The notes under the pieces were generated by a model. That model was not told the DNA's origin, searched no databases, and worked only from the letters and a program-made list of their open reading frames with translations. Shown here piece after piece: positions 1 to 64,000 of a DNA stretch of 64,000 nt. Numbering within the stretch: the first letter of the stretch is position 1; each line of letters starts with the position of its first letter. A program made the translations under genes and the position numbers. Source of the stretch: Gemmatimonas phototrophica (GTDB taxonomy: Bacteria; Gemmatimonadota; Gemmatimonadetes; Gemmatimonadales; Gemmatimonadaceae); assembly GCF_000695095.2 (NCBI RefSeq), contig NZ_CP011454.1:186001-250000 (forward strand), in the 5' to 3' direction.

Positions 1-2537
1 CCCGTCACATTATGCGGCAGTTTGGTGCCACAGCCAAACGTCTCGTTGTCCACCGAGGAGAAGTAGTACTCGAGGCTGATGCCCGCGCCCACCGGCCCGA
101 CCGCCGCCAGAATGCGCTCGAGTACTTTGTCATCCTGATCGATCGTGGAGTCGTAGCTCACCAGAAAGGCGCGACGGTCGAGATGCAGCCCGCGCGTGAG
201 CGTACGGGGCCCCACAATACAGATGGCGTTGGTGCAGTGTCCGTATTCCGGGCGCGGCTGCGCCAGGTGCGATGACCGTGCTTCCACGTGACGCAATGCG
301 CCCTCAGCGGTAATGCTGAGCGGCGCGTCGTCGAAGCGCCGACACCGTTCCTGCGCATCATCGCGCCGCGCCAGCTCAAGCGCGCCGTAGACCTCCTGAA
401 AGGCGCCCGCCAACGCGGCGGGCAGTGTTTCGAGATCGTAGTAGCGCACACTGTCGTTGGCGGTGTCGTGCAGTGCGCCAATGAACCAGGTGTCGGCGGG
501 AATGGTGATGCCTCGTTGGCGCACGCCGTCACGCACGTCGGGGCGATTGGCCATATCGGCAAACACGCGCGCATTGGCGCCGCCACGACGTCCGCCGCAG
601 GCGCCGCAATCATGCGCCGACTCATGCGGGTTGTTGAGACTGGTGGAGCCATGGCCGAGGAACACCACAATGGGCGCGAAGTCCCGCACGAGGCCCAGGT
701 TGGTGAGGACGGCGGTCACGCGATCCACGGATTCGTCGAGCGAAAAGCCCACGGGTTTCTCGCCGGCGTCCATGCGTGCGCTGTCGCTGACCCGGAACGC
801 GGAGACGCGCGTGGCTGGCACCGGTGCCAGTCGCGAGACCAGCCGTTGGCCCCACTCCAGCGACGAGCGTGGGGCGGCAACTCGGGCCAATGTTTTGAGC
901 CCGGACAACGGCCCGAGGAGGAAACTCAAGCCGGCACCACCGGTGAGGGTGCGCGACGCGACCGCCGCACGACGTTCCCACCCCAGCCAGCGTTCGCGCG
1001 CGCGGGCCCGCAATGCATGCGTCCCAAGCGCGGTATACACAGGGCGCTCGTGCACTTCGTGCGCCGGCGTGACCACCACCGGGCAGTGCGCCGCCGGCGC
1101 GTGGTCATCGAGCCCCATGTAATCGATGGCTACGCCAAAAAAGCCAGCGGTGCCGTAGGTGATGTATCCGGGGTGCTGTTCTTCCAGGGCGCGCCGAATG
1201 GATTCTTCGCGCTCGTCGATGCAAAACACGAACTGCCCGCGCGGCCGTTCGGCGGAAGGCGTCTCGGCGGGCAGTGCCCGTCGCGCCGCCATGGCGTCGA
1301 GAATGACCGTGCGGTACGCGCGTTCGTACGCCTCCTGAAACAGCTGCCGGCGCACCATGCCACTGCACGTTGAACACTCGTGCCACAGCGCACCGAGCGC
1401 GTCGCCGGTGAGCGACTGCACGTCGGTGGCTGTGAGCTGGGCGGCACGGGCAATCTCCCAGAGCAGTCGCGCATCCAGGAGCGCCGGCCGCGCCGGGGGC
1501 GCTGGTGTACGGGACTGCAACGCCGCCCATTCGTGCGGAAGGCCCGCCTGCGTGCACTGCTGCTGCACCGCGTGCCATTCGAAGAGCAATCGCACGGCCA
1601 GAAAGTCTTCGAGTGACACCGGGGTGCCAGACGGATGCTCTTCGGGGTGTCGTTCCAGACGCGCAAACATGCCGCTCCAGCCTGGCAGGGCGAGTGCCGT
1701 TGCCACCAGAAACGGTTCGATGGCGGCCCCAGTGACACCGAGGAGCGCCAGCATGCGGTCAATCACGGAGCGCGCCGATTCGTGGGTCGCGGCCACGGTG
1801 CGCATGGCATCGTCTACCCCGCGGCAGGCACGCGGCGGCGCGGCGCCTACCCCGTACGTCTGCGCCACCGCGTTCAGAAATCCCTGCTCGCAATAGGGGG
1901 CCGCAACCTGCGCCTGTCCCTGATCCAAAAATCCCGACGCCAGGCGAATGAGTTCACCGTGCACGGCGATGTCGGTGTCCGGCTGTCCGTGCGATACCAG
2001 CACATCACGATGCCGTTGGAGGCGACGGGTGTCGGGGCGGACCAGCCGCGGGCCGTATGATGCGCGGGTGAGGCAGGCGTCCCAGAGTTCCGGGACTTCA
2101 CATACGGGCGCAACGCCCTCCTGAATCAGATAGGCCAATGCGGCGGCGTCGTCACTGTCGGCCTCAGTAAGCGTGAGTAGCTGCCACAGTTCCGCCCGTG
2201 TCAGGTGAGCGAGCACCGGCTCACTGCCCCGCGCGCCCAGTACGCGGTCGATCTCCACGCGGACGTCGGAGGCGGCCACCCGTCCGGCGCTCAGTGCGGA
2301 ACGAAACTCACGCAAGGTGAGATACGGTTTGGCGCCCAGCGCGGCCGCACCGGCCTGCACCCCATCGTGAAACGGGAGATGTTGAAAGGCGTGCAGCGTG
2401 TTGTGATGAATGAACACGCCAATGGGCCCCTGATCGGGGAGGATGCCATGGGCCGCGGCCAACGCCCGCGTCACGGGATCGTCGGGCAGGTGCGACGATG
2501 ATCCGTGCGCGTGGGTGGGCGGCGCATGGGCCGTCAT
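1..2537 (-). CDS. dabA: DabA family (DUF2309/UPF0753) inorganic-carbon transporter subunit, C-terminus cut by window edge
   Basis: The start is the ATG at 2537, two bases after the stop of the SulP gene, so translation is probably coupled. About 845 codons are inside the window and the frame is still open at base 1. The family is recognised from the N-terminal stretch PIGVFIHHNTLHAFQHL, from QFVFCIDEREESIRRALEEQ and from FLGHGSTSLNNPHESAHDCG. DabA is a zinc-containing, carbonic-anhydrase-like protein that works with a membrane partner to accumulate bicarbonate. The four zinc-site residues are visible: Cys439 and Asp441 (CID), His629 (GHGS) and Cys644 (DCGAC). Their spacings (2 and 15) equal those of Halothiobacillus DabA2 C351/D353/H524/C539, which I quote from memory. 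The usual partner DabB (NuoL-like) is not visible; a SulP transporter occupies that position. The last visible residues (EYYFSSVDNETFGCGTKLPH) match the usual C-terminal region, so perhaps 80-100 residues are missing. Confidence 0.93.
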   Translation of the reverse strand, partial: MTAHAPPTHAHGSSSHLPDDPVTRALAAAHGILPDQGPIGVFIHHNTLHAFQHLPFHDGVQAGAAALGAKPYLTLREFRSALSAGRVAASDVRVEIDRVLGARGSEPVLAHLTRAELWQLLTLTEADSDDAAALAYLIQEGVAPVCEVPELWDACLTRASYGPRLVRPDTRRLQRHRDVLVSHGQPDTDIAVHGELIRLASGFLDQGQAQVAAPYCEQGFLNAVAQTYGVGAAPPRACRGVDDAMRTVAATHESARSVIDRMLALLGVTGAAIEPFLVATALALPGWSGMFARLERHPEEHPSGTPVSLEDFLAVRLLFEWHAVQQQCTQAGLPHEWAALQSRTPAPPARPALLDARLLWEIARAAQLTATDVQSLTGDALGALWHECSTCSGMVRRQLFQEAYERAYRTVILDAMAARRALPAETPSAERPRGQFVFCIDEREESIRRALEEQHPGYITYGTAGFFGVAIDYMGLDDHAPAAHCPVVVTPAHEVHERPVYTALGTHALRARARERWLGWERRAAVASRTLTGGAGLSFLLGPLSGLKTLARVAAPRSSLEWGQRLVSRLAPVPATRVSAFRVSDSARMDAGEKPVGFSLDESVDRVTAVLTNLGLVRDFAPIVVFLGHGSTSLNNPHESAHDCGACGGRRGGANARVFADMANRPDVRDGVRQRGITIPADTWFIGALHDTANDSVRYYDLETLPAALAGAFQEVYGALELARRDDAQERCRRFDDAPLSITAEGALRHVEARSSHLAQPRPEYGHCTNAICIVGPRTLTRGLHLDRRAFLVSYDSTIDQDDKVLERILAAVGPVGAGISLEYYFSSVDNETFGCGTKLPHNVT

Positions 2538-2539
2538 GA

Positions 2540-4027
2540 TCAGTGCCCGCCGCCGCCCTGCGCGTGCGTCAGATCAATGCCACGCACCGTCACCGTGATG
2601 TTGCGATGCTCAGCGTCTTCGATGAACGTGGCCAGCACTTCCTTCACATCGTGATCGATGTACTCGTCGGTGCCGTCAATAATGACGGTTTCACCGTCGT
2701 CCACTTCTTCGAGCGTGGAGATGATGCCGGGCTTGGAAACAAACGTGCCGTCACGACGGAAGCGCATCTGCCACACGCCGGCGTCGTCCTTAATGGCGAC
2801 CACGGCACGCTTGGAGTTTTCGTAGAGCACGAACACGATGCCCACCACAATGCCCACAATCACACCCTTGAGCAGGTCGAGTACCAGCACGGCGGCAATG
2901 GTAATGGCAAAGGGAAGCAGCTGCGTGATGCCCAGCTTGACCTGCGTGGTGAAGAGCGTGGGCTTGCAGAGGTTGAGTCCGACCTGAATGAGGACGGCGG
3001 CCAGGCAGGCCAGCGGAATGCGATTGAGCAGCGGACCGGCCAGCAGTACGGCGCCCAACAGCAGCAGTCCGTGAATGAGCGCGGACAGTCGCTCGCGTCC
3101 ACCGGCGTTCACATTGGCGCCGCTGCGCACAATGACGGCGGTGACGGGAAGTCCGCCGAGCAGGCCGGATACCGCATTGGCGGTGCCCTGCGCCAACAGT
3201 TCGCGGTCGGGCGGGCTATGACGCTTGAGCGGGTCGAGCCGGTCAATGGCTTGCAGTGAAAGCAGCGTTTCGATGCTGGCCACTACGGCAATGGTGGCGC
3301 CGGCCATCCACGCGGCCGGGTTCATGAACGCGGCAAACTCCGGCCGTGGCAGTGCGGAATACAACGCACCGGCGCCACCGAGTGGCACGTTCACGAAATG
3401 ACGGGCCTCGAGCGCAAAGGTTGGATTGGACGACACCAGCGCGGCCGTGACACTGGCGAGGACCACCACCACGAGCGCCGGTGAGACCAGTTTGATTTTG
3501 GCCATGGGCGTGTACTTCCACCCATACAGAATGGCGAGCGACAACAGCGCGATGGACACGGCGCCGGCGTTGTGCTGCGACAGCATGGTGGAGAGGCCGC
3601 CGTCCGATCCCACCGCCACCGGGAGTTGCTTGAGAATGATGGTGATACCAATGGCCGCCAGCATGCCCTTGATCACCGACGACGGCACGACAGCGGCAAA
3701 GCGACCGGTGCGCAAAACGCCAAGCAGAAACTGCAACAGTCCGGCGATGATGACGGCGGTGAGGAACGGATTGACTCCGCCGAGATGCTGCACTTCCACC
3801 AGGACGATGGAGGTGAGGCCGGCAGCAGGCCCGGTCACGGACAGTGGTGACCGGCTGATGAACGGCACCACCAGCCCACCCACAATACCGGCAATGAGCC
3901 CCGAGACCGGCGGCAGGCCGCAGGCGATGGCAATGCCAAGGCAGAGCGGTAGCGCGACCAGAAAGACGACGAATCCGGCAACGGAGTCTTCCTTGGGGTG
4001 GCTGAACATCGAGGGGTAGTGATGCAT
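2540..4027 (-). CDS. SulP family inorganic anion (probable bicarbonate/sulfate) transporter with STAS domain
   Basis: This is a 495-residue integral membrane protein. The N-terminal segment FVVFLVALPLCLGIAIACGL followed by PPVSGL and the SRSPLSVTGPAAGLTSIVLV block are typical of the SulP transport core, with about 10-14 hydrophobic segments up to residue 400. The last 90 residues, including an IIDGTDEYIDHDVKEVL stretch, look like a cytoplasmic STAS domain. SulP proteins carry sulfate, bicarbonate or other anions; substrate cannot be read from sequence. The downstream dabA-like gene starts two bases after its stop, which makes bicarbonate the likeliest substrate (inference). It diverges from the toxin-antitoxin pair at 4165. 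Confidence 0.93.
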   Translation of the reverse strand: MHHYPSMFSHPKEDSVAGFVVFLVALPLCLGIAIACGLPPVSGLIAGIVGGLVVPFISRSPLSVTGPAAGLTSIVLVEVQHLGGVNPFLTAVIIAGLLQFLLGVLRTGRFAAVVPSSVIKGMLAAIGITIILKQLPVAVGSDGGLSTMLSQHNAGAVSIALLSLAILYGWKYTPMAKIKLVSPALVVVVLASVTAALVSSNPTFALEARHFVNVPLGGAGALYSALPRPEFAAFMNPAAWMAGATIAVVASIETLLSLQAIDRLDPLKRHSPPDRELLAQGTANAVSGLLGGLPVTAVIVRSGANVNAGGRERLSALIHGLLLLGAVLLAGPLLNRIPLACLAAVLIQVGLNLCKPTLFTTQVKLGITQLLPFAITIAAVLVLDLLKGVIVGIVVGIVFVLYENSKRAVVAIKDDAGVWQMRFRRDGTFVSKPGIISTLEEVDDGETVIIDGTDEYIDHDVKEVLATFIEDAEHRNITVTVRGIDLTHAQGGGGH

Positions 4028-4134
4028 GCAGAAACGTCAGGGAGTGGGGCAGGGGAGTGAACCAGCGGGCTAAGGTACGCCGCTTTCCGGGAAACGCTAC
4101 GGGGACAGGCTGAAATCGCTGGAGGGTGCTGCAC

Positions 4135-4162
4135 ATGAAAGAATGAGGCCTATATCTTTCAT
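4135..4162. promoter_or_regulatory. Palindromic operator overlapping the antitoxin promoter
   Basis: A perfect inverted repeat, ATGAAAGA (4135-4142) and TCTTTCAT (4155-4162), lies directly before the antitoxin ATG at 4165. A -10-like TATATC (4151-4156) is inside it. The position suggests binding by the antitoxin's HTH and autorepression, as is usual for type II toxin-antitoxin operons. The binding is inferred; the symmetry is seen. Confidence 0.6.
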
Positions 4163-4164
4163 TT

Positions 4165-4542
4165 ATGCCTACGACTTCCAATGTCGTCCCTTCACCGGAT
4201 GCCAGTGCCGTCGTGGCCAAGGCCGCTCTGGCGGCGGCGGCCCGTCTCGGGCTGAGCCACCGACAGCTTGCGGCCATCATTGGCACCAGTGAAGCGTCGG
4301 TCTCTCGGCTGCAGCGCGGCCGGGGGATTGATCCGGACAGCAAGGAAGGAGAGTTGGCCCTCCTTCTGGTGCGCCTGTTTCGGTCTCTGGATGCCCTGGT
4401 TGGGGGCGATGAGTCACACGTGCGTGCCTGGATGCACGCCATGAACGATCATCTGGGCGGCATACCGGCCCAGCGTATTGCCACCGTGGAGGGGTTCGTG
4501 GATGTCATCCAATATCTGGATGCACTGCGAGGGCGCCTCTAG
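4165..4542 (+). CDS. Xre/MbcA/ParS-type antitoxin (DUF2384 family)
   Basis: The 125-residue protein has an N-terminal helix-turn-helix (residues about 20-55, around LSHRQLAAIIGTSEASVSRL) and a C-terminal ParS/MbcA toxin-binding domain (DDxxSKEG-LALLLVRLFRSLDALVGG, then AWMHAMNDHLGGIPAQRI and a final VDVIQYLDALRGRL). This is the standard antitoxin partner of RES-domain toxins. The C-terminal end of such antitoxins normally blocks the toxin's active site. It overlaps the toxin gene by 41 bases, and the palindrome just upstream points to autoregulation. Confidence 0.9.
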   Translation: MPTTSNVVPSPDASAVVAKAALAAAARLGLSHRQLAAIIGTSEASVSRLQRGRGIDPDSKEGELALLLVRLFRSLDALVGGDESHVRAWMHAMNDHLGGIPAQRIATVEGFVDVIQYLDALRGRL

Positions 4543-5260
4543 GCGGCAGCTGCTGCAGCTCGCCCCGTGGCGGGTGGTGGAATCGCAGCACCAGGTGTCC
4601 ACGCGCAAGCTGGTGGATTCAGCCGCCGAGCAGGAACTGCTGGAAACGCTGGTGGACCGGGTGAAGCCACCGGTCGCGGTTGGGGGGCGGTTGCACTATC
4701 TGCTCTCCACGCCGTTCCGCTACCCGCCGTTGCGTTACGGGTCACGCTTCGGAGCTCGTCAGGAGCGCGGTATCTGGTATGGTGCCGTGGAGCAACGCAC
4801 GGCGTTTGCCGAAGTGGCGTACTACCGATTGCTGTTCCTGGAGGGCACGCGCGCCTCACTGGATGTGGTGATGACCGAGCTGTCGGCGTTTACGGTGCGC
4901 ATGCGCAGTGACCGGGGCGTGCGCCTCGACCAGCCGCCGTTTCTCGCGCATCGCGACGCCATTTCTTCACCGGTCTCATATGCAGAGTCGCAGGCACTGG
5001 GGCGCGCTATGCGTGAGGCCGGTGTGGAGCTGTTCGTCTTTGTATCGGCGCGTGATTCACGGGGTGGGCTGAACGCGGGCGCCTTTACCCCGGCGGTGTT
5101 TCGCGCCGCCAAGCCGCAGCACTTTCAGCGCTGGCATTGCACGGCCACGCGGAACATGGTGGAGTTTGTGCGCGGTGATCTGACCGGTGACCGCGACGTG
5201 CACACCTATGCGCGCGAGCAGTTTCTGGTGGAGGGGGTGTTGCCGATGCCGGGGGTGTGA
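4502..5260 (+). CDS. RES domain toxin (predicted NAD+-degrading / ADP-ribosyltransferase type)
   Basis: The start at ATG 4502 is preferred because GGAGGGG at 4488-4494 sits seven bases upstream; ATG 4478 and 4520 are alternatives. The product is 252 residues. The RES fold is indicated by LHYLLSTPFRYPPLRYGSRFG, GIWYGAVEQRTAFAEVAYYR and VFVSARDSRGGLNAGAF, which contain the Arg, Glu and Ser that give the family its name. RES toxins deplete NAD+ or ADP-ribosylate targets in the cytoplasm when the antitoxin is lost. Coupling to the upstream antitoxin is very tight. No damage is seen, so the module is probably functional. Confidence 0.88.
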   Translation: MSSNIWMHCEGASRRQLLQLAPWRVVESQHQVSTRKLVDSAAEQELLETLVDRVKPPVAVGGRLHYLLSTPFRYPPLRYGSRFGARQERGIWYGAVEQRTAFAEVAYYRLLFLEGTRASLDVVMTELSAFTVRMRSDRGVRLDQPPFLAHRDAISSPVSYAESQALGRAMREAGVELFVFVSARDSRGGLNAGAFTPAVFRAAKPQHFQRWHCTATRNMVEFVRGDLTGDRDVHTYAREQFLVEGVLPMPGV

Positions 5261-5272
5261 GCAGGGCATTCT

Positions 5273-5826
5273 GCGACACCGGCGTTGTTGGCTGGGCTTG
5301 TAGAACTGCCTTACGAGGACTGCTCCGATGCGGCGGACAGGGCGTCCAAACGAGGACTGGCTCCGGCATGGGCTCGCGGCGTACTGCTGCGGCGAGGCTG
5401 ATCACTATTGTGGTTCGGTTTTTGAGGTGGTGGAGAGTGCTTGTCGCATCCACCGTCGCAGTCCTCGTTCAGACGCCCTTGCCGACGCCGCGGGACAGTC
5501 CTCGCAAGGCCGTTGTTCTTTGCTGGCCGCGACACCCGTGCCTGCGGCTGGCCTCGTAGAACTGCTTTACGAGGACTGCTCCGATGCGGCGGACAGGGCG
5601 TCCAAACGAGGACTGGCTCCGGCATGGGCTCGCGGCGTACTGCTGCGGCGAGGCTGTTCACTATTGTGGTTCGGTTTTTGAAGTGGTGGAGAGTGCCTGT
5701 CGCATCCGCCGTCGGAGTCCTCGTTCAGACGCCCTTGCCGACGCCGCGGGACAGTCCTCGCAAGGCCGTTGCTTTTTGCTGGCCGCGACACCGGTGCCTG
5801 GGGTCTCGTAGAACTGCATTACGAGG
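5273..5826. repeat. Tandem 256-bp repeat (two copies plus a short third), each unit a large inverted repeat
   Basis: The 729-base gap between the RES gene and the small membrane protein holds no convincing gene. GCGACACC recurs at 5273, 5529 and 5785, giving a period of 256; the third copy stops near 5826 after TACGAGGA. Within unit 1, bases 5314-5359 and 5459-5504 form an inverted repeat (37 of 46 positions pair by my count), and the same arms recur 256 bases later at 5570-5615 and 5715-5760. The central loop is about 100 bases. Short open frames inside it are repeat by-products. It could be a non-autonomous mobile element that duplicated in tandem, or a structured RNA/DNA element. Confidence 0.85.
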
Positions 5827-5989
5827 AATGTGCAGACGTCGAGGATGGCTTGTACGACGGCCGCGTCATTGCGGCACACGGCCGTGACGAGCTGCTCGGC
5901 CAACTGGTGTGCTGTGGGTGGGGTGTTGTTTGGTCCACTGAGGCCTCCTCGGCGTTGCCAGTACCCGTGAAAGTGGCCATCCTGCAGCC

Positions 5990-6247
5990 ATGAGCGAATT
6001 GTCCGGGTTTTCGACGCCCACGCTGCTGGCCATGAAGGCGCGGCTGACCAACTGGATAGTCTACATCGCCGCTGTCGATCTGCTGGTGGTGACGATATTG
6101 GTTTATCTCTTCATGACGCGGCCGCCGGCGCGGGTGATGCCGCTGGTGCCCATTCTCACGCTCCCTGCCATTACGATTTTCCCGTTTTTGCGGCGGGTGA
6201 GTGCCGTAAAGAAGGAGCTCGCGGGGCGGGACCAGGTGGGGGGGTGA
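5990..6247 (+). CDS. Small two-helix membrane protein (85 residues), paralogue of 29508-29765
   Basis: The protein has a short N-terminal amphipathic stretch, two hydrophobic helices (about residues 23-43 and 50-68) joined by a short polar loop, and a basic C-terminal tail (RRVSAVKKELAGRD). It matches the layout of the 85-residue protein at 29508, whose tail reads KLGAVEKELKRRQQ. No named family is recognised. The GTGA at its end could couple it to the downstream amphi-Trp frame if that gene begins at GTG 6244. Confidence 0.7.
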   Translation: MSELSGFSTPTLLAMKARLTNWIVYIAAVDLLVVTILVYLFMTRPPARVMPLVPILTLPAITIFPFLRRVSAVKKELAGRDQVGG

Positions 6248-6312
6248 CGCGTCCAATTTTCGAAAAGCACGCGATCAACTGGCTGTGTTCCAACATTCCC
6301 CTCCTATCGAAC

Positions 6313-6537
6313 ATGACATCACGCTCCGACCGAGATCTGGAACGCACGTACACGCGCACGCAGTTCGTGGCCAAACTGCGTCGCTTGGCCGATGCATTGG
6401 AAGCAGAGACCGCCTTCACCATTCAAGTGGCCGGCGAGCGGTTGCGGGTGCCGGCACATGCCGAATTCAACATCGAGCACGAACGTGCCGAGGGCACCGA
6501 TGAACTGGAGTTTCAGGTGCGTTGGTCGGCAGAGTAA
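6313..6537 (+). CDS. Amphi-Trp domain-containing protein
   Basis: The core FVAKLRRLADALEAETAFTI-QVAGERLRVPA-HAEFNIEHER-ELEFQVRW is the amphi-Trp domain, a small domain of unknown function ending in a conserved Trp. I use ATG 6313 (74 residues) because the upstream extension from GTG 6244 is not like the family; however GTG 6244 overlaps the preceding stop by four bases, so the longer form (97 residues) cannot be excluded. A strong hairpin follows at 6547-6580. Confidence 0.82.
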   Translation: MTSRSDRDLERTYTRTQFVAKLRRLADALEAETAFTIQVAGERLRVPAHAEFNIEHERAEGTDELEFQVRWSAE

Positions 6538-6546
6538 GGCGACGTG

Positions 6547-6580
6547 AACGGGGCGCTCCGATGCACTGGAGCGCCCCGTT
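6547..6580. terminator. Bidirectional terminator hairpin
   Basis: AACGGGGCGCTCC (6547-6559) and GGAGCGCCCCGTT (6568-6580) form a perfect 13-bp stem with an eight-base loop. It lies between two convergent genes (amphi-Trp on plus, DinB-like on minus), and short A/T runs flank it, so it may serve both. Confidence 0.75.
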
Positions 6581-6602
6581 GTACTACGCGTGTGGCAAAC
6601 AG

Positions 6603-7106
6603 TTACGCACTGGGTGCCGAGTCGGCGCCGCGCCACAGGTTGGAGGTATTCAGTTCTTCGCGGCCGCAGAGCTTGAGGCTGCAGAAGAGCTGCGTGCGGT
6701 AGGCCGCATAGTTGGCCAGCAGCATGGTGACGAAGTGCGCGCCGCGCGACATGGGGCCACCAAACAGCTGAATGGTGCCGCGCATGTCGTCGTCGCTCAT
6801 GGCGCCAATCTGTTCGGCAAACCAGGCCGGATGGGTAGCCAGCACGGCGTCGAGCCCTGCCAGGTCGAGCTGATCGGCCGCACCCTGCGCGGCACCCCAG
6901 GCGGCGCCATCAAACACCCCCGTTTTGATGGCCGTGGTGAGCGCCGGCCCCTGCACCATGAGGTAGCGCACGAGCTCAATGTTGCTGCGCTGCTTGGGCG
7001 TGGCGCGGAAGTCCACCGCGTCGGCGTCGATCTTGGTGATGAGGTGGCGCAGCACGTTCACTTCGTGCGACAGGGCGCCAATGAGTTCGTCTTTGGAGAA
7101 GACCAT
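6603..7106 (-). CDS. DinB/YfiT-like protein of unknown function
   Basis: This 167-residue cytoplasmic protein looks like a four-helix DinB-type fold: an N-terminal helix with HEVNVLRHLI, a middle helix with RSNIELVRYLMVQGPALTTA, and a C-terminal helix with HFVTMLLANYAAYRTQLFCS. DinB-like proteins often bind a divalent metal through three His; here His15/His21-like positions and HFVTM are candidates but the triad is not certain. It is divergent from the cyclophilin gene at 7259. No function is claimed. Confidence 0.68.
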   Translation of the reverse strand: MVFSKDELIGALSHEVNVLRHLITKIDADAVDFRATPKQRSNIELVRYLMVQGPALTTAIKTGVFDGAAWGAAQGAADQLDLAGLDAVLATHPAWFAEQIGAMSDDDMRGTIQLFGGPMSRGAHFVTMLLANYAAYRTQLFCSLKLCGREELNTSNLWRGADSAPSA

Positions 7107-7258
7107 GGGATGGGCAGGGAAAGGGAGATCCGCGGTGAGCCGAGCGCGGGCAGGTCGCCCGCGTGACGCGCGGAATAGTTACGGCACAGGGGCGCCGGGG
7201 CAAGCGGATCAGGCGGACTGTCTTGGTCCGTGAGCACATCTTTTCGTACCTTTTACCC

Positions 7259-7990
7259 ATGTCACTTCACGCGACCATCCGTCAGCCCGTTGGCGTTCTC
7301 TTGGCGGCGCTCTGCGTGCTGACCGCCTGCCGACCGGTCGCTCCGCCGCCGAAGTCGCCACTGCCGCCGACCGTCGCGAACGTCGCGGCCACGCGCCGGG
7401 CCCTCTGGCTCGATCCGTCGCACGCCGAGTGGCGGCGTGAGGCGCCTGCGGTGTCGCACCTCCGCTTCGAAACCAGCAAAGGGGTGTTCGTGCTGGAGTT
7501 GCACCGGGCGTGGGGTCCGCTGGGCGTAGACCGTCTGTATAACCTCGCGCGCCTGGGCTACTACGATGACACGCGCTTTCACCGCGTGAATGCCCGCTAC
7601 ATCGCGCAGTGGGGACTGCACGGCGATTCCTCGGTGAACGCCGCATGGAAGGGGCGCTATCTGGCCGACGATCCGCCGCGCTCGCGCAATGCGCGCGGCA
7701 CCTTCGCGTTCTCATACGAAGGGCCAGGGAAGCCGAACACGCGCAACACGCAGCTCTATGTCAACCTTGCGGACAATGCGCGCAACGACGCCGAGCCGTT
7801 CACGATTCTTGGTACGGTGATCGAGGGAATGGCCGTGCTGGACAGTTTGTACAGCGGCTACGGAGAGAACGCCGGCAGCGGCGTGCGGCAAGGGAAACAG
7901 GGTCCGCTGGAACGGGGCGGCAATGCGTTCATGGATCGTGAGTATCCGCGGCTGGATCGCATTACTCGGGTAACGGTGTCGACGTCTTGA
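7259..7990 (+). CDS. Exported cyclophilin-type peptidyl-prolyl isomerase (lipoprotein)
   Basis: The start is ATG 7259, which places the lipoprotein signal (VLLAALCVLTAC, lipobox Cys about residue 23) at the N-terminus; longer in-frame starts add non-signal sequence. The product is 243 residues. The cyclophilin domain (about residues 65-235) shows ETSKGVFVLELHR, the family turn near RFHRVN and an ILGTVIEGMAVLDSL stretch. It would catalyse prolyl cis-trans isomerisation of periplasmic proteins. The canonical catalytic Arg is conserved in TRFHRVN, but other typical positions (such as FxMxxxG) are altered: the usual GxxxQxGD is AQWGLHGD and AFSYEGPG replaces the usual AxAxxGP. A paralogue lies at 28773. 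Confidence 0.88.
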   Translation: MSLHATIRQPVGVLLAALCVLTACRPVAPPPKSPLPPTVANVAATRRALWLDPSHAEWRREAPAVSHLRFETSKGVFVLELHRAWGPLGVDRLYNLARLGYYDDTRFHRVNARYIAQWGLHGDSSVNAAWKGRYLADDPPRSRNARGTFAFSYEGPGKPNTRNTQLYVNLADNARNDAEPFTILGTVIEGMAVLDSLYSGYGENAGSGVRQGKQGPLERGGNAFMDREYPRLDRITRVTVSTS

Positions 7991-7996
7991 CAGCGA

Positions 7997-8157
7997 ACTT
8001 CTTCGAAGCCGTTGCCTTTCATGCCGTAGGAAATCCCTTCTTCGATCTGGTCGTCCACGGCTTCGAGCAGTGCCGCCCGCACGACCTCGATGGTCGCGCG
8101 AGTCTCGTCCGGCAATTCGCTCAGGTCGTCCGCAGCGGTCGTAGCCTTGCCCGGCAT
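7997..8157 (-). pseudogene. Remnant of a DUF1801 (YdhG/iron-chaperone-like) gene
   Basis: Reading minus from ATG 8157, the frame gives a protein beginning MPGKATTAADDLSELPDETR, then IEVVRAALLEAVDDQIEEGI and SYGMKG. This is the N-terminal helix pair and glycine-Met turn of DUF1801 proteins, which normally run 110-140 residues. Similarity stops after about 52 residues and the frame continues into sequence antisense to the cyclophilin gene. The remainder of the domain is missing, so this is a decayed fragment. The rest of the 7991-8318 gap shows no further gene. Confidence 0.6.
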
Positions 8158-8318
8158 CGGTACTCCGGGTGAGTGGCGGAGGAAGCCTGTACGGGGCAGT
8201 CGGGCCCGGGCCACCATAAGGCGTAATGCTCTGGTCGGTCGATCAGAGGGGCCATGTCGCCGCCGCAGATCACCGCGGCGAAGTCGTTGGTGGCGCGAGG
8301 TGACAGTCGCTGGAATAT

Positions 8319-8344
8319 TTCTAGATCTTAGTCTATATTCTAGA
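8319..8344. promoter_or_regulatory. Probable VapB operator/promoter
   Basis: TTCTAGA occurs at 8319-8325 and again at 8338-8344, 19 bases apart, in an A/T-rich patch unlike its surroundings, with TATATT between them. The second copy ends three bases before the vapB ATG at 8348, leaving no room for a ribosome binding site, which suggests a leaderless or near-leaderless transcript. Repression by VapBC complexes is inferred from the family. Confidence 0.55.
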
Positions 8345-8347
8345 ATC

Positions 8348-8599
8348 ATGGCCATCAGTATCAAGGATCCAGACACCGACCGTCTCGCCCGTGAGCTCGC
8401 GGCCGTGACCGGAGAGTCGCTCACCGAGGCGATCCGTGCCGCGCTGGTCGAGCGACTCGAGCGTCACCAGCGTCCCGAGCGTCGCTATCCCATGCGTGAG
8501 GCCGCCCTTCGCATCCGTGAGCGGCTGAACGCGTTACCGGTAGTGAATGCCGGGGCCGGCATCGAGCTCGAGTACGACGAGCACGGTCTCCCCGCGTGA
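8348..8599 (+). CDS. vapB: VapB-type antitoxin (ribbon-helix-helix/transcription factor type)
   Basis: The 83-residue protein begins MAISIKDPDTDRLARELAAV with TGESLTEAIRAALVERLER, the typical PSK/VapB N-terminal DNA-binding region, and ends in a flexible acidic tail (IELEYDEHGLPA) that would bind the toxin. ATG 8348 is chosen because the upstream in-frame sequence is arginine-rich and overlaps the operator. Its stop overlaps the vapC GTG start by four bases (GTGA). Confidence 0.9.
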   Translation: MAISIKDPDTDRLARELAAVTGESLTEAIRAALVERLERHQRPERRYPMREAALRIRERLNALPVVNAGAGIELEYDEHGLPA

Positions 8600-9009
8600 T
8601 CGCCGCATCGCGCGCAGCGGTCATCGACACATCGGCGCTGGCCGCAATCGCACTTGGCGAGCCTGCAGCCGATCAGCTGGTCGGCGCCGTGGAATTGCTC
8701 GCGTTCCGCCTCGTCTCCGCCGGTTCAATTCTCGAACTGTCGCTGGTGCTGCAGGCCCGCTTCGGCACGGCGGCGGACATAACGGTCGACGAGCTCGTGC
8801 GGGATCTGCACCTCGACGTGGTGCCGTTCGACGGTCCGCAGCTGGTGCTGGCGCGCGATGGCGCCCGGCGCTTTGGTAAAGGCCGGCACGCCGCGTCGCT
8901 CAACTTCGGGGACCTCTACGCCTACGCATTGGCCATGGATCGGCAACTGCCATTGCTGTATGTCGGCAATCATTTCGCGCGCACCGACGTGCTGACGCTC
9001 GCAGTATAG
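8596..9009 (+). CDS. vapC: VapC-type PIN-domain ribonuclease toxin
   Basis: The gene starts at GTG 8596, overlapping vapB. The 137-residue PIN domain has its metal-binding acidic residues: Asp in AVIDTSAL, Glu in AGSILELSLV, Asp in LNFGDLYAYALA and Asp in FARTDVLTL. The common VGND segment reads VGNH here, but the next Asp is kept. VapC proteins cleave RNA (often tRNA or rRNA) in the cytoplasm when free of VapB. The module appears complete. Confidence 0.92.
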   Translation: MIAASRAAVIDTSALAAIALGEPAADQLVGAVELLAFRLVSAGSILELSLVLQARFGTAADITVDELVRDLHLDVVPFDGPQLVLARDGARRFGKGRHAASLNFGDLYAYALAMDRQLPLLYVGNHFARTDVLTLAV

Positions 9010-9065
9010 ATGGCCGAAATAGCACTCCTGTCGCGATCGCCGCGTGCGGGTGAGACATTCGTGGC

Positions 9066-9164
9066 ATGAATGAGCCGATTGCGCGTCTCACCTCCTCCCT
9101 CGCCGACCGCTACCGCGTCGACCGCGAACGCGGCGGAAGGCGCAGTGATGCTGCAGGGTTTTGA
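9066..9164 (+). pseudogene. Remnant of a Ser/Thr protein kinase N-terminus
   Basis: ATG 9066 opens a 32-codon frame reading MNEPIARLTSSLADRYRVDR then ERGGRRSDAAGF and a stop. The LADRYRVDRE-GG pattern is how kinase-TPR proteins of this type begin, just before the glycine loop (compare THRVVRELGGGGMS in the intact kinase at 20901). The rest of the kinase is absent. Similarity is short, so this is a tentative call. Confidence 0.4.
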
Positions 9165-9203
9165 TTGCCCAATGTGCCCAGATAGACGTCATATTTGCTG
9201 GTA

Positions 9204-10829
9204 ATGCAAAAACCTCTTCTTCAACGGTGTGGCGCACTGGCTGCGAGCCTCGTGGCCCTCGCAACCGCCTGCGTGGGTCAGCGCCAGACGACCGTAACAC
9301 CACGGACGCCGACCGAAAGTGCACCGTCGTCCACGGTGATCGACGGGGCCTTTGACGATTGGCGCGCGGTACCGGTGTGGGCTCGGTTCCCCGCTTCGTC
9401 CGCAATGGCCAGCGCACCACTCACGGTGCAGGCGAATGACGATTCGCACTTTTTCTATCTGTCGGTAGCGCTGCGCGACAGCACGGTGGTCAGCGCCATG
9501 TCCGGCACGATGCACCTCCTCATCGATGCCGATGCGGATAGCACGACCGGCGGCACCGCGTACGACATGCGCGGTGTGGATTTCGCGCTGGATCTGTCGA
9601 GGCTCGACATTGTGCAGGCGGGCGTTCATGGAGCCGGAATCGCCTTACGCACGATCACCAGTGCGGGACTCGGCGCGTTTCGCTCGGCCTACGAACTCCA
9701 GGTCGTTGCGCTGCCCGGCTGGAGCACCGATCGGTTTGAGCTCCGGATTGCCCGAGACGGTGCGCCGCAGGGCTGGCCGCGTCTCGGGGCGCAGATACGC
9801 GCCCGGATGGTGCGGGTGGCCCCCGACAGCGCGCGTGTAGCGACCCCCGTGCAGCGGTACGTGTTCACAACACCGCTCGATACCACGCCGTTGCGCGGTG
9901 CGTCGTCGGTACCCGACAAAGCGCCAGGAGCGGTGCGCGTGGCGCACTGGAATGTCTCCGAGGGGTCCTTCCTTGCGCCGGGCAATCACGCCAAGCTGCT
10001 GGCGGCCGTGTCGCCGGAGATCATCGTGCTCGATGAGGTGTCGGGGGAAGTAGACAGCACGGCGTTGGCGGCGTTTTTTGCCCGCCCCGAGTTGGCCCGA
10101 ATGGGGAGCTGGCGCTTCGTGCATGGGCAGAGTGGCGGGCGGCAACGCGGTGTGGTGGCGGCGCGCGGGCGTGCCATTCGGGCCGAGCCGAGTATGCGCT
10201 ACATGCGTTACCCCGATGGGTCGCTCGACAGTCTCGCGCGCAGTGATGCACGAATGCAAGCGCGATTCATCGACACGGAGCGTCGGGCGAATATCGCCAG
10301 TACCGGCGCGTGGGTAGACGTGGACGGCATTGAGACGCTCTTCGTCACCGTGGACCTGACCAGCGGTGGATATCTCGGCAGCCCCAACGACGCCTTTCGC
10401 CTGCTGCAGGCGCGTACGATGCGTCGCTATGTACTCGACGCCATTGGACAGGGATCATCCCGCGCGCCGGTGGTGATTGCCGGTGACTACAACTCGGTGG
10501 CGTCGTACGAGTCGGTGCGCACGCTGCAGCAGTCGCTGGATACCGATGGTTCGGACCTGACGTTGAATCGCGCGTTGCGGTTGGATGGTCGTACCGCCAG
10601 CACGTGGCGCAACGACAGTGTCGCGCAGTTCACGCCAGGGCGACTCGATCTGGCACTCTACTCCGACCGGGCGTTCGAGCAGACCGGTGGGTTTGTGTTT
10701 GCCGCGGAAGACCTGACAGACCGCTTGCTCGGATCGCTGCAGATCACCCGGGATATGTCTAGGCAGTCCTCAGACCACCTTATTGTGGTGACGGATCTGC
10801 GGCGCAAACAGGGAGCTCCTCGTAAATAG
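9204..10829 (+). CDS. Exported endonuclease/exonuclease/phosphatase (EEP) family protein
   Basis: ATG 9204 gives a lipoprotein-like signal (ALAASLVALATAC, Cys about residue 23) and a 541-residue product. Residues about 45-230 resemble a CBM9-like beta-sandwich (VIDGAFDDWRAVPVWARF is the hallmark entry strand). The C-terminal 300 residues are an EEP domain: VRVAHWNVSEGSFL (Asn of the first motif), a conserved Glu in DEVSGEVD, IAGDYNSVASYESV (Asp-x-Asn) and the final SSDHLIVVTDLR (Asp-His). These are the metal and catalytic residues of phosphoesterases in this family. The substrate (nucleic acid, phospholipid or other phosphodiester) is not predictable. Confidence 0.85.
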   Translation: MQKPLLQRCGALAASLVALATACVGQRQTTVTPRTPTESAPSSTVIDGAFDDWRAVPVWARFPASSAMASAPLTVQANDDSHFFYLSVALRDSTVVSAMSGTMHLLIDADADSTTGGTAYDMRGVDFALDLSRLDIVQAGVHGAGIALRTITSAGLGAFRSAYELQVVALPGWSTDRFELRIARDGAPQGWPRLGAQIRARMVRVAPDSARVATPVQRYVFTTPLDTTPLRGASSVPDKAPGAVRVAHWNVSEGSFLAPGNHAKLLAAVSPEIIVLDEVSGEVDSTALAAFFARPELARMGSWRFVHGQSGGRQRGVVAARGRAIRAEPSMRYMRYPDGSLDSLARSDARMQARFIDTERRANIASTGAWVDVDGIETLFVTVDLTSGGYLGSPNDAFRLLQARTMRRYVLDAIGQGSSRAPVVIAGDYNSVASYESVRTLQQSLDTDGSDLTLNRALRLDGRTASTWRNDSVAQFTPGRLDLALYSDRAFEQTGGFVFAAEDLTDRLLGSLQITRDMSRQSSDHLIVVTDLRRKQGAPRK

Positions 10830-11026
10830 TTGCGGGGCCGACAGAACTGCCGACAGCAATAGTGCACTATAGGGACAGTTTCAAAGCAATGACGGTGATT
10901 GACTGATACCGCATTCTTTGGATGGCCGTACCATGGTGCCGACTTCACTGTCGAATGCTGACCTTGCCGCGCAGATACCAGACTGGGAGCTTACCCCAGT
11001 CCGCTTACTCCTCGTCGCCCCGCGCT

Positions 11027-14000
11027 GTGTCCTCTTCGTCCCCACTCGAAAGTTTTGCGCCGGTCGCGCTTGCCGCCCTGCTGGACGGCGACGCCGCTGA
11101 TCCCGCACATCTGACGACTCGCGGGGGCGCGCTGTTCGTGGACATCGCCGGCTCCGTCTCGCTCGCGGAGCGGCTGATGACGCTGCACGGCGTGCAGGGG
11201 ACCGCCGAACTGTCGCGCGTGTTGAGCGCCACTTTCGCGCCACTGGTGCATCTCATCCACGAAGCGGGTGGTGAAGTGGTGCAGTTTGCCGGCGACGCGC
11301 TGCTGGCGGTGTTCCCGGCCAACTATGCCCACGACGAATGGGCCGCCGTACAGGAAGCGATTGAAGCGGCCGAGCGCATGCTCGCGCTCGAACTCACGCG
11401 CGGGGTCACGCTCCGCGTGGGGGTAGGGGCTGGTGCCTTCACCATTGCCCGGCTTGGTGGCGATATGCACCAGTCGGAACTGGTGGTCTATGGCCCCGCG
11501 GTGGCCGAGTGTTTTGTGGCGGCCGCGTCCGCCCGGGTGGGCACGGTTGCGCTGGGCTCCACCGCCGCGGCGCGTCCGAATGCTGCGCAGTCGCCACCCC
11601 GCCCGCGCACCACGCAGTGGCGTGCTGCCCTGAAGCCCACCAGCGTGACGGCGTTGGTTCCGCGGTCGGTCCGCACACGCATTACGGAAGGGGCCGATCC
11701 GTGGCTCGCGGAATCGCGCCAGGTGACGGTGCTCTTTGCGCTTGTGCATGGCATCTCACTTGAGGCGCCCGAAGCGGTGCAGCAGCTGCATCACGTTACT
11801 GAAGCGTTCAAGCAGGTGGTGCACGAGCACAATGGATTCGTGCGTCACGTCAGCATTGACGACAAGGGCATCGTGGCCGTGGCGGCTTTCGGTATTCCGC
11901 CCATGGACCGCGAACCGCAGCCGGCGGATGCGCTCCACGCGGCCATGGCGTTGCAGACGGCCACCGAATCGCTGGGGTGCTCCGTTTCCGTGGGCATTGC
12001 CACCGGACGGGTGTTTTGTGGTGCCATTGGCGCCGAGTCGCGACGGGAGTACGCGGTGGTGGGACGCACGGTGAATCTGGCGGCGCGTCTCATGGGCAAA
12101 GCGCAGGGCGCCATTGTGTGCGACGAAAGCACGCAGCAGGCCGCCCACGCGATCGCGCGCTTTTCACCTCTCCCGCCTCTTCTGGCGAAGGGCTTTGCCG
12201 ACGCTGTGGTGCCGCACCGGTTGGAGGCGCTCGACGACCCCACCAAGGCCGCGCTGCGCACGCCCACGCCGCTCTTTGGACGGGACACTGAGCTGCGTCG
12301 CCTTCTGGAAGTGGCGCAGGATGCCACGGCCGGCCGGCGCACGGTGCTCCTGGAGGGGGCGCCGGGGCTGGGCAAGAGTACGCTGTTGCGCGCCTTCGCC
12401 GATGCCGCAGCCCGTACCGGTACGGTGGTGCTCAAGGGACAGGCGCAGTGGAATCAGCGCGCCGCCTCGTATCACGCCTGGGTGCCCATTGTGCAGGAAC
12501 TGCTGGGCGTGCAGGACGACCTGGACGCCGCACGGCGGCGCGAGACCGCCGAGCGGATGGCGGTGGGTGATGAGTCAGTGGCGCGTCGGTTGCCACTGCT
12601 CAACGACGTGTTGCCCGTGGGGCTGCCGGAAACGGAGTGGACCGCTGGTCTCGATGGCACGTCACGCGCGGAAGAAACCCGCGGACTGCTGCTCGATCTG
12701 TTGGTGCGCTATCGCGGTACGCGCACGCTGGCGCTGATCATCGATGATGCGCAGTGGTGCGATGGCGAATCGTGGGCCATGGCGCTGCGCGGATTGAACG
12801 ATGTCTCGGGAATCCTGTTGGTACTCTCGGTGCGCGAAACACAGGCGATCCCGGTCGAAGCGCGCCGGCTGCTCGATGATCCGCGTACCACCGCCCTGGT
12901 GCTCGGCGCACTCGATACCACTGCCATCACTGCGGCCGCCGCCGTTGCGCTGGGGGTTCGCCGATTGCCCGCCGCCATTGGTCAATGGCTGCAGACGCAG
13001 GCGGGGGGTAATCCTTTCTTCGCGCGCGAGCTCGCGCTGTCGCTCGTGCAGCAGGGCGCGGTGGAAGTGGCTGACGGATTGGTGGTGCGCGCGCCGACCG
13101 CTGACGCGCTCTCGCGCATGGCACTACCCGCCTCCATGGAAGCGCTGGTGTTGCATCGCATTGATGCGCTCGATGCCACGCAGCAGGCGCTCCTCAAGAT
13201 GGCGAGCGTGTTGGGCTTCACGTTCACGCGACAGGATCTGCACACCATCCATCCGGTTGCGGAGCGCGTGGATCGGCTGAACGACGATCTGGCGGCATTG
13301 GTTCGCGCGCAGCTCATTGTCTCCACCGAGCGTGGCTACGCCTTTGCGCACCAGATCATCGTCGACACCACGTATCGCATGATGGTGGGCGATCAACTGC
13401 GTCAGGCGCACGCGCAAGTGGCGGCGCTGCTGGCGGCCCGCGCCGGCGATGAACCGGGTGCCATGGCGGGGCAGGTGGCCTACCACGCTCTGGCGGCCGG
13501 CGACACCACGGCCAGCTTCCGATGGCTCTCCGCAGCCGCCGACGAAGAGCTGCGCAAGGGTGCCTTTCGCGATGCCGTATATCACTTGCAGCAGGCGCTG
13601 ACGCTGGATGAGCAGTGCGGATATCCCATGGATACCACGCAACGGGCGCATTGGTATCGTTTGCTTGGTGATGCGCACGAAGGGTTGGGTGAAATGCAGG
13701 ACGCGCAGCACAGTATGCAGAGCGCGCTGCTGCATCTCGGCATTACCCTGCCGGCGTCGTCCGGCGGCTGGCTGCGGTTGGCGCTGCGCGAGCTCCTGCG
13801 TCAGCTCACGCATCTGGTGCTCACCCCCAAGCCGTACCCGGCGGATAGTCCGGAGTGGCGACGCGCGCGGGACATTGCGCTCGCGATGATCACCATCTCC
13901 GAAGTGCAATACGGCGACAACAACGCCAATGGCATGGCGGCCATGATCTTTGGCGCGGCCAATTCCGGTGATCGCCTTGGCGAAGTGCCCGGTGTCTCGC

Positions 14001-15037
14001 GCGTGCTGGGGCTGGTGGGCGTCAGCTTTGCCATGCTCGGCGCCGCACCACTGGCGCGTCGCTACTTCGATCGGGCCGAACGCGTGGGCGCCAACATCGG
14101 TGACATGAGTGGCCGCGTGCGCACGTCGGTGGCTTATGGCTCGTGGGCCACGTGGACCGGCGGACTGGCCCGTGCCGCGGGCATTTTGCAGCACGCTCGC
14201 ACGCAGGCCGAGACCCACGGCCTTCGGCGTGAGTGGGAGATGGTGGTTGGGGTGGATGCCAACGAACAGCTGGCGCGCGCCGATTACGAGGGCCACCGCA
14301 GCATGGGTGCGCTGCTGCTCACCACCTCGCGTGAACGTTCGCGTCCCTTGGGACGGGTGTGGGCCTTGCTCATTCTCTCCAGCAATCATTTGCGCACCGG
14401 CCAACTGGATGCCGCCGGCGAGGTGCTGGAGGAGCTGCGCGGCATTCCGGATTTGCTGGCGCAGGAGCAGGTGCAGGCCGACGGCAATACGCTCATGCTG
14501 GCGGTCCGTCGCAACGACTGGACGCAGGTGCGACGCATGGCGGACGTGGTGGCCGATGGGCTGGGTATTCGTCGGGTGGGCGGCAACCCGGCGGGGCCAC
14601 GCATCGTGATTCCCTTTCACTGGCAGCCCTTCTGGGCGCATTCGGAAGCGCGCGTGGCGTTGCTGGAGCGCGCCTCACCGGTAGAGCGCGTGCAATTGCT
14701 GCGTGATGCCGACGCGGCGGCCCGAGCCCATGTCGCCTTCGGCAAGCAGTTCCGACTGGGAGAAGTGGGGGCGTTACTCTGTCACGGTCGTGTCCAGAGT
14801 CTGGCTGGCGCCGAGGCGCGCGCCAACCGACTGCTGGCGCGCGGCGTGGCGCTGGCCGAGGAGTTCGGCATGCCGTATGAATTGGCGCGGGGCATTGCCT
14901 TTCAGGGGTTGGCAGCGGCGGCCGGTAGCGCCGAACGTCGCCGGCTGTTGGCCGATAGTCGCCAGCGGTTTGCCGCCATTGGCTCGCGGTGGGAAGTGCA
15001 GCAGGTGGAACAGCTCATTGCCAGAGATCACGTATGA
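11027..15037 (+). CDS. Soluble adenylyl cyclase-like protein: tandem class III cyclase domains, AAA/STAND ATPase and helical repeats
   Basis: GTG 11027 gives 1336 residues; ATG 10922 would add 35 residues that do not resemble protein of this family. Domain C1 (about 33-170) has both metal aspartates, Asp39 (FVDIAGS) and Asp90 (FAGDALLAVF). Domain C2 (about 230-380) has the substrate-type Lys280 (SIDDKGIVAV) and the transition-state pair Asn350/Arg354 (VNLAARL). This split of catalytic residues is that of human ADCY10 (D47, D99; K334, N412, R416, from memory). A P-loop follows (GAPGLGKST, Lys450) with Walker B at LALIIDDAQW (about 570), then some 600 residues of helical TPR-like repeats. It should make cAMP, or possibly cGMP. 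The bicarbonate-binding Lys95 of ADCY10 aligns with Gln86. Its stop overlaps the next start (ATGA). Confidence 0.9.
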   Translation: MSSSSPLESFAPVALAALLDGDAADPAHLTTRGGALFVDIAGSVSLAERLMTLHGVQGTAELSRVLSATFAPLVHLIHEAGGEVVQFAGDALLAVFPANYAHDEWAAVQEAIEAAERMLALELTRGVTLRVGVGAGAFTIARLGGDMHQSELVVYGPAVAECFVAAASARVGTVALGSTAAARPNAAQSPPRPRTTQWRAALKPTSVTALVPRSVRTRITEGADPWLAESRQVTVLFALVHGISLEAPEAVQQLHHVTEAFKQVVHEHNGFVRHVSIDDKGIVAVAAFGIPPMDREPQPADALHAAMALQTATESLGCSVSVGIATGRVFCGAIGAESRREYAVVGRTVNLAARLMGKAQGAIVCDESTQQAAHAIARFSPLPPLLAKGFADAVVPHRLEALDDPTKAALRTPTPLFGRDTELRRLLEVAQDATAGRRTVLLEGAPGLGKSTLLRAFADAAARTGTVVLKGQAQWNQRAASYHAWVPIVQELLGVQDDLDAARRRETAERMAVGDESVARRLPLLNDVLPVGLPETEWTAGLDGTSRAEETRGLLLDLLVRYRGTRTLALIIDDAQWCDGESWAMALRGLNDVSGILLVLSVRETQAIPVEARRLLDDPRTTALVLGALDTTAITAAAAVALGVRRLPAAIGQWLQTQAGGNPFFARELALSLVQQGAVEVADGLVVRAPTADALSRMALPASMEALVLHRIDALDATQQALLKMASVLGFTFTRQDLHTIHPVAERVDRLNDDLAALVRAQLIVSTERGYAFAHQIIVDTTYRMMVGDQLRQAHAQVAALLAARAGDEPGAMAGQVAYHALAAGDTTASFRWLSAAADEELRKGAFRDAVYHLQQALTLDEQCGYPMDTTQRAHWYRLLGDAHEGLGEMQDAQHSMQSALLHLGITLPASSGGWLRLALRELLRQLTHLVLTPKPYPADSPEWRRARDIALAMITISEVQYGDNNANGMAAMIFGAANSGDRLGEVPGVSRVLGLVGVSFAMLGAAPLARRYFDRAERVGANIGDMSGRVRTSVAYGSWATWTGGLARAAGILQHARTQAETHGLRREWEMVVGVDANEQLARADYEGHRSMGALLLTTSRERSRPLGRVWALLILSSNHLRTGQLDAAGEVLEELRGIPDLLAQEQVQADGNTLMLAVRRNDWTQVRRMADVVADGLGIRRVGGNPAGPRIVIPFHWQPFWAHSEARVALLERASPVERVQLLRDADAAARAHVAFGKQFRLGEVGALLCHGRVQSLAGAEARANRLLARGVALAEEFGMPYELARGIAFQGLAAAAGSAERRRLLADSRQRFAAIGSRWEVQQVEQLIARDHV

Positions 15038-16260
15038 CACAGAGCACGTGGACGGTTGAATCACTCGGTGAGGCCCGCCAGTGGGGTGACCCATTGGCCG
15101 CTGGTGCCGTGAGCGCCGCCTTTGGCCTTGCCGACGATATCGAGCTCGGCACGCGGCGCGTTGCCGACTTCATGCAGATGCTCGTGCGGGAGGAGGGGAT
15201 CCCGCACGGCCAGATACCGCCTCTCGTGAAGGACTTTTTGGAGCAGGCAGCCGAGGTCCCGTCGTGGTACAGAGGGGAAAAACTGTTGGAAGGCGAGAAG
15301 CTGTTCATGGAGCACGGCCTGCTCAGTCTCGCCTCGCTGTTGCACGCCAGTTTGCCGGAGTGCTACCTCATGGAGCGCGGCGTGCATGTGCTCTATCTGA
15401 CGCAGCAGCTCGATGCCCACGTGTTTCGCCGACTGCTGGAAACCGCACAGATGGTGGTGACGGTCATGTCGCCCGGTGGTATTCGCGAAGAGAATGGACG
15501 TCTCGTGGGCCCCGGTGTAAAGGTCGCGCTCAAGGTGCGGCTGATGCATGAGACCATGCGGCACCTCATTCAAGATGCCTCGGACGCGACGCCCAACACC
15601 CCGGCGCTGCGACTGTCGGAGGTGATGATCAAGTGCCCGTGGCAGCGTCAGCAGTGGGGGGCGCCCATCAATCAGGAGGATATGGCGTACACGCTGCTCA
15701 CGTTCGGCTACGTGATTCCGCGTTCGCTGGTGCGGCTTGGGGTACCACTCGACAAGGATGCGCAGGAAGCCATCATGCACGCGTGGAATGTGGTGGGGCA
15801 TGTGATGGGGGTGCATCACTCCCTCATGGCGCACACGTTGGCGGATGCCGAGGCGCTCTATGCCATGATTCAGAAAACGCAGGCGGCGGAGAGCGACATG
15901 GCGAAGGGGATGACTCGGAGTCTGGTACGGGTGGTGCGCGATCAGTTGCCGTTCTTCCTCCAGTGGGCGCCTCCGGTGCTCATTGAACATTTGTGTGGAC
16001 CCGAGGCGGCGAAGATGCTGGGGGTACGCAACCAGAGTTTCTGGGGGCGCCTCTTTCACGGACCGGCATTACGGCTCCTGCGTTTTGTGCTCAAGCTGGA
16101 GGCGGTGTTCTTCAACAGTTCCAAGGCCGGTCGTTGGGTGCTCTTGCACTTCGGGGAGCATATGGTGCGCTTGCTGGCCCGGTTTCCCAAGGGGACACGC
16201 GACCGTTCGTTTGAACTGCCGCACGATGTGGCGGTGGCGTGGGGGCTGGCGCGGTCATGA
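15034..16260 (+). CDS. Oxygenase MpaB/latex-clearing-protein (Lcp) family, DUF2236
   Basis: The 408-residue protein starts at ATG 15034 inside the stop of the cyclase gene. Lcp enzymes are b-type haem dioxygenases that cleave poly(cis-1,4-isoprene). The haem region is recognisable: KVRLMHETMRHL matches R-x-x-H-x-x-x-R (R195/H198/R202 of Lcp K30, from memory), and RRLLETAQMV carries the upstream Arg and Thr. WGAPINQEDMAYTLLTFGYV is the next conserved block. There is no signal peptide, unlike exported rubber oxygenases, so the substrate is likely internal and could be a carotenoid or polyprenyl chain (inference). It is the second gene in the four-gene overlapping operon. Confidence 0.85.
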   Translation: MTQSTWTVESLGEARQWGDPLAAGAVSAAFGLADDIELGTRRVADFMQMLVREEGIPHGQIPPLVKDFLEQAAEVPSWYRGEKLLEGEKLFMEHGLLSLASLLHASLPECYLMERGVHVLYLTQQLDAHVFRRLLETAQMVVTVMSPGGIREENGRLVGPGVKVALKVRLMHETMRHLIQDASDATPNTPALRLSEVMIKCPWQRQQWGAPINQEDMAYTLLTFGYVIPRSLVRLGVPLDKDAQEAIMHAWNVVGHVMGVHHSLMAHTLADAEALYAMIQKTQAAESDMAKGMTRSLVRVVRDQLPFFLQWAPPVLIEHLCGPEAAKMLGVRNQSFWGRLFHGPALRLLRFVLKLEAVFFNSSKAGRWVLLHFGEHMVRLLARFPKGTRDRSFELPHDVAVAWGLARS

Positions 16261-17267
16261 CGGTGCCAACAGAACAGTCCGAGTCGCACACCACGCAACT
16301 GGAGCGGGAGAGCCGCAGCGATGTGCGCATGCTGGTGGTGTTGCTGGTCACCCTGGGGGTGGCTGGTGCGCTGTCGCTCAATGCGGTCCAGGTTGCTCGG
16401 CCGGCAGTGGATCACCTCCACCAGCAGCCCAGCCCGAACGGATACACGTGGAGTACCGCGCTATTCATTCTCCCCTGTCTGGTGCTGGGCGCGTGGCTGT
16501 ACCGGCACCCGAAGCTGGTGGTGCAGCGTCGTGCGGTGTCCTTTGGGTTGCTTGCCATCGTCCCGGTGTGGTGTGCACTCGATATCCTGCTGGGACGCAC
16601 GTTCTTCAAGTTTCCCAATAAGGGTTCCACCATGGAGTGGTACTTCTGGGGATGGAAGCCGGGGAGCGGCTGGGCACGTGAAATTCCCATTGAGGAGTTC
16701 ATTTTCTACATTGGCGGCGTTGCGGCCATTCAGCTCACGTATGTGTGGTGCAGTGAGTCGTGGCTCTCGCGCTATCGCGCCAGCGATGATGATCGTCGCC
16801 TGCTGGGTGGCAGCAAACTGCATCAGCCGCACTGGAGCTCCTTGCTCACCGGCGTGGCGCTCTTTGGTGCCGCCTGGGCCTACAAGGTGCTGGTAGCACA
16901 TTCCACGGGCATCCCCGGGTACTTTGGTTTTCTGCTGTTGAGCAGCGTGTTGCCCATTTTCATTTTTCTCAATGTGGTGCGACCGCTCATCAACTGGCCG
17001 GCGTTTGCCGTGACCATGTTGTTGCTGGTGTTTGTGTCGCTCCTCTGGGAGGTGACGTTGGGCATTCCCTACGGCTATTGGGATTATCAGCAGGAGCAAA
17101 TGATCGGCATCTTCATTCGGCCGTGGAACAATCTGCCGGTGGAGGAACCGCTGCTGTGGGTCGCGGCCGCGTGGCTCAACGTGATCGTGTACGAAGTCAT
17201 TCAGCTATTGCTCGTTACGCGGCGATCACTCTGGTCGCTGGTGATGCCACACCGGAGCGCGACATGA
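16257..17267 (+). CDS. Lycopene cyclase domain-containing membrane protein
   Basis: ATG 16257 overlaps the preceding stop. The 336-residue protein has about eight hydrophobic helices and two copies of the P-x-E-E signature of CrtYc/CrtYd-type lycopene beta-cyclases: REIPIEEFIFYIGGVA near residue 150 and NLPVEEPLLWVAAAWL near 295. Heterodimeric and fused CrtYcd cyclases carry one motif per half. The protein is longer than the usual fused enzyme (about 235 residues). Cyclisation of lycopene ends or of another polyene is the family role; whether this member acts on carotenoids is unknown. No crtB or crtI is in the window. Confidence 0.78.
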   Translation: MTVPTEQSESHTTQLERESRSDVRMLVVLLVTLGVAGALSLNAVQVARPAVDHLHQQPSPNGYTWSTALFILPCLVLGAWLYRHPKLVVQRRAVSFGLLAIVPVWCALDILLGRTFFKFPNKGSTMEWYFWGWKPGSGWAREIPIEEFIFYIGGVAAIQLTYVWCSESWLSRYRASDDDRRLLGGSKLHQPHWSSLLTGVALFGAAWAYKVLVAHSTGIPGYFGFLLLSSVLPIFIFLNVVRPLINWPAFAVTMLLLVFVSLLWEVTLGIPYGYWDYQQEQMIGIFIRPWNNLPVEEPLLWVAAAWLNVIVYEVIQLLLVTRRSLWSLVMPHRSAT

Positions 17268-17944
17268 ATACTGCGGTTCCACTTACGCCGCTTGATCGCC
17301 AGCGCTGGCAGTTGGTGCTGGGCACCATGGCGCTGGGGATGGCCCTCATTCTGCTGGCCGCCAGGTTTCATCTGGGGTGGAAGGTTGCCGCCCTCAGTGC
17401 GCTGCTCATCAACGCGCTCTTGTTGTGGCACGCCTTGGCCCGCAAGGACGCCCTCTTTCTGAAGCTGTTTGTCTTTGGACTGGTGGCCGGTATCGCCGAA
17501 TTACCCTCCGACTGGTTCTCGGTGTCGGTGAAGGGCGTGCTGTCGTACCCCGGCGGTGAGCCCATGGTATGGACCAGCCCTCTGTACATGCCGGCCGGCT
17601 ATTCGGTGCTGCTGGTGCAGTTTGGCTGGGTGGGGTGGCGCACACTGCACCGCTTCGGACTGGCCAAGTCGGTGCTCATTACCGGTGTGGCGGGCGGCGC
17701 CATGGTGCCGGTGTACGAGTATTTGGCGCACAGCGCCAACTACTGGACGTATCAGAACACCGCGATGCTGTTCAACACCGTGCCGTATTACATCCCCGCG
17801 GGCGAGTTTGTCTTCATGGCCGCGGTGCCGTTCATGCTGCGCAAGCTGGATCGTGGTGGTCTGGGTACCGCGACTGTGCTGGGTGTGCTGGAAGGCGCCA
17901 TCATGTTTGTGGCGTGGTGGGCCTCGTTCCAGCTGCTGCAGTAG
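17264..17944 (+). CDS. Integral membrane protein, last gene of the cyclase-oxygenase operon
   Basis: ATG 17264 overlaps the preceding stop, the third ATGA overlap in a row. The 226 residues form about seven hydrophobic helices. Segments such as LKLFVFGLVAGIAELPSDWF, PLYMPAGYSVLLVQFGW and VPYYIPAGEFVFMAAVPFML place acidic residues and prolines in membrane helices in a way that faintly recalls the P-x-x-E pattern of the upstream cyclase-like protein, so a distant relationship is possible. No family is recognised. It converges with the TonB receptor 28 bases downstream. Confidence 0.75.
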   Translation: MNTAVPLTPLDRQRWQLVLGTMALGMALILLAARFHLGWKVAALSALLINALLLWHALARKDALFLKLFVFGLVAGIAELPSDWFSVSVKGVLSYPGGEPMVWTSPLYMPAGYSVLLVQFGWVGWRTLHRFGLAKSVLITGVAGGAMVPVYEYLAHSANYWTYQNTAMLFNTVPYYIPAGEFVFMAAVPFMLRKLDRGGLGTATVLGVLEGAIMFVAWWASFQLLQ

Positions 17945-17972
17945 CGAGCCGCCGCGCCGCGTACACCCGGAG

Positions 17973-20519
17973 TTACCAGGTGTACGTGGCGCGTCCCAGC
18001 ACGCGTCGCCCAATGACCGACGCACCAAACGCTTCGTAGCGTCGCTGATCGAGCAGGTTGGTGGCGACCAGCTGCAGTCGTACGCGCGGCGACAGCTGAT
18101 GACCGGCCACTACATCAATCACCTGTCGGGCCGGGACTCGCCCGTTATAGAACCCGCTGCGCCACGCATAGCTCTCCACCAGACGTGTGGTGACGCTGGC
18201 ATCGGTGCCGCCCGGCGCGCGATAGGTAAGTGTCACGTTGCCCATGTGCGTGGGCGTATTGGCCAGCAGCGTGTCGCCAACCACAAACGTGTTGCGCTGC
18301 ACTGACGCGCGGAAATACGCGGCGTTGGCTTCGAGCGTCAGCCGGCTGGAGAGCGGATACCCCACGGAGAGTTCACCGCCCCACTCAGTAGCACGGCCGG
18401 CATTGCCCAGTGACAGCACATAGGCGCTGCCGCCGTTGGGCAAACGGGTGAGCCCGGGTCCCAGCACACCGAGGGCGGCGCTCTGCAACGCGCTGCGCGC
18501 GGCCTCGGGCACCGCACTGGGTGCCGTCCACGGGGCGTACAGCGGGTTGGCGCCGGCCATCAGATTCGTCACGAAATTCGTGAGGGTGCTGTAATACGCG
18601 TCGACGGTGACAAAGCCTTTACCGCCGAGCGGGCCTTTGTAGCCCAGCTCTGCGCTGCGCACCTTTTCCACCGCCAGGTTGCGATTGCCAATGGCGAGGA
18701 CCGGTACCGCGGCCGAGTTGGTGAACAGGGTGCCGTTGGGCACGCCCCCCAACGCCGGGCCAAGGGGCGAGAGGCGGAGCCCCTGCTCGAGCGCGTTGAG
18801 GTCAAGCGGCGCACCCGCGGGCTGCTCAAGAAAACGCTCGACGGGGTTGGGCGTCTGGAACGCCTGATTCCAGGTGAGCCGTACCCGCTGCGATGTGGTG
18901 GGCGACCACACCAGTGCCGCCTTGGGCGACCATTGGGCCGTGTAGAGATTGCTGCCGTCGTAGCGGGCCGCGCCCAACAGCTCCCACGTGGGGGCGAGTT
19001 TGTAGCGCAGCTGTCCAAAGAGCGCGGCGTAGGAGTCGCGGCGATCGTCGTCGGCCGCGGAGAGGAAGGTGCCCTTGGAATCGATGGACACGGAGCGCAG
19101 CGAGGCACCGGCCACCCACGAGCCGCGCGTGCCGGCAAAGGGACGATTGAGCTGTCCTTCCACGTGCCAGATGTCGTCGTCGTCGAGCTGCGGCAACCCG
19201 GAGGCGAGGCTCCATTGATCGCCGGAGCGACGCCCCGAGTAGTAGGCCATGAGGTTGTACCCCTGCGCATCGAGCGCCACGCGGCCCCACGGGCGCAATG
19301 CGCTGGCAATCTGACTGCGCCCGGCACCAGTCATGAACACCTGATTGCGAATCTCCGCCGTGCCGGCTTCGGCCGTGAGCACGGCGCCATTCTCGCGATA
19401 GTAGTCGAGGCGGGCCGACCCGTACGCACTCGACATGGGGTCGGGGGTGCCGGTTGTGACGCCGGGGAGTCCCGGCGCGCCGCTCTTGGTTTGGCCAATG
19501 AGTGGGCGCACCTCGAAGCCGGGGAGGGGCGCGGCAATGGTGTAGCGCGAGGTATCAATGGCTGCCGCGTATTCGCGCGCGAGGGCGCCGGGCTGCGTGC
19601 GCGACGCATCCCAACTGTCGCTTTGGTTGTATCCCGCGTTGAGGCGCCAACCCCAGCGGCCGTTGTCACTGGCTGAGGCATGCTGCACATCGGCGCGCAG
19701 CGTGCCCAGTTCGCCACCGCCCACCGCCAGCATGGAGCCGCGCGCATCACGCGGCGCCGGCGAAATGATGTTGAGCACGCCACTGAACGCATTCGCCCCG
19801 TACAACGCCGACCCGGGCCCGCGCACAAACTCGGCGCGTCCCAGCGCCTCGAGTGGCAGCGACATGGCCGACCATTCCTGCGCCGACAGCGTGGGAATGG
19901 CGAGGTCGCGTCCATCCTGCAGCACGAGCACGCGGCGGGTGAGGAACGAATTGAAGCCGCGCGCGCCCACATTGAAATCGTTGATGCCGTTCTGTGGCGC
20001 GAACACGCCGGGCATGGAGGCCAGAACCTGCGGCAGTTGCCCGGTGACCGACGCGTCGGCGAGTCGAATGGCGTCGGCAACGGCGACGGCGGCGGGCGCG
20101 TCGACAATGCGCTCCGGTGAACGTGAAGCGGTCGTCACAACCAGCGTGGAGGGCAATACCACGGAGACGGTGCTGAGCGCCGCGTTCACCGTAAGGCTAT
20201 CGCGCGCCGGCACCGTGACCGTGGTCTGCCACGCCTGGTAGCCCATGCCGAAGAACATGAGGGGGACGGATCCGCCGGGAATCACGAGGCGGTACTGTCC
20301 CAGCCGGTCGGTGAGAACCCCCACTGCGCTCCCGGCTACCCGCACATGGATACCGGCCAGCGGCGTACTGTCGGCGGTGGCGATGACCCGGCCGCGAATG
20401 ACGCCGGACGACTGGGCGCCGAGCGGTGAGGCGGGCAGTAAGGCGACCGTAAGGGCGCACGCCAGAAGCAGCGACGGCACCCGAAGGAGACGACGGCAGG
20501 ACAGCGAAAGGGCAGGCAT
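17973..20519 (-). CDS. TonB-dependent outer membrane receptor
   Basis: The true start is ATG 20519, which gives a signal peptide (LLLACALTVALLPASPLGAQ) and 848 residues; upstream in-frame sequence is intergenic repeat. A carboxypeptidase-regulatory-like domain (about 35-115, GVIRGRVIATADSTPLAGIHV) is followed by the plug (SRSPERIVDAPAAVAVADA, VGARGFNSFLTRRVLVLQDG, EFVRGPGSALYGANAFSGV) and a 22-strand type barrel ending in RRVLGRATYTW with a terminal aromatic residue. Such receptors import siderophores, vitamin B12, glycans or peptides by TonB energy. Nothing nearby identifies the ligand. It faces a kinase gene across the repeat at 20637. Confidence 0.93.
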   Translation of the reverse strand: MPALSLSCRRLLRVPSLLLACALTVALLPASPLGAQSSGVIRGRVIATADSTPLAGIHVRVAGSAVGVLTDRLGQYRLVIPGGSVPLMFFGMGYQAWQTTVTVPARDSLTVNAALSTVSVVLPSTLVVTTASRSPERIVDAPAAVAVADAIRLADASVTGQLPQVLASMPGVFAPQNGINDFNVGARGFNSFLTRRVLVLQDGRDLAIPTLSAQEWSAMSLPLEALGRAEFVRGPGSALYGANAFSGVLNIISPAPRDARGSMLAVGGGELGTLRADVQHASASDNGRWGWRLNAGYNQSDSWDASRTQPGALAREYAAAIDTSRYTIAAPLPGFEVRPLIGQTKSGAPGLPGVTTGTPDPMSSAYGSARLDYYRENGAVLTAEAGTAEIRNQVFMTGAGRSQIASALRPWGRVALDAQGYNLMAYYSGRRSGDQWSLASGLPQLDDDDIWHVEGQLNRPFAGTRGSWVAGASLRSVSIDSKGTFLSAADDDRRDSYAALFGQLRYKLAPTWELLGAARYDGSNLYTAQWSPKAALVWSPTTSQRVRLTWNQAFQTPNPVERFLEQPAGAPLDLNALEQGLRLSPLGPALGGVPNGTLFTNSAAVPVLAIGNRNLAVEKVRSAELGYKGPLGGKGFVTVDAYYSTLTNFVTNLMAGANPLYAPWTAPSAVPEAARSALQSAALGVLGPGLTRLPNGGSAYVLSLGNAGRATEWGGELSVGYPLSSRLTLEANAAYFRASVQRNTFVVGDTLLANTPTHMGNVTLTYRAPGGTDASVTTRLVESYAWRSGFYNGRVPARQVIDVVAGHQLSPRVRLQLVATNLLDQRRYEAFGASVIGRRVLGRATYTW

Positions 20520-20636
20520 CGGACCGCGATGTAGAGAGGCGAGGCACCACACCGTGCGGGCATTGGTGCACGGCACATGGTAATTGCACCGGAACGGTGG
20601 GGAGTTCAACTGCTCATACGGTTTGGGTTTCCATCT

Positions 20637-20850
20637 ACGGCGGTTCAGGTTTGGACCTGCCACAGCGGTTCTGGACGGCCACTGCGGTTTTGGACGACCA
20701 CTGCAGTTGAGGAACACGGCGGTTGGGGTGGAGATGGAAGCGCCCGCCGGCTTCGCCGGGCGGCACTTTCCGCAGAAACCCGAACTGCTGTGCTCCTCAA
20801 CTGCAGTGGCAGTCCAGAACCGCTGTGGCCGTGCCATGCCAGTTGCCGAC
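20637..20850. repeat. Dispersed CTGCAG-unit repeat, locus 1 (compact form)
   Basis: Units such as GCCACTGCGGTTTTGGACGA and CCACTGCAGTTGAGGAACAC run in one direction (20637-20735), then a GC-rich hairpin (GCGCCCGCCGG-CTTCGCCGGGC), then the units run in the opposite direction (CTCAACTGCAGTGGCAGTCC, 20801 on). It occupies most of the 20520-20900 gap between the divergent TonB receptor and kinase genes. Relative to the copies at 25084 and 33515 it lacks the central 80-90 bases. Confidence 0.85.
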
Positions 20851-20900
20851 CCCCGGATCTCTGCTGCAGAATTGGCCATGTCCATTTCCCGGATCTGACA

Positions 20901-23900
20901 TTGAGCGAACTGCAGGATACCCTGGGACAAGTACTGCACACGACTCATCGCGTCGTACGTGAGCTTGGCGGCGGCGGTATGTCCCGTGTCTTCTTGGCGG
21001 TTGAAACGGCACTCGATCGCGAAGTCGTTGTCAAAGTGCTGCCACCCGAAATGGCGAGTGGGGTAAGCACCGACCGCTTCCGCCGTGAAATGCAGATGGT
21101 GGCCAAGCTGCAACACCCGCACATCGTGCCGGTGCTGAGCACCGGAGCGGTCGGAGATCTGCTCTATTACATCATGCCGTACATCAGCGGCGAATCCCTG
21201 CGGATGCGCCTGCAGCGGGAGGGAGCCCTCCCCGTTGAGGCCAGTGCGCGCATGCTGCGGGAGGTCGCCGATGCACTCAACTTCGCCCATGGTCATGGCG
21301 TGGTGCACCGCGACATCAAGCCGGACAACGTGCTGCTGTCGAGTGGTCACGCGCTGGTCACGGATTTTGGTGTGGCCAAGGCACTGAACATTGGCGCAGA
21401 AACCGGGGCGGATCATTCGGCGCTGACGTCGATCGGTTTGGCGATGGGCACTCCTGCCTACATGGCTCCTGAGCAGGCCATGGCCGACCCACTCACGGAC
21501 GGTCGCGCCGACCTGTACGCATTCGGCGTGATGGCGTATGAAATGCTGGCGGGGCAGCAGCCCTTTACCGGTACGAGCCCGCAGGCATTGATTGCGGCGC
21601 ATTTGACTCGTGAACCGGAGTCGTTGCGCGTCTACCGCAGTGCGGTCTCACCGGCGCTCGATGCCCTCGTACTCAAGTGCCTTGCCAAGCGGCCAGCCGA
21701 TCGCTTTCAAAGTGCCGCGGAGCTAGTGCCACTGCTCGATGGTTTTGCGCACGCCACATCTGCGGCAACTGCACCAGCGATGGCTACACCTTCGCCTGAG
21801 CATGGTCAGCGCGCCCATGCACCCTCGAAGAGGTGGGTCCTGCCTGCGCTGAGTACGCTCGGCATCGCCGCCGCAACGTGGACACTCCGCCAGCTCTTCG
21901 GGCTCCCTGACTGGATCGCGGCCACCGTCTTTGGAGTCGCGCTGATTCCGGTGGTGATGACCTACCTGTTCCGACGGAGACTTCCCGGCCCGGTGGTTGT
22001 GGCTCCCACATTGGCACGGCAGCGCATGCTGCTGGCCACTGCATGGAGCGGCGTCGTGCTGGTCGCGTCAGCTGGTGCGCTCTATGGGCTCAAGGCACAA
22101 GGGATTGGCCCCTTTGCCACGCTCCTGACGGATGGCGCCATCGCTGAACGTGATCGACTGCTGGTGGCAGACGTGGGCAATGCCACCACCGACAGCACGC
22201 TGGGTGTTGCACTCACGGAGGCGCTTCGCATCGACCTGTCGCAATCCAAGGTCATGCGCCTTATGGCTCCCACCGAGATTCGTGACGGGCTGCAGCGCAT
22301 GCAGCGCGATGTCCAGGGTACTCTCACCGCCGACATTGCTCTGGAGTTGGCCGCCCGTGAAGGGGCGAAGGTAGTGGTTTCCGCCGATGTCGCACCATTC
22401 GCCGGTGGCTTTGCGCTGTCGGCCCGCGTGCTCGATGTGCAAGGACAAACACTGTATGCCACGCGCGCCACGGCCAACACGCCAGCGGAGATCATTCCCG
22501 CCGTGGAGACACTGTCGCGGGCCATCCGTGGGGCGATCGGTGAATCGCTGCGAAGCATCCGGGCCACCGCGCCGCTGGCCAAGGTGTCCACGTCGTCCCT
22601 CGAGGCATTGCGGTTGTACTCGGTCGCCGAGCGCAGCCGTCAGACGGGTGAAGACGTCGATCGATTGCCTATGTATCGCCAGGCCGTGGCATTGGATTCC
22701 ACCTTCGCCATGGCCTGGCGCGGGATCTACGCCGATCTGAATAACCTGCGCGGCGATCCAACCGGGAGATTGGAGGCGGCGGATCGGGTCTTCCGCTACA
22801 AGGATCGATTGCCAGCCAAGGAAGCGCTCTACGGCGAGGCGCTCTATGCGTCCATCCAGGGCAACCTCGAGGAAACAGTGGCGGTGTACCGGCGTATTGC
22901 CGTGCAATGGCCCGATGAGGTGACGGCTCGCAACGGCATTGGCCTCTATCTGCGAGCGCTGCTGCGCTACCCGGAATCAGAACGCGTGCTCACTGAGCTC
23001 GTGCAGTCAGGCAAGGCACCGGCCTCGTCGTACTACAATCTCGTCACCACCCAGATTCCGCAGGGGAAGTTCAAGGAGGCGGAGCGCACGCTGCTGCAAA
23101 TGCAGCAGAAATTCCCCGTTTCCCCGCAGCGTTGGCAGGCAGGGTACTTTCTGGCGAGCGCCACGAATCAGTTCCCCAAGGCTCTGGCCATGGGCGATTC
23201 TCTGACCACCGCCGGCGGAGCCGGGTTCCGCTATTGGGGCCACCTCTACCGAGCGGAAGTCTTCTGGCTGCAGGGGCAAATGGCCAAAGGGCGGCGCAGT
23301 ACCATTGGTGCCCGACAGGCCCAGCGGGATCAGCAGAATCCCGGGACTGCACTACGGACGGAGTTGTGGGAGATCTTCACCGATCTGCAGCTGCGTGGCG
23401 ACACCACCGCAGCACGCGCGCTCACGAAATCAGCGCTGACGAATACCGTCTTTGACTCGTTGCCACTCGCCAGTCGCCCGTGGGGAGATCTGGTACGCTT
23501 GTACGCCGCCATGGGGCAAACGACTGAGGCAAAGGCGCTGTTCGCCCGCTATGAACAAGCCATGCCGGAGCTGTGGCGGAACGATGACGCGAGCATGGAA
23601 CGCGGTCTCGCGCAACTGGCCTTGGCAGAATCGCGTGCCGAGGTGGCGGTACCATTGGCGCGAAAAGGGGCGGAGGGATGTGACGGATGTTCGGGTGACC
23701 TGCTCGGACAGGCTTTCGAACGTCTGAATCAGCCCGATTCAGCGATTGCTGCCTACGAACGCGCCCTGCGCCCTCCGACATACGGCTCGGGGTTTCAGAA
23801 CTGGCGTCCGGCCATCGTGCCTCGTACGCTGTTCCGCTTGGGTGAGCTGTACGAGAAGGTGGGCAACAAGAAACTGGCCCGTGATCGCTACGCGGCATTC

Positions 23901-23990
23901 GTCGATCTCTGGCAGCAGGCCGACCCCGAATTGCAGCCGGCCGTCCGTGCGGCCCGCGAACGGCTTCGTGCGCTGTCCACCGAAGGGTGA
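20901..23990 (+). CDS. Serine/threonine protein kinase with membrane anchor and TPR-like C-terminal region
   Basis: TTG 20901 is the likely start (1029 residues): it begins just before the kinase domain, and upstream in-frame codons lie in the intergenic repeat. The domain is complete: glycine loop ELGGGGMSRVF, VAIK-type lysine in VVVKVLPPEM, HRDIKPDNVLL, DFGVAK, MAPEQ. A hydrophobic segment pair near residues 315-400 (LPALSTLGIAAATWTLRQLF, IAATVFGVALIPVVMTYLF, LATAWSGVVLVASAGALYGL) would anchor it, and about 600 C-terminal residues form tetratricopeptide-like helices outside the membrane. This is the usual kinase-TPR architecture of the phylum. The target is unknown. Confidence 0.9.
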   Translation: MSELQDTLGQVLHTTHRVVRELGGGGMSRVFLAVETALDREVVVKVLPPEMASGVSTDRFRREMQMVAKLQHPHIVPVLSTGAVGDLLYYIMPYISGESLRMRLQREGALPVEASARMLREVADALNFAHGHGVVHRDIKPDNVLLSSGHALVTDFGVAKALNIGAETGADHSALTSIGLAMGTPAYMAPEQAMADPLTDGRADLYAFGVMAYEMLAGQQPFTGTSPQALIAAHLTREPESLRVYRSAVSPALDALVLKCLAKRPADRFQSAAELVPLLDGFAHATSAATAPAMATPSPEHGQRAHAPSKRWVLPALSTLGIAAATWTLRQLFGLPDWIAATVFGVALIPVVMTYLFRRRLPGPVVVAPTLARQRMLLATAWSGVVLVASAGALYGLKAQGIGPFATLLTDGAIAERDRLLVADVGNATTDSTLGVALTEALRIDLSQSKVMRLMAPTEIRDGLQRMQRDVQGTLTADIALELAAREGAKVVVSADVAPFAGGFALSARVLDVQGQTLYATRATANTPAEIIPAVETLSRAIRGAIGESLRSIRATAPLAKVSTSSLEALRLYSVAERSRQTGEDVDRLPMYRQAVALDSTFAMAWRGIYADLNNLRGDPTGRLEAADRVFRYKDRLPAKEALYGEALYASIQGNLEETVAVYRRIAVQWPDEVTARNGIGLYLRALLRYPESERVLTELVQSGKAPASSYYNLVTTQIPQGKFKEAERTLLQMQQKFPVSPQRWQAGYFLASATNQFPKALAMGDSLTTAGGAGFRYWGHLYRAEVFWLQGQMAKGRRSTIGARQAQRDQQNPGTALRTELWEIFTDLQLRGDTTAARALTKSALTNTVFDSLPLASRPWGDLVRLYAAMGQTTEAKALFARYEQAMPELWRNDDASMERGLAQLALAESRAEVAVPLARKGAEGCDGCSGDLLGQAFERLNQPDSAIAAYERALRPPTYGSGFQNWRPAIVPRTLFRLGELYEKVGNKKLARDRYAAFVDLWQQADPELQPAVRAARERLRALSTEG

Positions 23991-24032
23991 TCGTACCCGG
24001 CCGTTGCAGGCCACCCCAACCCTCGCCCCGCC

Positions 24033-25079
24033 ATGCTCTCCCGACGTGAGTTTCTGTACGGCAGCCTCCTCGCCACAGCAGCCACCGCACTGAGACCTCA
24101 ACAGTCTCAACTGCCGCCCATCTCGTTTGATCTGCACACGCATCCCGGGGCCTTCTTCAACAAGGGGAAGCCGGGATATGTCGGCGACGATTCGCTAGGT
24201 GGTACCGTGCGGGGCATGCGCGGCGGTCAGCTCACGGGCGCGTTCTTCAGCTTGGTGGGGGATGCCCCACTCATTGAGCTCACGCCCACCGGCGTGAAAA
24301 CCCGCGGCGCGTACTCCCCGGGAGAAGCGGTGGTGGAGTATGCGCGGCAACTGCGCTTGCTACGCGCACAGCTGGTGGGGACGCCGGCGTTCATTGCCAC
24401 CCAATCCAACGATCTGCTGCGCGCGCAGCGCGAAGGCACCGTGGCCGCGTTCCTTGGCTGCGAAGGTGGCGAATTCCTGGACGGCGACGCGCAGCGCGTG
24501 GATGTGTTGTATGCCGATGGCATTCGCTCGCTGCAAATCGTGCACTATGTACCCAGTGCGCTCGGCGATCTGCAAACGCAGCCGGCGCAACATCAGGGGC
24601 TGTCCACACTCGGCAAAGCGGTCGTCGCCCGGTGCAACGCCCGCGGCATGCTCATCGATGTCGCGCATGCCTCCATGCAGACAGTGCAACAGGTCGTGGC
24701 CCTCACCACGGCGCCCATCATTCTGTCACACAGCATTCTGTCCATGGACAGCAGCCGTCTGCTGGCCGCACGCTCCATCAGTGTGGAGCACGCCAAACTG
24801 GTTGCGCAAACCGGCGGCGTGATTGGCGCCTGGCCCAGCGGTTTCAACAAGAGTTTCGATGAGTTCGTGGACAACACCAAACGACTCATCGACACGGTTG
24901 GCGTTGACCACGTGGGACTCGGCACCGATATGGACGGCAATCTCGAGCCGGTCTTCGCCGATTACAACAAACTCGGCGCCTGGGGAGCGGCCTTGCAGCA
25001 GCGCGGCTTTTCGCGCGGTGAGGCCGAAAAGGTCCTCGGCGGCAATATGCTCAGGGTGCTATCCACGGTCATTGGCTAG
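24033..25079 (+). CDS. Membrane dipeptidase family (M19) metallopeptidase, Tat-exported
   Basis: The 348-residue protein starts with a twin-arginine signal (MLSRREFLYGSLLATAATAL). M19 dipeptidases hydrolyse dipeptides or beta-lactam-like bonds with two zinc ions. Candidate ligands are seen: the HxH of FDLHTHPGAF (many members have HxD), Glu in FLGCEGGEF, His in LIDVAHASM, His in ILSHS and Asp in VGLGTDMDG. The length is typical. It begins 42 bases after the kinase stop and may share its transcript. A repeat element begins directly behind its stop. Confidence 0.9.
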   Translation: MLSRREFLYGSLLATAATALRPQQSQLPPISFDLHTHPGAFFNKGKPGYVGDDSLGGTVRGMRGGQLTGAFFSLVGDAPLIELTPTGVKTRGAYSPGEAVVEYARQLRLLRAQLVGTPAFIATQSNDLLRAQREGTVAAFLGCEGGEFLDGDAQRVDVLYADGIRSLQIVHYVPSALGDLQTQPAQHQGLSTLGKAVVARCNARGMLIDVAHASMQTVQQVVALTTAPIILSHSILSMDSSRLLAARSISVEHAKLVAQTGGVIGAWPSGFNKSFDEFVDNTKRLIDTVGVDHVGLGTDMDGNLEPVFADYNKLGAWGAALQQRGFSRGEAEKVLGGNMLRVLSTVIG

Positions 25080-25083
25080 CAAA

Positions 25084-25412
25084 CGCCACTGCGGTTCAGG
25101 TTTGGAACATCCACTGCAGTCTTTGGACGGCCACTGCGGTTCCGGACTGCCACTGCAGTTGAGGAGCACGGCAGTTTGGGTTTCTCCGGAAAGTGCCGCC
25201 CGGCTGCGCCGGGCCGGCACGCTTTGGCGGTTGGAGTAACCACAACCGCAGTGGTCGTAACGCAACCACCAAGGAAATGCGCCCGCCCGGCGAAGCCGGC
25301 GGGCGCTTCCATTTCCACCCCAACTGCCGTGTTCCTCAACCGCAGTGGTCGTCCCAAACCGCCGTGGCCGTCCAGAACCGCAGTGGCAGGTCCAAACCCG
25401 AACCGCCGTTGC
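25084..25412. repeat. Dispersed CTGCAG-unit repeat, locus 2 (full length, reverse orientation)
   Basis: This fills the gap between two convergent genes. About 20-bp units (GCCACTGCGGTTCCGGACTG, GCCACTGCAGTTGAGGAGCA) lead into a hairpin (AAAGTGCCGCCCGGC.. GCCGGGCCGGCACGCTTT), a centre with TTGGCGGTTGGAGTAACCAC and AACGCAACCACCAAGGAAAT, a second hairpin (GCGCCCGCCCGGC.. GCCGGCGGGCGC) and opposing units (AACCGCAGTGGTCGTCCCAA, AACCGCAGTGGCAGGTCCAA). Hairpin order is reversed compared with locus 4, so the element is inserted in the other orientation. The hairpins could terminate transcription from both flanking genes. Confidence 0.88.
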
Positions 25413-25415
25413 GGA

Positions 25416-25688
25416 TTACCGTGCCGACGACTGCTTCCACACTTTGTATTGCTCCGGCATGCACACCGCACACGGCCGATAGCCGGCGACAATGGCCGTG
25501 GCTTCGTCGGCGAAGAAGACGCGCTGCTGCTCGTAGCTGCGGCCGGTGCCGAGAGCACGGCGGGCGGCTTTGCAGTCCAGGCGCCCATAGATGCGATTCT
25601 TGCGATGTCCGCCTACGGTACCCTTGGTGGGGCTCGAAACGGAGCTGCCGTCGGCAGTGATGAGGCGGTACAGCTTCTCTGAGGTCAT
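25416..25688 (-). CDS. Ada-like metal-binding domain protein (stand-alone)
   Basis: The 90-residue protein resembles the N-terminal Ada zinc domain without the methyltransferase: SPTKGTVGGHRKNRIYGRLDCKAA followed by RVFFADEATAIVAGYRPCAVCMPEQYKVWK. The CAVC pair and the upstream Cys in RLDC are visible zinc ligands; the fourth ligand is not obvious. Stand-alone Ada-fold proteins bind zinc and perhaps DNA; the methylphosphotriester repair function needs the four-Cys site of Ada, which is not shown here. It converges with the dipeptidase gene across the repeat. Confidence 0.85.
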   Translation of the reverse strand: MTSEKLYRLITADGSSVSSPTKGTVGGHRKNRIYGRLDCKAARRALGTGRSYEQQRVFFADEATAIVAGYRPCAVCMPEQYKVWKQSSAR

Positions 25689-25766
25689 CCCGGTAAGTTA
25701 GTGCAGAATCATCCCAGTGGATGGGTGCGGCTGCGAACGCAGGATTTCTCAGGCTGGAGTAGTGGT

Positions 25767-26459
25767 ATGCCGCGACATGTGGAAGCACATCGACTCGATC
25801 GCGTGGGGTGGCTGCGCGCGGCGGTGCTGGGCGCCAACGACGGCATTGTCTCCACGGCCAGTCTGGTGGTAGGGGTGGCGGCATCGGGCGCCGACCCGGC
25901 CGCGGTGGTGGTGGCGGGAGTGGCGGGGCTGGTGGCGGGCGCCATGTCGATGGCGGCCGGCGAGTACGTCTCGGTAAGCTCTCAGGCCGATACCGAAGCG
26001 GCCGACACGGCTCGCGAAACGCGGGAGCTGGCCGAGGACCCGGAGCAGGAACTCGACGAATTGGCCGGCATTTACGAAGCCCGCGGGCTCGACAAAGCGC
26101 TCGCGCGGCAGGTGGCCGAACAACTCACGGCGCGTAATCCGCTCGAAGCCCATCTGCGCGATGAGTTGGGCATCTCGGAGCACCAGCGGGCCCGGCCGCT
26201 GCAGGCGGCGGTCGCGTCGGCCGGTACCTTCGCCGTGGGCGCTGCGGTGCCGCTGGCCATGGCCTGGGTCACACCGGCGGCGCTGGCGGCCTGGGTCGTG
26301 ACCGCGGGATCGCTGGTGCTGCTCGTGCTGCTGGGCGGTCTGGCCGCCCGGGCCGGTGGCGCGAGTGCGCTCACCGGGGCCTGGCGCGTTGGGTTCTGGG
26401 GGGCGTTTGCGATGGGGCTGACCTATGCCGCCGGCAAACTGTTTGGGGCGGTGGTGTAA
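25767..26459 (+). CDS. VIT1/CCC1 family iron/manganese transporter
   Basis: ATG 25767 gives 230 residues. The first helices GWLRAAVLGANDGIVSTASL and VVVAGVAGLVAGAMSMAAGE-YVSVSSQAD are the signature of the VIT family, whose members move Fe2+ or Mn2+ out of the cytoplasm. A hydrophilic, Glu-rich loop follows (ETRELAEDPEQELDEL), comparable to the metal-binding region of VIT1, then three hydrophobic helices. The family is about 230-250 residues, so it is full length. Confidence 0.93.
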   Translation: MPRHVEAHRLDRVGWLRAAVLGANDGIVSTASLVVGVAASGADPAAVVVAGVAGLVAGAMSMAAGEYVSVSSQADTEAADTARETRELAEDPEQELDELAGIYEARGLDKALARQVAEQLTARNPLEAHLRDELGISEHQRARPLQAAVASAGTFAVGAAVPLAMAWVTPAALAAWVVTAGSLVLLVLLGGLAARAGGASALTGAWRVGFWGAFAMGLTYAAGKLFGAVV

Positions 26460-26498
26460 CCGCCCCGTCCATCGTGAGCCTTCGCTATCCCATTATAG

Positions 26499-26533
26499 AG
26501 CCATTATCAGATCAGTATCAGATCAGTATCAGC
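26499..26533. repeat. Short 11-bp direct repeat
   Basis: GATCAGTATCA occurs in tandem in the 69-base gap between the VIT gene and the M28 peptidase stop, with partial copies at either side (CATTATCAGATCAGTATCAG). It is A/T-rich compared with its surroundings. No function is assigned. Confidence 0.6.
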
Positions 26534-27908
26534 GTAGCGACTGCTCCAGATCGGCCGCGATAAACGCCATCACCGCCATGACGGCCACGCAGCGCTGCAC
26601 TTCTGTGGGATCCAGCTTGTCGGGCGTATCCGCGTCGGTGTGGTGAAACCAGAAGTAGCGACTGCCATCCACTTCGAGCCCCATCCCCGGCACGCCGGTG
26701 GCCATGATGGGGCCAATGTCGGCGCCACCACCACTGGGGCCAATCTTGCCGGCCCCAATGGGCGCCAGCAGTGAGCCAATGGCTTCAATGGCTTTGCGCG
26801 CCTCGGGCGTGCCGGTAAAACCGAAGCCCAGCGGGTTGAACACGCCGCCATCGCTTTCGATGGCCAGCTGATGCGGCTCCTGCTTGTGCATGTCGCGATA
26901 CGCGTTCCCCCCGCGCATGCCGTTCTCTTCGTTGGTCCACCCCACCGCGCGAATGGTGCGACGCGGTGTGAGCCCCAGCTTCTTGAGCAGTCGCAACGCT
27001 TCCCACGCCACGACCACCCCACCAGCGTCGTCCATGGCGCCCTGACCCACGTCCCACGAATCAATGTGGCCGCCCATGACCACGATCTCGTTGGGACGCT
27101 CACGACCACGCAGTTCACCCATCACGTTGTGGCTCTGCGCATCGGGGAGCGTTTGTGCGTTCATGCGCAACGTGACGCGCACCGGCTGTCCGCGTGCGAT
27201 CATGCGCCGCATCATCATGGCATCTTCGGCGGTCACACTGGCGTGTGGAATTTTCACAACGGTGCTGTCGTAGCTCATGCTGCCAGTGTGCGGCGTGCGC
27301 ATGCTGTACGGTCCTGCCGCGCGAGCGAGACTCGCCACGGCGCCCACCTTGGCCGCGGCAATGGCCCCCAACCGGCGGAACGAACCGTTGTAGCCGTAGT
27401 CCCGCCACTCGGCGTCGTACAACACGATCTTTCCTTTCGCCTCACTGGCTCGCTGCGTGAGCTCTTCAAAGCTGGCCACGACCATGACGTCGGCGGTGAT
27501 GCCCTGTGCCGGCGTGCCAATGCTGCCACCCAGTCCCAGCATGGGCAGCTTCTGCATACGTGGGGCCACGAGCTCCAGTGACTCTTCGCCGCGCACCCAA
27601 TGCGGCACCATCACTGGTTCCTTGCGCACGTTGGCCAGGCCATCATGCGTCATCGTTTGCACCGTCCAGTCAATCGCCTGCTCGAGGGCTACGCTCCCCG
27701 ACAGTCGATGTCCAAAGCGATCGGTGAGCTCCGCAATTCTGTTCCACGCCCCCGCGCTGTCGGCTTGCGCTGCAGCAATGATGCGATTGGCGATGTCACG
27801 GTACTTGGCCGGAATGTCGGCCGCTGGCTGCGCGCCCAGTGGCGCCGTGAGCAGCGTGCCAACGAGGGCGGCGAGTGTGCCGGTTGCAGTGCGAATCATG
27901 ATGCTCAC
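26529..27908 (-). CDS. Exported M28 family metallopeptidase (glutamate carboxypeptidase-like)
   Basis: The 459-residue product from GTG 27908 overlaps the aldolase stop by four bases; ATG 27899 is an alternative start three residues inside. A signal peptide (GTLAALVGTLLTAPLGAQ) precedes a PA-type inserted domain and the M28 domain. Zinc and catalytic residues: His and Asp in VMGGHIDSWD, Asp in GAMDDAGG, Glu-Glu in GWTNEENGMR, Asp in AIESDGGV and His in YFWFHHTDADT. It resembles plasma glutamate carboxypeptidase (CPQ) in length and motifs and should remove residues from peptides in the periplasm. Confidence 0.92.
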   Translation of the reverse strand: MSIMIRTATGTLAALVGTLLTAPLGAQPAADIPAKYRDIANRIIAAAQADSAGAWNRIAELTDRFGHRLSGSVALEQAIDWTVQTMTHDGLANVRKEPVMVPHWVRGEESLELVAPRMQKLPMLGLGGSIGTPAQGITADVMVVASFEELTQRASEAKGKIVLYDAEWRDYGYNGSFRRLGAIAAAKVGAVASLARAAGPYSMRTPHTGSMSYDSTVVKIPHASVTAEDAMMMRRMIARGQPVRVTLRMNAQTLPDAQSHNVMGELRGRERPNEIVVMGGHIDSWDVGQGAMDDAGGVVVAWEALRLLKKLGLTPRRTIRAVGWTNEENGMRGGNAYRDMHKQEPHQLAIESDGGVFNPLGFGFTGTPEARKAIEAIGSLLAPIGAGKIGPSGGGADIGPIMATGVPGMGLEVDGSRYFWFHHTDADTPDKLDPTEVQRCVAVMAVMAFIAADLEQSLR

Positions 27909-28732
27909 TTCCGCTTGGCCAGTTCACGACCCGTGCGAATGATCGCATCAGTCTGTTCGGCGGTGCCGGCCATGAGCAAGCCGAGATAGCCCTTGGCGAG
28001 ACGATCGCCAATGGTTTTGTCGTTTGCCGTCATCATGCTGGGCATCCCCAGCTTTGCACCGGCGTCGCGCACATTCTTGCACGCCGTTTCCGCGCCCGGG
28101 GCATCACCACCCATGTCGCGCGTGAGACTGCCAATGCCACACGACAACAGGCTGTATCCCGGCACTGCCGCAATCGCCTGCATCTCGGCCACCGCGCCCT
28201 TGTCTTCAATCATGAGCATCGCGATAACGGTGCCCGCGGGGTTCTTGGGTGACCACACATTCGCCCTGAGGTCCGTGAAGAAGCTCACGGCGAGCGCCGC
28301 TTCACTCGCGCTGCGCACGTGCGGAATGACCACGCCTTCCGCGCCCAGCGCCAGCACTTCCTTCACGCGCGCGCGGGTAAGTTCGGCGCCGGCCGCCTCA
28401 ATGGTGGGAATGCGCACCAGCAACGTGGGGTGTCCGCTGCTGGCCTTGAGCCCGGCCACCATGGCCTTCACCGCCTCCACATCGTAGGCGCCTTCCAGAT
28501 TGAGAAAGAGATAGTCGTGTAGCGGGTTGGCGCCGAGCGCCTTGGCGCCATCCGCCGTGTAGAGTGGCGGAAGTCGTTTGCCATTGGCGTCGGTGGCGCC
28601 GGGGGCCCGCTCGCTGGGCACGAAGATGCCAAAGGCGGGGGACCCTGCTTTCCAGAGCGTGAGGGCTGATGAGGACTGCGCCGAAAGGGCGGCAGGCAGC
28701 AATAGGGAAGCCAACAGGAGGGGGAGGCGCAT
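27905..28732 (-). CDS. HpcH/HpaI aldolase-like protein with signal peptide
   Basis: ATG 28732 gives 275 residues starting with a Sec signal (MRLPLLLASLLLPAALSAQ). The rest is an HpcH/HpaI (2,4-dihydroxyhept-2-enedioate aldolase/citrate lyase beta) TIM barrel: FGIFVPSE near the start, YLFLNLEGAYDVEAV, TLLVRIPTIEAAGAEL, EGVVIPHVRSASEA, the metal Glu in IAMLMIEDKGAV and metal Asp in SLTRDMGGDAPG. Such aldolases are normally cytoplasmic; export is unusual and suggests a periplasmic lyase or a non-catalytic role. It is coupled to the downstream M28 peptidase by a GTGA overlap. Confidence 0.85.
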   Translation of the reverse strand: MRLPLLLASLLLPAALSAQSSSALTLWKAGSPAFGIFVPSERAPGATDANGKRLPPLYTADGAKALGANPLHDYLFLNLEGAYDVEAVKAMVAGLKASSGHPTLLVRIPTIEAAGAELTRARVKEVLALGAEGVVIPHVRSASEAALAVSFFTDLRANVWSPKNPAGTVIAMLMIEDKGAVAEMQAIAAVPGYSLLSCGIGSLTRDMGGDAPGAETACKNVRDAGAKLGMPSMMTANDKTIGDRLAKGYLGLLMAGTAEQTDAIIRTGRELAKRK

Positions 28733-28772
28733 ATGGGCGGCGGGAAGGAGAGCCTGGGGATAACTTCTGCGC

Positions 28773-29507
28773 ATGCTGACTGAGAGTACGCATGGCGCGA
28801 GACGGGCGCTGGTAACGGTAGGGCTGATCATGGCCGTGCTGGGCGGTGCCGCGGCTTGCGGTGCGCCCGCCGAGCAACGGCGTCCGGTCGATAGTACCGC
28901 CAAAGTGCAGGCGGCGCCCGTGATTCCACCGCCGCAGTCGCCAGCAGTGGCGAGTCCGGCCCGCTTTACCGTGCGCGTTGAAACGAGCAAAGGCCCGTTT
29001 GTGGTGGAGGTCACCCGCGATCTCGCGCCGCATTCGGCCGATCGCTTTTATGAGCTGGTGACCAACGGCTATTTCGCCGACGTGCGTTTCTTTCGACTCG
29101 TCCCCGGCTTTGTGGTGCAATTTGGCGTGCACGGCGATCCGGCGGTGAATGCGGTGTGGGATACGGCCACCATTGCCGACGACGTGATGCGCACCAGCAA
29201 TCGCAAGGGCACGCTGGCCTTCGCGGCCAACGGTCCACACTCGCGCTCCACGCAGCTGTTCATCAGCACCGGTGAGAACGGGCGCAAGTTGGACGGACAA
29301 CGCCTGTTCACCCCCTTTGGCCGCGTGGTGCAGGGGATGGATGTGGTGGAAAAGCTCAACGCCGAGTATGGTGAGGAGCCGAATGCCATTCGCGCGGTGC
29401 GGCAGGGGAATCGTTATCTCACCCGCTGGTTTCCCGCGCTCGATTATATCGTGCGCGCCACTGTGCTTTCCGACAGCAGTGCTTCCACCATTTCACCCGT
29501 TTCTTGA
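28773..29507 (+). CDS. Cyclophilin-type peptidyl-prolyl isomerase lipoprotein
   Basis: The 244-residue protein has a lipoprotein signal (VLGGAAACGA, Cys about residue 29), a proline-rich linker and a cyclophilin domain: FTVRVETSKGPFVVEVTRDL, DRFYELVTNGYFADVRFFRL, VVQFGVHGDP, LAFAANGPHSRSTQLFISTG and FGRVVQGMDVVEKL. Catalytic-type residues are better kept than in the paralogue at 7259: QFGVHGD and the QLFI strand are canonical. It diverges from the aldolase gene and is followed after zero spacing by the small membrane protein at 29508. Confidence 0.92.
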   Translation: MLTESTHGARRALVTVGLIMAVLGGAAACGAPAEQRRPVDSTAKVQAAPVIPPPQSPAVASPARFTVRVETSKGPFVVEVTRDLAPHSADRFYELVTNGYFADVRFFRLVPGFVVQFGVHGDPAVNAVWDTATIADDVMRTSNRKGTLAFAANGPHSRSTQLFISTGENGRKLDGQRLFTPFGRVVQGMDVVEKLNAEYGEEPNAIRAVRQGNRYLTRWFPALDYIVRATVLSDSSASTISPVS

Positions 29508-29765
29508 ATGGCTACGCCGAATCTCTCCCAGGAGTCCATCGACTCCCTGCGCACCGCGAAGAGCAAGCTGATGCGCGGCGTGATCATCTTTGCCGTAATC
29601 GACGCACTGCTGGTGCTGGTGTTTGTCGCGCTGGTGATGCAGAAGGGGCTGACGGGTTCGATGGTGGTCTATCTGCCGCTGCTCGTGGTACCCATGCTGG
29701 GGATGATTCCCACCATTACCAAACTGGGTGCGGTGGAGAAGGAGCTGAAACGGCGGCAGCAGTAG
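29508..29765 (+). CDS. Small two-helix membrane protein (85 residues), paralogue of 5990-6247
   Basis: The ATG directly follows the cyclophilin stop, so the two are probably co-translated. Two hydrophobic helices (IIFAVIDALLVLVFVALV and VVYLPLLVVPMLGMIPTI) are framed by a charged N-terminus and a basic tail (AVEKELKRRQQ). Length, helix positions and tail agree with the protein at 5990, which lies near the other cyclophilin. No family is known to me. Confidence 0.75.
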   Translation: MATPNLSQESIDSLRTAKSKLMRGVIIFAVIDALLVLVFVALVMQKGLTGSMVVYLPLLVVPMLGMIPTITKLGAVEKELKRRQQ

Positions 29766-29768
29766 CCG

Positions 29769-30626
29769 TCAGGCGCCGGTTTCCACCGGCGTGTCGGGCT
29801 GACTCCCCCACTCGGTCCAGCTGCCATCGTACAACGCCGTTTGCGTGGCACCGGCCACATCGAGGGCCAGCAGCACGGCGCAGGCGGTAATGCCGGTGCC
29901 GCAGCTGGCGGCAATGGGTGCGTTGATGTCCACACCGGCATCGGCAAACTTCTGACGTAGCTGTTCAACCGGTAGCATGGTGCCGTCGCTCTGTACCATG
30001 GTGGCGTAGTGCACATGATGCGCCCCCGGCATATGGCCGCCACGCACGCCGGCGCGCGGTTCGGCTTCTGTCGCGCTGAAGCGTCCCAGGGAGCGCGCGT
30101 CCACCACCTGCTCGCTGCCGTTGGCCACGGTGGCACGCATGGCCTCCAGATCACGCCACCGTGCGGCATCGAGGCGCGGTGTGAACGTCGCGGCTGGGTA
30201 ACTGGTGATCGTCACCGAGAGCAGGCGCTCTTCACGCGTCCACTTGGGGAGACCGCCGTCGAGCACGGCCACGTTGGCGTGTCCCATGGTGCGCACCATC
30301 CACCACAGCCGCGGGGCGCTGAAGTTCTGTCCCGAACCGTCGTACACCACGAGCGCGGTGTCATCGCCAATGCCCAGCGCGCCCAACCGGGCCGCCAGCA
30401 CATCGGGCGCGGCCAGGGTGTGCGGGTAGAGTGCGTTCTCATCCGCCAACGCATCGAGGTCGACGTACACCGCCCCCGGAATGTGTCCCGACGCAAACTC
30501 CTCGCGCGGCGCGCGCCCGGCAGAGGGCAGGTACCAGCTGGCGTCCACAATCCGCAGGGCGGCGTGATCGAGGTGCTGTGCGAGCCAGTCCGTGCTGACG
30601 AGCGGGGTGGGGAGCAGGAGCGACAT
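29769..30626 (-). CDS. sseA: 3-mercaptopyruvate/thiosulfate sulfurtransferase (two rhodanese domains)
   Basis: ATG 30626 gives 285 residues without a signal peptide. Two rhodanese domains are seen: residues about 5-125 (inactive, GHIPGAVYVDLDALADE) and about 160-280, where the active loop ASCGTGITACAVLLAL holds the catalytic Cys that takes sulfur as persulfide. The loop CGTGITA is close to the CGSGVTA of mercaptopyruvate sulfurtransferases. It would move sulfur from 3-mercaptopyruvate or thiosulfate to thiols or cyanide in the cytoplasm. The two genes at 29765 and 29769 converge with only three bases between. Confidence 0.92.
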   Translation of the reverse strand: MSLLLPTPLVSTDWLAQHLDHAALRIVDASWYLPSAGRAPREEFASGHIPGAVYVDLDALADENALYPHTLAAPDVLAARLGALGIGDDTALVVYDGSGQNFSAPRLWWMVRTMGHANVAVLDGGLPKWTREERLLSVTITSYPAATFTPRLDAARWRDLEAMRATVANGSEQVVDARSLGRFSATEAEPRAGVRGGHMPGAHHVHYATMVQSDGTMLPVEQLRQKFADAGVDINAPIAASCGTGITACAVLLALDVAGATQTALYDGSWTEWGSQPDTPVETGA

Positions 30627-30858
30627 GGCGGGTGGGGCGGGGCGGTGAAACAGCAAGACGGCGGACGGCAGCCACACCGGTGGCAGAGGGCCGTCACACA
30701 AAAGTACACGCTGCGACTGCTGCCCACTGCCGTCTGTGGGGCTGCGGTCTGCCGTTTTCGACGTCCCGCGGGCCATTACCCCGCGACCGCCGCATCGCCG
30801 AGACTATCTTTCCTGCTGTCGTGGATACGATGCTCTTTCGCCGCTTCCCCCTGCTGCC

Positions 30859-32355
30859 ATGATCACGGCGTTCATTCTTCCCGGTCTCTACAATTCCGGG
30901 CCGACCCACTGGCAGAGCCGGTGGGAGGCGCTGGATGCCGCCTGCGTCCGAGTCATGCAGGACGACTGGGCGACGCCGCGGTGCGAAGACTGGGCGGCCA
31001 CGTTGCAACAGGCCATCGAGCAGCACAACGGGCCCGTCGTGCTGGTTGGGCATAGCTCGTCGTGCATCACCGTGGCGCATTGGGCGAGCACCGCACCGGC
31101 ACAGCTGCTCGCCAAGGTCCGCGGCGCCCTGCTGGTGGCGCCCAGCGATCCCGATGGCTCGGCCTATCCGGCGGGACCGAGTGGGTTCTCCCCGGTGCCG
31201 CTCCTGTCGCTGCCATTTCCGAGTATCGTGGTGGCCAGCACGAACGACGAATACGTCTCGCTCGAGTGTGCGCAGCGATATGCGGCGTCGTGGGGCAGCA
31301 CGTTCGTCAACATCGGGGCCCGTGGACACATCAATGGCGACAGTGGGCTTGGTGATTGGCGTGAGGGGTACGCGCTGCTGAACCGCCTGCGCGGCTCCCG
31401 CCGCGTCTTCATGGTGGGAGCCACCGGCACCATTGGACGTGCCACGGTGCAGGCACTGGTGCAGCACGGTCACGAGGTGGTTTGCTTTGTGCGTGCCAGG
31501 AACGGACAGGCGCCGGCAATCCCTGGAGCCACGGTGCGCACTGGCAATGTGTCCGATGCCAAGAGTGTCGTGCGCGACGGATTCTGCGGTGAGTCGTTTG
31601 ATGCGGTCGTGAGCTGCATGGCGTCGCGCACCGGCGGTTCCAAGGATGCGTGGGCCATTGATCACGACGCGCAGCGTCATGTGCTGGACGCCGCGAAGGC
31701 GGCGGGGGTATCGCAATTCGTGCTGCTGTCGGCCATCTGTGTGCAGAAACCACTGCTGGCGTTTCAGCACGCCAAGTTGGCCTTTGAGCAAGCCCTCATG
31801 AACAGCGGACTCACGTGGTCGATCGTGCGTCCCACGGCCTTCTTCAAGAGCATTTCCGGTCAGGTGAAGCGCGTGCAGCAGGGCAAGCCATTTCTGCTCT
31901 TCGGGAACGGCGCCCTCACCGCCTGCAAACCCATCAGCGACGGCGATCTCGCGCACTTTCTGGCGGGATGTCTGCACAACCCCAGCTGGACCAATCGCAT
32001 TCTTCCCATTGGTGGCCCGGGCGACGCGATGACGCTCCGGCAACAAGGGGAGTTGCTCTTCTCGCTGGCCGGCAAACCACCGCAGTTCAAGAGCGTCCCC
32101 GTCGCGTTGTTCGACGTGATTGTCGGCGTGTTCAGCACGCTCGGTGCCATCATCCCGCCGCTGCGCGACAAGGCCGAGTTTGCGCGCATTGGTCGCTATT
32201 ACGCCACCGAATCCATGTTGCTCTGGGATCCGGTAGCCCAGCGATATGATGCCGTAGCCACCCCCTCATTCGGCAGCGATACGCTGGCGGATCATTACGC
32301 GCGGCTGTTGCGCGGCGAGGTGGCGGACGATCGAGGGGAGCACGCGGTGTTCTAA
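30859..32355 (+). CDS. Fusion of RBBP9/YdeN-type serine hydrolase and BciA-like NAD(P)H reductase
   Basis: ATG 30859 gives 498 residues with no signal peptide. Residues 1 to about 178 are an RBBP9/YdeN alpha/beta hydrolase: nucleophile Ser in VLVGHSSSCITVAHW, Asp in STNDEYVSLE and His in ARGHINGDSG. From about 180 a Rossmann domain begins (FMVGATGTIGRATVQAL) and continues with motifs of 8-vinyl reductase BciA: SIVRPTAFFKSISGQVKRV, FGNGALTACKPISDGDLA, RILPIGGPGDAMTLRQQGE and RIGRYYATESMLLWDP. BciA reduces the 8-vinyl group of divinyl chlorophyllide in phototrophs; related reductases also occur in non-phototrophs. No chlorophyll genes are in this window, so the substrate is open. The fusion is continuous and not a read-through artefact. 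Confidence 0.85.
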   Translation: MITAFILPGLYNSGPTHWQSRWEALDAACVRVMQDDWATPRCEDWAATLQQAIEQHNGPVVLVGHSSSCITVAHWASTAPAQLLAKVRGALLVAPSDPDGSAYPAGPSGFSPVPLLSLPFPSIVVASTNDEYVSLECAQRYAASWGSTFVNIGARGHINGDSGLGDWREGYALLNRLRGSRRVFMVGATGTIGRATVQALVQHGHEVVCFVRARNGQAPAIPGATVRTGNVSDAKSVVRDGFCGESFDAVVSCMASRTGGSKDAWAIDHDAQRHVLDAAKAAGVSQFVLLSAICVQKPLLAFQHAKLAFEQALMNSGLTWSIVRPTAFFKSISGQVKRVQQGKPFLLFGNGALTACKPISDGDLAHFLAGCLHNPSWTNRILPIGGPGDAMTLRQQGELLFSLAGKPPQFKSVPVALFDVIVGVFSTLGAIIPPLRDKAEFARIGRYYATESMLLWDPVAQRYDAVATPSFGSDTLADHYARLLRGEVADDRGEHAVF

Positions 32356-32412
32356 AAGCCACTGCAGTGGCAGTCCCAAACCGCAGTAGCAGTTCCCCAA
32401 CCGCAGTAACAC
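32356..32412. repeat. Dispersed CTGCAG-unit repeat, locus 3 (half element)
   Basis: Three units in one orientation only (GCCACTGCAGTGGCAGTCCC, AAACCGCAGTAGCAGTTCCC, CAACCGCAGTAACACTCC) fill the gap between two co-oriented genes. It lacks the GC-rich hairpins and the opposite arm of the full copies. Confidence 0.7.
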
Positions 32413-32426
32413 TCCTCCGACTCTGC

Positions 32427-33509
32427 ATGCGCCCACACCTACTCGCCACACTCATCCTCGGCGCTCTCACCACCGGCTGCGCCTCCGGTTCCCAACGGGC
32501 CATCGCGCCGTTCTGGACACCGACGGCGGCGGCCGCCACGCATACGCTGCGACCGTCGCCCACGACGGTGGTGAATGGCGGCTACGATCCCGAGGCGCCG
32601 CCGGTGTTGCGCATGGCGTCGGGGGATCTGCTCGATGTGAGCACCGTGTCCACCTGTGGCACGCGTCTGCTGCAACCCGGCATGGATACCGGCACCGTGG
32701 AGCCGGCCATTCGGGCCATTCAGGCGGCGGTGACGGCCGGTACGCTCAAGCGTGGACCGGGCGGGCATGTGCTCACCGGTCCGGTGTACGTGGAGAACGC
32801 GCAGCCGGGTGATGTACTGGAGGTGCGCTTCCACCGCATTGATCTGGCCATTCCGTTCGCCTGCAACAGCTTCTCGTCGCGCAGCGGATTCATTCCGGAA
32901 GATTTTCCAAACACCACGCGCTCAAAGATCATTCCGCTGGATGCCCAGCGCATGATTGGCCGCTTTGACGACGAGCGCGGCATCGAGATTCCGCTGGGTC
33001 CGTTCTTCGGCAGCGTGGGTGTGGCGCCGCCAACTGCCCGCGGGCGCATCAACAGCGCGCCGCCGGGCATGCACGCCGGGAATCTGGACAACAAGGAACT
33101 CACCGCCGGCACGGTGCTGTACATCCCGGTGAATGTGGCCGGGGCGCTGCTGCACATTGGCGACGGACACGCCGCGCAGGGTGACGGCGAAGTGGATATC
33201 ACCGCGCTCGAAACGGCGCTGCGTGGCACGCTGCAGCTCATCGTGCGCAAGGACATGAAGCTCACCTGGCCCCGCGGCGAAACGCGCGACCACTGGATAG
33301 CCATGGCCGCCGACAGCAATCTCACCGTTGCCGCCAAAATCGCGGTGCGTGAAGCGATCGTGCTGCTGGGCGATGTGTACCAGCTCCCGCGCGAAGATGC
33401 GTATCAGCTGGTCAGCACCGCTTGCGATGTGCGCATCACGCAACTCGTGGACGGCACCATGGGGGTACACGTGATGATTCCGAAGAAGCTGTTCACTCGG
33501 CGTCGGTGA
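32427..33509 (+). CDS. Exported acetamidase/formamidase family protein (lipoprotein)
   Basis: ATG 32427 gives 360 residues with a lipoprotein signal (LATLILGALTTGCAS). The FmdA/AmdA fold is seen from TGPVYVENAQPGDVLEVRF, GFIPEDFPNTTRSKIIPLD, NSAPPGMHAGNLDNKELTAG and VNVAGALLHIGDGHAAQGDG. The His and Asp residues in HAGNLD and GDGHAAQGDGE match family metal/active positions. These enzymes hydrolyse short amides; export suggests an extracytoplasmic amide substrate. The end of the gene abuts the next repeat. Confidence 0.9.
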   Translation: MRPHLLATLILGALTTGCASGSQRAIAPFWTPTAAAATHTLRPSPTTVVNGGYDPEAPPVLRMASGDLLDVSTVSTCGTRLLQPGMDTGTVEPAIRAIQAAVTAGTLKRGPGGHVLTGPVYVENAQPGDVLEVRFHRIDLAIPFACNSFSSRSGFIPEDFPNTTRSKIIPLDAQRMIGRFDDERGIEIPLGPFFGSVGVAPPTARGRINSAPPGMHAGNLDNKELTAGTVLYIPVNVAGALLHIGDGHAAQGDGEVDITALETALRGTLQLIVRKDMKLTWPRGETRDHWIAMAADSNLTVAAKIAVREAIVLLGDVYQLPREDAYQLVSTACDVRITQLVDGTMGVHVMIPKKLFTRRR

Positions 33510-33514
33510 TTGAA

Positions 33515-33862
33515 CAGCAACAGCGGTTCAGGTTTGAACCTGCCACTGCAGTTCTGGACTGCCACTGCAGTTTTTGACCACCACTGCAGTTGAGGTGCAC
33601 CGCAGTTGGGGTCTGTATGGAAGCGCCCGCCGGCTTTGCCGGGCGGGCGCATTCCTTTGGTGGTTGTCTCACTGCAACTGCAGTTGGCGGTTATATCAAC
33701 CACCAAAAACGTGCCGCCCAGGCGAAGCCGGGCGGCACGTTCCGCAGAAACCCAAACCGCCGTGCTCCTCAACTGCAGTGGCAGTCCAGAACTGCTGGTG
33801 TCTTCCAATACTGCAGTGGCAGGTCCAAACCCGAACCGCAGTTGCAGTTCCACGAACCGCCG
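33515..33862. repeat. Dispersed CTGCAG-unit repeat, locus 4 (full length)
   Basis: Tandem units GCCACTGCAGTTCTGGACT, GCCACTGCAGTTTTTGACCA and CCACTGCAGTTGAGGTGCAC are followed by a hairpin at 33623-33650 (GCGCCCGCCGGC.. GCCGGGCGGGCGC), a centre with TTCCTTTGGTGGTTGTCTC and CAACTGCAGTTGGCGG, a hairpin at 33708-33741 (AACGTGCCGCCC.. GGGCGGCACGTT), and opposing units ending near 33862. It lies between convergent genes, and both arms end only a few bases from their stops. Confidence 0.88.
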
Positions 33863-33864
33863 TC

Positions 33865-35451
33865 TTAAAGAGGCGCCATTCTGAACGCCGCCTGCCGCTG
33901 CTCGAATGCATGCGCCAAGGCGAACAGCTTCGCATCCGAACCTGGCAACCCCACAAAACTCAGATTGCCGGCGGGGAGCCCGTCGGCGCCGTAGCCGGCT
34001 GGAACGGAAATTTCTGGGAGCCCCAGCCAGTTGCCGTAGCCGAGCGGGGTGCGCACATCGGGCCACGGGTCGCTGGCGTTCGGCGCTTTGAACGGCATGG
34101 TGGGATAGATCATCGCGTCGAGGCGGCGCTCCTGCATGCTGCGCGCGAGTTGGGCCACCACGGCGTCGCGGGAGCGCAAAAAACTCACCGATGCCGCATC
34201 GTGTTCGTAGGGCTGTGCGGCCAGCGACGCCATGGCCTCCCACTGCTCGGGTAGCACATCGTAAAACGCCCGATACGAGGCCAGCCCACGCTGCATCGCG
34301 GCGTGGGCATCGACGCCCTGTCGTTCGAAGTACCGACGCAGTGCATTGGCGGTACTGGCTGGCGCATTGGCGTTTGGCGCCACATCGCCGCGGGCCTTGG
34401 CTGCAGCGGCAAACTGCTCGCGATACGTCACACGGTCCACCGCCGGCGCAAATGCCTCCACAATCGCGCCGGCGTCCACACAACTCGCCACGGCCGCATC
34501 GAGGATCCCCAGACACTCGGCCGTCATCTGGGCGCGCGGCGCATGCCGCTCCACGAAGCCCAGTCGTGTGCCTCGCAGCGCGTTTGCGTCGAGCGTCTGC
34601 AGCGCCCCACGGGTCCAGCGCCCCGTCAACGACAGCCCGTCATCTTTGTCATGACCGGCCAGCACATCCAGCAGGAGCGCTGCGTCGGCAACTGTGCGGG
34701 CGAGCGGCCCGTGCGTATCCAGCACCGGCCAGGTGGGAATGACGCCGCTGCGCGGCACGAGCCCAAAGGTAGGCTTCACTCCCACCACGCCGGTGAACTG
34801 CGCCGGAATGCGATTGGAGCCGCCGTCGTCGGTGCCCAGCGCGCCAAACGCCATGGCGGTGGCCACCACGACCGCCGACCCGGCACTGGAGCCACCCGGC
34901 GTTATGCGTCCGCCGTTGTCGTGCGGGTTCAGCACCTGGCCGGTATAGCTCGAGGTGCCGTTGCCGCGATACGCAAAGTCATCGGCCGCCGTCTTGCCCA
35001 GCATGACGGCACCCGCCGCGCGCAGCCGAGCCACTTCCACGGCATCACGCGTCGCGCGCGCGGGAAACAGTGCCGCCCACGGTGCGCTGGAGGCCGTGGT
35101 GGGCAACCCTTCCATGTCGTAGATGGACTTGGCAAAGAGCGGTACGCCGTCCAACGGTCCCCGCAGCGCCTTGGCCCGCCACCGGGTGTCCGATGCGGAT
35201 GCTTCGGCCAACGCGCTGTCGGCCAAGAGATCGATCGCGCGCAGTTGAACGCCTCTGGTGCGGCACTGCTCCAGGGCGCGCTTCGTGATCTCGAGCGCGG
35301 TGTACTCGCCGCGTAGGCGACCGGCCTGATACTGGGCAATGGTCCCGTGCAGCGGATCGGCAGCCAGCTGCGCCCACGCCGGCCACTCCACCAGCGGGAG
35401 CGCCAGGAGCGCGCCAAAGTGTGTCAGGGCTTCACGTCGGGAAAGACTCAT
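33865..35451 (-). CDS. Amidase-signature family hydrolase, Tat-exported
   Basis: The 528-residue protein begins with a twin-arginine signal (MSLSRREALTHFGALLALPL). The amidase signature Ser-cisSer-Lys triad is present: Lys in VPLFAKSIYDM, Ser in the GGSSAGSAVVVA loop, and the acyl-accepting Ser in GTDDGGSNRIPA. It hydrolyses amide bonds in the periplasm; substrates vary widely across the family. It faces the formamidase across a repeat, so two secreted amide hydrolases lie together. Upstream on the same strand are the small sandwich protein and DoxX genes. Confidence 0.93.
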   Translation of the reverse strand: MSLSRREALTHFGALLALPLVEWPAWAQLAADPLHGTIAQYQAGRLRGEYTALEITKRALEQCRTRGVQLRAIDLLADSALAEASASDTRWRAKALRGPLDGVPLFAKSIYDMEGLPTTASSAPWAALFPARATRDAVEVARLRAAGAVMLGKTAADDFAYRGNGTSSYTGQVLNPHDNGGRITPGGSSAGSAVVVATAMAFGALGTDDGGSNRIPAQFTGVVGVKPTFGLVPRSGVIPTWPVLDTHGPLARTVADAALLLDVLAGHDKDDGLSLTGRWTRGALQTLDANALRGTRLGFVERHAPRAQMTAECLGILDAAVASCVDAGAIVEAFAPAVDRVTYREQFAAAAKARGDVAPNANAPASTANALRRYFERQGVDAHAAMQRGLASYRAFYDVLPEQWEAMASLAAQPYEHDAASVSFLRSRDAVVAQLARSMQERRLDAMIYPTMPFKAPNASDPWPDVRTPLGYGNWLGLPEISVPAGYGADGLPAGNLSFVGLPGSDAKLFALAHAFEQRQAAFRMAPL

Positions 35452-35538
35452 GCGGGGCGGTCTCGGTCGGGAGAAATGCGGCTCCGTAAGAAACAGCGCA
35501 GGCTCGCTTCAGCGCCAGCCGTTCGGAGCCCCCCCGCC

Positions 35539-35937
35539 TCAGCGCTGATCGTACACGGCTCGATACACCACCGTGTCGCCGCCCGTGGTGGTCCGCGGCA
35601 GCCGCACCTGCCGGTTCCCCTGGTCTTGCGACGACGAGAATTCAAACGTGCCGTTTACCACGAACTTCACCTCGGTCACCAGACGGCCCGTGCGTGCTGA
35701 GACGGTTGCGGTATAGAGGCCGGCACTGTCGGGCACCGGGACCATGGGCGTGTCCTGTTGCCAGGAGAGTGGCAGGTCGGCGCCGCGCACCCCGACGCTC
35801 CTTACGTCGGGCACCCGCGAGACATCCACACGAAAGATCACCGTGCGGACGTACGCCTCTTGCACGCACCCCGTGGCCACGGTCATGATGGCCAGCGCGG
35901 ACATTGCCGCCGTGGTACCCCATCGACGCCGGCACAT
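35539..35937 (-). CDS. Exported protein with a starch-binding/isoamylase-N-like beta-sandwich
   Basis: The 132-residue protein starts at ATG 35937, sharing one base with the DoxX stop (TGATG); GTG 35940 is an alternative. The N-terminus is a lipoprotein-type signal (ALAIMTVATGCVQEA). The body has alternating strands with VIFRVDVSRVPDVRSVGVRG, PLSWQQDTPMVPVPDSAGLY and VVTEVKFVVNGTFEF-like spacing (TEVKFVVNGTFEFSS), which is the pattern of CBM20/CBM48-like folds. Ligand binding is inferred only. Confidence 0.65.
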   Translation of the reverse strand: MCRRRWGTTAAMSALAIMTVATGCVQEAYVRTVIFRVDVSRVPDVRSVGVRGADLPLSWQQDTPMVPVPDSAGLYTATVSARTGRLVTEVKFVVNGTFEFSSSQDQGNRQVRLPRTTTGGDTVVYRAVYDQR

Positions 35938-36422
35938 CACGACGCACGCTCCCGCGAGATCAGCGCATCGAGGCTGAACCGTCCCGCCCCCAACACCATG
36001 GTAAAGAGGGAAAACCACACGAAGCCGGTGGCCGGCAGCATGTTCCAATAGCCCGCTTGCCATTGCTGGAAAAAGATGGCCACCAGCATGGTGCACATGA
36101 TCAGAAAGGCGAAGGGACGCGCCAGCAGCCCGAGCAGAATGCAGACACCACCCACCCCCTCGGCAAAGGCGCCCAACCAGGCGAGCGTGTTGGGAAATTG
36201 CGCGAACAGGCCGCCAAACTCCGCCACGTCATTCGGGAACCAGAAGGCCACTTCAAAGAATCCCAGTCCATTCTCCGGCGGCGACCAGGGGAGCCCGAAC
36301 TTGGGCGCCCCGAAGTACACCGTGAGCATGAAGCCGCACACCAGACGGGGGACAAGCAACAGCACATCCCCGGCCAGCGGCACGGGAACAGGTTTGGTCA
36401 GGCGGGCAAGCCACAGGGTCAT
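35937..36422 (-). CDS. DoxX family membrane protein
   Basis: ATG 36422 gives 161 residues and four hydrophobic helices: VLLLVPRLVCGFMLTVYFGA, LAWLGAFAEGVGGVCILLGL, PFAFLIMCTMLVAIFFQ and FVWFSLFTMVLGAGRFSLD. The arrangement and the E-G-x-G-G-x-x-L-L-G-L motif are typical of DoxX/DoxD-like proteins, whose roles include quinone-linked redox and thiol metabolism. The gene shares one base with the following one. Confidence 0.85.
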   Translation of the reverse strand: MTLWLARLTKPVPVPLAGDVLLLVPRLVCGFMLTVYFGAPKFGLPWSPPENGLGFFEVAFWFPNDVAEFGGLFAQFPNTLAWLGAFAEGVGGVCILLGLLARPFAFLIMCTMLVAIFFQQWQAGYWNMLPATGFVWFSLFTMVLGAGRFSLDALISRERAS

Positions 36423-36514
36423 GGGACTCGGTTGTGAGGGTCTACCGTAGGTTCGCGCCGCACGGTGTCGTGGATGCACTACCCGCGTTTCGAACGTGCC
36501 CCCTCCTGTGCTAG

Positions 36515-37897
<1,383 letters not shown>

Positions 37898-37941
37898 GCG
37901 GCGGCGTTCGCGGCGGGACACACACCGCTTGTCTCGGCCGC

Positions 37942-38236
37942 CTCAGATCTGAGATCTGAGAGTCAGAGCGTTGCGAGGCCCGAGGTGCGATGGATATCGA
38001 ATGTGAGAGGGTCGAGATAACCACGACGATGAGAGGTGCGAGTGCTTACGTCCGCTCGTAACAGCGGGGACGACCGCTGTTCCAGCGGCGTCCGTGGGGG
38101 GCACATCAGTGCGGAGGCAACTGCTCGCACCTCTCACTGTCGTGGTTATCTCGCCCCTCTCACCCTCGATATCCATCGCACCTCGATCGTCCCAACGCTC
38201 TCACCTCAGCGTCCCACATCTCCGATCTCAGATCTC
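37942..38236. repeat. Long inverted repeat between argG and the glyoxalase-like gene
   Basis: Core arms 37981-38042 and 38124-38185 are reverse complements at 57 of 62 positions by my count, around an 81-base loop. Outer palindromes rich in AGATCTGAGATCT lie at 37943-37960 and 38222-38236, the right one reaching the stop of the minus-strand gene. The structure looks like a miniature inverted-repeat element or a cruciform-forming intergenic repeat, unrelated in sequence to the CTGCAG repeats. No gene is seen in this 336-base gap. Confidence 0.85.
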
Positions 38237-39008
38237 ATCCTGCCATGTAGGAGAGGTAGGCCCCTTGTGGGTCCTGCACGATCATGATGCGGCCGTGGGG
38301 TGAGTTGATGGGTCCCGCCACGGTCTTGCCGCCGTGCTTGGCCCACACCGCATTCGCTTCCTCCAGGTTGGCCACGGCGAAGTAGGGCATCCAGTTGGGC
38401 GGAATGCCTTCCCAGTGCTCGTCCATCTGCAGTACGCCGGCCACGGGGGCGCCGCCGCCAGCGGGATGGAGCGTGTGATAGACCACGCCGGGCGCGTCCA
38501 GCTTGTGCACGTCGAGGTCAAACACCTTTGCGTAAAACTCGGCGTTGCTCGCGCCATTGCGGCTGTTCACTTCGCTCCAGCACATGGAGCCGTGTTCGCC
38601 CTCGATCTCCGCGCCGATGAACGGGTCGGCTTGCCAGAGCCCGAACACGGCCCCGTCCGCATCGACGGCGATCGCCATGCGTCCGGATCCGGGGATGTCC
38701 ATGGGTGGCACCATGACCTGACCACCGTTGGTGGTGATGCGCGCGATGGTCTCGTCGGCGTCGGCGGTTCCCCAGTACACGGTCCACACCGTTGGCATGG
38801 CCTCTTGTCCCGGCATTTTGGGCGCCAGGGCAGCCGCGGCCCGCCCGCTGGGGGTGCGGGCCATGGTGTAATGCCCGAACGCGGGCCCCATGTCTTCATA
38901 GCTCCAGCCGAAGAGTTCGCTATAGAGCGACTTGGCCGCGCCGAGGTCTGAGGTGGACAGATCGAACCAGCACGGCCGGTGGAGCAGCGGGGCGTCGATG
39001 GGAGGCAT
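38235..39008 (-). CDS. VOC (glyoxalase/bleomycin-resistance) family protein with two domains
   Basis: ATG 39008 gives 257 residues with two paired-betaalphabetabetabeta modules: residues about 10-125 (CWFDLSTSDLGAAKSLYSEL-FGW) and about 138-255 (CWSEVNSRNGASNAEFYAKV-FD). Members of this two-module type resemble hydroxylase/glyoxalase-like proteins of actinobacteria and bind a metal through His/Glu positions. No substrate can be assigned. Its 3' end overlaps the outer arm of the inverted repeat. Confidence 0.88.
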   Translation of the reverse strand: MPPIDAPLLHRPCWFDLSTSDLGAAKSLYSELFGWSYEDMGPAFGHYTMARTPSGRAAAALAPKMPGQEAMPTVWTVYWGTADADETIARITTNGGQVMVPPMDIPGSGRMAIAVDADGAVFGLWQADPFIGAEIEGEHGSMCWSEVNSRNGASNAEFYAKVFDLDVHKLDAPGVVYHTLHPAGGGAPVAGVLQMDEHWEGIPPNWMPYFAVANLEEANAVWAKHGGKTVAGPINSPHGRIMIVQDPQGAYLSYMAG

Positions 39009-39181
39009 TCGGGTCCTCGGGGGTGGGGAGTGGTCGGAAAAGCTACGGCTGTGGCGTGGCGCGTGCTTCATCTCTGACCCCCCGTTGGACCGCGAATCAT
39101 CGCGCAGAGTTGCATCCCCGTGGGAAAGGGCGAGTATTCAGCCTCCCACCGAGTCATCCTACCGAAGCAAAGGAGTTGCTC

Positions 39182-39883
39182 ATGAAGCGTTTCATGCAGG
39201 GTGCCGCCGCGGCACTCGCCCTGGCCCTCGTGCCCCAGCTCGTGCAGGCGCAGGACAACGAGAAGTCGATGGCCGTCAAAGGCGGCATCCAGATGAAGGG
39301 GTGGATGGGTGTCGTGGACGCCAAGGAAGCCAAGGCCGGTCTCACCGTAGACAGCGCCAAGTTCGTGTCGATGGGCCCGGGCATGCACGCCACGACTGGT
39401 CCGGCCATTACGTACTGGAATCCGTCCATGAAGGCGAGCGGTGACTACACCGTGAAGGCCACCTTCTCGGAGCGTGAGTACATGGGGCTCAACAACCACC
39501 CGCATCCGTACGGGCTGGTCATGGCCGGTAACGACATGGGCGCCGAGGGGGCCAGCTACCTGTACTGCGCGGCGTACGGCAACGGCAACTTCATCGTGCG
39601 TGGCTTTGGTCCGGCCCCGTTCCAGATGAACGGCCCGCGCGGCGGCATGCACCCGGCGGTGAACAAGGCCGAAGCCAAGGGCAAGCCGGTCACGCAGGAA
39701 ATCGCCATGTCGGTGAAGGGCGACAAGGTCTCCTGCAGCATCAACGGGCAGGAAGTGGCCAGCTATACCAAGGCCGAAGTGACCGGTGCGGGTAAGCTCA
39801 AGAGCACCGACGGCGTGGTGGGCTTCCGCATGGGCCACAACACCGACGCGCACATCGCCGGTTTCGCGCTCACCAAGAACTGA
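39182..39883 (+). CDS. Exported protein with DUF1080/LamG-like beta-sandwich, function unknown
   Basis: ATG 39182 follows a good ribosome site (AAAGGAG at about 39168-39174). A signal peptide (AAAALALALVPQLVQAQ) precedes a 210-residue domain whose strands (YTVKATFSEREYMGLNNHPH, PYGLVMAGNDM, FIVRGFGPAPFQMNG, VSCSINGQEVASYTKAEV, VGFRMGHNTDAHIAGFALTK) match concanavalin-like folds of DUF1080 (3-keto-disaccharide hydrolase-type) or LamG families. It is 11 bases upstream of panE. Confidence 0.75.
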   Translation: MKRFMQGAAAALALALVPQLVQAQDNEKSMAVKGGIQMKGWMGVVDAKEAKAGLTVDSAKFVSMGPGMHATTGPAITYWNPSMKASGDYTVKATFSEREYMGLNNHPHPYGLVMAGNDMGAEGASYLYCAAYGNGNFIVRGFGPAPFQMNGPRGGMHPAVNKAEAKGKPVTQEIAMSVKGDKVSCSINGQEVASYTKAEVTGAGKLKSTDGVVGFRMGHNTDAHIAGFALTKN

Positions 39884-39894
39884 GTTCAACGCGT

Positions 39895-40830
39895 ATGCGC
39901 ATAGCCGTGGTGGGTGCCGGTGCAGTGGGCGGCGTGTTTGGCGCCCGACTCGCCACGGCTGGTCACGAGGTCACGTTCCTCGCGCGCGGCACCACGTTGG
40001 AGGTGCTGCGCACGCAGGGGCTGCAGTTGGAGAGTGTGCACGGCAACGTGCACCTCTCTCCCACGCACGCCACCGATGATCCCGCCGCCATTGGTGTGGT
40101 GGATTGTGTGTTGGTGGGCGTGAAAGCCACGCAGGTGGCGGCCATTGCGCCGTCGCTGCGCCCCCTGCTTGGTCAGCACACGGCGGTTATCCCACTGCAG
40201 AACGGGGTGGAGGCCAGCGTACAACTGGCGCAGGCGCTGGGCCCCGACCATGTGCTGGAAGGGTTGTGCCGGGTGATTGCCGAACAGGCCGGCCCCGGGA
40301 AGATCCGCCACATGGCGGTCACGCCGCTGCTGGAGTTCGGACCGCGCGCCGGGCACCCGCCAGCCCCGGCCGTCGCGGCCGCCCTTCCCGCCATTGCTGA
40401 CGCCATCAACGCGGCAGGGATGCAGGCGCTCATTCCCGCCGACATGGCGGTCGCGCTCTGGGAAAAATTCCTGTTCATTGAGCCCATTGGGGTTGTCTGC
40501 GCGGCCACGGGAGAGTCGTTCGGCCCCGTACGAACTATTGCGGAGACCCGCGCGCTGGTGGACGCCGCGCTTGACGAAGTCATTGCGGTGGGGCAAGCCG
40601 TCGGTGTCGCGTGGCCAGCCGATGCAAAAGCCGTGGTTTGGCAGCGATATGACAGTTTGCCACCGCACGAACGCACCAGCATGGCACGCGACCTCCTCGC
40701 GCAACGCCCCAGTGAGTTTGACGCCCAGACCGGCGCGGTAGTGCGGCTGGGACAGCAGTATAGCGTCGCCACGCCTGTGCATGCCGTGCTGCACGCGGTG
40801 TTGCTGCCACGGGTAATTCCCGCCACCTGA
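39895..40830 (+). CDS. panE: 2-dehydropantoate 2-reductase
   Basis: The 311-residue protein begins with a Rossmann motif (MRIAVVGAGAVGGVFGARLA) and has the family features IPLQNGVEASVQLAQALGPD, the catalytic Lys region LWEKFLFIEPIGVVCAATGE, and RPSEFDAQTGAVVRLG. PanE reduces ketopantoate to pantoate with NADPH for coenzyme A synthesis. Paralogues acting on other ketoacids exist, so pantothenate is likely but not certain. There is no other pan gene here. Confidence 0.9.
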   Translation: MRIAVVGAGAVGGVFGARLATAGHEVTFLARGTTLEVLRTQGLQLESVHGNVHLSPTHATDDPAAIGVVDCVLVGVKATQVAAIAPSLRPLLGQHTAVIPLQNGVEASVQLAQALGPDHVLEGLCRVIAEQAGPGKIRHMAVTPLLEFGPRAGHPPAPAVAAALPAIADAINAAGMQALIPADMAVALWEKFLFIEPIGVVCAATGESFGPVRTIAETRALVDAALDEVIAVGQAVGVAWPADAKAVVWQRYDSLPPHERTSMARDLLAQRPSEFDAQTGAVVRLGQQYSVATPVHAVLHAVLLPRVIPAT

Positions 40831-41136
40831 TCCGCCAGCAGCGCGACAGTCCAGGGGGCGCGCTTCGCGCAGCGGCGCCGCACGCACGCCGCCGGGTCGC
40901 GCACCAGGCCGCCGCGGTCCCGGCCATGTAATCTCCCTCATTCGCATTTTTCAACGAATTCGCAGCGGGTTGTCCCGACCGTGCGTAATTTCAAGTACGC
41001 GCACCACTCTCCGATCTCCCCCCCCGTCGGAGCAGGCGCACCCCCGTGGTACACGCTGGTCCAGCAGGTAGACGACGCTCGCTGTTGTTCATCGCCCCGC
41101 GATGCATGACACGGGCGCACTCTGTGGAGTCGCTGC
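40831..41136. other. Intergenic region without recognised gene
   Basis: A 306-base gap between panE and the DUF1592 gene. It has a GC-rich hairpin near 40858-40880 (GCGCGCTTCGCGC), an A/T-rich patch (TCGCATTTTTCAACGAATTC, 40942-40961) and a small inverted repeat (GCGTA..TACGC near 40984-41002). These could be a terminator and a promoter, but none is strong enough to call. Confidence 0.5.
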
Positions 41137-43647
41137 ATGAAGGTTCTGCTCGCATGGTCGGGACTGACGGCATCGGTAACGATGATCTCATCGTTGCTGA
41201 CGTCCGATCCGTTGCCGCCAACTCGTGAACGCGCTGCCTCCGCCACGCCCGCGCGTGGTCCGGCGGCCGCAACGCATCCGGTACTCTCCCGGTCCATTAC
41301 GCCGACCCGCGCGCCGGCCAAGTTTGGCGCCCGCGGCATGGCCATCGCTGCCCTCGACAGCACGGTACAGCGCTATTGTGGCCAGTGCCACAATCCCACC
41401 ATGCGTCGGGGCAATCTCAATCTCCGCGGCTACAGCATTGCCAAGGCCACTGGGAGCGATGCCACCGAAAAGATGATCCGTAAGCTGCGCGCCGAGATGA
41501 TGCCGCCGCCGGGGTCCAGGCGCCCCACTGGCGACACCCTGCTCGCGCTCGTGGAAACGCTGGAACAGACCATGGACGCCGTGCCCACCAACCCGGGAAC
41601 GCGCTCCTTCCAGCGGCTCAATCGCGCCGAGTATGAGCGCGTGTTGCGTGATCTGGTCGGCCTCGATGTCGACGCCGGCGACTGGCTGCCGCTCGACACC
41701 AAGAGTGCCAACTTCGATAACATCTCCGATGTGCAGGTGCTGTCGCCCACGCTGCTGGAGGGCTACCTCAACGCCGCCGCCGCCGTGAGCCGCATGGCCG
41801 TTGGCGATACGAAGACGGGGGTGCAGCAGGTGCTGTACAAGACTTCGCCCTTCGCGTCGCAGCACCCGTGGGACCACGTGGAAGGCACGCCGTACGGCAC
41901 GCGCGGCGGCCTTGTCATCAAGCACTCGTTCCCGGCTGATGGCGAATACCAGATCCGCGTGAACGTGGGTGGCGGCATTGGTCGCCCCAACGAAGACGTG
42001 GATGTCTCCATCGATGGCGAACGCGTGGCGCTGCTGCGCTACGACCGTGGCATCAATCGCAACAGCGAATCGGCCGACCTCCCGTTGGGCGCCGACTACC
42101 TGACCACTGAGCCGCTGGCCATCAAGGGCGGTCAGCGCACGGTCACCGTCGCCTTCGCCAGAAACTCCGAAGGGCCGTACGAAGATCTCATCAAGCCGCA
42201 TGAGTGGTCGCGTGCCTCGCAGGGCAATGGCGCGCCCGGGACCACCGAGCCGGCCTACCTCATGGACGTGCTGATCGCGGGCCCCACCAAGGTGACCGGG
42301 CTCTCCGACTCCCGCAGCCGTCGCGCCATCTTCACCTGCGCCCCCAAGGCCGCTGCCGCGCAGCGCGTCTGCGCCCAAAGCATCCTGGAACGCCTCGCCA
42401 GCCGAGCCTATCGTCGCCCGCTTACGGCCAACGATCGCCGCTCGCTCATGAGCTTCTACGACAAGGGCGCCGCGGTTGGCGGAACGGAAGGCTTTGAGGA
42501 AGGGGTGCGCCTCGGCATGCAGGCCATGCTGGCCAGTCCGCACTTCATCTTCCGCTTCGAACGCACCCCCGCCGGTGTGGCGGAAGGCACCGACTTCCGC
42601 ATCGATGACAACGAGCTGGCCACGCGCCTGTCGTTCTTCCTGTGGAGCACGATCCCCGACGAACGGCTGCTCACGCTCGCCAAGACGCGCCGCCTGTCGC
42701 AGCCGGCGGTGTTCAACGCCGAAGTGCGCCGCATGCTCGCCGACCCGCGTGCCGAAGCGCTGAGCACCCGTTTCGCCGCACAGTGGCTGCGCCTGCAGGA
42801 TCTCGACAAGGTGAAGCCCGACGCGTTCCTCTTCCCCGACTTCGATTCGCAGCTCGGCGCCGCGATGCAGAAGGAAACGGAGCTGTTCTTCGAGGACCTC
42901 ACCCGCCGCGACCGCAGCGTGCTCACGGCGTTCACCGCCGACTCCACGTTTGTAAACGAGCGGCTGGCGCGCCACTACGGCATTCCCAATGTGTCGGGCT
43001 CGCACTTCCGCAAAGTGGCCTACGCCGACGATCAGCGTCGTGGCATTTTGGGCCATGGCAGCGTGCTCGTGCAAACCTCCCTCGGCAATCGCACGAGCCC
43101 GGTGCTCCGTGGCAAGTGGGTCATGGAAGTGCTGCTGGGCGCGCCGCCGCCACCGCCGCCGCCCAACGTGCCGGACCTCGAGCAGACCGTGGGCGCCAAG
43201 GACGGCAAGCAGCTCACGACGCGTGAGCGTATGGAAATGCACCGGGCCAACCCCACGTGCAAATCCTGCCACAACTTCATGGATCCCATTGGCCTGGCGC
43301 TCGACAACTTCGACGTCACCGGCAAGCTGCGCTTCCGTGAGAACGGCGCCCAGCTGGATACGCGTGGCAATCTGTACGACGGCACGGCCATCACCACCAC
43401 GGCCGACCTGACCAAGGCCCTGCTGAAGCGTCCGTTGCCACTCATGCGGAACTTCACGGAGAACCTCATGGCGTATGCTCTCGGCCGTCGCGTCGAGGAC
43501 TACGACATGCCCACGGTGCGCGCCATTGTGCGCGACGCCGGCAAGCAGAACTACCGGATGTCCGCGTTCGTGATGGGTGTGGTGAACAGCAAGGCCTTCC
43601 AAACCAAGCGCGTCGAGCCGGTCTCGGCTGACGCGAATCAGAACTGA
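41137..43647 (+). CDS. DUF1592/DUF1588/DUF1585 planctomycete-type cytochrome c protein
   Basis: The 836-residue exported protein has two CxxCH haem c motifs: CGQCH near residue 90 and CKSCH near residue 710. Between them are the typical DUF1587 (SFQRLNRAEYERVLRDLVGL), carbohydrate-binding-like, DUF1595 (ILERLASRAYRRPLTANDRR), DUF1592 (LATRLSFFLWSTIPDERLL), DUF1588 (GILGHGSVLVQTSLGNRTSP-VLRG) and DUF1585 (RNFTENLMAYALGRRVEDYD) blocks. These proteins occur with DUF1552 proteins in planctomycetes, acidobacteria and gemmatimonads; no reaction is established. A proline run (PPPPPPP) lies before the second haem motif. It heads a three-gene operon. Confidence 0.93.
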   Translation: MKVLLAWSGLTASVTMISSLLTSDPLPPTRERAASATPARGPAAATHPVLSRSITPTRAPAKFGARGMAIAALDSTVQRYCGQCHNPTMRRGNLNLRGYSIAKATGSDATEKMIRKLRAEMMPPPGSRRPTGDTLLALVETLEQTMDAVPTNPGTRSFQRLNRAEYERVLRDLVGLDVDAGDWLPLDTKSANFDNISDVQVLSPTLLEGYLNAAAAVSRMAVGDTKTGVQQVLYKTSPFASQHPWDHVEGTPYGTRGGLVIKHSFPADGEYQIRVNVGGGIGRPNEDVDVSIDGERVALLRYDRGINRNSESADLPLGADYLTTEPLAIKGGQRTVTVAFARNSEGPYEDLIKPHEWSRASQGNGAPGTTEPAYLMDVLIAGPTKVTGLSDSRSRRAIFTCAPKAAAAQRVCAQSILERLASRAYRRPLTANDRRSLMSFYDKGAAVGGTEGFEEGVRLGMQAMLASPHFIFRFERTPAGVAEGTDFRIDDNELATRLSFFLWSTIPDERLLTLAKTRRLSQPAVFNAEVRRMLADPRAEALSTRFAAQWLRLQDLDKVKPDAFLFPDFDSQLGAAMQKETELFFEDLTRRDRSVLTAFTADSTFVNERLARHYGIPNVSGSHFRKVAYADDQRRGILGHGSVLVQTSLGNRTSPVLRGKWVMEVLLGAPPPPPPPNVPDLEQTVGAKDGKQLTTRERMEMHRANPTCKSCHNFMDPIGLALDNFDVTGKLRFRENGAQLDTRGNLYDGTAITTTADLTKALLKRPLPLMRNFTENLMAYALGRRVEDYDMPTVRAIVRDAGKQNYRMSAFVMGVVNSKAFQTKRVEPVSADANQN

Positions 43648-43667
43648 ACCCTTTAGGAGCCTCTCCG

Positions 43668-45071
43668 ATGCAATTTTTGACGCAGAAGACGTTGGAACGC
43701 CGGTCGTTCCTGAAGGGGTTGAGTGCGACGGTCGCCCTGCCGTATCTCGACGCCATGGAACCCGCGCGTCGCTTCCTTGCCGGGAGCGGTGCCGCCGCCG
43801 CGGCCGCTGGCCATCAGCGGCTGGTGTGCATTGAGTCGGTGCACGGCGCGGCCGGCAGCAACAGCTGGGGTGCCTCGAAGTACCTCTGGGCGCCGGAAGG
43901 GGTGGGGCGTCAGTTTGAGTTCTCCGCCGACAGCGCGCTCGCGCCACTGAACGACTGGCGCAAGCATCTCACGATTGTCAGCAACACCGACGTGCGCATG
44001 GCCGAGGCGTTTGATGCGCCCGAAATCGGCGGCGATCACTTCCGCAGCAGCGCGGTGTTCCTCACGCAGTCGCACCCCAAGCAGACGCAGGGGTCCGACC
44101 TGTTTGTGGGCACCAGCTTCGATCAGATCGTGGCGCGCAAGATCGGGCAGGACACGCCCATCCCCTCCATGCAGCTGTGCATCGAGAATCTCGATCAGGC
44201 CGGCGGTTGCACGTACAACTACTCGTGCGCCTACACCGACACGATCAGCTGGGCGTCGCCGAACGATCCGCTGCCCATGATTCGCAATCCGCGCGCCGCC
44301 TTCGATCTGTTGTTCGGCGCCGGGTCCACCAACGCCGACCGTTCGTCGCGCCGGAAGGACAACGGCAGCATTCTCGACTGGGTGGTGGACGAAATGAGCG
44401 CGCTCAAGCGCACGCTCGGCCCTACCGACCGTCGTCGCGTGGATCAGTATCTCGAAAACGTGCGCGAACTCGAGCGTCGTATTCAGAAGGTGGAAGCGAA
44501 GAACCAGAGCGGCGACGAGCGGCTGTTGCCGGAAGCGCCGGTGGGCGTGCCCGACTCGTTCGAAGAGCACGTCAAGCTCATGTTTGACATTCAGGTGCTG
44601 GCATTCCAGAGCGACATGACGCGTGTCTTCTCCTTCAAGACCGGTCGTGATGCGTCGAGCCGCACGTTCCCCGAGAGCGGTACGAACAAGGGCTTCCACC
44701 CGGCGTCGCACCATGGCGGACGCGAGTCGGCGATCCTCGAGTTCAACATGATCAACAAGTACCACGTCTCCATGCTGCCGTACTTCCTGCAGCGGCTCAA
44801 GGACACGAAGGAAGGCGACAGCAACCTGCTCGACAACACGACGATTGTGTACGGGTCGCCCATGGCCGACGGCAACGTGCACAACCATCGTCGCTGCCCG
44901 CTCATTCTGCTGGGCGGTGAGAACGGCATGCTTCCCACGAACACGCACCTCAAGGCGCCCGACGGTACGCCCATGGCCGACGTGTTCCTGTCGCTGCTGC
45001 ACAAGTACAATGTGGACGCGCCGAGCTTCGGCGACAGCGTGGCTCCATTCGCGCTTTACACCAACGCCTGA
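43668..45071 (+). CDS. DUF1552 domain-containing protein, Tat-exported
   Basis: The 467-residue protein is preceded by TAGGAGCC and starts with a twin-arginine signal (LERRSFLKGLSATVALPYLD). It matches DUF1552 along its length, with GGDHFRSSAVFLTQSHPKQT, YNYSCAYTDTISWAS and TIVYGSPMADGNVHNHRRCP. DUF1552 proteins are distantly alkaline-phosphatase/sulfatase-like and always travel with DUF1592 proteins; the substrate is unknown. It is 20 bases behind the DUF1592 gene. Confidence 0.93.
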   Translation: MQFLTQKTLERRSFLKGLSATVALPYLDAMEPARRFLAGSGAAAAAAGHQRLVCIESVHGAAGSNSWGASKYLWAPEGVGRQFEFSADSALAPLNDWRKHLTIVSNTDVRMAEAFDAPEIGGDHFRSSAVFLTQSHPKQTQGSDLFVGTSFDQIVARKIGQDTPIPSMQLCIENLDQAGGCTYNYSCAYTDTISWASPNDPLPMIRNPRAAFDLLFGAGSTNADRSSRRKDNGSILDWVVDEMSALKRTLGPTDRRRVDQYLENVRELERRIQKVEAKNQSGDERLLPEAPVGVPDSFEEHVKLMFDIQVLAFQSDMTRVFSFKTGRDASSRTFPESGTNKGFHPASHHGGRESAILEFNMINKYHVSMLPYFLQRLKDTKEGDSNLLDNTTIVYGSPMADGNVHNHRRCPLILLGGENGMLPTNTHLKAPDGTPMADVFLSLLHKYNVDAPSFGDSVAPFALYTNA

Positions 45072-45086
45072 TCGAGGATATCCCGC

Positions 45087-47225
45087 ATGCGGACCCCGTT
45101 GCGGATTCATCTCATAGCCGGCGTGGCCGGAGCGGCCAGTCTGGCGCTCCTGTCGGTGCCGGCGCTGGCGCAGGGCACCCGGACTGACAGCAAGCAGCCG
45201 GTGCGACTTTCCTCGGTGGGCGCGGCACGGCCCACCAACGCGTCGCCGGCTATTGCCGAAGCGGCGCGTCAGGGCGATCTCGAACGCGTGCGCACGCTGC
45301 TGGCGCAGCGCAACGACGTGAACATTCCGCTGGGTGATGGGATGACGGCGTTGCACTGGGCGGCCGAGCGTGGTGATGCGGCCATGGCCAGTGCGCTGCT
45401 CAAGGCGGGGGCCAAGCTCACGCCCACGACGCGCAACGGCGGCTACACCCCGCTGCACATTGCGGCGCGCGGCGGCAACGGCGCCGTGGTGCAATCGCTG
45501 TTGGCGGCCGGGGCCGATCCCAAGGTGCTCACCACCACGGGCGCCACCGCGTTGCATCTGGCGGCGCAGGCCGGCGATGTGGCTTCGGTCAATGCCCTGG
45601 TGGCCAAGAAGGCGGACGTGAACGCCCCGGAACGCAACTGGGGGCAGACGCCGCTCATGTTTGCGGCGTCGGCCGATCGCCCCGCGGTGATTGCCGCGCT
45701 CATCAAGGCGGGCGCCAGCACGCAGCTCAAGTCCAACAAGGTCGATCTCACCGAAGAACTGGCACGGCAGCAGGCGGCCGCCCGCAAGCGGAACGAAATG
45801 CTGTTCTCGTTCCTGCCGGAGAAGGTGCGCGACTCCGCGCTCAAGGCCATCTCCAAGCAGGAAGCGGAGCAGGCCGCGTTGCGTCGGCAGTTTGGCATTG
45901 GCGTTGAGCCGGTGCCGGGTGCGGATACGGCCAAAAAGGCGGCGCCGGCAGCCGGTGCTGCGACTGGTGCTGTTGCAACGGCGGCGGCGCCGGCATCGAC
46001 CGTACCGGTACGCCCGCCCGCGCCCAAAGCTGACAGCGCCAAGGCCCCGCGCATCGGGCTCATTGCGCCGCCGGTGGCGTCGCTTACGCCCAAGCAGATT
46101 GAAGAAGCCATTCTGGCCGGGCGCGCGATGTACGAAAAGAAGGACATCGACAAGACCACCGAAACGGTGGTGCCGCGCGATACCACCAATGGCTTCAACG
46201 CCAACTACGAAGCGTCGGTGGGGAGCATGGGTGGCATGACCGCGTTGCATCACGCGGTGCGTCAGGGCAACATCGCGGCGGCCATGGCGCTGGTGGATGG
46301 GGGTGCCAACATCAATGAGATGTCGGCCAGCGACAGCACCACGCCGTTGCTCCACGCCGCCATCAATGGCCACTTCGATCTGGCCATGGAGCTGGTGAAG
46401 CGTGGGGCCGATGTGAAGCTGGCCAGCATTCACGGTCTGACGCCGCTGTATGCCGCCATCAACACCTTCTGGCATCCGCGGTCACGGTATCCGCAGCCGC
46501 AGGCGGTGCAGCTGCAGAAGACGACGCACTACGAACTCATGGGCGCCCTCATCAAGGCCGGTGCCGATGTGAATGTGCGCATGAAGAAGAACATCTGGTT
46601 CTTTGGCTACAGCAACTGTGGCAACGCCAACTGCGGCCTGGAGCTGCTCGATGGCACGTCGCCGTTCTGGCGTGCGACGTACGCGGTCGATCTCGAGGCC
46701 ATGAAGATGCTCAAGAAGGCCGGCGCCGTTGATACCATGCCGTCATTCCGTCCGCCGCAGCTGGGACGTCGCCGCGCCCCGACGCAGGGTGAAGGTGGCG
46801 GATTTAAGCCCGACGCGTGGCTCGACTCCGCGTCCAAGGCGGTTCCGGTGGGTATTGGCACGTATCCCATTCACGCCGCGGCCGGCGTGGGTTACGGCAA
46901 CGGTTTCGCGGGTAATGCGCACCGGCATGCGCCCGACGGCTGGATGCCCGTAATGAAGTATCTGGTGGAAGAGCTGGGGCACGACGTGAACAAGCGCGAC
47001 CTCAACGGCTACACGCCGTTGCATCATGCGGCCTCACGTGGCGACAACGAGATGATTCAGTATCTCGTAAGCAAGGGCGCTGACCCCAAGGCCGTTGGTC
47101 GCGACTTCCGCACCACCGTGGACCTGGCCAACGGGCCGGTGCAGCGTCTGCGCCCGTTCCCGGAGACGATCTTGTTGCTCGAGAAGCTCGGGGCCCGCAA
47201 CAACAACCGGTGCGTCGGCTGCTGA
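45087..47225 (+). CDS. Exported ankyrin repeat protein
   Basis: The 712-residue protein has a signal peptide (GVAGAASLALLSVPALAQ) and about ten ankyrin repeats in two blocks (residues about 55-215 and 370-600, then a last pair near 620-700), e.g. DGMTALHWAAERGDAAMASA, GYTPLHIAARGGNGAVVQSL and GYTPLHHAASRGDNEMIQYL. An Ala/Pro-rich linker (about 275-330) joins the blocks. Ankyrin domains mediate protein contact; here it probably scaffolds the DUF1592/DUF1552 pair in the periplasm (inference from the operon). It is followed by a strong terminator. Confidence 0.93.
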   Translation: MRTPLRIHLIAGVAGAASLALLSVPALAQGTRTDSKQPVRLSSVGAARPTNASPAIAEAARQGDLERVRTLLAQRNDVNIPLGDGMTALHWAAERGDAAMASALLKAGAKLTPTTRNGGYTPLHIAARGGNGAVVQSLLAAGADPKVLTTTGATALHLAAQAGDVASVNALVAKKADVNAPERNWGQTPLMFAASADRPAVIAALIKAGASTQLKSNKVDLTEELARQQAAARKRNEMLFSFLPEKVRDSALKAISKQEAEQAALRRQFGIGVEPVPGADTAKKAAPAAGAATGAVATAAAPASTVPVRPPAPKADSAKAPRIGLIAPPVASLTPKQIEEAILAGRAMYEKKDIDKTTETVVPRDTTNGFNANYEASVGSMGGMTALHHAVRQGNIAAAMALVDGGANINEMSASDSTTPLLHAAINGHFDLAMELVKRGADVKLASIHGLTPLYAAINTFWHPRSRYPQPQAVQLQKTTHYELMGALIKAGADVNVRMKKNIWFFGYSNCGNANCGLELLDGTSPFWRATYAVDLEAMKMLKKAGAVDTMPSFRPPQLGRRRAPTQGEGGGFKPDAWLDSASKAVPVGIGTYPIHAAAGVGYGNGFAGNAHRHAPDGWMPVMKYLVEELGHDVNKRDLNGYTPLHHAASRGDNEMIQYLVSKGADPKAVGRDFRTTVDLANGPVQRLRPFPETILLLEKLGARNNNRCVGC

Positions 47226-47248
47226 TTCCACTGGCTGAATGAACAAAA

Positions 47249-47287
47249 CGAAACGGGGGCGATGCCATTGGTATCGCCCCCGTTTCG
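47249..47287. terminator. Terminator hairpin between convergent genes
   Basis: CGAAACGGGGGCGAT (47249-47263) and ATCGCCCCCGTTTCG (47273-47287) form a perfect 15-bp stem with a nine-base loop, lying between the ankyrin gene and the minus-strand gene ending at 47303. Short A-rich and T-rich flanks allow use in both directions. Confidence 0.85.
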
Positions 47288-47302
47288 CACGAAGCCAGCG
47301 CG

Positions 47303-48346
47303 CTACTTCTTTTCGCCTGCGATCAGCAGTTGCACATGTTCCTGCGCCTGCTGCAGTCCGCCTTCGCCATTGCCCCAATCGACCCGACCATCGGCGTTGG
47401 TATCCGCACCATTGGCGAGCTGGTTGCACAATGACGCCAGCTGCGAAATGAGCGACGAGGCCTCCTTGGCGTCGGTGGCGCTCTGAATCTGCTTGATGAG
47501 CGCGATGGCGGCATCGACGCGCGTCAACGTGCCGCGCGCGGCGGCGGCAATGTGTGTGGCGTGAATCTTCACGCCCCCTGACGCGCCGGTTTCCTTGGCC
47601 GCCAGCTCGATGTGCTGCGCCACACCACCGGCCGCCTTCCTGAGTCCGTAGCCTTTGCCCGGCCCCTCTTTCATGAGCGACGGGTCGAGCGCGTTGAGCA
47701 CATGACCGGCGTGCATCTGCATCGCGGCGAGATTGGTCGGCGTGCGCGTCGCGAGCGCGGCGTGCTGACTGGCCACGGCCGCCTCGGCGAAGGCCATGGG
47801 AAGCAGCCCCATCTTTTCGGGCGTGTCCACGTAGGACGTGGTGACGTGGCCAATGTGCGTCCCCACGAGTCCGGGCGGGAGCTGTGCAGCCGGCACGAAG
47901 CCGGGCGCGGCAGCCACCGCCATACGTCCCGGGATGGGGACACCGGTGATCTTGGCCACGACACTGTCGAACTGCGTACGCAATTCGAGGTTGGTGCTCA
48001 CGACGAACCGCCGACGTTGGTACTCGTCTTCGGTGAGGCCGCGGGCGGTGAGCACCTGAGCGACCGCCTCGCGCTTTTTCTGCGCGAGTTCGAGCTGGGC
48101 GTCCTTGGTCTTGTTCTTCGACTGTGCCGAGCGGGCGTCGGCGGAGTCATGAACCAGACCGATGGCGATGTGTGTTTCCGCCAGGAGCTTGACGTCAGCT
48201 GGTGTGAGTGAGGACACCGGTGGTTGGGCGCCGGCGGTACGGTTACCGGTGCTTCCGGTGGACGATTGGGCGTGTGCCGCGGCGGGGATGGAGACCGTCA
48301 GCAGAGCGGCGACAACGTACGGCGGGAGGGAGGGCGAACGGGTCAT
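47303..48346 (-). CDS. Exported protein with DUF4168-like N-terminal region
   Basis: ATG 48346 gives 347 residues with a signal peptide (VVAALLTVSIPAAAHAQ). Residues about 50-145 resemble DUF4168 (LTARGLTEDEYQRRRFVVST then NLELRTQFDSVVAKI). The C-terminal half is helical, His-rich (MQMHAGHVLNALDPS, AQHIELAAKETG, IHATHIAAAARG) and carries an EF-hand-like Asp pattern (ADTNADGRVDWGNGEGGL). The His distribution could bind haem or metal, but this is a guess from composition. Confidence 0.72.
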   Translation of the reverse strand: MTRSPSLPPYVVAALLTVSIPAAAHAQSSTGSTGNRTAGAQPPVSSLTPADVKLLAETHIAIGLVHDSADARSAQSKNKTKDAQLELAQKKREAVAQVLTARGLTEDEYQRRRFVVSTNLELRTQFDSVVAKITGVPIPGRMAVAAAPGFVPAAQLPPGLVGTHIGHVTTSYVDTPEKMGLLPMAFAEAAVASQHAALATRTPTNLAAMQMHAGHVLNALDPSLMKEGPGKGYGLRKAAGGVAQHIELAAKETGASGGVKIHATHIAAAARGTLTRVDAAIALIKQIQSATDAKEASSLISQLASLCNQLANGADTNADGRVDWGNGEGGLQQAQEHVQLLIAGEKK

Positions 48347-48556
48347 GCTGAATGCTCGTGCAAAACCTGCTCCGACGCAAATGAACGGGAGGATGTATGT
48401 CTGCGTATTACGCTGCAGGGGATACCGGCGTTGTTCGTGAGCTCTCCGTTCCCAGTCCTCTGGCGCCATGGCGCGTGAGGGCGCATCCTCTGGGGATCCG
48501 GATGCTGTTCCCACCGTGGCCCCTCTGTCCTTCCTTCCTCCCCGGGAGCCCCCCGC

Positions 48557-49504
48557 ATGTCTCCGATGTTCACCTCCAGTCTTCGCCGCGCCCTCGTGGC
48601 GGCGGGTGCACTCACCGTCATGACCAGCGCGCTCGCCGCGCAGCAGCAGCGCCCGCCGCGCGATCCGCGCAACATGGGCGGCGGCAACTGCCCCGATAAT
48701 CCATACAACTGCAAGGACGCCGCCAATCCGCTCCCGGCGCCCAACACGGTGTGGCTGGAAGAAATGACGTGGATGGATATCCGTGACGCCATCAAGGCGG
48801 GCAAGAAGACGGTGATCATCCCCACCGGTGGCATGGAGCCCAACGGTCCCTGGCTGGTGACGGGCAAGCACAATTACGTGCTGCACACCAACTGCGAAGC
48901 GATTGCCCGCAAAATGGGCAACGCGCTCTGCGCACCCATTGTGAAGTTCGTCCCCGAAGGCAGTTATGACCCGCCCAGCGGCCACATGACATCGCCTGGC
49001 ACGATCAGCATGCGCGAAGAAACGTTCCGCATGCTGCTCACCGACATCACCGGCAGCCTCAAGGCACACGGCTTCGAGACCATCATCTACATTGGCGATA
49101 GCGGCGGGAATCAGGGCGGTCAGCGTGCCGTCGCTGATTCGCTCACGGCGCTCTGGAAGGGGGCGCCCATCGTGGCCCACGTACAGGAGTACTACGACTA
49201 CGCCAGCGTGGCCAAGCACATGGAAGCGAAGGGCGTGAAGCAGACCAAAGCCGACGGACTGCACGACGATGCCGAAATCTCGCTGAACATGTTCATCGAC
49301 GATCCCAAGAGCATTCGCTACGATGAGCGCGTGAAGGCCGGCCTGGCCACCATCAACGGCGTGTCGCTGACCAACCGCAAGCAGATCACCGAGTGGGCCA
49401 AGGAAGTGGTGGCGTTCCGGGCGCAGGTCACGGTTGACGCCATCAACAAGGCCGTGGCCAACAAGGGCACGCTCCCCGCGCCGCCACGTCGTCCGGGAAA
49501 CTGA
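48557..49504 (+). CDS. Exported creatininase-family protein
   Basis: The 315-residue protein has a signal peptide (ALVAAGALTVMTSALAAQ) and the creatininase fold: VIIPTGGMEPNGPWLVTG, MTSPGTISMREETFRMLL, IIYIGDSGGNQGGQRAVAD and LHDDAEISLNMF. Family enzymes are cytoplasmic zinc/manganese amidohydrolases. Here the usual ExHGPH motif reads EPNGPW and GHGGN reads GDSGGN, so some canonical metal ligands are changed. It is either a distinct exported subfamily with other ligands or not catalytic. Confidence 0.85.
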   Translation: MSPMFTSSLRRALVAAGALTVMTSALAAQQQRPPRDPRNMGGGNCPDNPYNCKDAANPLPAPNTVWLEEMTWMDIRDAIKAGKKTVIIPTGGMEPNGPWLVTGKHNYVLHTNCEAIARKMGNALCAPIVKFVPEGSYDPPSGHMTSPGTISMREETFRMLLTDITGSLKAHGFETIIYIGDSGGNQGGQRAVADSLTALWKGAPIVAHVQEYYDYASVAKHMEAKGVKQTKADGLHDDAEISLNMFIDDPKSIRYDERVKAGLATINGVSLTNRKQITEWAKEVVAFRAQVTVDAINKAVANKGTLPAPPRRPGN

Positions 49505-49563
49505 TGCGGCGCTGACCGCGCAGGACATGTTTCTGTCTGTACGGTGCGTGGCTATTCTTCGGA

Positions 49564-52272
49564 ATGGTTACGCACCGTTTGCGTCTTGTACGCCCGGCGA
49601 TCGCCGCCTCCGTGCTGCTGCTCGCGACTCTCTCCGTTGTACCGCTTTCCGCGCAGCCGTCGCCGTCGTCCCTGCAGCCGTCGCCGTCGCTCCCGGCGCA
49701 GTGGCTTACGGCTCCCGTAACGCTGGACGGCAAGCTCAATGAACCCGTGTGGCGCACGGCGCCGGTGGCCACGAACTTCGTGCAGCGCGTGCCGCGCGAT
49801 GGCAGTGCCGCTTCGCAGCGGAGTGAGGTCCGCATTGCCTACGATGCCGACGCGCTCTATGTGGGCGTGCGCAACTTCGACAGCGCCCCCGACAGTATTG
49901 CGCAACAGTTGGGGCGACGTGATGCCGACGATCTCTATGCCGACTGGTTCTACGTGGGCTTTGACAGCTACGGTGACAAGCGCACGGCGTTTGTTTTCGG
50001 GGTGAATCCGCGTGGTGTCTTGAGCGACTCCTATACCACCAACGACAGCTTCGAGAACGACGACGAAAGTTGGGATGCGGTGTGGAATGTGGTGGCGCGC
50101 ATTGATAGTGTCGGCTGGACCGCCGAGTTTCGCATTCCGCTGTCGCAGTTGCGGTACGATGTGCTGAATGGCGTTGGTGCCGTGCGCCCGTGGGGGCTCA
50201 ACTTTTCGCGAGTCATTGCGCGGCACGGCGAAGAGTCGTTCTGGTCACCCACACCCGCCAACGCGCCGGGCTTCGTCTCGCGCTTTGGCAGTCTGGTGGG
50301 ACTGGATTCGCTGCGTCCCCCCTCGCGCACGGAGTTCATTCCGTATATCCGCACCCAGCTCGAAGCACAACCGGAGGGGGTGCGAAATCGGTTTGTGCCT
50401 GGCCAGAAACTGGCCGGTGCGCTGGGTGGCGATGCCCGCATCAAACTGCCGCAGTCGCTCACGCTTACGGCCACCATCAATCCCGACTTCGGGCAGGTGG
50501 AAGCCGACCCGGCGGTCGTGAATCTCAGTGCCTTCGAGGTGTTCTTCCAGGAGCGGCGTCCGTTCTTTCTCGAGAACGCCGACGGTTTTGGCTTTGGCAC
50601 CACCCGAACCATCAACGACAACGACCCGCCGCGCTTTTTCTACAGCCGCCGGGTTGGTCGCGCTCCGCAGCGTCAGCCGGGTGGTGACAGTGTGGAGGCG
50701 GTTCGTATCACGACCCAGACACCCATTGTTGGCGCCGTCAAACTGTCAGGCACCACGCCGTCGGGGTGGCAAGTGGGGGTGCTCAACGCCGTCACCGCCC
50801 ACGAGCACGCGGACGTGCTGCGCCGGAACGGTCAGGTCGTGCGCGAGGCCGTGGAGCCCCGCTCCAACTATCACGTGTCACGCGTGCGTCGCCTGTTGCG
50901 CGGCGGCAATACCGGCGTGGGCGGCTTCCTCTCCGATACCCGACGGTCGCTCGGCGATTCCGTGCTCGCCATACGGCTCCCGACATCGGCTACCGTTGGG
51001 GGCGTGGACTGGGAGCACGCGTGGAACAACCGCATGTACGCCGTGAGCGGTGTCTGGTCGGGGAGCAGCGTGACCGGCTCACGCGAAGTCGTGCAACGGC
51101 TGCAGACGGCCAACTACCGGGCCTTTCAGCGCCCGGATGCGGACCACGTGGAATTTGATCCTACCCGCACACGACTGACCGGACACTTCGGCGCGCTGTC
51201 CGTCGCAAAGCTGGCGGGACAGCGGGTGTTGGGCAGCCTCACCTACGAAGAGACCAGCCCGGGCTTTGAGGTCAACGACCTTGGCTTTCAGGTCCGCTCC
51301 GACGTGCGCTCGCTGTCGTCGGCGCTGCGCTATCGCAATCCGTTTCAGAACCGCTGGTCACGCGAGTGGGGCGCCAGTGTCTTTCAAACACTCGGCCAGA
51401 ACTTTGACGGCGAACGCATTGAAACCCGCACGAGTGTGCTGGCTGATGCCACGTTCCTCAACTTCTGGTCGGCGTCGTACCGCTTGTCGTATTCGCCGGA
51501 AACCTTCAACGACCGATTGCTGCGTGGGGGCCCTCTCGCGTTGCGCCCCACGCAAACGCTGCATTCGCTTCAGGTAGAGAGTGATGGCCGCCGCACGCTG
51601 ATTCTGTCGGCCAATGTGCAACAGACCAGCGATCCGACCGGTCGGTTGACGCAGAGCGCGTCGGTGGAACTGGATTGGCGTCCACTGCCGCAGGCGCGCA
51701 TTCGTGTAGGCCCCTCGCTCGAAAGCGGCCGCACTACCGATCAATACGTGCAGGCGGTGTCTGACACGCTGGCCCGTACCACGTTTGGCCGCCGGTATGT
51801 GTTTGCCAACGTGCAGCAGCGCGAAGCGCGCCTCAACACGCGCGTGGACTGGACCTTCTCGCCCTGGCTCTCGCTGCAGCTGTTCCTGCAGCCTTTTGCG
51901 TCGTCGGGGGAGTTCTCCCGCTACAAGGAGTTCACGACGCCGCGTGAGTTTGCGTTTGCCGAGTACGGACGCGACCGGGGACGCTTTTTGCCCACCACAG
52001 GGAGCGGGATCGCGATTGATCCCGATAGCGACGGGCCGGCGCGGCCCTTTGTGGTTCCCATGCAGGATTTCACGGTGCGGGCGCTGCGCGGGAACGCCGT
52101 GGTGCGCTGGGAATACCGCCCCGGAAGTTCGCTCTTCTTTGTGTGGACGCAGCAGCGCGAGGCGGAGCTGGAAGCGGCCAACTTTGATATCGCCAATCAG
52201 GTGGGCCGCGCCTTTGCCGACCCCGGCCGTCACGTCTTTCTGATCAAGTACTCGCGATGGATTGGGCGGTAG
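49564..52272 (+). CDS. DUF5916 protein with CBM9-like N-terminal domain, outer-membrane type
   Basis: The 902-residue exported protein has a CBM9-like domain (about 45-215: VTLDGKLNEPVWRTAPVA, VRIAYDADALYVGVRNFDS, VGWTAEFRIPLSQLRY) followed by a DUF5916 region (TATINPDFGQVEADPAVVNL and VFFQERRPFFLENADGFGFG) and many amphipathic strands to the end, like an outer-membrane beta-barrel. It probably handles glycans or peptides at the cell surface; no substrate is proven. A Pro/Ser repeat (SPSSLQPSPSLP) follows the signal peptide. Confidence 0.9.
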   Translation: MVTHRLRLVRPAIAASVLLLATLSVVPLSAQPSPSSLQPSPSLPAQWLTAPVTLDGKLNEPVWRTAPVATNFVQRVPRDGSAASQRSEVRIAYDADALYVGVRNFDSAPDSIAQQLGRRDADDLYADWFYVGFDSYGDKRTAFVFGVNPRGVLSDSYTTNDSFENDDESWDAVWNVVARIDSVGWTAEFRIPLSQLRYDVLNGVGAVRPWGLNFSRVIARHGEESFWSPTPANAPGFVSRFGSLVGLDSLRPPSRTEFIPYIRTQLEAQPEGVRNRFVPGQKLAGALGGDARIKLPQSLTLTATINPDFGQVEADPAVVNLSAFEVFFQERRPFFLENADGFGFGTTRTINDNDPPRFFYSRRVGRAPQRQPGGDSVEAVRITTQTPIVGAVKLSGTTPSGWQVGVLNAVTAHEHADVLRRNGQVVREAVEPRSNYHVSRVRRLLRGGNTGVGGFLSDTRRSLGDSVLAIRLPTSATVGGVDWEHAWNNRMYAVSGVWSGSSVTGSREVVQRLQTANYRAFQRPDADHVEFDPTRTRLTGHFGALSVAKLAGQRVLGSLTYEETSPGFEVNDLGFQVRSDVRSLSSALRYRNPFQNRWSREWGASVFQTLGQNFDGERIETRTSVLADATFLNFWSASYRLSYSPETFNDRLLRGGPLALRPTQTLHSLQVESDGRRTLILSANVQQTSDPTGRLTQSASVELDWRPLPQARIRVGPSLESGRTTDQYVQAVSDTLARTTFGRRYVFANVQQREARLNTRVDWTFSPWLSLQLFLQPFASSGEFSRYKEFTTPREFAFAEYGRDRGRFLPTTGSGIAIDPDSDGPARPFVVPMQDFTVRALRGNAVVRWEYRPGSSLFFVWTQQREAELEAANFDIANQVGRAFADPGRHVFLIKYSRWIGR

Positions 52273-52301
52273 AGCTTCAAATACGATATTCTTCACTTAT
52301 C

Positions 52302-52754
52302 ATGACACCAAAGACGCTCGGCATTCTCGCTGCCTTCCTGCTCTGCAGCGCCTGCTCGGATGCGCCATCGGATCAGGTGGCAGACACGGCGCTACCGCCA
52401 ACTGACGCGGTCGCCTCGGCGCTGCCCACGCTGCCCAAGTTTGGTGACGTGGTACCGGACAGCGGCCCTCCGGTGCAGCAGGTGCGGAGCGCAGCTGGTG
52501 TACGCCTTGTGATGGACCCGGCGCCGGGGGATCAGATCAACGCGCTGCAGCCGCCGGTGCTGGTCTTGGCAAACGGCCAACGCCTGCTGTTCGCAGGGTC
52601 GGCCGTCACCAAAGACAGTGCCTATTTCGTGGGCGAGGTCGCGTTGTCCGTTCCCGCTGCCACCCTGCCACTTCGCGGCGAACTCACCACCAGCTATTGC
52701 CGGAAGGGTGAGAACTTGTGCCGGACCGCGAAACGGCAGATCGCCGCCGAGTAG
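52302..52754 (+). CDS. Small lipoprotein with C-terminal Cys pair
   Basis: ATG 52302 gives 150 residues with a clear lipobox (LGILAAFLLCSACSDAP). The last 30 residues, LPLRGELTTSYCRKGENLCR, place two Cys six residues apart in a pattern reminiscent of the DsbD/DsbC-like periplasmic domain (YQxCxxxxC). Such domains exchange disulfides, but the match is short. It lies nine bases before the stop of the convergent beta-propeller gene. Confidence 0.75.
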   Translation: MTPKTLGILAAFLLCSACSDAPSDQVADTALPPTDAVASALPTLPKFGDVVPDSGPPVQQVRSAAGVRLVMDPAPGDQINALQPPVLVLANGQRLLFAGSAVTKDSAYFVGEVALSVPAATLPLRGELTTSYCRKGENLCRTAKRQIAAE

Positions 52755-52763
52755 CTGCGTGCG

Positions 52764-54086
52764 CTAGCGCACCGTGGCGCGCTCAATGACGGTGCTGGTG
52801 GGCGTGCGCTGCGCGAGGTATACCACGCCGCCCGGGCCGAAGCCCAGAATGGTACGTCCTTCGGGAATGAGTACACGCTCCGTGACCACGCCCTGACTGT
52901 TGATCACGTCGTACACTGAACCCGCCGGCTGCGGCTTGGTCGCAATGGTCAGCACCCAGATGTTGCCATCGGCGTCGGCGCGGGTGTTGTTGGCAAAGAA
53001 CGGCGGCTGGTAGTCGGGAATCTCACTGGCCGACACCACGTTGATCTTGGGGGCGGAAATCTGCGGCGCGCGCGCCGGCGCACCACCAGCCGGGCCGGCA
53101 CTGGCCTCGAAGCGCATCACCACCTGCGGGCGGGCGCCACCAGCACCGCCCATGGCCGCCCCAAACGCCGACGCCATCGCTGCGCCCTGCGACGGATTCG
53201 CGGCTGCCTGCTTGTCGAGAATGGTCTTTACGCTATCGACCAGCTTGGTCTTGTCTTCGTCGGTCATGCGCTTCCAGTCAAACGCCATCTTGGGGGACTC
53301 GCGACGCGTGCCGTTGGCGTCCACCCAATCCACGTGGTAATCGCGACCGCGCAAGAAGCCCACGGTTCCATTGGGGAGCACCGCCCAGTCATCGATGGTG
53401 GGGAGCGGGTTGACCTCAATGGAGATATTCATTTTGCCATCGTCGGTGCGATTGATGCTGGTATTCGTCTTGGGGATCTTCACGAAACCCAGCGTATCCA
53501 CCACGCGTGTCTGCAGATTGACGCGCGTAATGGCCATCGTGTCGGCCATGGTGGGCATCTGTGGTGTGCCCGTGCTCGACATCTGCATGCGCATGCCGGG
53601 CATGCCGCGGTACACCAGGTGCCCTTCGCTGTAGTACGCGCCCGCCCCCATGCCACCGGCGGCCAGCATCATGGCGTCCTGCGCACGCGGCACCGACATG
53701 ACTCGCTGTACTTCACCGTTGGCGTCGATGACCAGCATGGAGAGCGACTGCGCGTCCACGAACAGGGTGGAGTCGCCGCGGAAGGCGATCAAACTCGCCA
53801 ACCCGCCGCCGTACGCGTTCGGATTTCCGGGGGTCGTATCCGCCACCACCTTGAGCACCGCAAACGTGGAGTCGAGCAGCAGCACCCGCTTGGCCGTGAT
53901 GTCGTTCACCAGCAACTTGCCGCCGGGGAGCGCGCGAATGTTGTTCACCGTGCCCAGCGAATCCTTGGAAACGGCCTTCACGCTCCCCAACGGGCGGATT
54001 GCTGGACGGCTGGAGGATGTTGGAGCCTGCGCGCGCAGGGTGGGGGCAGCGAGGGCGAGGGCGGCGAGAAGGAGGCGAGGGTACAT
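52764..54086 (-). CDS. Exported beta-propeller (NHL/6-bladed type) protein
   Basis: ATG 54086 gives 440 residues with a signal peptide (LLLAALALAAPTLRAQ). Repeating strand blocks such as NNIRALPGGKLLVNDITAKR-VLLLDS, SLMLVIDANGEVQRVM-like and ADADGNIWVLTIATK match six-bladed propellers. An insert rich in Met, Gly and Ala (about 275-330) interrupts the blades. It lies 46 bases behind the large TonB receptor and is probably co-transcribed, so it may be its surface or periplasmic partner. Confidence 0.82.
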   Translation of the reverse strand: MYPRLLLAALALAAPTLRAQAPTSSSRPAIRPLGSVKAVSKDSLGTVNNIRALPGGKLLVNDITAKRVLLLDSTFAVLKVVADTTPGNPNAYGGGLASLIAFRGDSTLFVDAQSLSMLVIDANGEVQRVMSVPRAQDAMMLAAGGMGAGAYYSEGHLVYRGMPGMRMQMSSTGTPQMPTMADTMAITRVNLQTRVVDTLGFVKIPKTNTSINRTDDGKMNISIEVNPLPTIDDWAVLPNGTVGFLRGRDYHVDWVDANGTRRESPKMAFDWKRMTDEDKTKLVDSVKTILDKQAAANPSQGAAMASAFGAAMGGAGGARPQVVMRFEASAGPAGGAPARAPQISAPKINVVSASEIPDYQPPFFANNTRADADGNIWVLTIATKPQPAGSVYDVINSQGVVTERVLIPEGRTILGFGPGGVVYLAQRTPTSTVIERATVR

Positions 54087-54132
54087 ATGAGTATGATCGG
54101 AAGGTTTGTGGTGCTGAGTGCGTTCAGGGAGC

Positions 54133-57100
54133 CTATTGCCGCATGATGATCGTCTGCGCCCCACCGCCCATGCCGCCGGCCATCATCATGCCGGGGTTGA
54201 GCATCATGCCACCACCACCACCGGCGGTGCCGGAGCGGATGGTCTTGAGATAGCGGTCGTCAAGCGCGAGGGCGATGAACGGCGGGAGTTTCCGGAACTG
54301 CTGCGCCGTGAGCAGCTTCTTCACCTGTGGCGCGTAGCCACGCAGCATATCAATGCTGGCTTCACGCGCGCGCACATACTGGAAGTAAATGCGATCCTTG
54401 TCGTAGCCGTCGGGGAGCGCCGCAAACTGTGTGGCAATGGGAGCCCAGATGGAATCGAGACGCACCAGATAGCGACGGTTCATCGTGGCCATGGCGTCGG
54501 CCTGATCGGAGCTCAGCTTGAGTGTATCCTGATCACGCAGAATGGTACCCAACGGGTTGGGCACGCCACCGTTGCCGAATTGGGCCTTGATGAGCGGGGC
54601 CGTGGCCTTCACGCCGTCGGTGCGACGACCACGGTCGAGCGCCTGCGTGAGCACCTGCCGTTCGCGCGTGGGGCCAATATCGTAGCGCACCGACGCCGTG
54701 ACCGTGACCGGGGCTCGGAACTGCTGGAACTGCGGGTTGGTGGCGGCAAAGCGCTCGTTCACTTCGTACTTGTAGCGGCGCGTCACCGGATCAAAGCCGC
54801 GCACATACAGCAGCGACTGATCGAGGAACGGCTGCTGTCCCCAGCCGCGCAGGTTGTTTTCGCCGTGCAGCAGCAGATCTGCCGCGCCAATGGGGTTGGA
54901 CACGTTGAGCGAGATGTTCATCCGCTGCGGCAGGCGCAGCTTGAGCGGGTTGAGGCCAATGCTCAAATTGGCCGTGGTGATCCACGGACCCTGGCAGCTG
55001 TTGCGTGCCGCCAACGTGCCCAGCTGACGTGTCAGGCATTCCTTGGCTACCCGCGACCCGTTCTGCAGCAGCGCTTGCATGCCGCTGGCCACCACGGCAT
55101 CGGCGGTAGCGGCCGGATTGAACACGAATGCCCGGTCATTGGCAAAGCCATCACCGTTCACATCACCACCAATGGTGGGCGTCAGCGGTGTGCCGGAGCG
55201 GATCTGCCCGAACCAGCCAATCCGCACCACATCAAAGGCGTTCCAGTTGATCGTGTACGTGATCTGGTGTCGGGAGTCAAACCCTGAGCGCGACCAGTCT
55301 ACGTCGAGTGGATTACCCGCCGTGCTTTGGAAGCCGCGGAACTGCTCGCGCACGTTGCCATATGTGTAGCTGGCGTTCCAGCTGAAGTTGGTGTTGAACG
55401 CCAACGGTGACAGGCGCACGCTGAACTGCCCGCTGCGCGAGCGCAGGTCACTCACCTGTTCCGACACTCGCTGGTACTGTGCCACCTGACGGCCGTCGCC
55501 GGCGGCAATACCACCCGTGAGTGGTACAATGCTGGACACATTCACAAACACCGGACGGTTGTCTTCGTTGTCGAGGGCGAAGCGCTGCGCGCCGCCAAAG
55601 TTGCGATCAATGAAGCTGGCCTGTTGGGTGTTGAGCGAGTACGTCGCGTCAAACGATGCATTGAAGCGGTTCCAGAGCACCGGGCCGCTCCAGCTCAGGT
55701 TGCTGCGCACACTGCGCGCCGGGGCAAAATTGCTGCTGAACAGCGTCACGTTGGGGACGCTGTTGTTGAACAATGATCCCGTGCTGCCATCGGCGCAGCG
55801 CGACGGAATGTTGGAGAGCGACGTATACGCATTCCAGTCGGGCGAGGGCACCGCGCCACCCACACATGCCAACTGCTGAATGGCACTGGCCAACCCGGTG
55901 TTGTCGATCGCCGATCCAATCGTGGTGGCCTGCGGCGTGTTCTGAAAGACGCCTACGCCGCCGCGCACCACGGCACGCGGGCCGCGGAAGGCGCCTTCAA
56001 AGGCCCCGATTTGCGGGCCTGTGCCATACTGCCACGAGAAGCCAATGCGCGGGCTCACGAACACCCCGTTGGGCACTCGATCGTTGCGAAGGCCCAAGCG
56101 CGCTTCGAGGTCGGTGTTCCGCGTTGGCGTGTTGAGAAACTGATTGGCGTCCACTCGCACGCCGTACTGAATTTGCAGCGTTTGCGAGCGACGGTACGAA
56201 TCGCCCAGCGAGATGGCCCCAATCACCACACTGGCATCACGCTCCCGCGGCGACAGCGTGCGCGTATACGACAGCGGCAACCCGGCCTGCAAATCGGCCA
56301 GTGAGTTGTAGGTAAACGTGCCCAGCCGGTTGGTCGTCTGATCCTGCGCCGAGCCGTCACGACGGATTTCCGTGCCCAGCTTGAGACGGTGTTTGTTGTT
56401 GCCGCTGAACCACGACAGCGTATTGTTGGCCATCAGGCTCGTGCTCTGCTGCGTGGTGTTCAGAAACTGGTTGCCACCAAACGACAGCACCTGCACCCCA
56501 CTGCTGCCGTCGGCAAAGGTGGAGTTCACGCGCACACGTCCTGCCGGCAGGTTGAGATACGGGTCGCCTTCGGCGTTGGAGGCACTGAAGCCGGCGCTGG
56601 TTTCGGTGAGCATTCCCACACCGAAGAGCGTGAAGTAGCCACTGTGTCGCCCCTGCAGGCCACCGTTCCAGCTGGTGCGTTCTGCCCCCGTATTGGGCAA
56701 CGACGTGGTGAGCGGCGTGAACGCCGGGTTCTGCTTGTTCCACCCCGCGTTCACCGTGAGGTTGTACGCGGCGCCACTGCTGCTGGAGGGCGGCGCAAAG
56801 TCGATGGCCCCCAGCAACGAGCCCTGGTCGGTAAGCCGACTGCCGGGAATGCCGCCGCTGGTAATGGGGACACGGTTCGACCCCAGAATGCCCACGAGAC
56901 GGGTCACCGAATCACTGCTCACGCCACTCGCCTGCAACCCCGACGACGACGTGTTGAGCAACGACTGCAGGTCGCTGCTGCGACGCCCCAGCTGATACGA
57001 CACATTGTAGAACGCCTTGTCGAACACCAGCGGGCCGGAGACACTGCCCCCCAGCGACCCATTGGTGTACTCCTGCCCGGTCGCGCGCGCCGCCGCATCG

Positions 57101-57879
57101 GTCCACTGCAACTGTGGGGCGTCACCTACGAGACTCAGCCCGCGATTGCTGAAGTTGGTGCCCGAGCGCGTACGCAGCTGAAACTGCCCGCCGCTGAAGC
57201 CACCGCGTGATACATCGTACGGCGAGGTAATGAGCGAACTGAGCACGCCGGCATCGCGCGGCAATCCCGCGCCGCCGAACATCATGCCGTTGAGCGTGGT
57301 GTTGTTCTGATCGGCACCCAGCCCCAGCACCGAAAACCCATTGGCCCCACCATCCTGACCGGGGACCAACTGCACGCCGGGCAAGGTGGCGGCCATGGCG
57401 GCGAGGTCTCCCATCTGGTCGGGGGGCAGCGCGGCCAGGTTGCTGATGGTCCGCTCGGTGCCACCAATATCCTGCGCCACTTCCCCACGCGACACGCGCT
57501 GTCGTTCGGCGGTCACGCGCATGGCATCGAGCACCGTCCCCACCTTGGTGAGCTTGGCGTCGGCCAGCAACACATCTTCGTCGGCGGCCCGCTTCACTTC
57601 AAAGCGGCGCTGCGCGAAGCCCACCGCGTTGATGGTGACCATGTAGTCGCCATCGCCGTTGGGGAACGTGACCGTAAAACGCCCGGCGCGATCGGTACGT
57701 GCGGTGCGGTTTACGTTGCCCGAGAGCGACGTGATCACGATGGACACGTTTTCGAGCGGTTCGTTGTCCTGGCCGGTGATGCGGCCACGGATGACATCAA
57801 GCTGTTGGGCGAACGCCGGCGGGGCACAGAGCGCCAGCAACGCGAACAGGAGAGGGATCAGCGAAAAACGACGGGGCAC
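54133..57879 (-). CDS. Large TonB-dependent receptor-like protein with carboxypeptidase-like N-terminus and Spy/LTxxQ-like tail
   Basis: The 1248-residue protein starts with a signal peptide (LLFALLALCAPPAFAQ) and a carboxypeptidase-regulatory-like domain (VIRGRITGQDNEPLENVSIV, about 28-115). The plug and barrel follow (LPGVQLVPGQDGGANGFSVL, LNGMMFGGAGLPRDAGVLSS, FSGGQFQLRTRSGTNFSNRG), with many Asn/Ser-rich strands. From about residue 1110 the sequence is helical and has two LTxxQ-like motifs (LKLSSDQADAM and KKLLTAQQFRKL), as in Spy/CpxP proteins, before a Gly/Met-rich end (GGGGGMMLNPGMMMAGG). A tail of this type on a receptor is unusual. Confidence 0.9.
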   Translation of the reverse strand: MPRRFSLIPLLFALLALCAPPAFAQQLDVIRGRITGQDNEPLENVSIVITSLSGNVNRTARTDRAGRFTVTFPNGDGDYMVTINAVGFAQRRFEVKRAADEDVLLADAKLTKVGTVLDAMRVTAERQRVSRGEVAQDIGGTERTISNLAALPPDQMGDLAAMAATLPGVQLVPGQDGGANGFSVLGLGADQNNTTLNGMMFGGAGLPRDAGVLSSLITSPYDVSRGGFSGGQFQLRTRSGTNFSNRGLSLVGDAPQLQWTDAAARATGQEYTNGSLGGSVSGPLVFDKAFYNVSYQLGRRSSDLQSLLNTSSSGLQASGVSSDSVTRLVGILGSNRVPITSGGIPGSRLTDQGSLLGAIDFAPPSSSSGAAYNLTVNAGWNKQNPAFTPLTTSLPNTGAERTSWNGGLQGRHSGYFTLFGVGMLTETSAGFSASNAEGDPYLNLPAGRVRVNSTFADGSSGVQVLSFGGNQFLNTTQQSTSLMANNTLSWFSGNNKHRLKLGTEIRRDGSAQDQTTNRLGTFTYNSLADLQAGLPLSYTRTLSPRERDASVVIGAISLGDSYRRSQTLQIQYGVRVDANQFLNTPTRNTDLEARLGLRNDRVPNGVFVSPRIGFSWQYGTGPQIGAFEGAFRGPRAVVRGGVGVFQNTPQATTIGSAIDNTGLASAIQQLACVGGAVPSPDWNAYTSLSNIPSRCADGSTGSLFNNSVPNVTLFSSNFAPARSVRSNLSWSGPVLWNRFNASFDATYSLNTQQASFIDRNFGGAQRFALDNEDNRPVFVNVSSIVPLTGGIAAGDGRQVAQYQRVSEQVSDLRSRSGQFSVRLSPLAFNTNFSWNASYTYGNVREQFRGFQSTAGNPLDVDWSRSGFDSRHQITYTINWNAFDVVRIGWFGQIRSGTPLTPTIGGDVNGDGFANDRAFVFNPAATADAVVASGMQALLQNGSRVAKECLTRQLGTLAARNSCQGPWITTANLSIGLNPLKLRLPQRMNISLNVSNPIGAADLLLHGENNLRGWGQQPFLDQSLLYVRGFDPVTRRYKYEVNERFAATNPQFQQFRAPVTVTASVRYDIGPTRERQVLTQALDRGRRTDGVKATAPLIKAQFGNGGVPNPLGTILRDQDTLKLSSDQADAMATMNRRYLVRLDSIWAPIATQFAALPDGYDKDRIYFQYVRAREASIDMLRGYAPQVKKLLTAQQFRKLPPFIALALDDRYLKTIRSGTAGGGGGMMLNPGMMMAGGMGGGAQTIIMRQ

Positions 57880-57981
57880 GTCGGGAGGTGTCAGAGAAAC
57901 AAAGGGGTGACTCCCTAGAGCTACGGGAAATCACGTACCAGCGTTTCGACACCGAGGACGCGTCCGAGCGTTTCCGCCCAA

Positions 57982-58908
57982 TCAGAATTCCCCGATGAAC
58001 CCGATCTCCGGCTCCAGCTGGTATCCGAACCTCTCCCGAACCGCCTGCTGGGCGTGGGCAATGAGCGCACGCACGTCGGCCGCGGTGGCGTGGCCGAGGT
58101 TCACCAGAATGTTCGCGTGGATATGCGAAATCTGTGCGTCGCCCACGCGGAACCCCTTGAGCCCACACTGATCAATGAGCCGGCCGGCCCCCACGCCCTC
58201 GATCTTCTTGAAGATGGAGCCAGCGCTGGGGTGTACCTGCAGCCACGGGTGCCGAGAGCCGCGCCACGACAGATTCTCCTGCAGAATCTGATGGAGCCGA
58301 GCCGGGTCGGCGCGCTCGAGTTGAAAGCGGGCACTCAGCACCACGTCGCGCCGGTGATGAAACACCGTATCGTCGTAGCCGAACTGGATGTAGTCGGCGT
58401 TCACCGTGCGGCGTTCCCCCTCTTCGGTGAGAATGTCGCAGTCGGCGAAGACTTCGCTGATGAACATGGTGCGTTCCCGCTCGGGGGCCGGCGACAGAAA
58501 GTGGAGATTCTGCCAGAGCGCGCCGCCCACCGTACTGGGAATGCCGATGTAGTGCTCGAGCCCCGACCAGCCGGCGCGGACCGTGTCGAGTACCAGGTCG
58601 CCAACCACGGCGCCGCTTTCGGACCAGAGCACGCCGTCGCTGCTGAGCGTGTGGGCGGCGGCGCAGTTGCGAATGACCAACCCGGGCACGCCCTTGTCGC
58701 CCACCAGAATATTGGCCCCCAACCCCAGCACGAACCACGGCATGCTGGCCGAGCAGGCCGCCGTGATGGCCGCGGCCAGGTCGTCGGCCGATGTGGCCTC
58801 ATACAGCCATTCGGCCGGCCCACCAATCTTGAAGGTGGTGTAGGGGGCGAGCGGTGCGTGTGCCGTAAGACGCGAGGACGTGAGCGAGGAAAGCGCCGAA
58901 GGGACCAT
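57982..58908 (-). CDS. murB: UDP-N-acetylmuramate dehydrogenase (UDP-N-acetylenolpyruvoylglucosamine reductase)
   Basis: ATG 58908 gives 308 residues. MurB reduces UDP-GlcNAc-enolpyruvate to UDP-MurNAc with NADPH and FAD in peptidoglycan synthesis. The FAD-binding signature is clear: TTFKIGGPAEWLYEA, FVLGLGANILVGDKGVPGLV and GIPSTVGGALWQNLHF. The second half shows HPSAGSIFKKIEGVGAGRLI, with the catalytic Ser in PSAGSIFKK, and ILVNLGHATAADVRALI. It is a type without the extra tyrosine loop. It is not in a mur cluster. Confidence 0.96.
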   Translation of the reverse strand: MVPSALSSLTSSRLTAHAPLAPYTTFKIGGPAEWLYEATSADDLAAAITAACSASMPWFVLGLGANILVGDKGVPGLVIRNCAAAHTLSSDGVLWSESGAVVGDLVLDTVRAGWSGLEHYIGIPSTVGGALWQNLHFLSPAPERERTMFISEVFADCDILTEEGERRTVNADYIQFGYDDTVFHHRRDVVLSARFQLERADPARLHQILQENLSWRGSRHPWLQVHPSAGSIFKKIEGVGAGRLIDQCGLKGFRVGDAQISHIHANILVNLGHATAADVRALIAHAQQAVRERFGYQLEPEIGFIGEF

Positions 58909-59117
58909 TAGGAATGCACGGTGAGTGGCAAGTCGTCGGGCACGACGGATAGGCCCGCGGCGCGCGCGCTGGTGCGGACCCAGTGCAAGAATACACCAGC
59001 TGCTGGACAGCTGGGTGAGGTCGTGCGGGACGGCGAGCGATTCCACGATGTGGTCACCGGACCCGGCATCCACCAAGAGACCAGCAACGAATCCGTTCCC
59101 GGCGCATCAACTATCAG

Positions 59118-59145
59118 TTGAAAAACATATGGCAATGGATATACT
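59118..59145 (+). promoter_or_regulatory. Promoter giving a likely leaderless transcript for the HTH/nucleotidyltransferase pair
   Basis: TTGAAA (59118-59123), 16 bases, then TATACT (59140-59145), then only six bases to the ATG at 59152. The start point expected about seven bases after the -10 falls on the start codon itself. The surrounding A/T-rich stretch contrasts with the local GC content. Confidence 0.65.
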
Positions 59146-59151
59146 GATACT

Positions 59152-59550
59152 ATGTACAATATATCAACCATTCACCGCGCGGTCCGTGAAGCGCGTCAGG
59201 CCGCTTATCTGACCCAGCGGGAGCTGGCCGATCGCGTCGGTACGTCGCAGTCGGCAGTCGCCGCCCTCGAACGTGGCGACGGCAATCCTACGGTGGAGAC
59301 GCTGGCGCGCCTCGCGGCGGCGGTGGGCATGCAGCTGCAGGTCACCCTGACCCCGGTGGCGCCCCCAGATCCGGTGGTTGCGCTGTACAAGCAAGGCGTC
59401 GATCGGACGCTGCTACGGGAGAATCTGCGCCGCTCCGTTGACGAGCGGCTGCGCACCCTCGGCGAGTGGCAGGAGAATGGGCGGGCCCTTGCCGAGGCGA
59501 CTGCGCGGGCAAAGCGGGCGCGCCACACGCCACGGGCCGGCGAACCATGA
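59152..59550 (+). CDS. Xre-family HTH regulator/antitoxin
   Basis: The 132-residue protein has an N-terminal HTH_3 domain (IHRAVREARQAAYLTQRELA, VGTSQSAVAALERGDGNPTV) of the HipB/HigA type and a helical C-terminus of about 50 residues. Its stop overlaps the next start by ATGA, so it is almost certainly the regulator or antitoxin of the downstream nucleotidyltransferase. Confidence 0.85.
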   Translation: MYNISTIHRAVREARQAAYLTQRELADRVGTSQSAVAALERGDGNPTVETLARLAAAVGMQLQVTLTPVAPPDPVVALYKQGVDRTLLRENLRRSVDERLRTLGEWQENGRALAEATARAKRARHTPRAGEP

Positions 59551-60035
59551 CCCAGCTTGAGCAACTGCTACGGGCCCTCCACGAGGCCCGCGTGGAGTTC
59601 ATCGTGGTGGGTGGGGTCGCCGCCCGCGCGCACGGCTCCTCCCGGCTCACCGACGACCTCGACATCTCGTACGCACGCTCGCCAGCGAATCTCGCTCGCC
59701 TGGTGGAGGCGCTTGGGCCGCTCAATCCCTACTTGCGTGGCGCACCACCGGGGCTGCCGTTCGAGTGGTCGGTGGCCACGCTGCGGGCGGGGCTGAACTT
59801 CACCCTCACCACCAGCGCGGGGGCCATCGATCTGCTCGGCGAAATCACCGGCGGCGGTCACTATGAAGAACTCCTCGCGCATACCCTCCCGATTACCATC
59901 TTCGGCTGCGACCTGCAGCTGCTCGACCTGCCGTGGCTGGTGCGTGTGAAGCGCGCCGCGGGTCGCCCCAAGGACCTCGAGGTAATCGCGGAACTCGAGG
60001 CGCTCCAGGAAGAAATCGACGCGCAGGATACGTGA
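59547..60035 (+). CDS. Minimal nucleotidyltransferase (MNT/AbiEii-like)
   Basis: The 162-residue protein has the MNT active site VVGGVAARAHGSSRLTDDLD: a Gly-Ser loop followed by Asp-x-Asp (DLD), plus a third acidic residue in the later strand AIDLLGEIT. This is the pattern of small nucleotidyltransferases in MNT/HEPN, AbiE and related toxin-antitoxin or phage-defence pairs. The partner here is an HTH protein and not HEPN. Substrate (tRNA, protein or small molecule) is unknown. Confidence 0.85.
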   Translation: MTQLEQLLRALHEARVEFIVVGGVAARAHGSSRLTDDLDISYARSPANLARLVEALGPLNPYLRGAPPGLPFEWSVATLRAGLNFTLTTSAGAIDLLGEITGGGHYEELLAHTLPITIFGCDLQLLDLPWLVRVKRAAGRPKDLEVIAELEALQEEIDAQDT

Positions 60036-60165
60036 GACGCTGTCCGGAACGGCGCACCGTCGGACCATCTTCTTTTGTGTGCGGACCCCGGCGCTAGCGA
60101 GCGCGGTAGCAGGGGTGGCATCCTACCCTACCAGAACTCCGCGTCGGCTTCCTTTCACCTTCGGT

Positions 60166-61605
60166 ATGACTGCTTATTCGCTTGCCCGTCGGCTCGCTGC
60201 CGCGTGCCTAACCGCGACCACGTTGGCTACCGCGGCGCTCGCCGTGGCTGCGTCGCCCGCACCCGCGCACGCCCAGTCCCGCGCCGAGCTCGACAAGGTG
60301 TTGCGGCGCAAGGTGTTGGCCAACGGCATGGAAGTCATCGTGGTGGAGAACCACGGCGTGCCCATTGCCACGCTGGAGATCAATGTGCGCAACGGCGCCT
60401 TTACGCAGTCGCCCGAGTATGCCGGCCTGGCGCACATGTACGAGCACATGTTCTTCAAGGCCAACAAGGACCTGCCCACGGCCGACGCGTTCAACGACCG
60501 CGCCGGTGAACTGGGCGCCGTGTTCAATGGTACTACTCAGGAAGAGCGGGTGAACTACTACCTCACGCTGCCGGCTGATTCGGTGGCCGGAGGGCTGTCG
60601 TTCCTGGCCAGTGCGCTCATCAACCCCAGCTTCCGCGACGACGAACTGGCGCGCGAGAAGGAAGTGGTGCTGGGCGAGTATGATCGCAACGAAGCGCAGC
60701 CGGGGTTCCAATGGCAGCAGCGGGCCAACGAACTGCTCTACCCTGGGCAGTCGAGCCGCAAGAACACCATTGGTGATCGCAAGGTGATTGCCAATGTCAC
60801 CCCCGCGCAGATGCGCGAAATTCAGCGCAAGTACTACGTACCCAACAACTGCGCGCTCATTGTGACGGGTGACGTAAACCCCGAAGCCATCTTCGCGCTG
60901 GCGGAGAAAGTGTTTGGGGCGTGGCCGCGTGGTGAAGATCCCTTCAAGCTCGATCCCATTCCGCCCATTCCGGCGCTCGACGGCAACAAGTCGTCAATCA
61001 GCGAAGAGCCCATCAACGCCGTTGCGGTATTGATGCAGTGGCAGGGACCCAGCGTGGGGAAAGATCCCGGCGCCACTTTTGCCGCCGACGTGTTCAGTGA
61101 TGTGTTGAATACGCCCGGCTCCACCTTTCAGAAAAATCTGGTGGATAGCGGCCTCTGGTTGGCGGTTGGCGTGAACTACTACACGCTCAATCAGGTGGGT
61201 CCCATATCGGTGAGTGGACAGACCACCCCCGACAAATTCCGCGCGGCCATGGCGGCGCTGGAACGTGAGCTCGCCCGCTTCAACGATCCCACATACGTGT
61301 CCCCGCGCGAACTGGAAGCGGTGAAAGCGCAGCGCACGGTGTCGAGTGCCTTCGGCATTGAGAAGGCGTCGGAGATTGCCCACACCATTGGCTTCTGGTG
61401 GAGCGTGGCCAGCCTCGACTACTTCATGAGCTACACCGATCGCATGGCACAGCAACGCATCACGGATCTCATGCGCTATACCAGTACGTATATCATTGGA
61501 AAGCCACGCGTGACCAACGTGTTGCTCTCCAGTGACGCCCGTCGTGCCATTGGGCTGACGGAAAAAGAGTTGCTGACGCCGTTCAAGGCGGGGGTGAAGC
61601 AGTGA
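60166..61605 (+). CDS. M16 family zinc peptidase, catalytic subunit, exported
   Basis: ATG 60166 gives 479 residues with a signal peptide (ALAVAASPAPAHAQ). The inverted zinc motif HMYEH (in GLAHMYEHMFFKANKDLP) and the downstream Glu in TTQEERVNYYLTLP are present, so this subunit should be active. M16 enzymes (pitrilysin, processing-peptidase type) cleave small peptides in a clamshell of two homologous halves. It is coupled by a GTGA overlap to an inactive partner. Confidence 0.94.
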   Translation: MTAYSLARRLAAACLTATTLATAALAVAASPAPAHAQSRAELDKVLRRKVLANGMEVIVVENHGVPIATLEINVRNGAFTQSPEYAGLAHMYEHMFFKANKDLPTADAFNDRAGELGAVFNGTTQEERVNYYLTLPADSVAGGLSFLASALINPSFRDDELAREKEVVLGEYDRNEAQPGFQWQQRANELLYPGQSSRKNTIGDRKVIANVTPAQMREIQRKYYVPNNCALIVTGDVNPEAIFALAEKVFGAWPRGEDPFKLDPIPPIPALDGNKSSISEEPINAVAVLMQWQGPSVGKDPGATFAADVFSDVLNTPGSTFQKNLVDSGLWLAVGVNYYTLNQVGPISVSGQTTPDKFRAAMAALERELARFNDPTYVSPRELEAVKAQRTVSSAFGIEKASEIAHTIGFWWSVASLDYFMSYTDRMAQQRITDLMRYTSTYIIGKPRVTNVLLSSDARRAIGLTEKELLTPFKAGVKQ

Positions 61606-62999
61606 GCGCGCGTCGACTTTTCGTCGCGGTGGCAACCGCCGCCTCGCTGTTGCCACTCGGTGCGCATGCCCAGGCCACGCGCGCGCCGGTCCGGCGTCCG
61701 GTTGCCAAGCCAGTCGCCAAGCCAGTTGCGGAGCCGCCGGCATCGCCGGCCATCATGGGCGACGACTCGCTCACCATGAAGTTCGAGGTGAGCGGCATTC
61801 CCGTCATTCTGCGTCGTGTCACGGCCAACAACGTGGTGGCGGCCAATCTGTATCTGCTGGGTGGCGCCCGACAGCTGACGCCGGCCACGCAGGGCATTGA
61901 GCTCATGCTGCTCGAAGCCAGCGAGCGCGGTACGCAGAAATACCCGCGCGATCTGCTGCGCAGCAAAATGGCGCGGTTGGGGAGTGCCATTGGTGTAAGC
62001 GCTGGCGCGGACTGGACCAGCATGGGGTTGCGCGCCACCACGACGGGCTTTGACAGCACCTGGGCCATTATGGCGGATCGCGTGGTTGCCCCCCGCATCG
62101 ACGCCCCCGATGTGGAGTTCGTGCGGGAGCAGTTCGTGACGGCGGTGAGCCAGCGCAAGGACAGCCCCGATGCGCTCCTCGATTTTCTCGCCGACAGCAT
62201 GGCGTTTGCCGGCCATCCGTATGCGCTCGAACCCACGGGCTCCGAAGCGTCACTCAAGAGCATTACGGCCGCTCAGCTGCGCGACTATCACCGTACACAA
62301 ATGGTGACGTCGCGCATGCTGCTGGTGGTGGTAGGCAATGTGTCGCGCAGCAAGGTGGAGAAGCTGGTGCGTGAGAGCATTGGGCGCCTGCCGCGCGGTA
62401 CGTATGCCTGGTCGCTCCCCGATCCGCCGGCCGATTTGCCCAGCGGCTATGTAGTGGAAAAGCGTGCACTCCCTACCAACTACCTGCAGGGGTACTTCCA
62501 CGGACCCAAGGCTACCAGCCAGGATTACGCCGCCCTGCGCCTCGCCTGCGCGGTGTTGTCGGGGCGGCTGTTTGGCGAGGTGCGTCAGCGCCGCAACCTG
62601 TCGTACTCGGTCAACGCGCCCTTCGTGGAACGCGCCTTCTCACTGGGTGGGCTCTACGTCACCACCACCCAGCCCGACGAAGTGCTCTCCATCATGCTGC
62701 AGCAGATCAAGGCGCTGCAGGAGGGCATCATTACAGAGGAAGGGCTGGAGCAGCTGGTGCAGCAATTCATTGTCACGTACTTCCTCGACAACGAAACCAA
62801 CGCCGACCAGGCCAACATGCTGGCGCGCGCCGAGCTGTATCAGGGTGACTTCCGCCGTGCGTCGCGTTTCGTGCAGGAGCTGCGCGCCGTAACCCCCGAA
62901 GAAATTCAGCGCGCCGCCCGCACCTACATGCGCAACGTGCGCTGGGCGTACGTGGGCGACCCGGCCAAGGTCACGGGTGCGCGGTTGCTGCGCTTCTGA
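61602..62999 (+). CDS. M16 family peptidase, non-catalytic partner, exported
   Basis: GTG 61602 overlaps the preceding stop. The 465 residues begin with a signal peptide and a Lys-Pro-Val-Ala repeat (RPVAKPVAKPVAEPPA). The M16 fold is kept (LGGARQLTPATQGIELMLLE, MVTSRMLLVVVGNVSRSKVE, GRLFGEVRQRRNLSYSVNA), but the HxxEH site reads IELMLLEASERG, so zinc is not bound. The Arg/Tyr substrate-binding pair of the second half (RNLSYSV) is intact. Active/inactive pairs of this kind are usual for bacterial processing peptidases. Confidence 0.93.
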   Translation: MSARRLFVAVATAASLLPLGAHAQATRAPVRRPVAKPVAKPVAEPPASPAIMGDDSLTMKFEVSGIPVILRRVTANNVVAANLYLLGGARQLTPATQGIELMLLEASERGTQKYPRDLLRSKMARLGSAIGVSAGADWTSMGLRATTTGFDSTWAIMADRVVAPRIDAPDVEFVREQFVTAVSQRKDSPDALLDFLADSMAFAGHPYALEPTGSEASLKSITAAQLRDYHRTQMVTSRMLLVVVGNVSRSKVEKLVRESIGRLPRGTYAWSLPDPPADLPSGYVVEKRALPTNYLQGYFHGPKATSQDYAALRLACAVLSGRLFGEVRQRRNLSYSVNAPFVERAFSLGGLYVTTTQPDEVLSIMLQQIKALQEGIITEEGLEQLVQQFIVTYFLDNETNADQANMLARAELYQGDFRRASRFVQELRAVTPEEIQRAARTYMRNVRWAYVGDPAKVTGARLLRF

Positions 63000-63057
63000 C
63001 TTAAGGTGTAGCCTGGAGCACGTTGAACCGATGGCACGGAGGTATCCAAGGCATCCG

Positions 63058-63095
63058 AGGCATCCAAGAACAGCAATGTTGTTTCTTGGATGCCT
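63058..63095. terminator. Hairpin after the M16 pair
   Basis: AGGCATCCAAGAA (63058-63070) and TTCTTGGATGCCT (63083-63095) form a perfect 13-bp stem. Shortened copies of the same word lie just outside on both sides (AGGTATCCAAGGCATCC, TGTCTTGGATGCCTT), so it is also a small nested repeat. It could end M16 transcription. Confidence 0.55.
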
Positions 63096-63164
63096 TGAAT
63101 GTCTTGGATGCCTTCGTGCTATCAGTTCAAATCAACTTGCACCAAACAGGTCTCCGTGAATGCC

Positions 63165-63878
63165 ATGCCCCGTATCCTCTCCGTCGATCTCGCCTACAAG
63201 CACTACCGTGATGTCGGCGTCGCACTGCTCGAGGCCACGCCACGCGGCATCGCCGTCACGCTGCTCGATATTCCACTCAGCGGCGCACCAACGCCGGATG
63301 CACTCTGCGAGTGGTTGGTCCTCAGCGCTGCGGAATACGCCGTCAGTGGCCTCTGCATCGATGGCCCGCTCGGCTGGAAAGCCCCACACACCGACGCGGT
63401 ACACAGCCGCGTGAGCGAAAAGGCCGTGCGTGCGCCCGGCAAAACCGGACTGCCCCCCAATGGCGTGAAGCCGCGCGGCTATCTGGCGTTCACGCAGTTC
63501 TCCATTGCCCTCTTTGAGCGGCTCACCATGCGCGAGGGGTTCGTGCTGCCTGGGGACGAATCGCCGAGCGATGGATTGTTCGTCACCGAAACGTTCCCTA
63601 CGGCGGCTTGGCGGGCGCTCGGACTCACGGCGCTGCCGGGCAAGGCGGCCACGAAGCCGCACGGCATGGACGCCGCGCGCGAGCGGTTGGCCCTGGCCAC
63701 CGGCATTGAGCTGCCCTCACACATCACGCACGACCAGCTGCAGGCCGTCGTGGGTGGCATTGCGGGGGTGCGCTGGGCCGGCGGCGAGCGCGATGCCGTA
63801 CAGTTGGCTGGTTTACCGCCCTTTCGCCTCGACGGATGCTGGCGCGAGGGCTATATCATGGTTCCAGCGTCCGCGTGA
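63165..63878 (+). CDS. DUF429 domain-containing protein
   Basis: ATG 63165 gives 237 residues; GTG 63156 is possible. The family is recognised by the N-terminal RILSVDLAYKHYRDVGVALL, LCIDGPLGWKAPHTDAVHSR and the later FVTETFPTAAWRALGLTALP, HDQLQAVVGGIAGVRWAGGE. DUF429 proteins have an RNase H-like fold with acidic positions (VDLA, CIDGP and HDQ); no activity is established. Confidence 0.82.
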   Translation: MPRILSVDLAYKHYRDVGVALLEATPRGIAVTLLDIPLSGAPTPDALCEWLVLSAAEYAVSGLCIDGPLGWKAPHTDAVHSRVSEKAVRAPGKTGLPPNGVKPRGYLAFTQFSIALFERLTMREGFVLPGDESPSDGLFVTETFPTAAWRALGLTALPGKAATKPHGMDAARERLALATGIELPSHITHDQLQAVVGGIAGVRWAGGERDAVQLAGLPPFRLDGCWREGYIMVPASA

Positions 63879-63920
63879 TCGCACGCGCCTGACGCCCTCC
63901 CCGTTTTCTCCCCGCCTGCC

Positions 63921-64000
63921 ATGTCTGATTCGTTCTCCCGCCGGGACTTTGTCGGCACCAGCGCCACTCTGGCCATGGGTGCCATGTTCGTGCCGAGGCA
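63921..64000 (+). CDS. Start of a Tat-exported protein, cut by window edge
   Basis: ATG 63921 opens a frame with a twin-arginine signal (MSDSFSRRDFVGTSATLAMG, then AMFVPR). Only 26 residues are inside the window, so the product cannot be identified. Signals of this form head oxidoreductase and amidohydrolase proteins in this kind of genome. Confidence 0.7.
   Translation, partial: MSDSFSRRDFVGTSATLAMGAMFVPR

Follow-up and report, generated by a model that had tools for sequence, protein, structure and literature searches.

Introduction

Proteins that combine nucleotide cyclase, ATPase and TPR domains are common in bacteria, and their input is mostly not known. In bacterial tandem-CHD/AAA/TPR cyclases, as in human soluble adenylyl cyclase (sAC, ADCY10), two cyclase domains are followed by an ATPase and then by repeats. 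In human sAC, Thr405 is the adenine contact and Lys95 and Arg176 are the bicarbonate residues (PMC12250328). TOMM kinase/cyclase fusions (TIGR03903) likewise contain cyclase and AAA regions, together with a kinase domain.

Enzymes of the LCY/CrtY, CruF and CrtC families work by adding a proton to the double bond of a terminal isoprene; CruF and CrtC act on carotenoids in other bacteria, and the CrtYc/CrtYd (CarR-domain) lycopene cyclases are characterized by membrane helices and two PxE(E/D) motifs. TonB receptors of the outer membrane usually carry siderophores or vitamins. Lcp and MpaB-family enzymes (PF09995) cleave polymers (PMC5522427, PMC12724181), the bonds cut by MpaB being prenyl C=C bonds (PMC12724181); in Lcp, Arg164, Thr168 and His198 are crucial, His198 as the haem residue and Arg164 and Thr168 in the active site (PMC5522427).

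Here we analyze a locus of Gemmatimonas phototrophica in which, unlike in ADCY10 and the bacterial tandem-CHD/AAA/TPR cyclases, the cyclase gene overlaps genes for membrane isoprenoid-type proteins.

Layout of the Locus

The window, i.e., the whole stretch of DNA analyzed, covers 64,000 nucleotides (G000:C1:186001-250000) of a genome assembled as one contig of 4,716,552 bases. The four open reading frames described in the initial annotation are exact in sequence, as are the three ATGA overlaps (15034, 16257, and 17264) that join them, all on the forward strand. No clear Shine-Dalgarno motif was seen before the overlapped starts of genes 2–4, which would fit translational coupling. That annotation had ended the unit at 17944; it extends further and includes a convergent TonB receptor gene that ends 28 bases after gene 4 and had been missed. 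The features are as follows.

11027..15037 (+): gene 1, tandem class III nucleotide cyclase with an AAA/STAND ATPase and a TPR-like C-terminus, 1336 amino acids, GTG start
11123..11557 (+): gene 1, first cyclase homology domain, aligned to human sAC residues 41–190, both metal-binding Asp kept
11693..12205 (+): gene 1, second cyclase homology domain, aligned to human sAC residues 282–456, Lys, Asn, and Arg kept, Ala at the Thr405 position
12269..12805 (+): gene 1, AAA_16 ATPase domain, Pfam 68.6 bits, both Walker motifs (A, GAPGLGKST; B, LALIIDDAQW) intact on inspection by eye
15034..16260 (+): gene 2, MpaB/Lcp-type haem oxygenase (PF09995), 408 amino acids, N-terminus not hydrophobic
16257..17267 (+): gene 3, lycopene-cyclase-like membrane protein (LCY family), 336 amino acids, about 8 transmembrane helices
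16686..16697 (+): gene 3, first PxEE motif (PIEE, residues 144–147), both Glu invariant among 56 relatives
17136..17147 (+): gene 3, second PxEE motif (PVEE, residues 294–297), first Glu invariant, second mostly Ala in relatives
17264..17944 (+): gene 4, DUF6989 membrane protein, 226 amino acids, about 7 transmembrane helices
17973..20519 (-): TonB-dependent receptor of the outer membrane, convergent with gene 4, with a signal peptide at which the start was picked by eye

Head to head with the receptor gene, with 57 bases between the starts, lies a gene for a 1137-amino-acid Ser/Thr kinase with TPR repeats (window 20577–23990, +), and the two are possibly co-regulated. On the other side, an Exo_endo_phos (PF03372) open reading frame (window 9195–10829, +) stops about 200 bases upstream of gene 1.

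The Cyclase and the Oxygenase

The Pfam content of gene 1 is two Guanylate_cyc domains, then AAA_16, then a repeat-like C-terminus. Its GTG start at 11027 is supported by a relative from an uncultured 'proteobacterium' (G404), whose residue 1 aligns with residue 1 of gene 1. The best solved match is human ADCY10 (7e-28), and the initial reading of gene 1 as sAC-like holds for the domain order, for the pair of metal Asp in C1 and for Lys, Asn, and Arg in C2. It does not hold for Thr405, replaced by Ala, nor for Lys95 and Arg176, whose columns are Gln and Val. We are therefore unsure, on the strength of the Thr405 substitution, whether gene 1 is an active cyclase, and sAC-type bicarbonate sensing was considered and dropped because of the other two. 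The cyclase and AAA regions also match the TOMM kinase/cyclase model, and kinase-AAA-GAF-cyclase proteins adjoin LCY genes in Verrucomicrobia; however, the score of 113 bits is far under the TIGR03903 cut-off of 705.75, gene 1 has no kinase domain, and no TOMM genes were seen at the LCY/cyclase loci examined. Relatives of gene 1 with about 30% identity occur on rhizobial plasmids, which shows that the link to LCY does not extend to the cyclase family at large.

Gene 2 matches MPAB_Lcp_cat (PF09995) with 63 bits (cut-off 23) and the Lcp of Streptomyces K30 (1e-7). It had been described as retaining the haem residues of Lcp, which is borne out for Arg164, Thr168, and His198 but not for Lys167, the distal ligand in Lcp, where gene 2 has Glu; this Lys is only 59% conserved among Lcps. 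Gene 2 further differs from Lcp by a C-terminal extension, and its N-terminus has no hydrophobic segment, in agreement with the earlier view that the export signal of secreted rubber-cleaving Lcp is absent. A plasmid tblastn search with MpaB gave weak matches only. In a separate case, an MpaB-family gene on a Streptomyces plasmid (L008 3462–6005) adjoins two polyprenyl synthetase genes, which agrees with MpaB proteins acting on a polyprenyl substrate.

The LCY and DUF6989 Membrane Proteins

To our knowledge, no activity is known for the LCY family or for DUF6989. Gene 3 indeed carries the two PxEE motifs noted initially, and Asp109, Glu146, Glu147, Glu265, and Glu296 are invariant in an alignment of 56 LCY sequences. 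Its score against the CarR lycopene-cyclase model TIGR03462 is 31.1 bits, below the cut-off of 39.4, and an hhalign comparison of LCY with a canonical CrtYc/CrtYd pair gave p 6e-4. Thus, LCY shares with CrtYc/CrtYd the paired PxE(E/D) motifs, the membrane helices and a weak TIGR03462 score, but differs in falling under the family cut-off, in being a longer single chain and in lying outside crt clusters, mostly in genomes without a carotene desaturase (CrtI) above cut-off. No match was obtained between CruF and LCY.

Gene 4, initially left unassigned, matches DUF6989 (PF22497) with 102.6 bits against a cut-off of 27, and its CarR match is weak. The hhalign match between LCY and DUF6989 is local, suggestive but weak (p 0.003–0.04), and therefore we do not claim common descent. 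Structure models were obtained for gene 3 (pLDDT 91.7) and gene 4 (pLDDT 80.5, built from three sequences only). A PDB sequence search with LCY and Foldseek searches with LCY and DUF6989 returned nothing significant. The top solved match of both models is MvINS, a bacterial Insig homolog (4xu4), with Z of 7.3 and 6.8, against 5.1 and 5.7 for the runners-up, which is below the level trusted for helical bundles. Neither the term DUF6989 nor the combination of 'lycopene cyclase domain' with MpaB was found in open-access literature text.

Occurrence in Other Genomes

The exact four-gene order was found only in G. phototrophica, among 395 genomes of the phylum and among the LCY loci in the matches listed from 84,980 species genomes. 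LCY is present in six of the 395, with no other Gemmatimonas among them, and the DUF6989 model matches in two. Relatives of gene 4 were absent from 99 related genomes, 29 of them of the same genus (1/100 if G. phototrophica is counted). The scan of the 84,980 species genomes gave at least 79 LCY loci which, among the matches listed, are mostly acidobacterial and mostly solo; methanotrophs (Methylobacter luteus) and Nitrotoga are also represented among these matches. A search for DUF6989 in 29 other genomes (LCY-bearing or control) found it in only two LCY genomes, in both beside LCY. On plasmids, tblastn detected one solo LCY (Granulicella) and one solo DUF6989 (Halorarius), and viral contigs searched with P0003 and P0002 gave no relatives.

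In a tree of 51 LCY proteins, the cyclase- or TonB-linked sequences group loosely (92/89) and branches are long. The closest relatives of gene 3 among the matches listed (43–44%) form a tandem LCY pair (L011 10043–12119) with no cyclase or TonB neighbors detected. Other variants include a Methylomonas LCY open reading frame of 511 amino acids with an extra C-terminal part (L033 9839–11371) and a DUF6989 gene amid heavy-metal P-type ATPases on a haloarchaeal plasmid (L006 7818–8504).

Recurrent Linkage of LCY With Cyclases and DUF6989

Although the strict four-gene set is not conserved in related genomes, the LCY-cyclase core is. A cyclase lies within 6 kb of LCY in five of the six LCY-bearing Gemmatimonadota, for which the probability by chance is about 7e-11 if the loci are independent and 9e-5 with four related loci counted once. 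These four (G164, G173, G219, and G386) encode a membrane cyclase of 830–880 amino acids with its catalytic domain about 2 kb from LCY, in genomes that contain just 2–3 cyclase domains each. Their architecture differs from that of gene 1, and these divergent cyclases need not share its job.

The closest counterpart to gene 1 is in the uncultured 'proteobacterium' (L076/L090; genome of 9.3 Mb), where a 1,378-amino-acid cyclase lies 43 bases downstream of LCY and is collinear with gene 1 over its full length (30% over 1,360 aligned positions, 349 bits). A divergent DUF6989 gene starts 17 bases past the LCY open reading frame of this genome, and a second LCY is found 7 kb away. In Verrucomicrobia (L009 and L010), LCY is followed within 20 bases by a kinase-AAA-GAF-cyclase of 1,771–1,775 amino acids, then by a FAD enzyme and, as far as the sequence reaches, an ADC-like gene; a similar set in G353 carries a histidine kinase end where these loci have the cyclase. 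Accordingly, a second conserved LCY set can be described (L009 8143–17780, L010 10001–18583, L101 3017–15759; Verrucomicrobia and Gemmatimonadota), made up of LCY, a giant kinase-AAA-GAF protein ending in a cyclase or histidine kinase, a FAD amine-oxidase-like enzyme and an ADC-like protein. Nitrospinota loci (L044/L091) combine LCY with a CruF-CrtC fusion, DUF6989, a FAD enzyme and a TonB receptor; the fusion (L091 10635–12623, -) joins a CruF-type membrane domain (PF04240) to a CrtC lipocalin (PF07143/PF17186), beside LCY and DUF6989.

LCY thus recurs with cyclases and with DUF6989 across phyla. Judged from gene neighborhoods, it is well supported that the LCY-cyclase link is not an accident of one genome, as it involves three cyclase architectures, in Gemmatimonadota, Verrucomicrobia and the unplaced 'proteobacterium'. 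The initial proposal that a cyclase is tied to isoprenoid-type membrane proteins is therefore strengthened, although it had overlooked the CruF, CrtC and FAD partners of related loci.

The TonB Receptor as a Fifth Member

The receptor convergent with gene 4 contains a plug (PF07715, 55 bits) and a beta-barrel (PF00593, 113 bits). The LCY-linked receptor of G219 is 48% identical to it (747 bits, compared with 103 bits for the next receptor in the G. phototrophica genome), and those of G173 and G164 are 47 and 48% identical, which indicates by sequence that the receptors of these three LCY loci are orthologs of that in G. phototrophica. In G219 and G164, the receptor gene is separated from the cyclase gene by CrtC and CruF genes; relative to these loci, the extra members in G. 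phototrophica are MpaB and DUF6989. TonB receptors of other subfamilies stand beside LCY in Methylobacter, Methylomonas, Nitrospinota and G353.

Proposed Function and Alternatives

We tentatively hypothesize, with somewhat less than even confidence, that the G. phototrophica set is a mosaic island, built around an LCY enzyme, whose products modify a polyprenyl lipid other than a carotenoid and are coupled to a cyclase reporter and an outer-membrane receptor. We infer what each protein catalyzes, which substrate is used and which way the signal runs. LCY and DUF6989 would use their conserved intramembrane carboxylates to protonate the terminal isoprene of a polyprenyl-type lipid, which in most hosts would not be a carotenoid, and to cyclize or hydrate it, and the cytoplasmic MpaB-type haem oxygenase would cut the same chain at one of its C=C bonds. 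What the TonB receptor imports might be this cleavage product, a related compound, or a ligand that acts together with it, and the cyclase/AAA/TPR protein might read the state of the pathway and convert it into cAMP or another cyclic nucleotide. A polyprenyl chain is the simplest common substrate, since LCY/CrtY, CruF and CrtC protonate terminal isoprenes and the prenyl C=C bond is what MpaB cuts. From the recurrence of the cyclase, the state of this chain would be signaled by a cyclic nucleotide, and the presence of the receptor points to exchange through the outer membrane. Against this model, MpaB is found at no other LCY locus, and acidobacterial LCY genes are mostly solo, both among the matches listed. 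The Thr405 substitution of gene 1, the other architecture of the four divergent cyclases and the usual siderophore or vitamin cargo of TonB receptors count against it as well.

Genes 2–4 might alternatively tailor the carotenoids of the host, e.g., in gemmatoxanthin steps lacking known genes. G. phototrophica does have a true CrtI, some of its carotenoid oxidation steps have no assigned genes (PMC8342508), and related loci include CruF and CrtC neighbors. However, the gene set, at 202 kb, is far from crtI at 2,894 kb, and in G412 the canonical CrtYc/CrtYd adjoin crt genes with LCY elsewhere and unlinked. Only 5 of the 27 LCY genomes searched, part of which are incomplete MAGs, have a CrtI above cut-off, and 11 have only short fragmentary matches to the desaturase model (at most about 42 bits), none of them full-length. 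In addition, the carotenoids identified in G. phototrophica are linear molecules, namely oscillol dirhamnosides and gemmatoxanthin (PMC8342508). The 22 genomes below cut-off and these linear pigments weaken the carotenoid reading, and both also speak against the carotenoid-derived product of the initial annotation, and we regard tailoring in G. phototrophica as quite unlikely; since some LCY genomes have weaker full-length desaturase-like matches and some are incomplete, LCY may still have a carotenoid role in some hosts. From this distribution, a family that would likely be labeled lycopene cyclase probably has a different substrate in most hosts. Catabolism of an external isoprenoid, imported by the receptor and cleaved by MpaB, with the cyclase inducing genes, would suit both the receptor and the polymer cleavage known for Lcp/MpaB-family enzymes (PMC5522427, PMC12724181). 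Yet the absence of MpaB from the other listed LCY loci counts here as well, the set has no beta-oxidation genes, and a cyclase or hydratase would be an unexpected catabolic step. The presence of LCY in methanotrophs and nitrite oxidizers also argues against it, and LCY-TonB pairs occur in methanotrophs (L020 and L042), which do not live on isoprenoids; we consider this explanation improbable.

The main rival to the polyprenyl island is a pure sensor complex, in which LCY and DUF6989 would be Insig-like ligand-binding membrane receptors, MpaB a haem sensor of O2 or lipid, and gene 1 the output, with no isoprenoid changed chemically. It draws on the MvINS top match of both membrane proteins, on the resemblance of LcpK30 to globin-coupled sensors (PMC5522427), and on signaling proteins being among the most constant partners of LCY. 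Nevertheless, helical bundles often give Z values of this size, both PxE motifs and the Lcp residues Arg164, Thr168, and His198 are kept as expected for enzymes, and the CruF, CrtC, and FAD partners look enzymatic, so that we assign this possibility a minor though appreciable probability. That the genes are chance neighbors, or share mobility with no common function, might be argued from the patchiness of the set and from the many solo LCY and DUF6989 genes, but is very improbable given the overlapping start and stop codons and the same pairs being rejoined in different orientations across phyla. Overall, the initial interpretation is partly supported, being right in kind, wrong in its emphasis on carotenoids and sAC-like sensing, and incomplete in lacking the TonB receptor.

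Implications

Among the genomes searched, the four-gene unit as such was found only in G. phototrophica, and the association of LCY with cyclases is well supported. Taken together, the gene set and its looser versions in unrelated phyla suggest an undescribed link between membrane isoprenoids and cyclic-nucleotide signaling. A bolder reading, which we think unlikely, is that they belong to a new, horizontally spread signaling class, in which dedicated isoprenoid cyclases or hydratases of the membrane would produce or sense a terpenoid other than a carotenoid, with TonB receptors exchanging it and partner nucleotide cyclases transducing it, forming a terpenoid-hormone-like circuit. DUF6989 gains a genomic context from the LCY/cyclase loci. 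For the cyclase/ATPase/TPR proteins, the pairing with LCY offers a concrete candidate input, a membrane isoprenoid, together with a small gene set.
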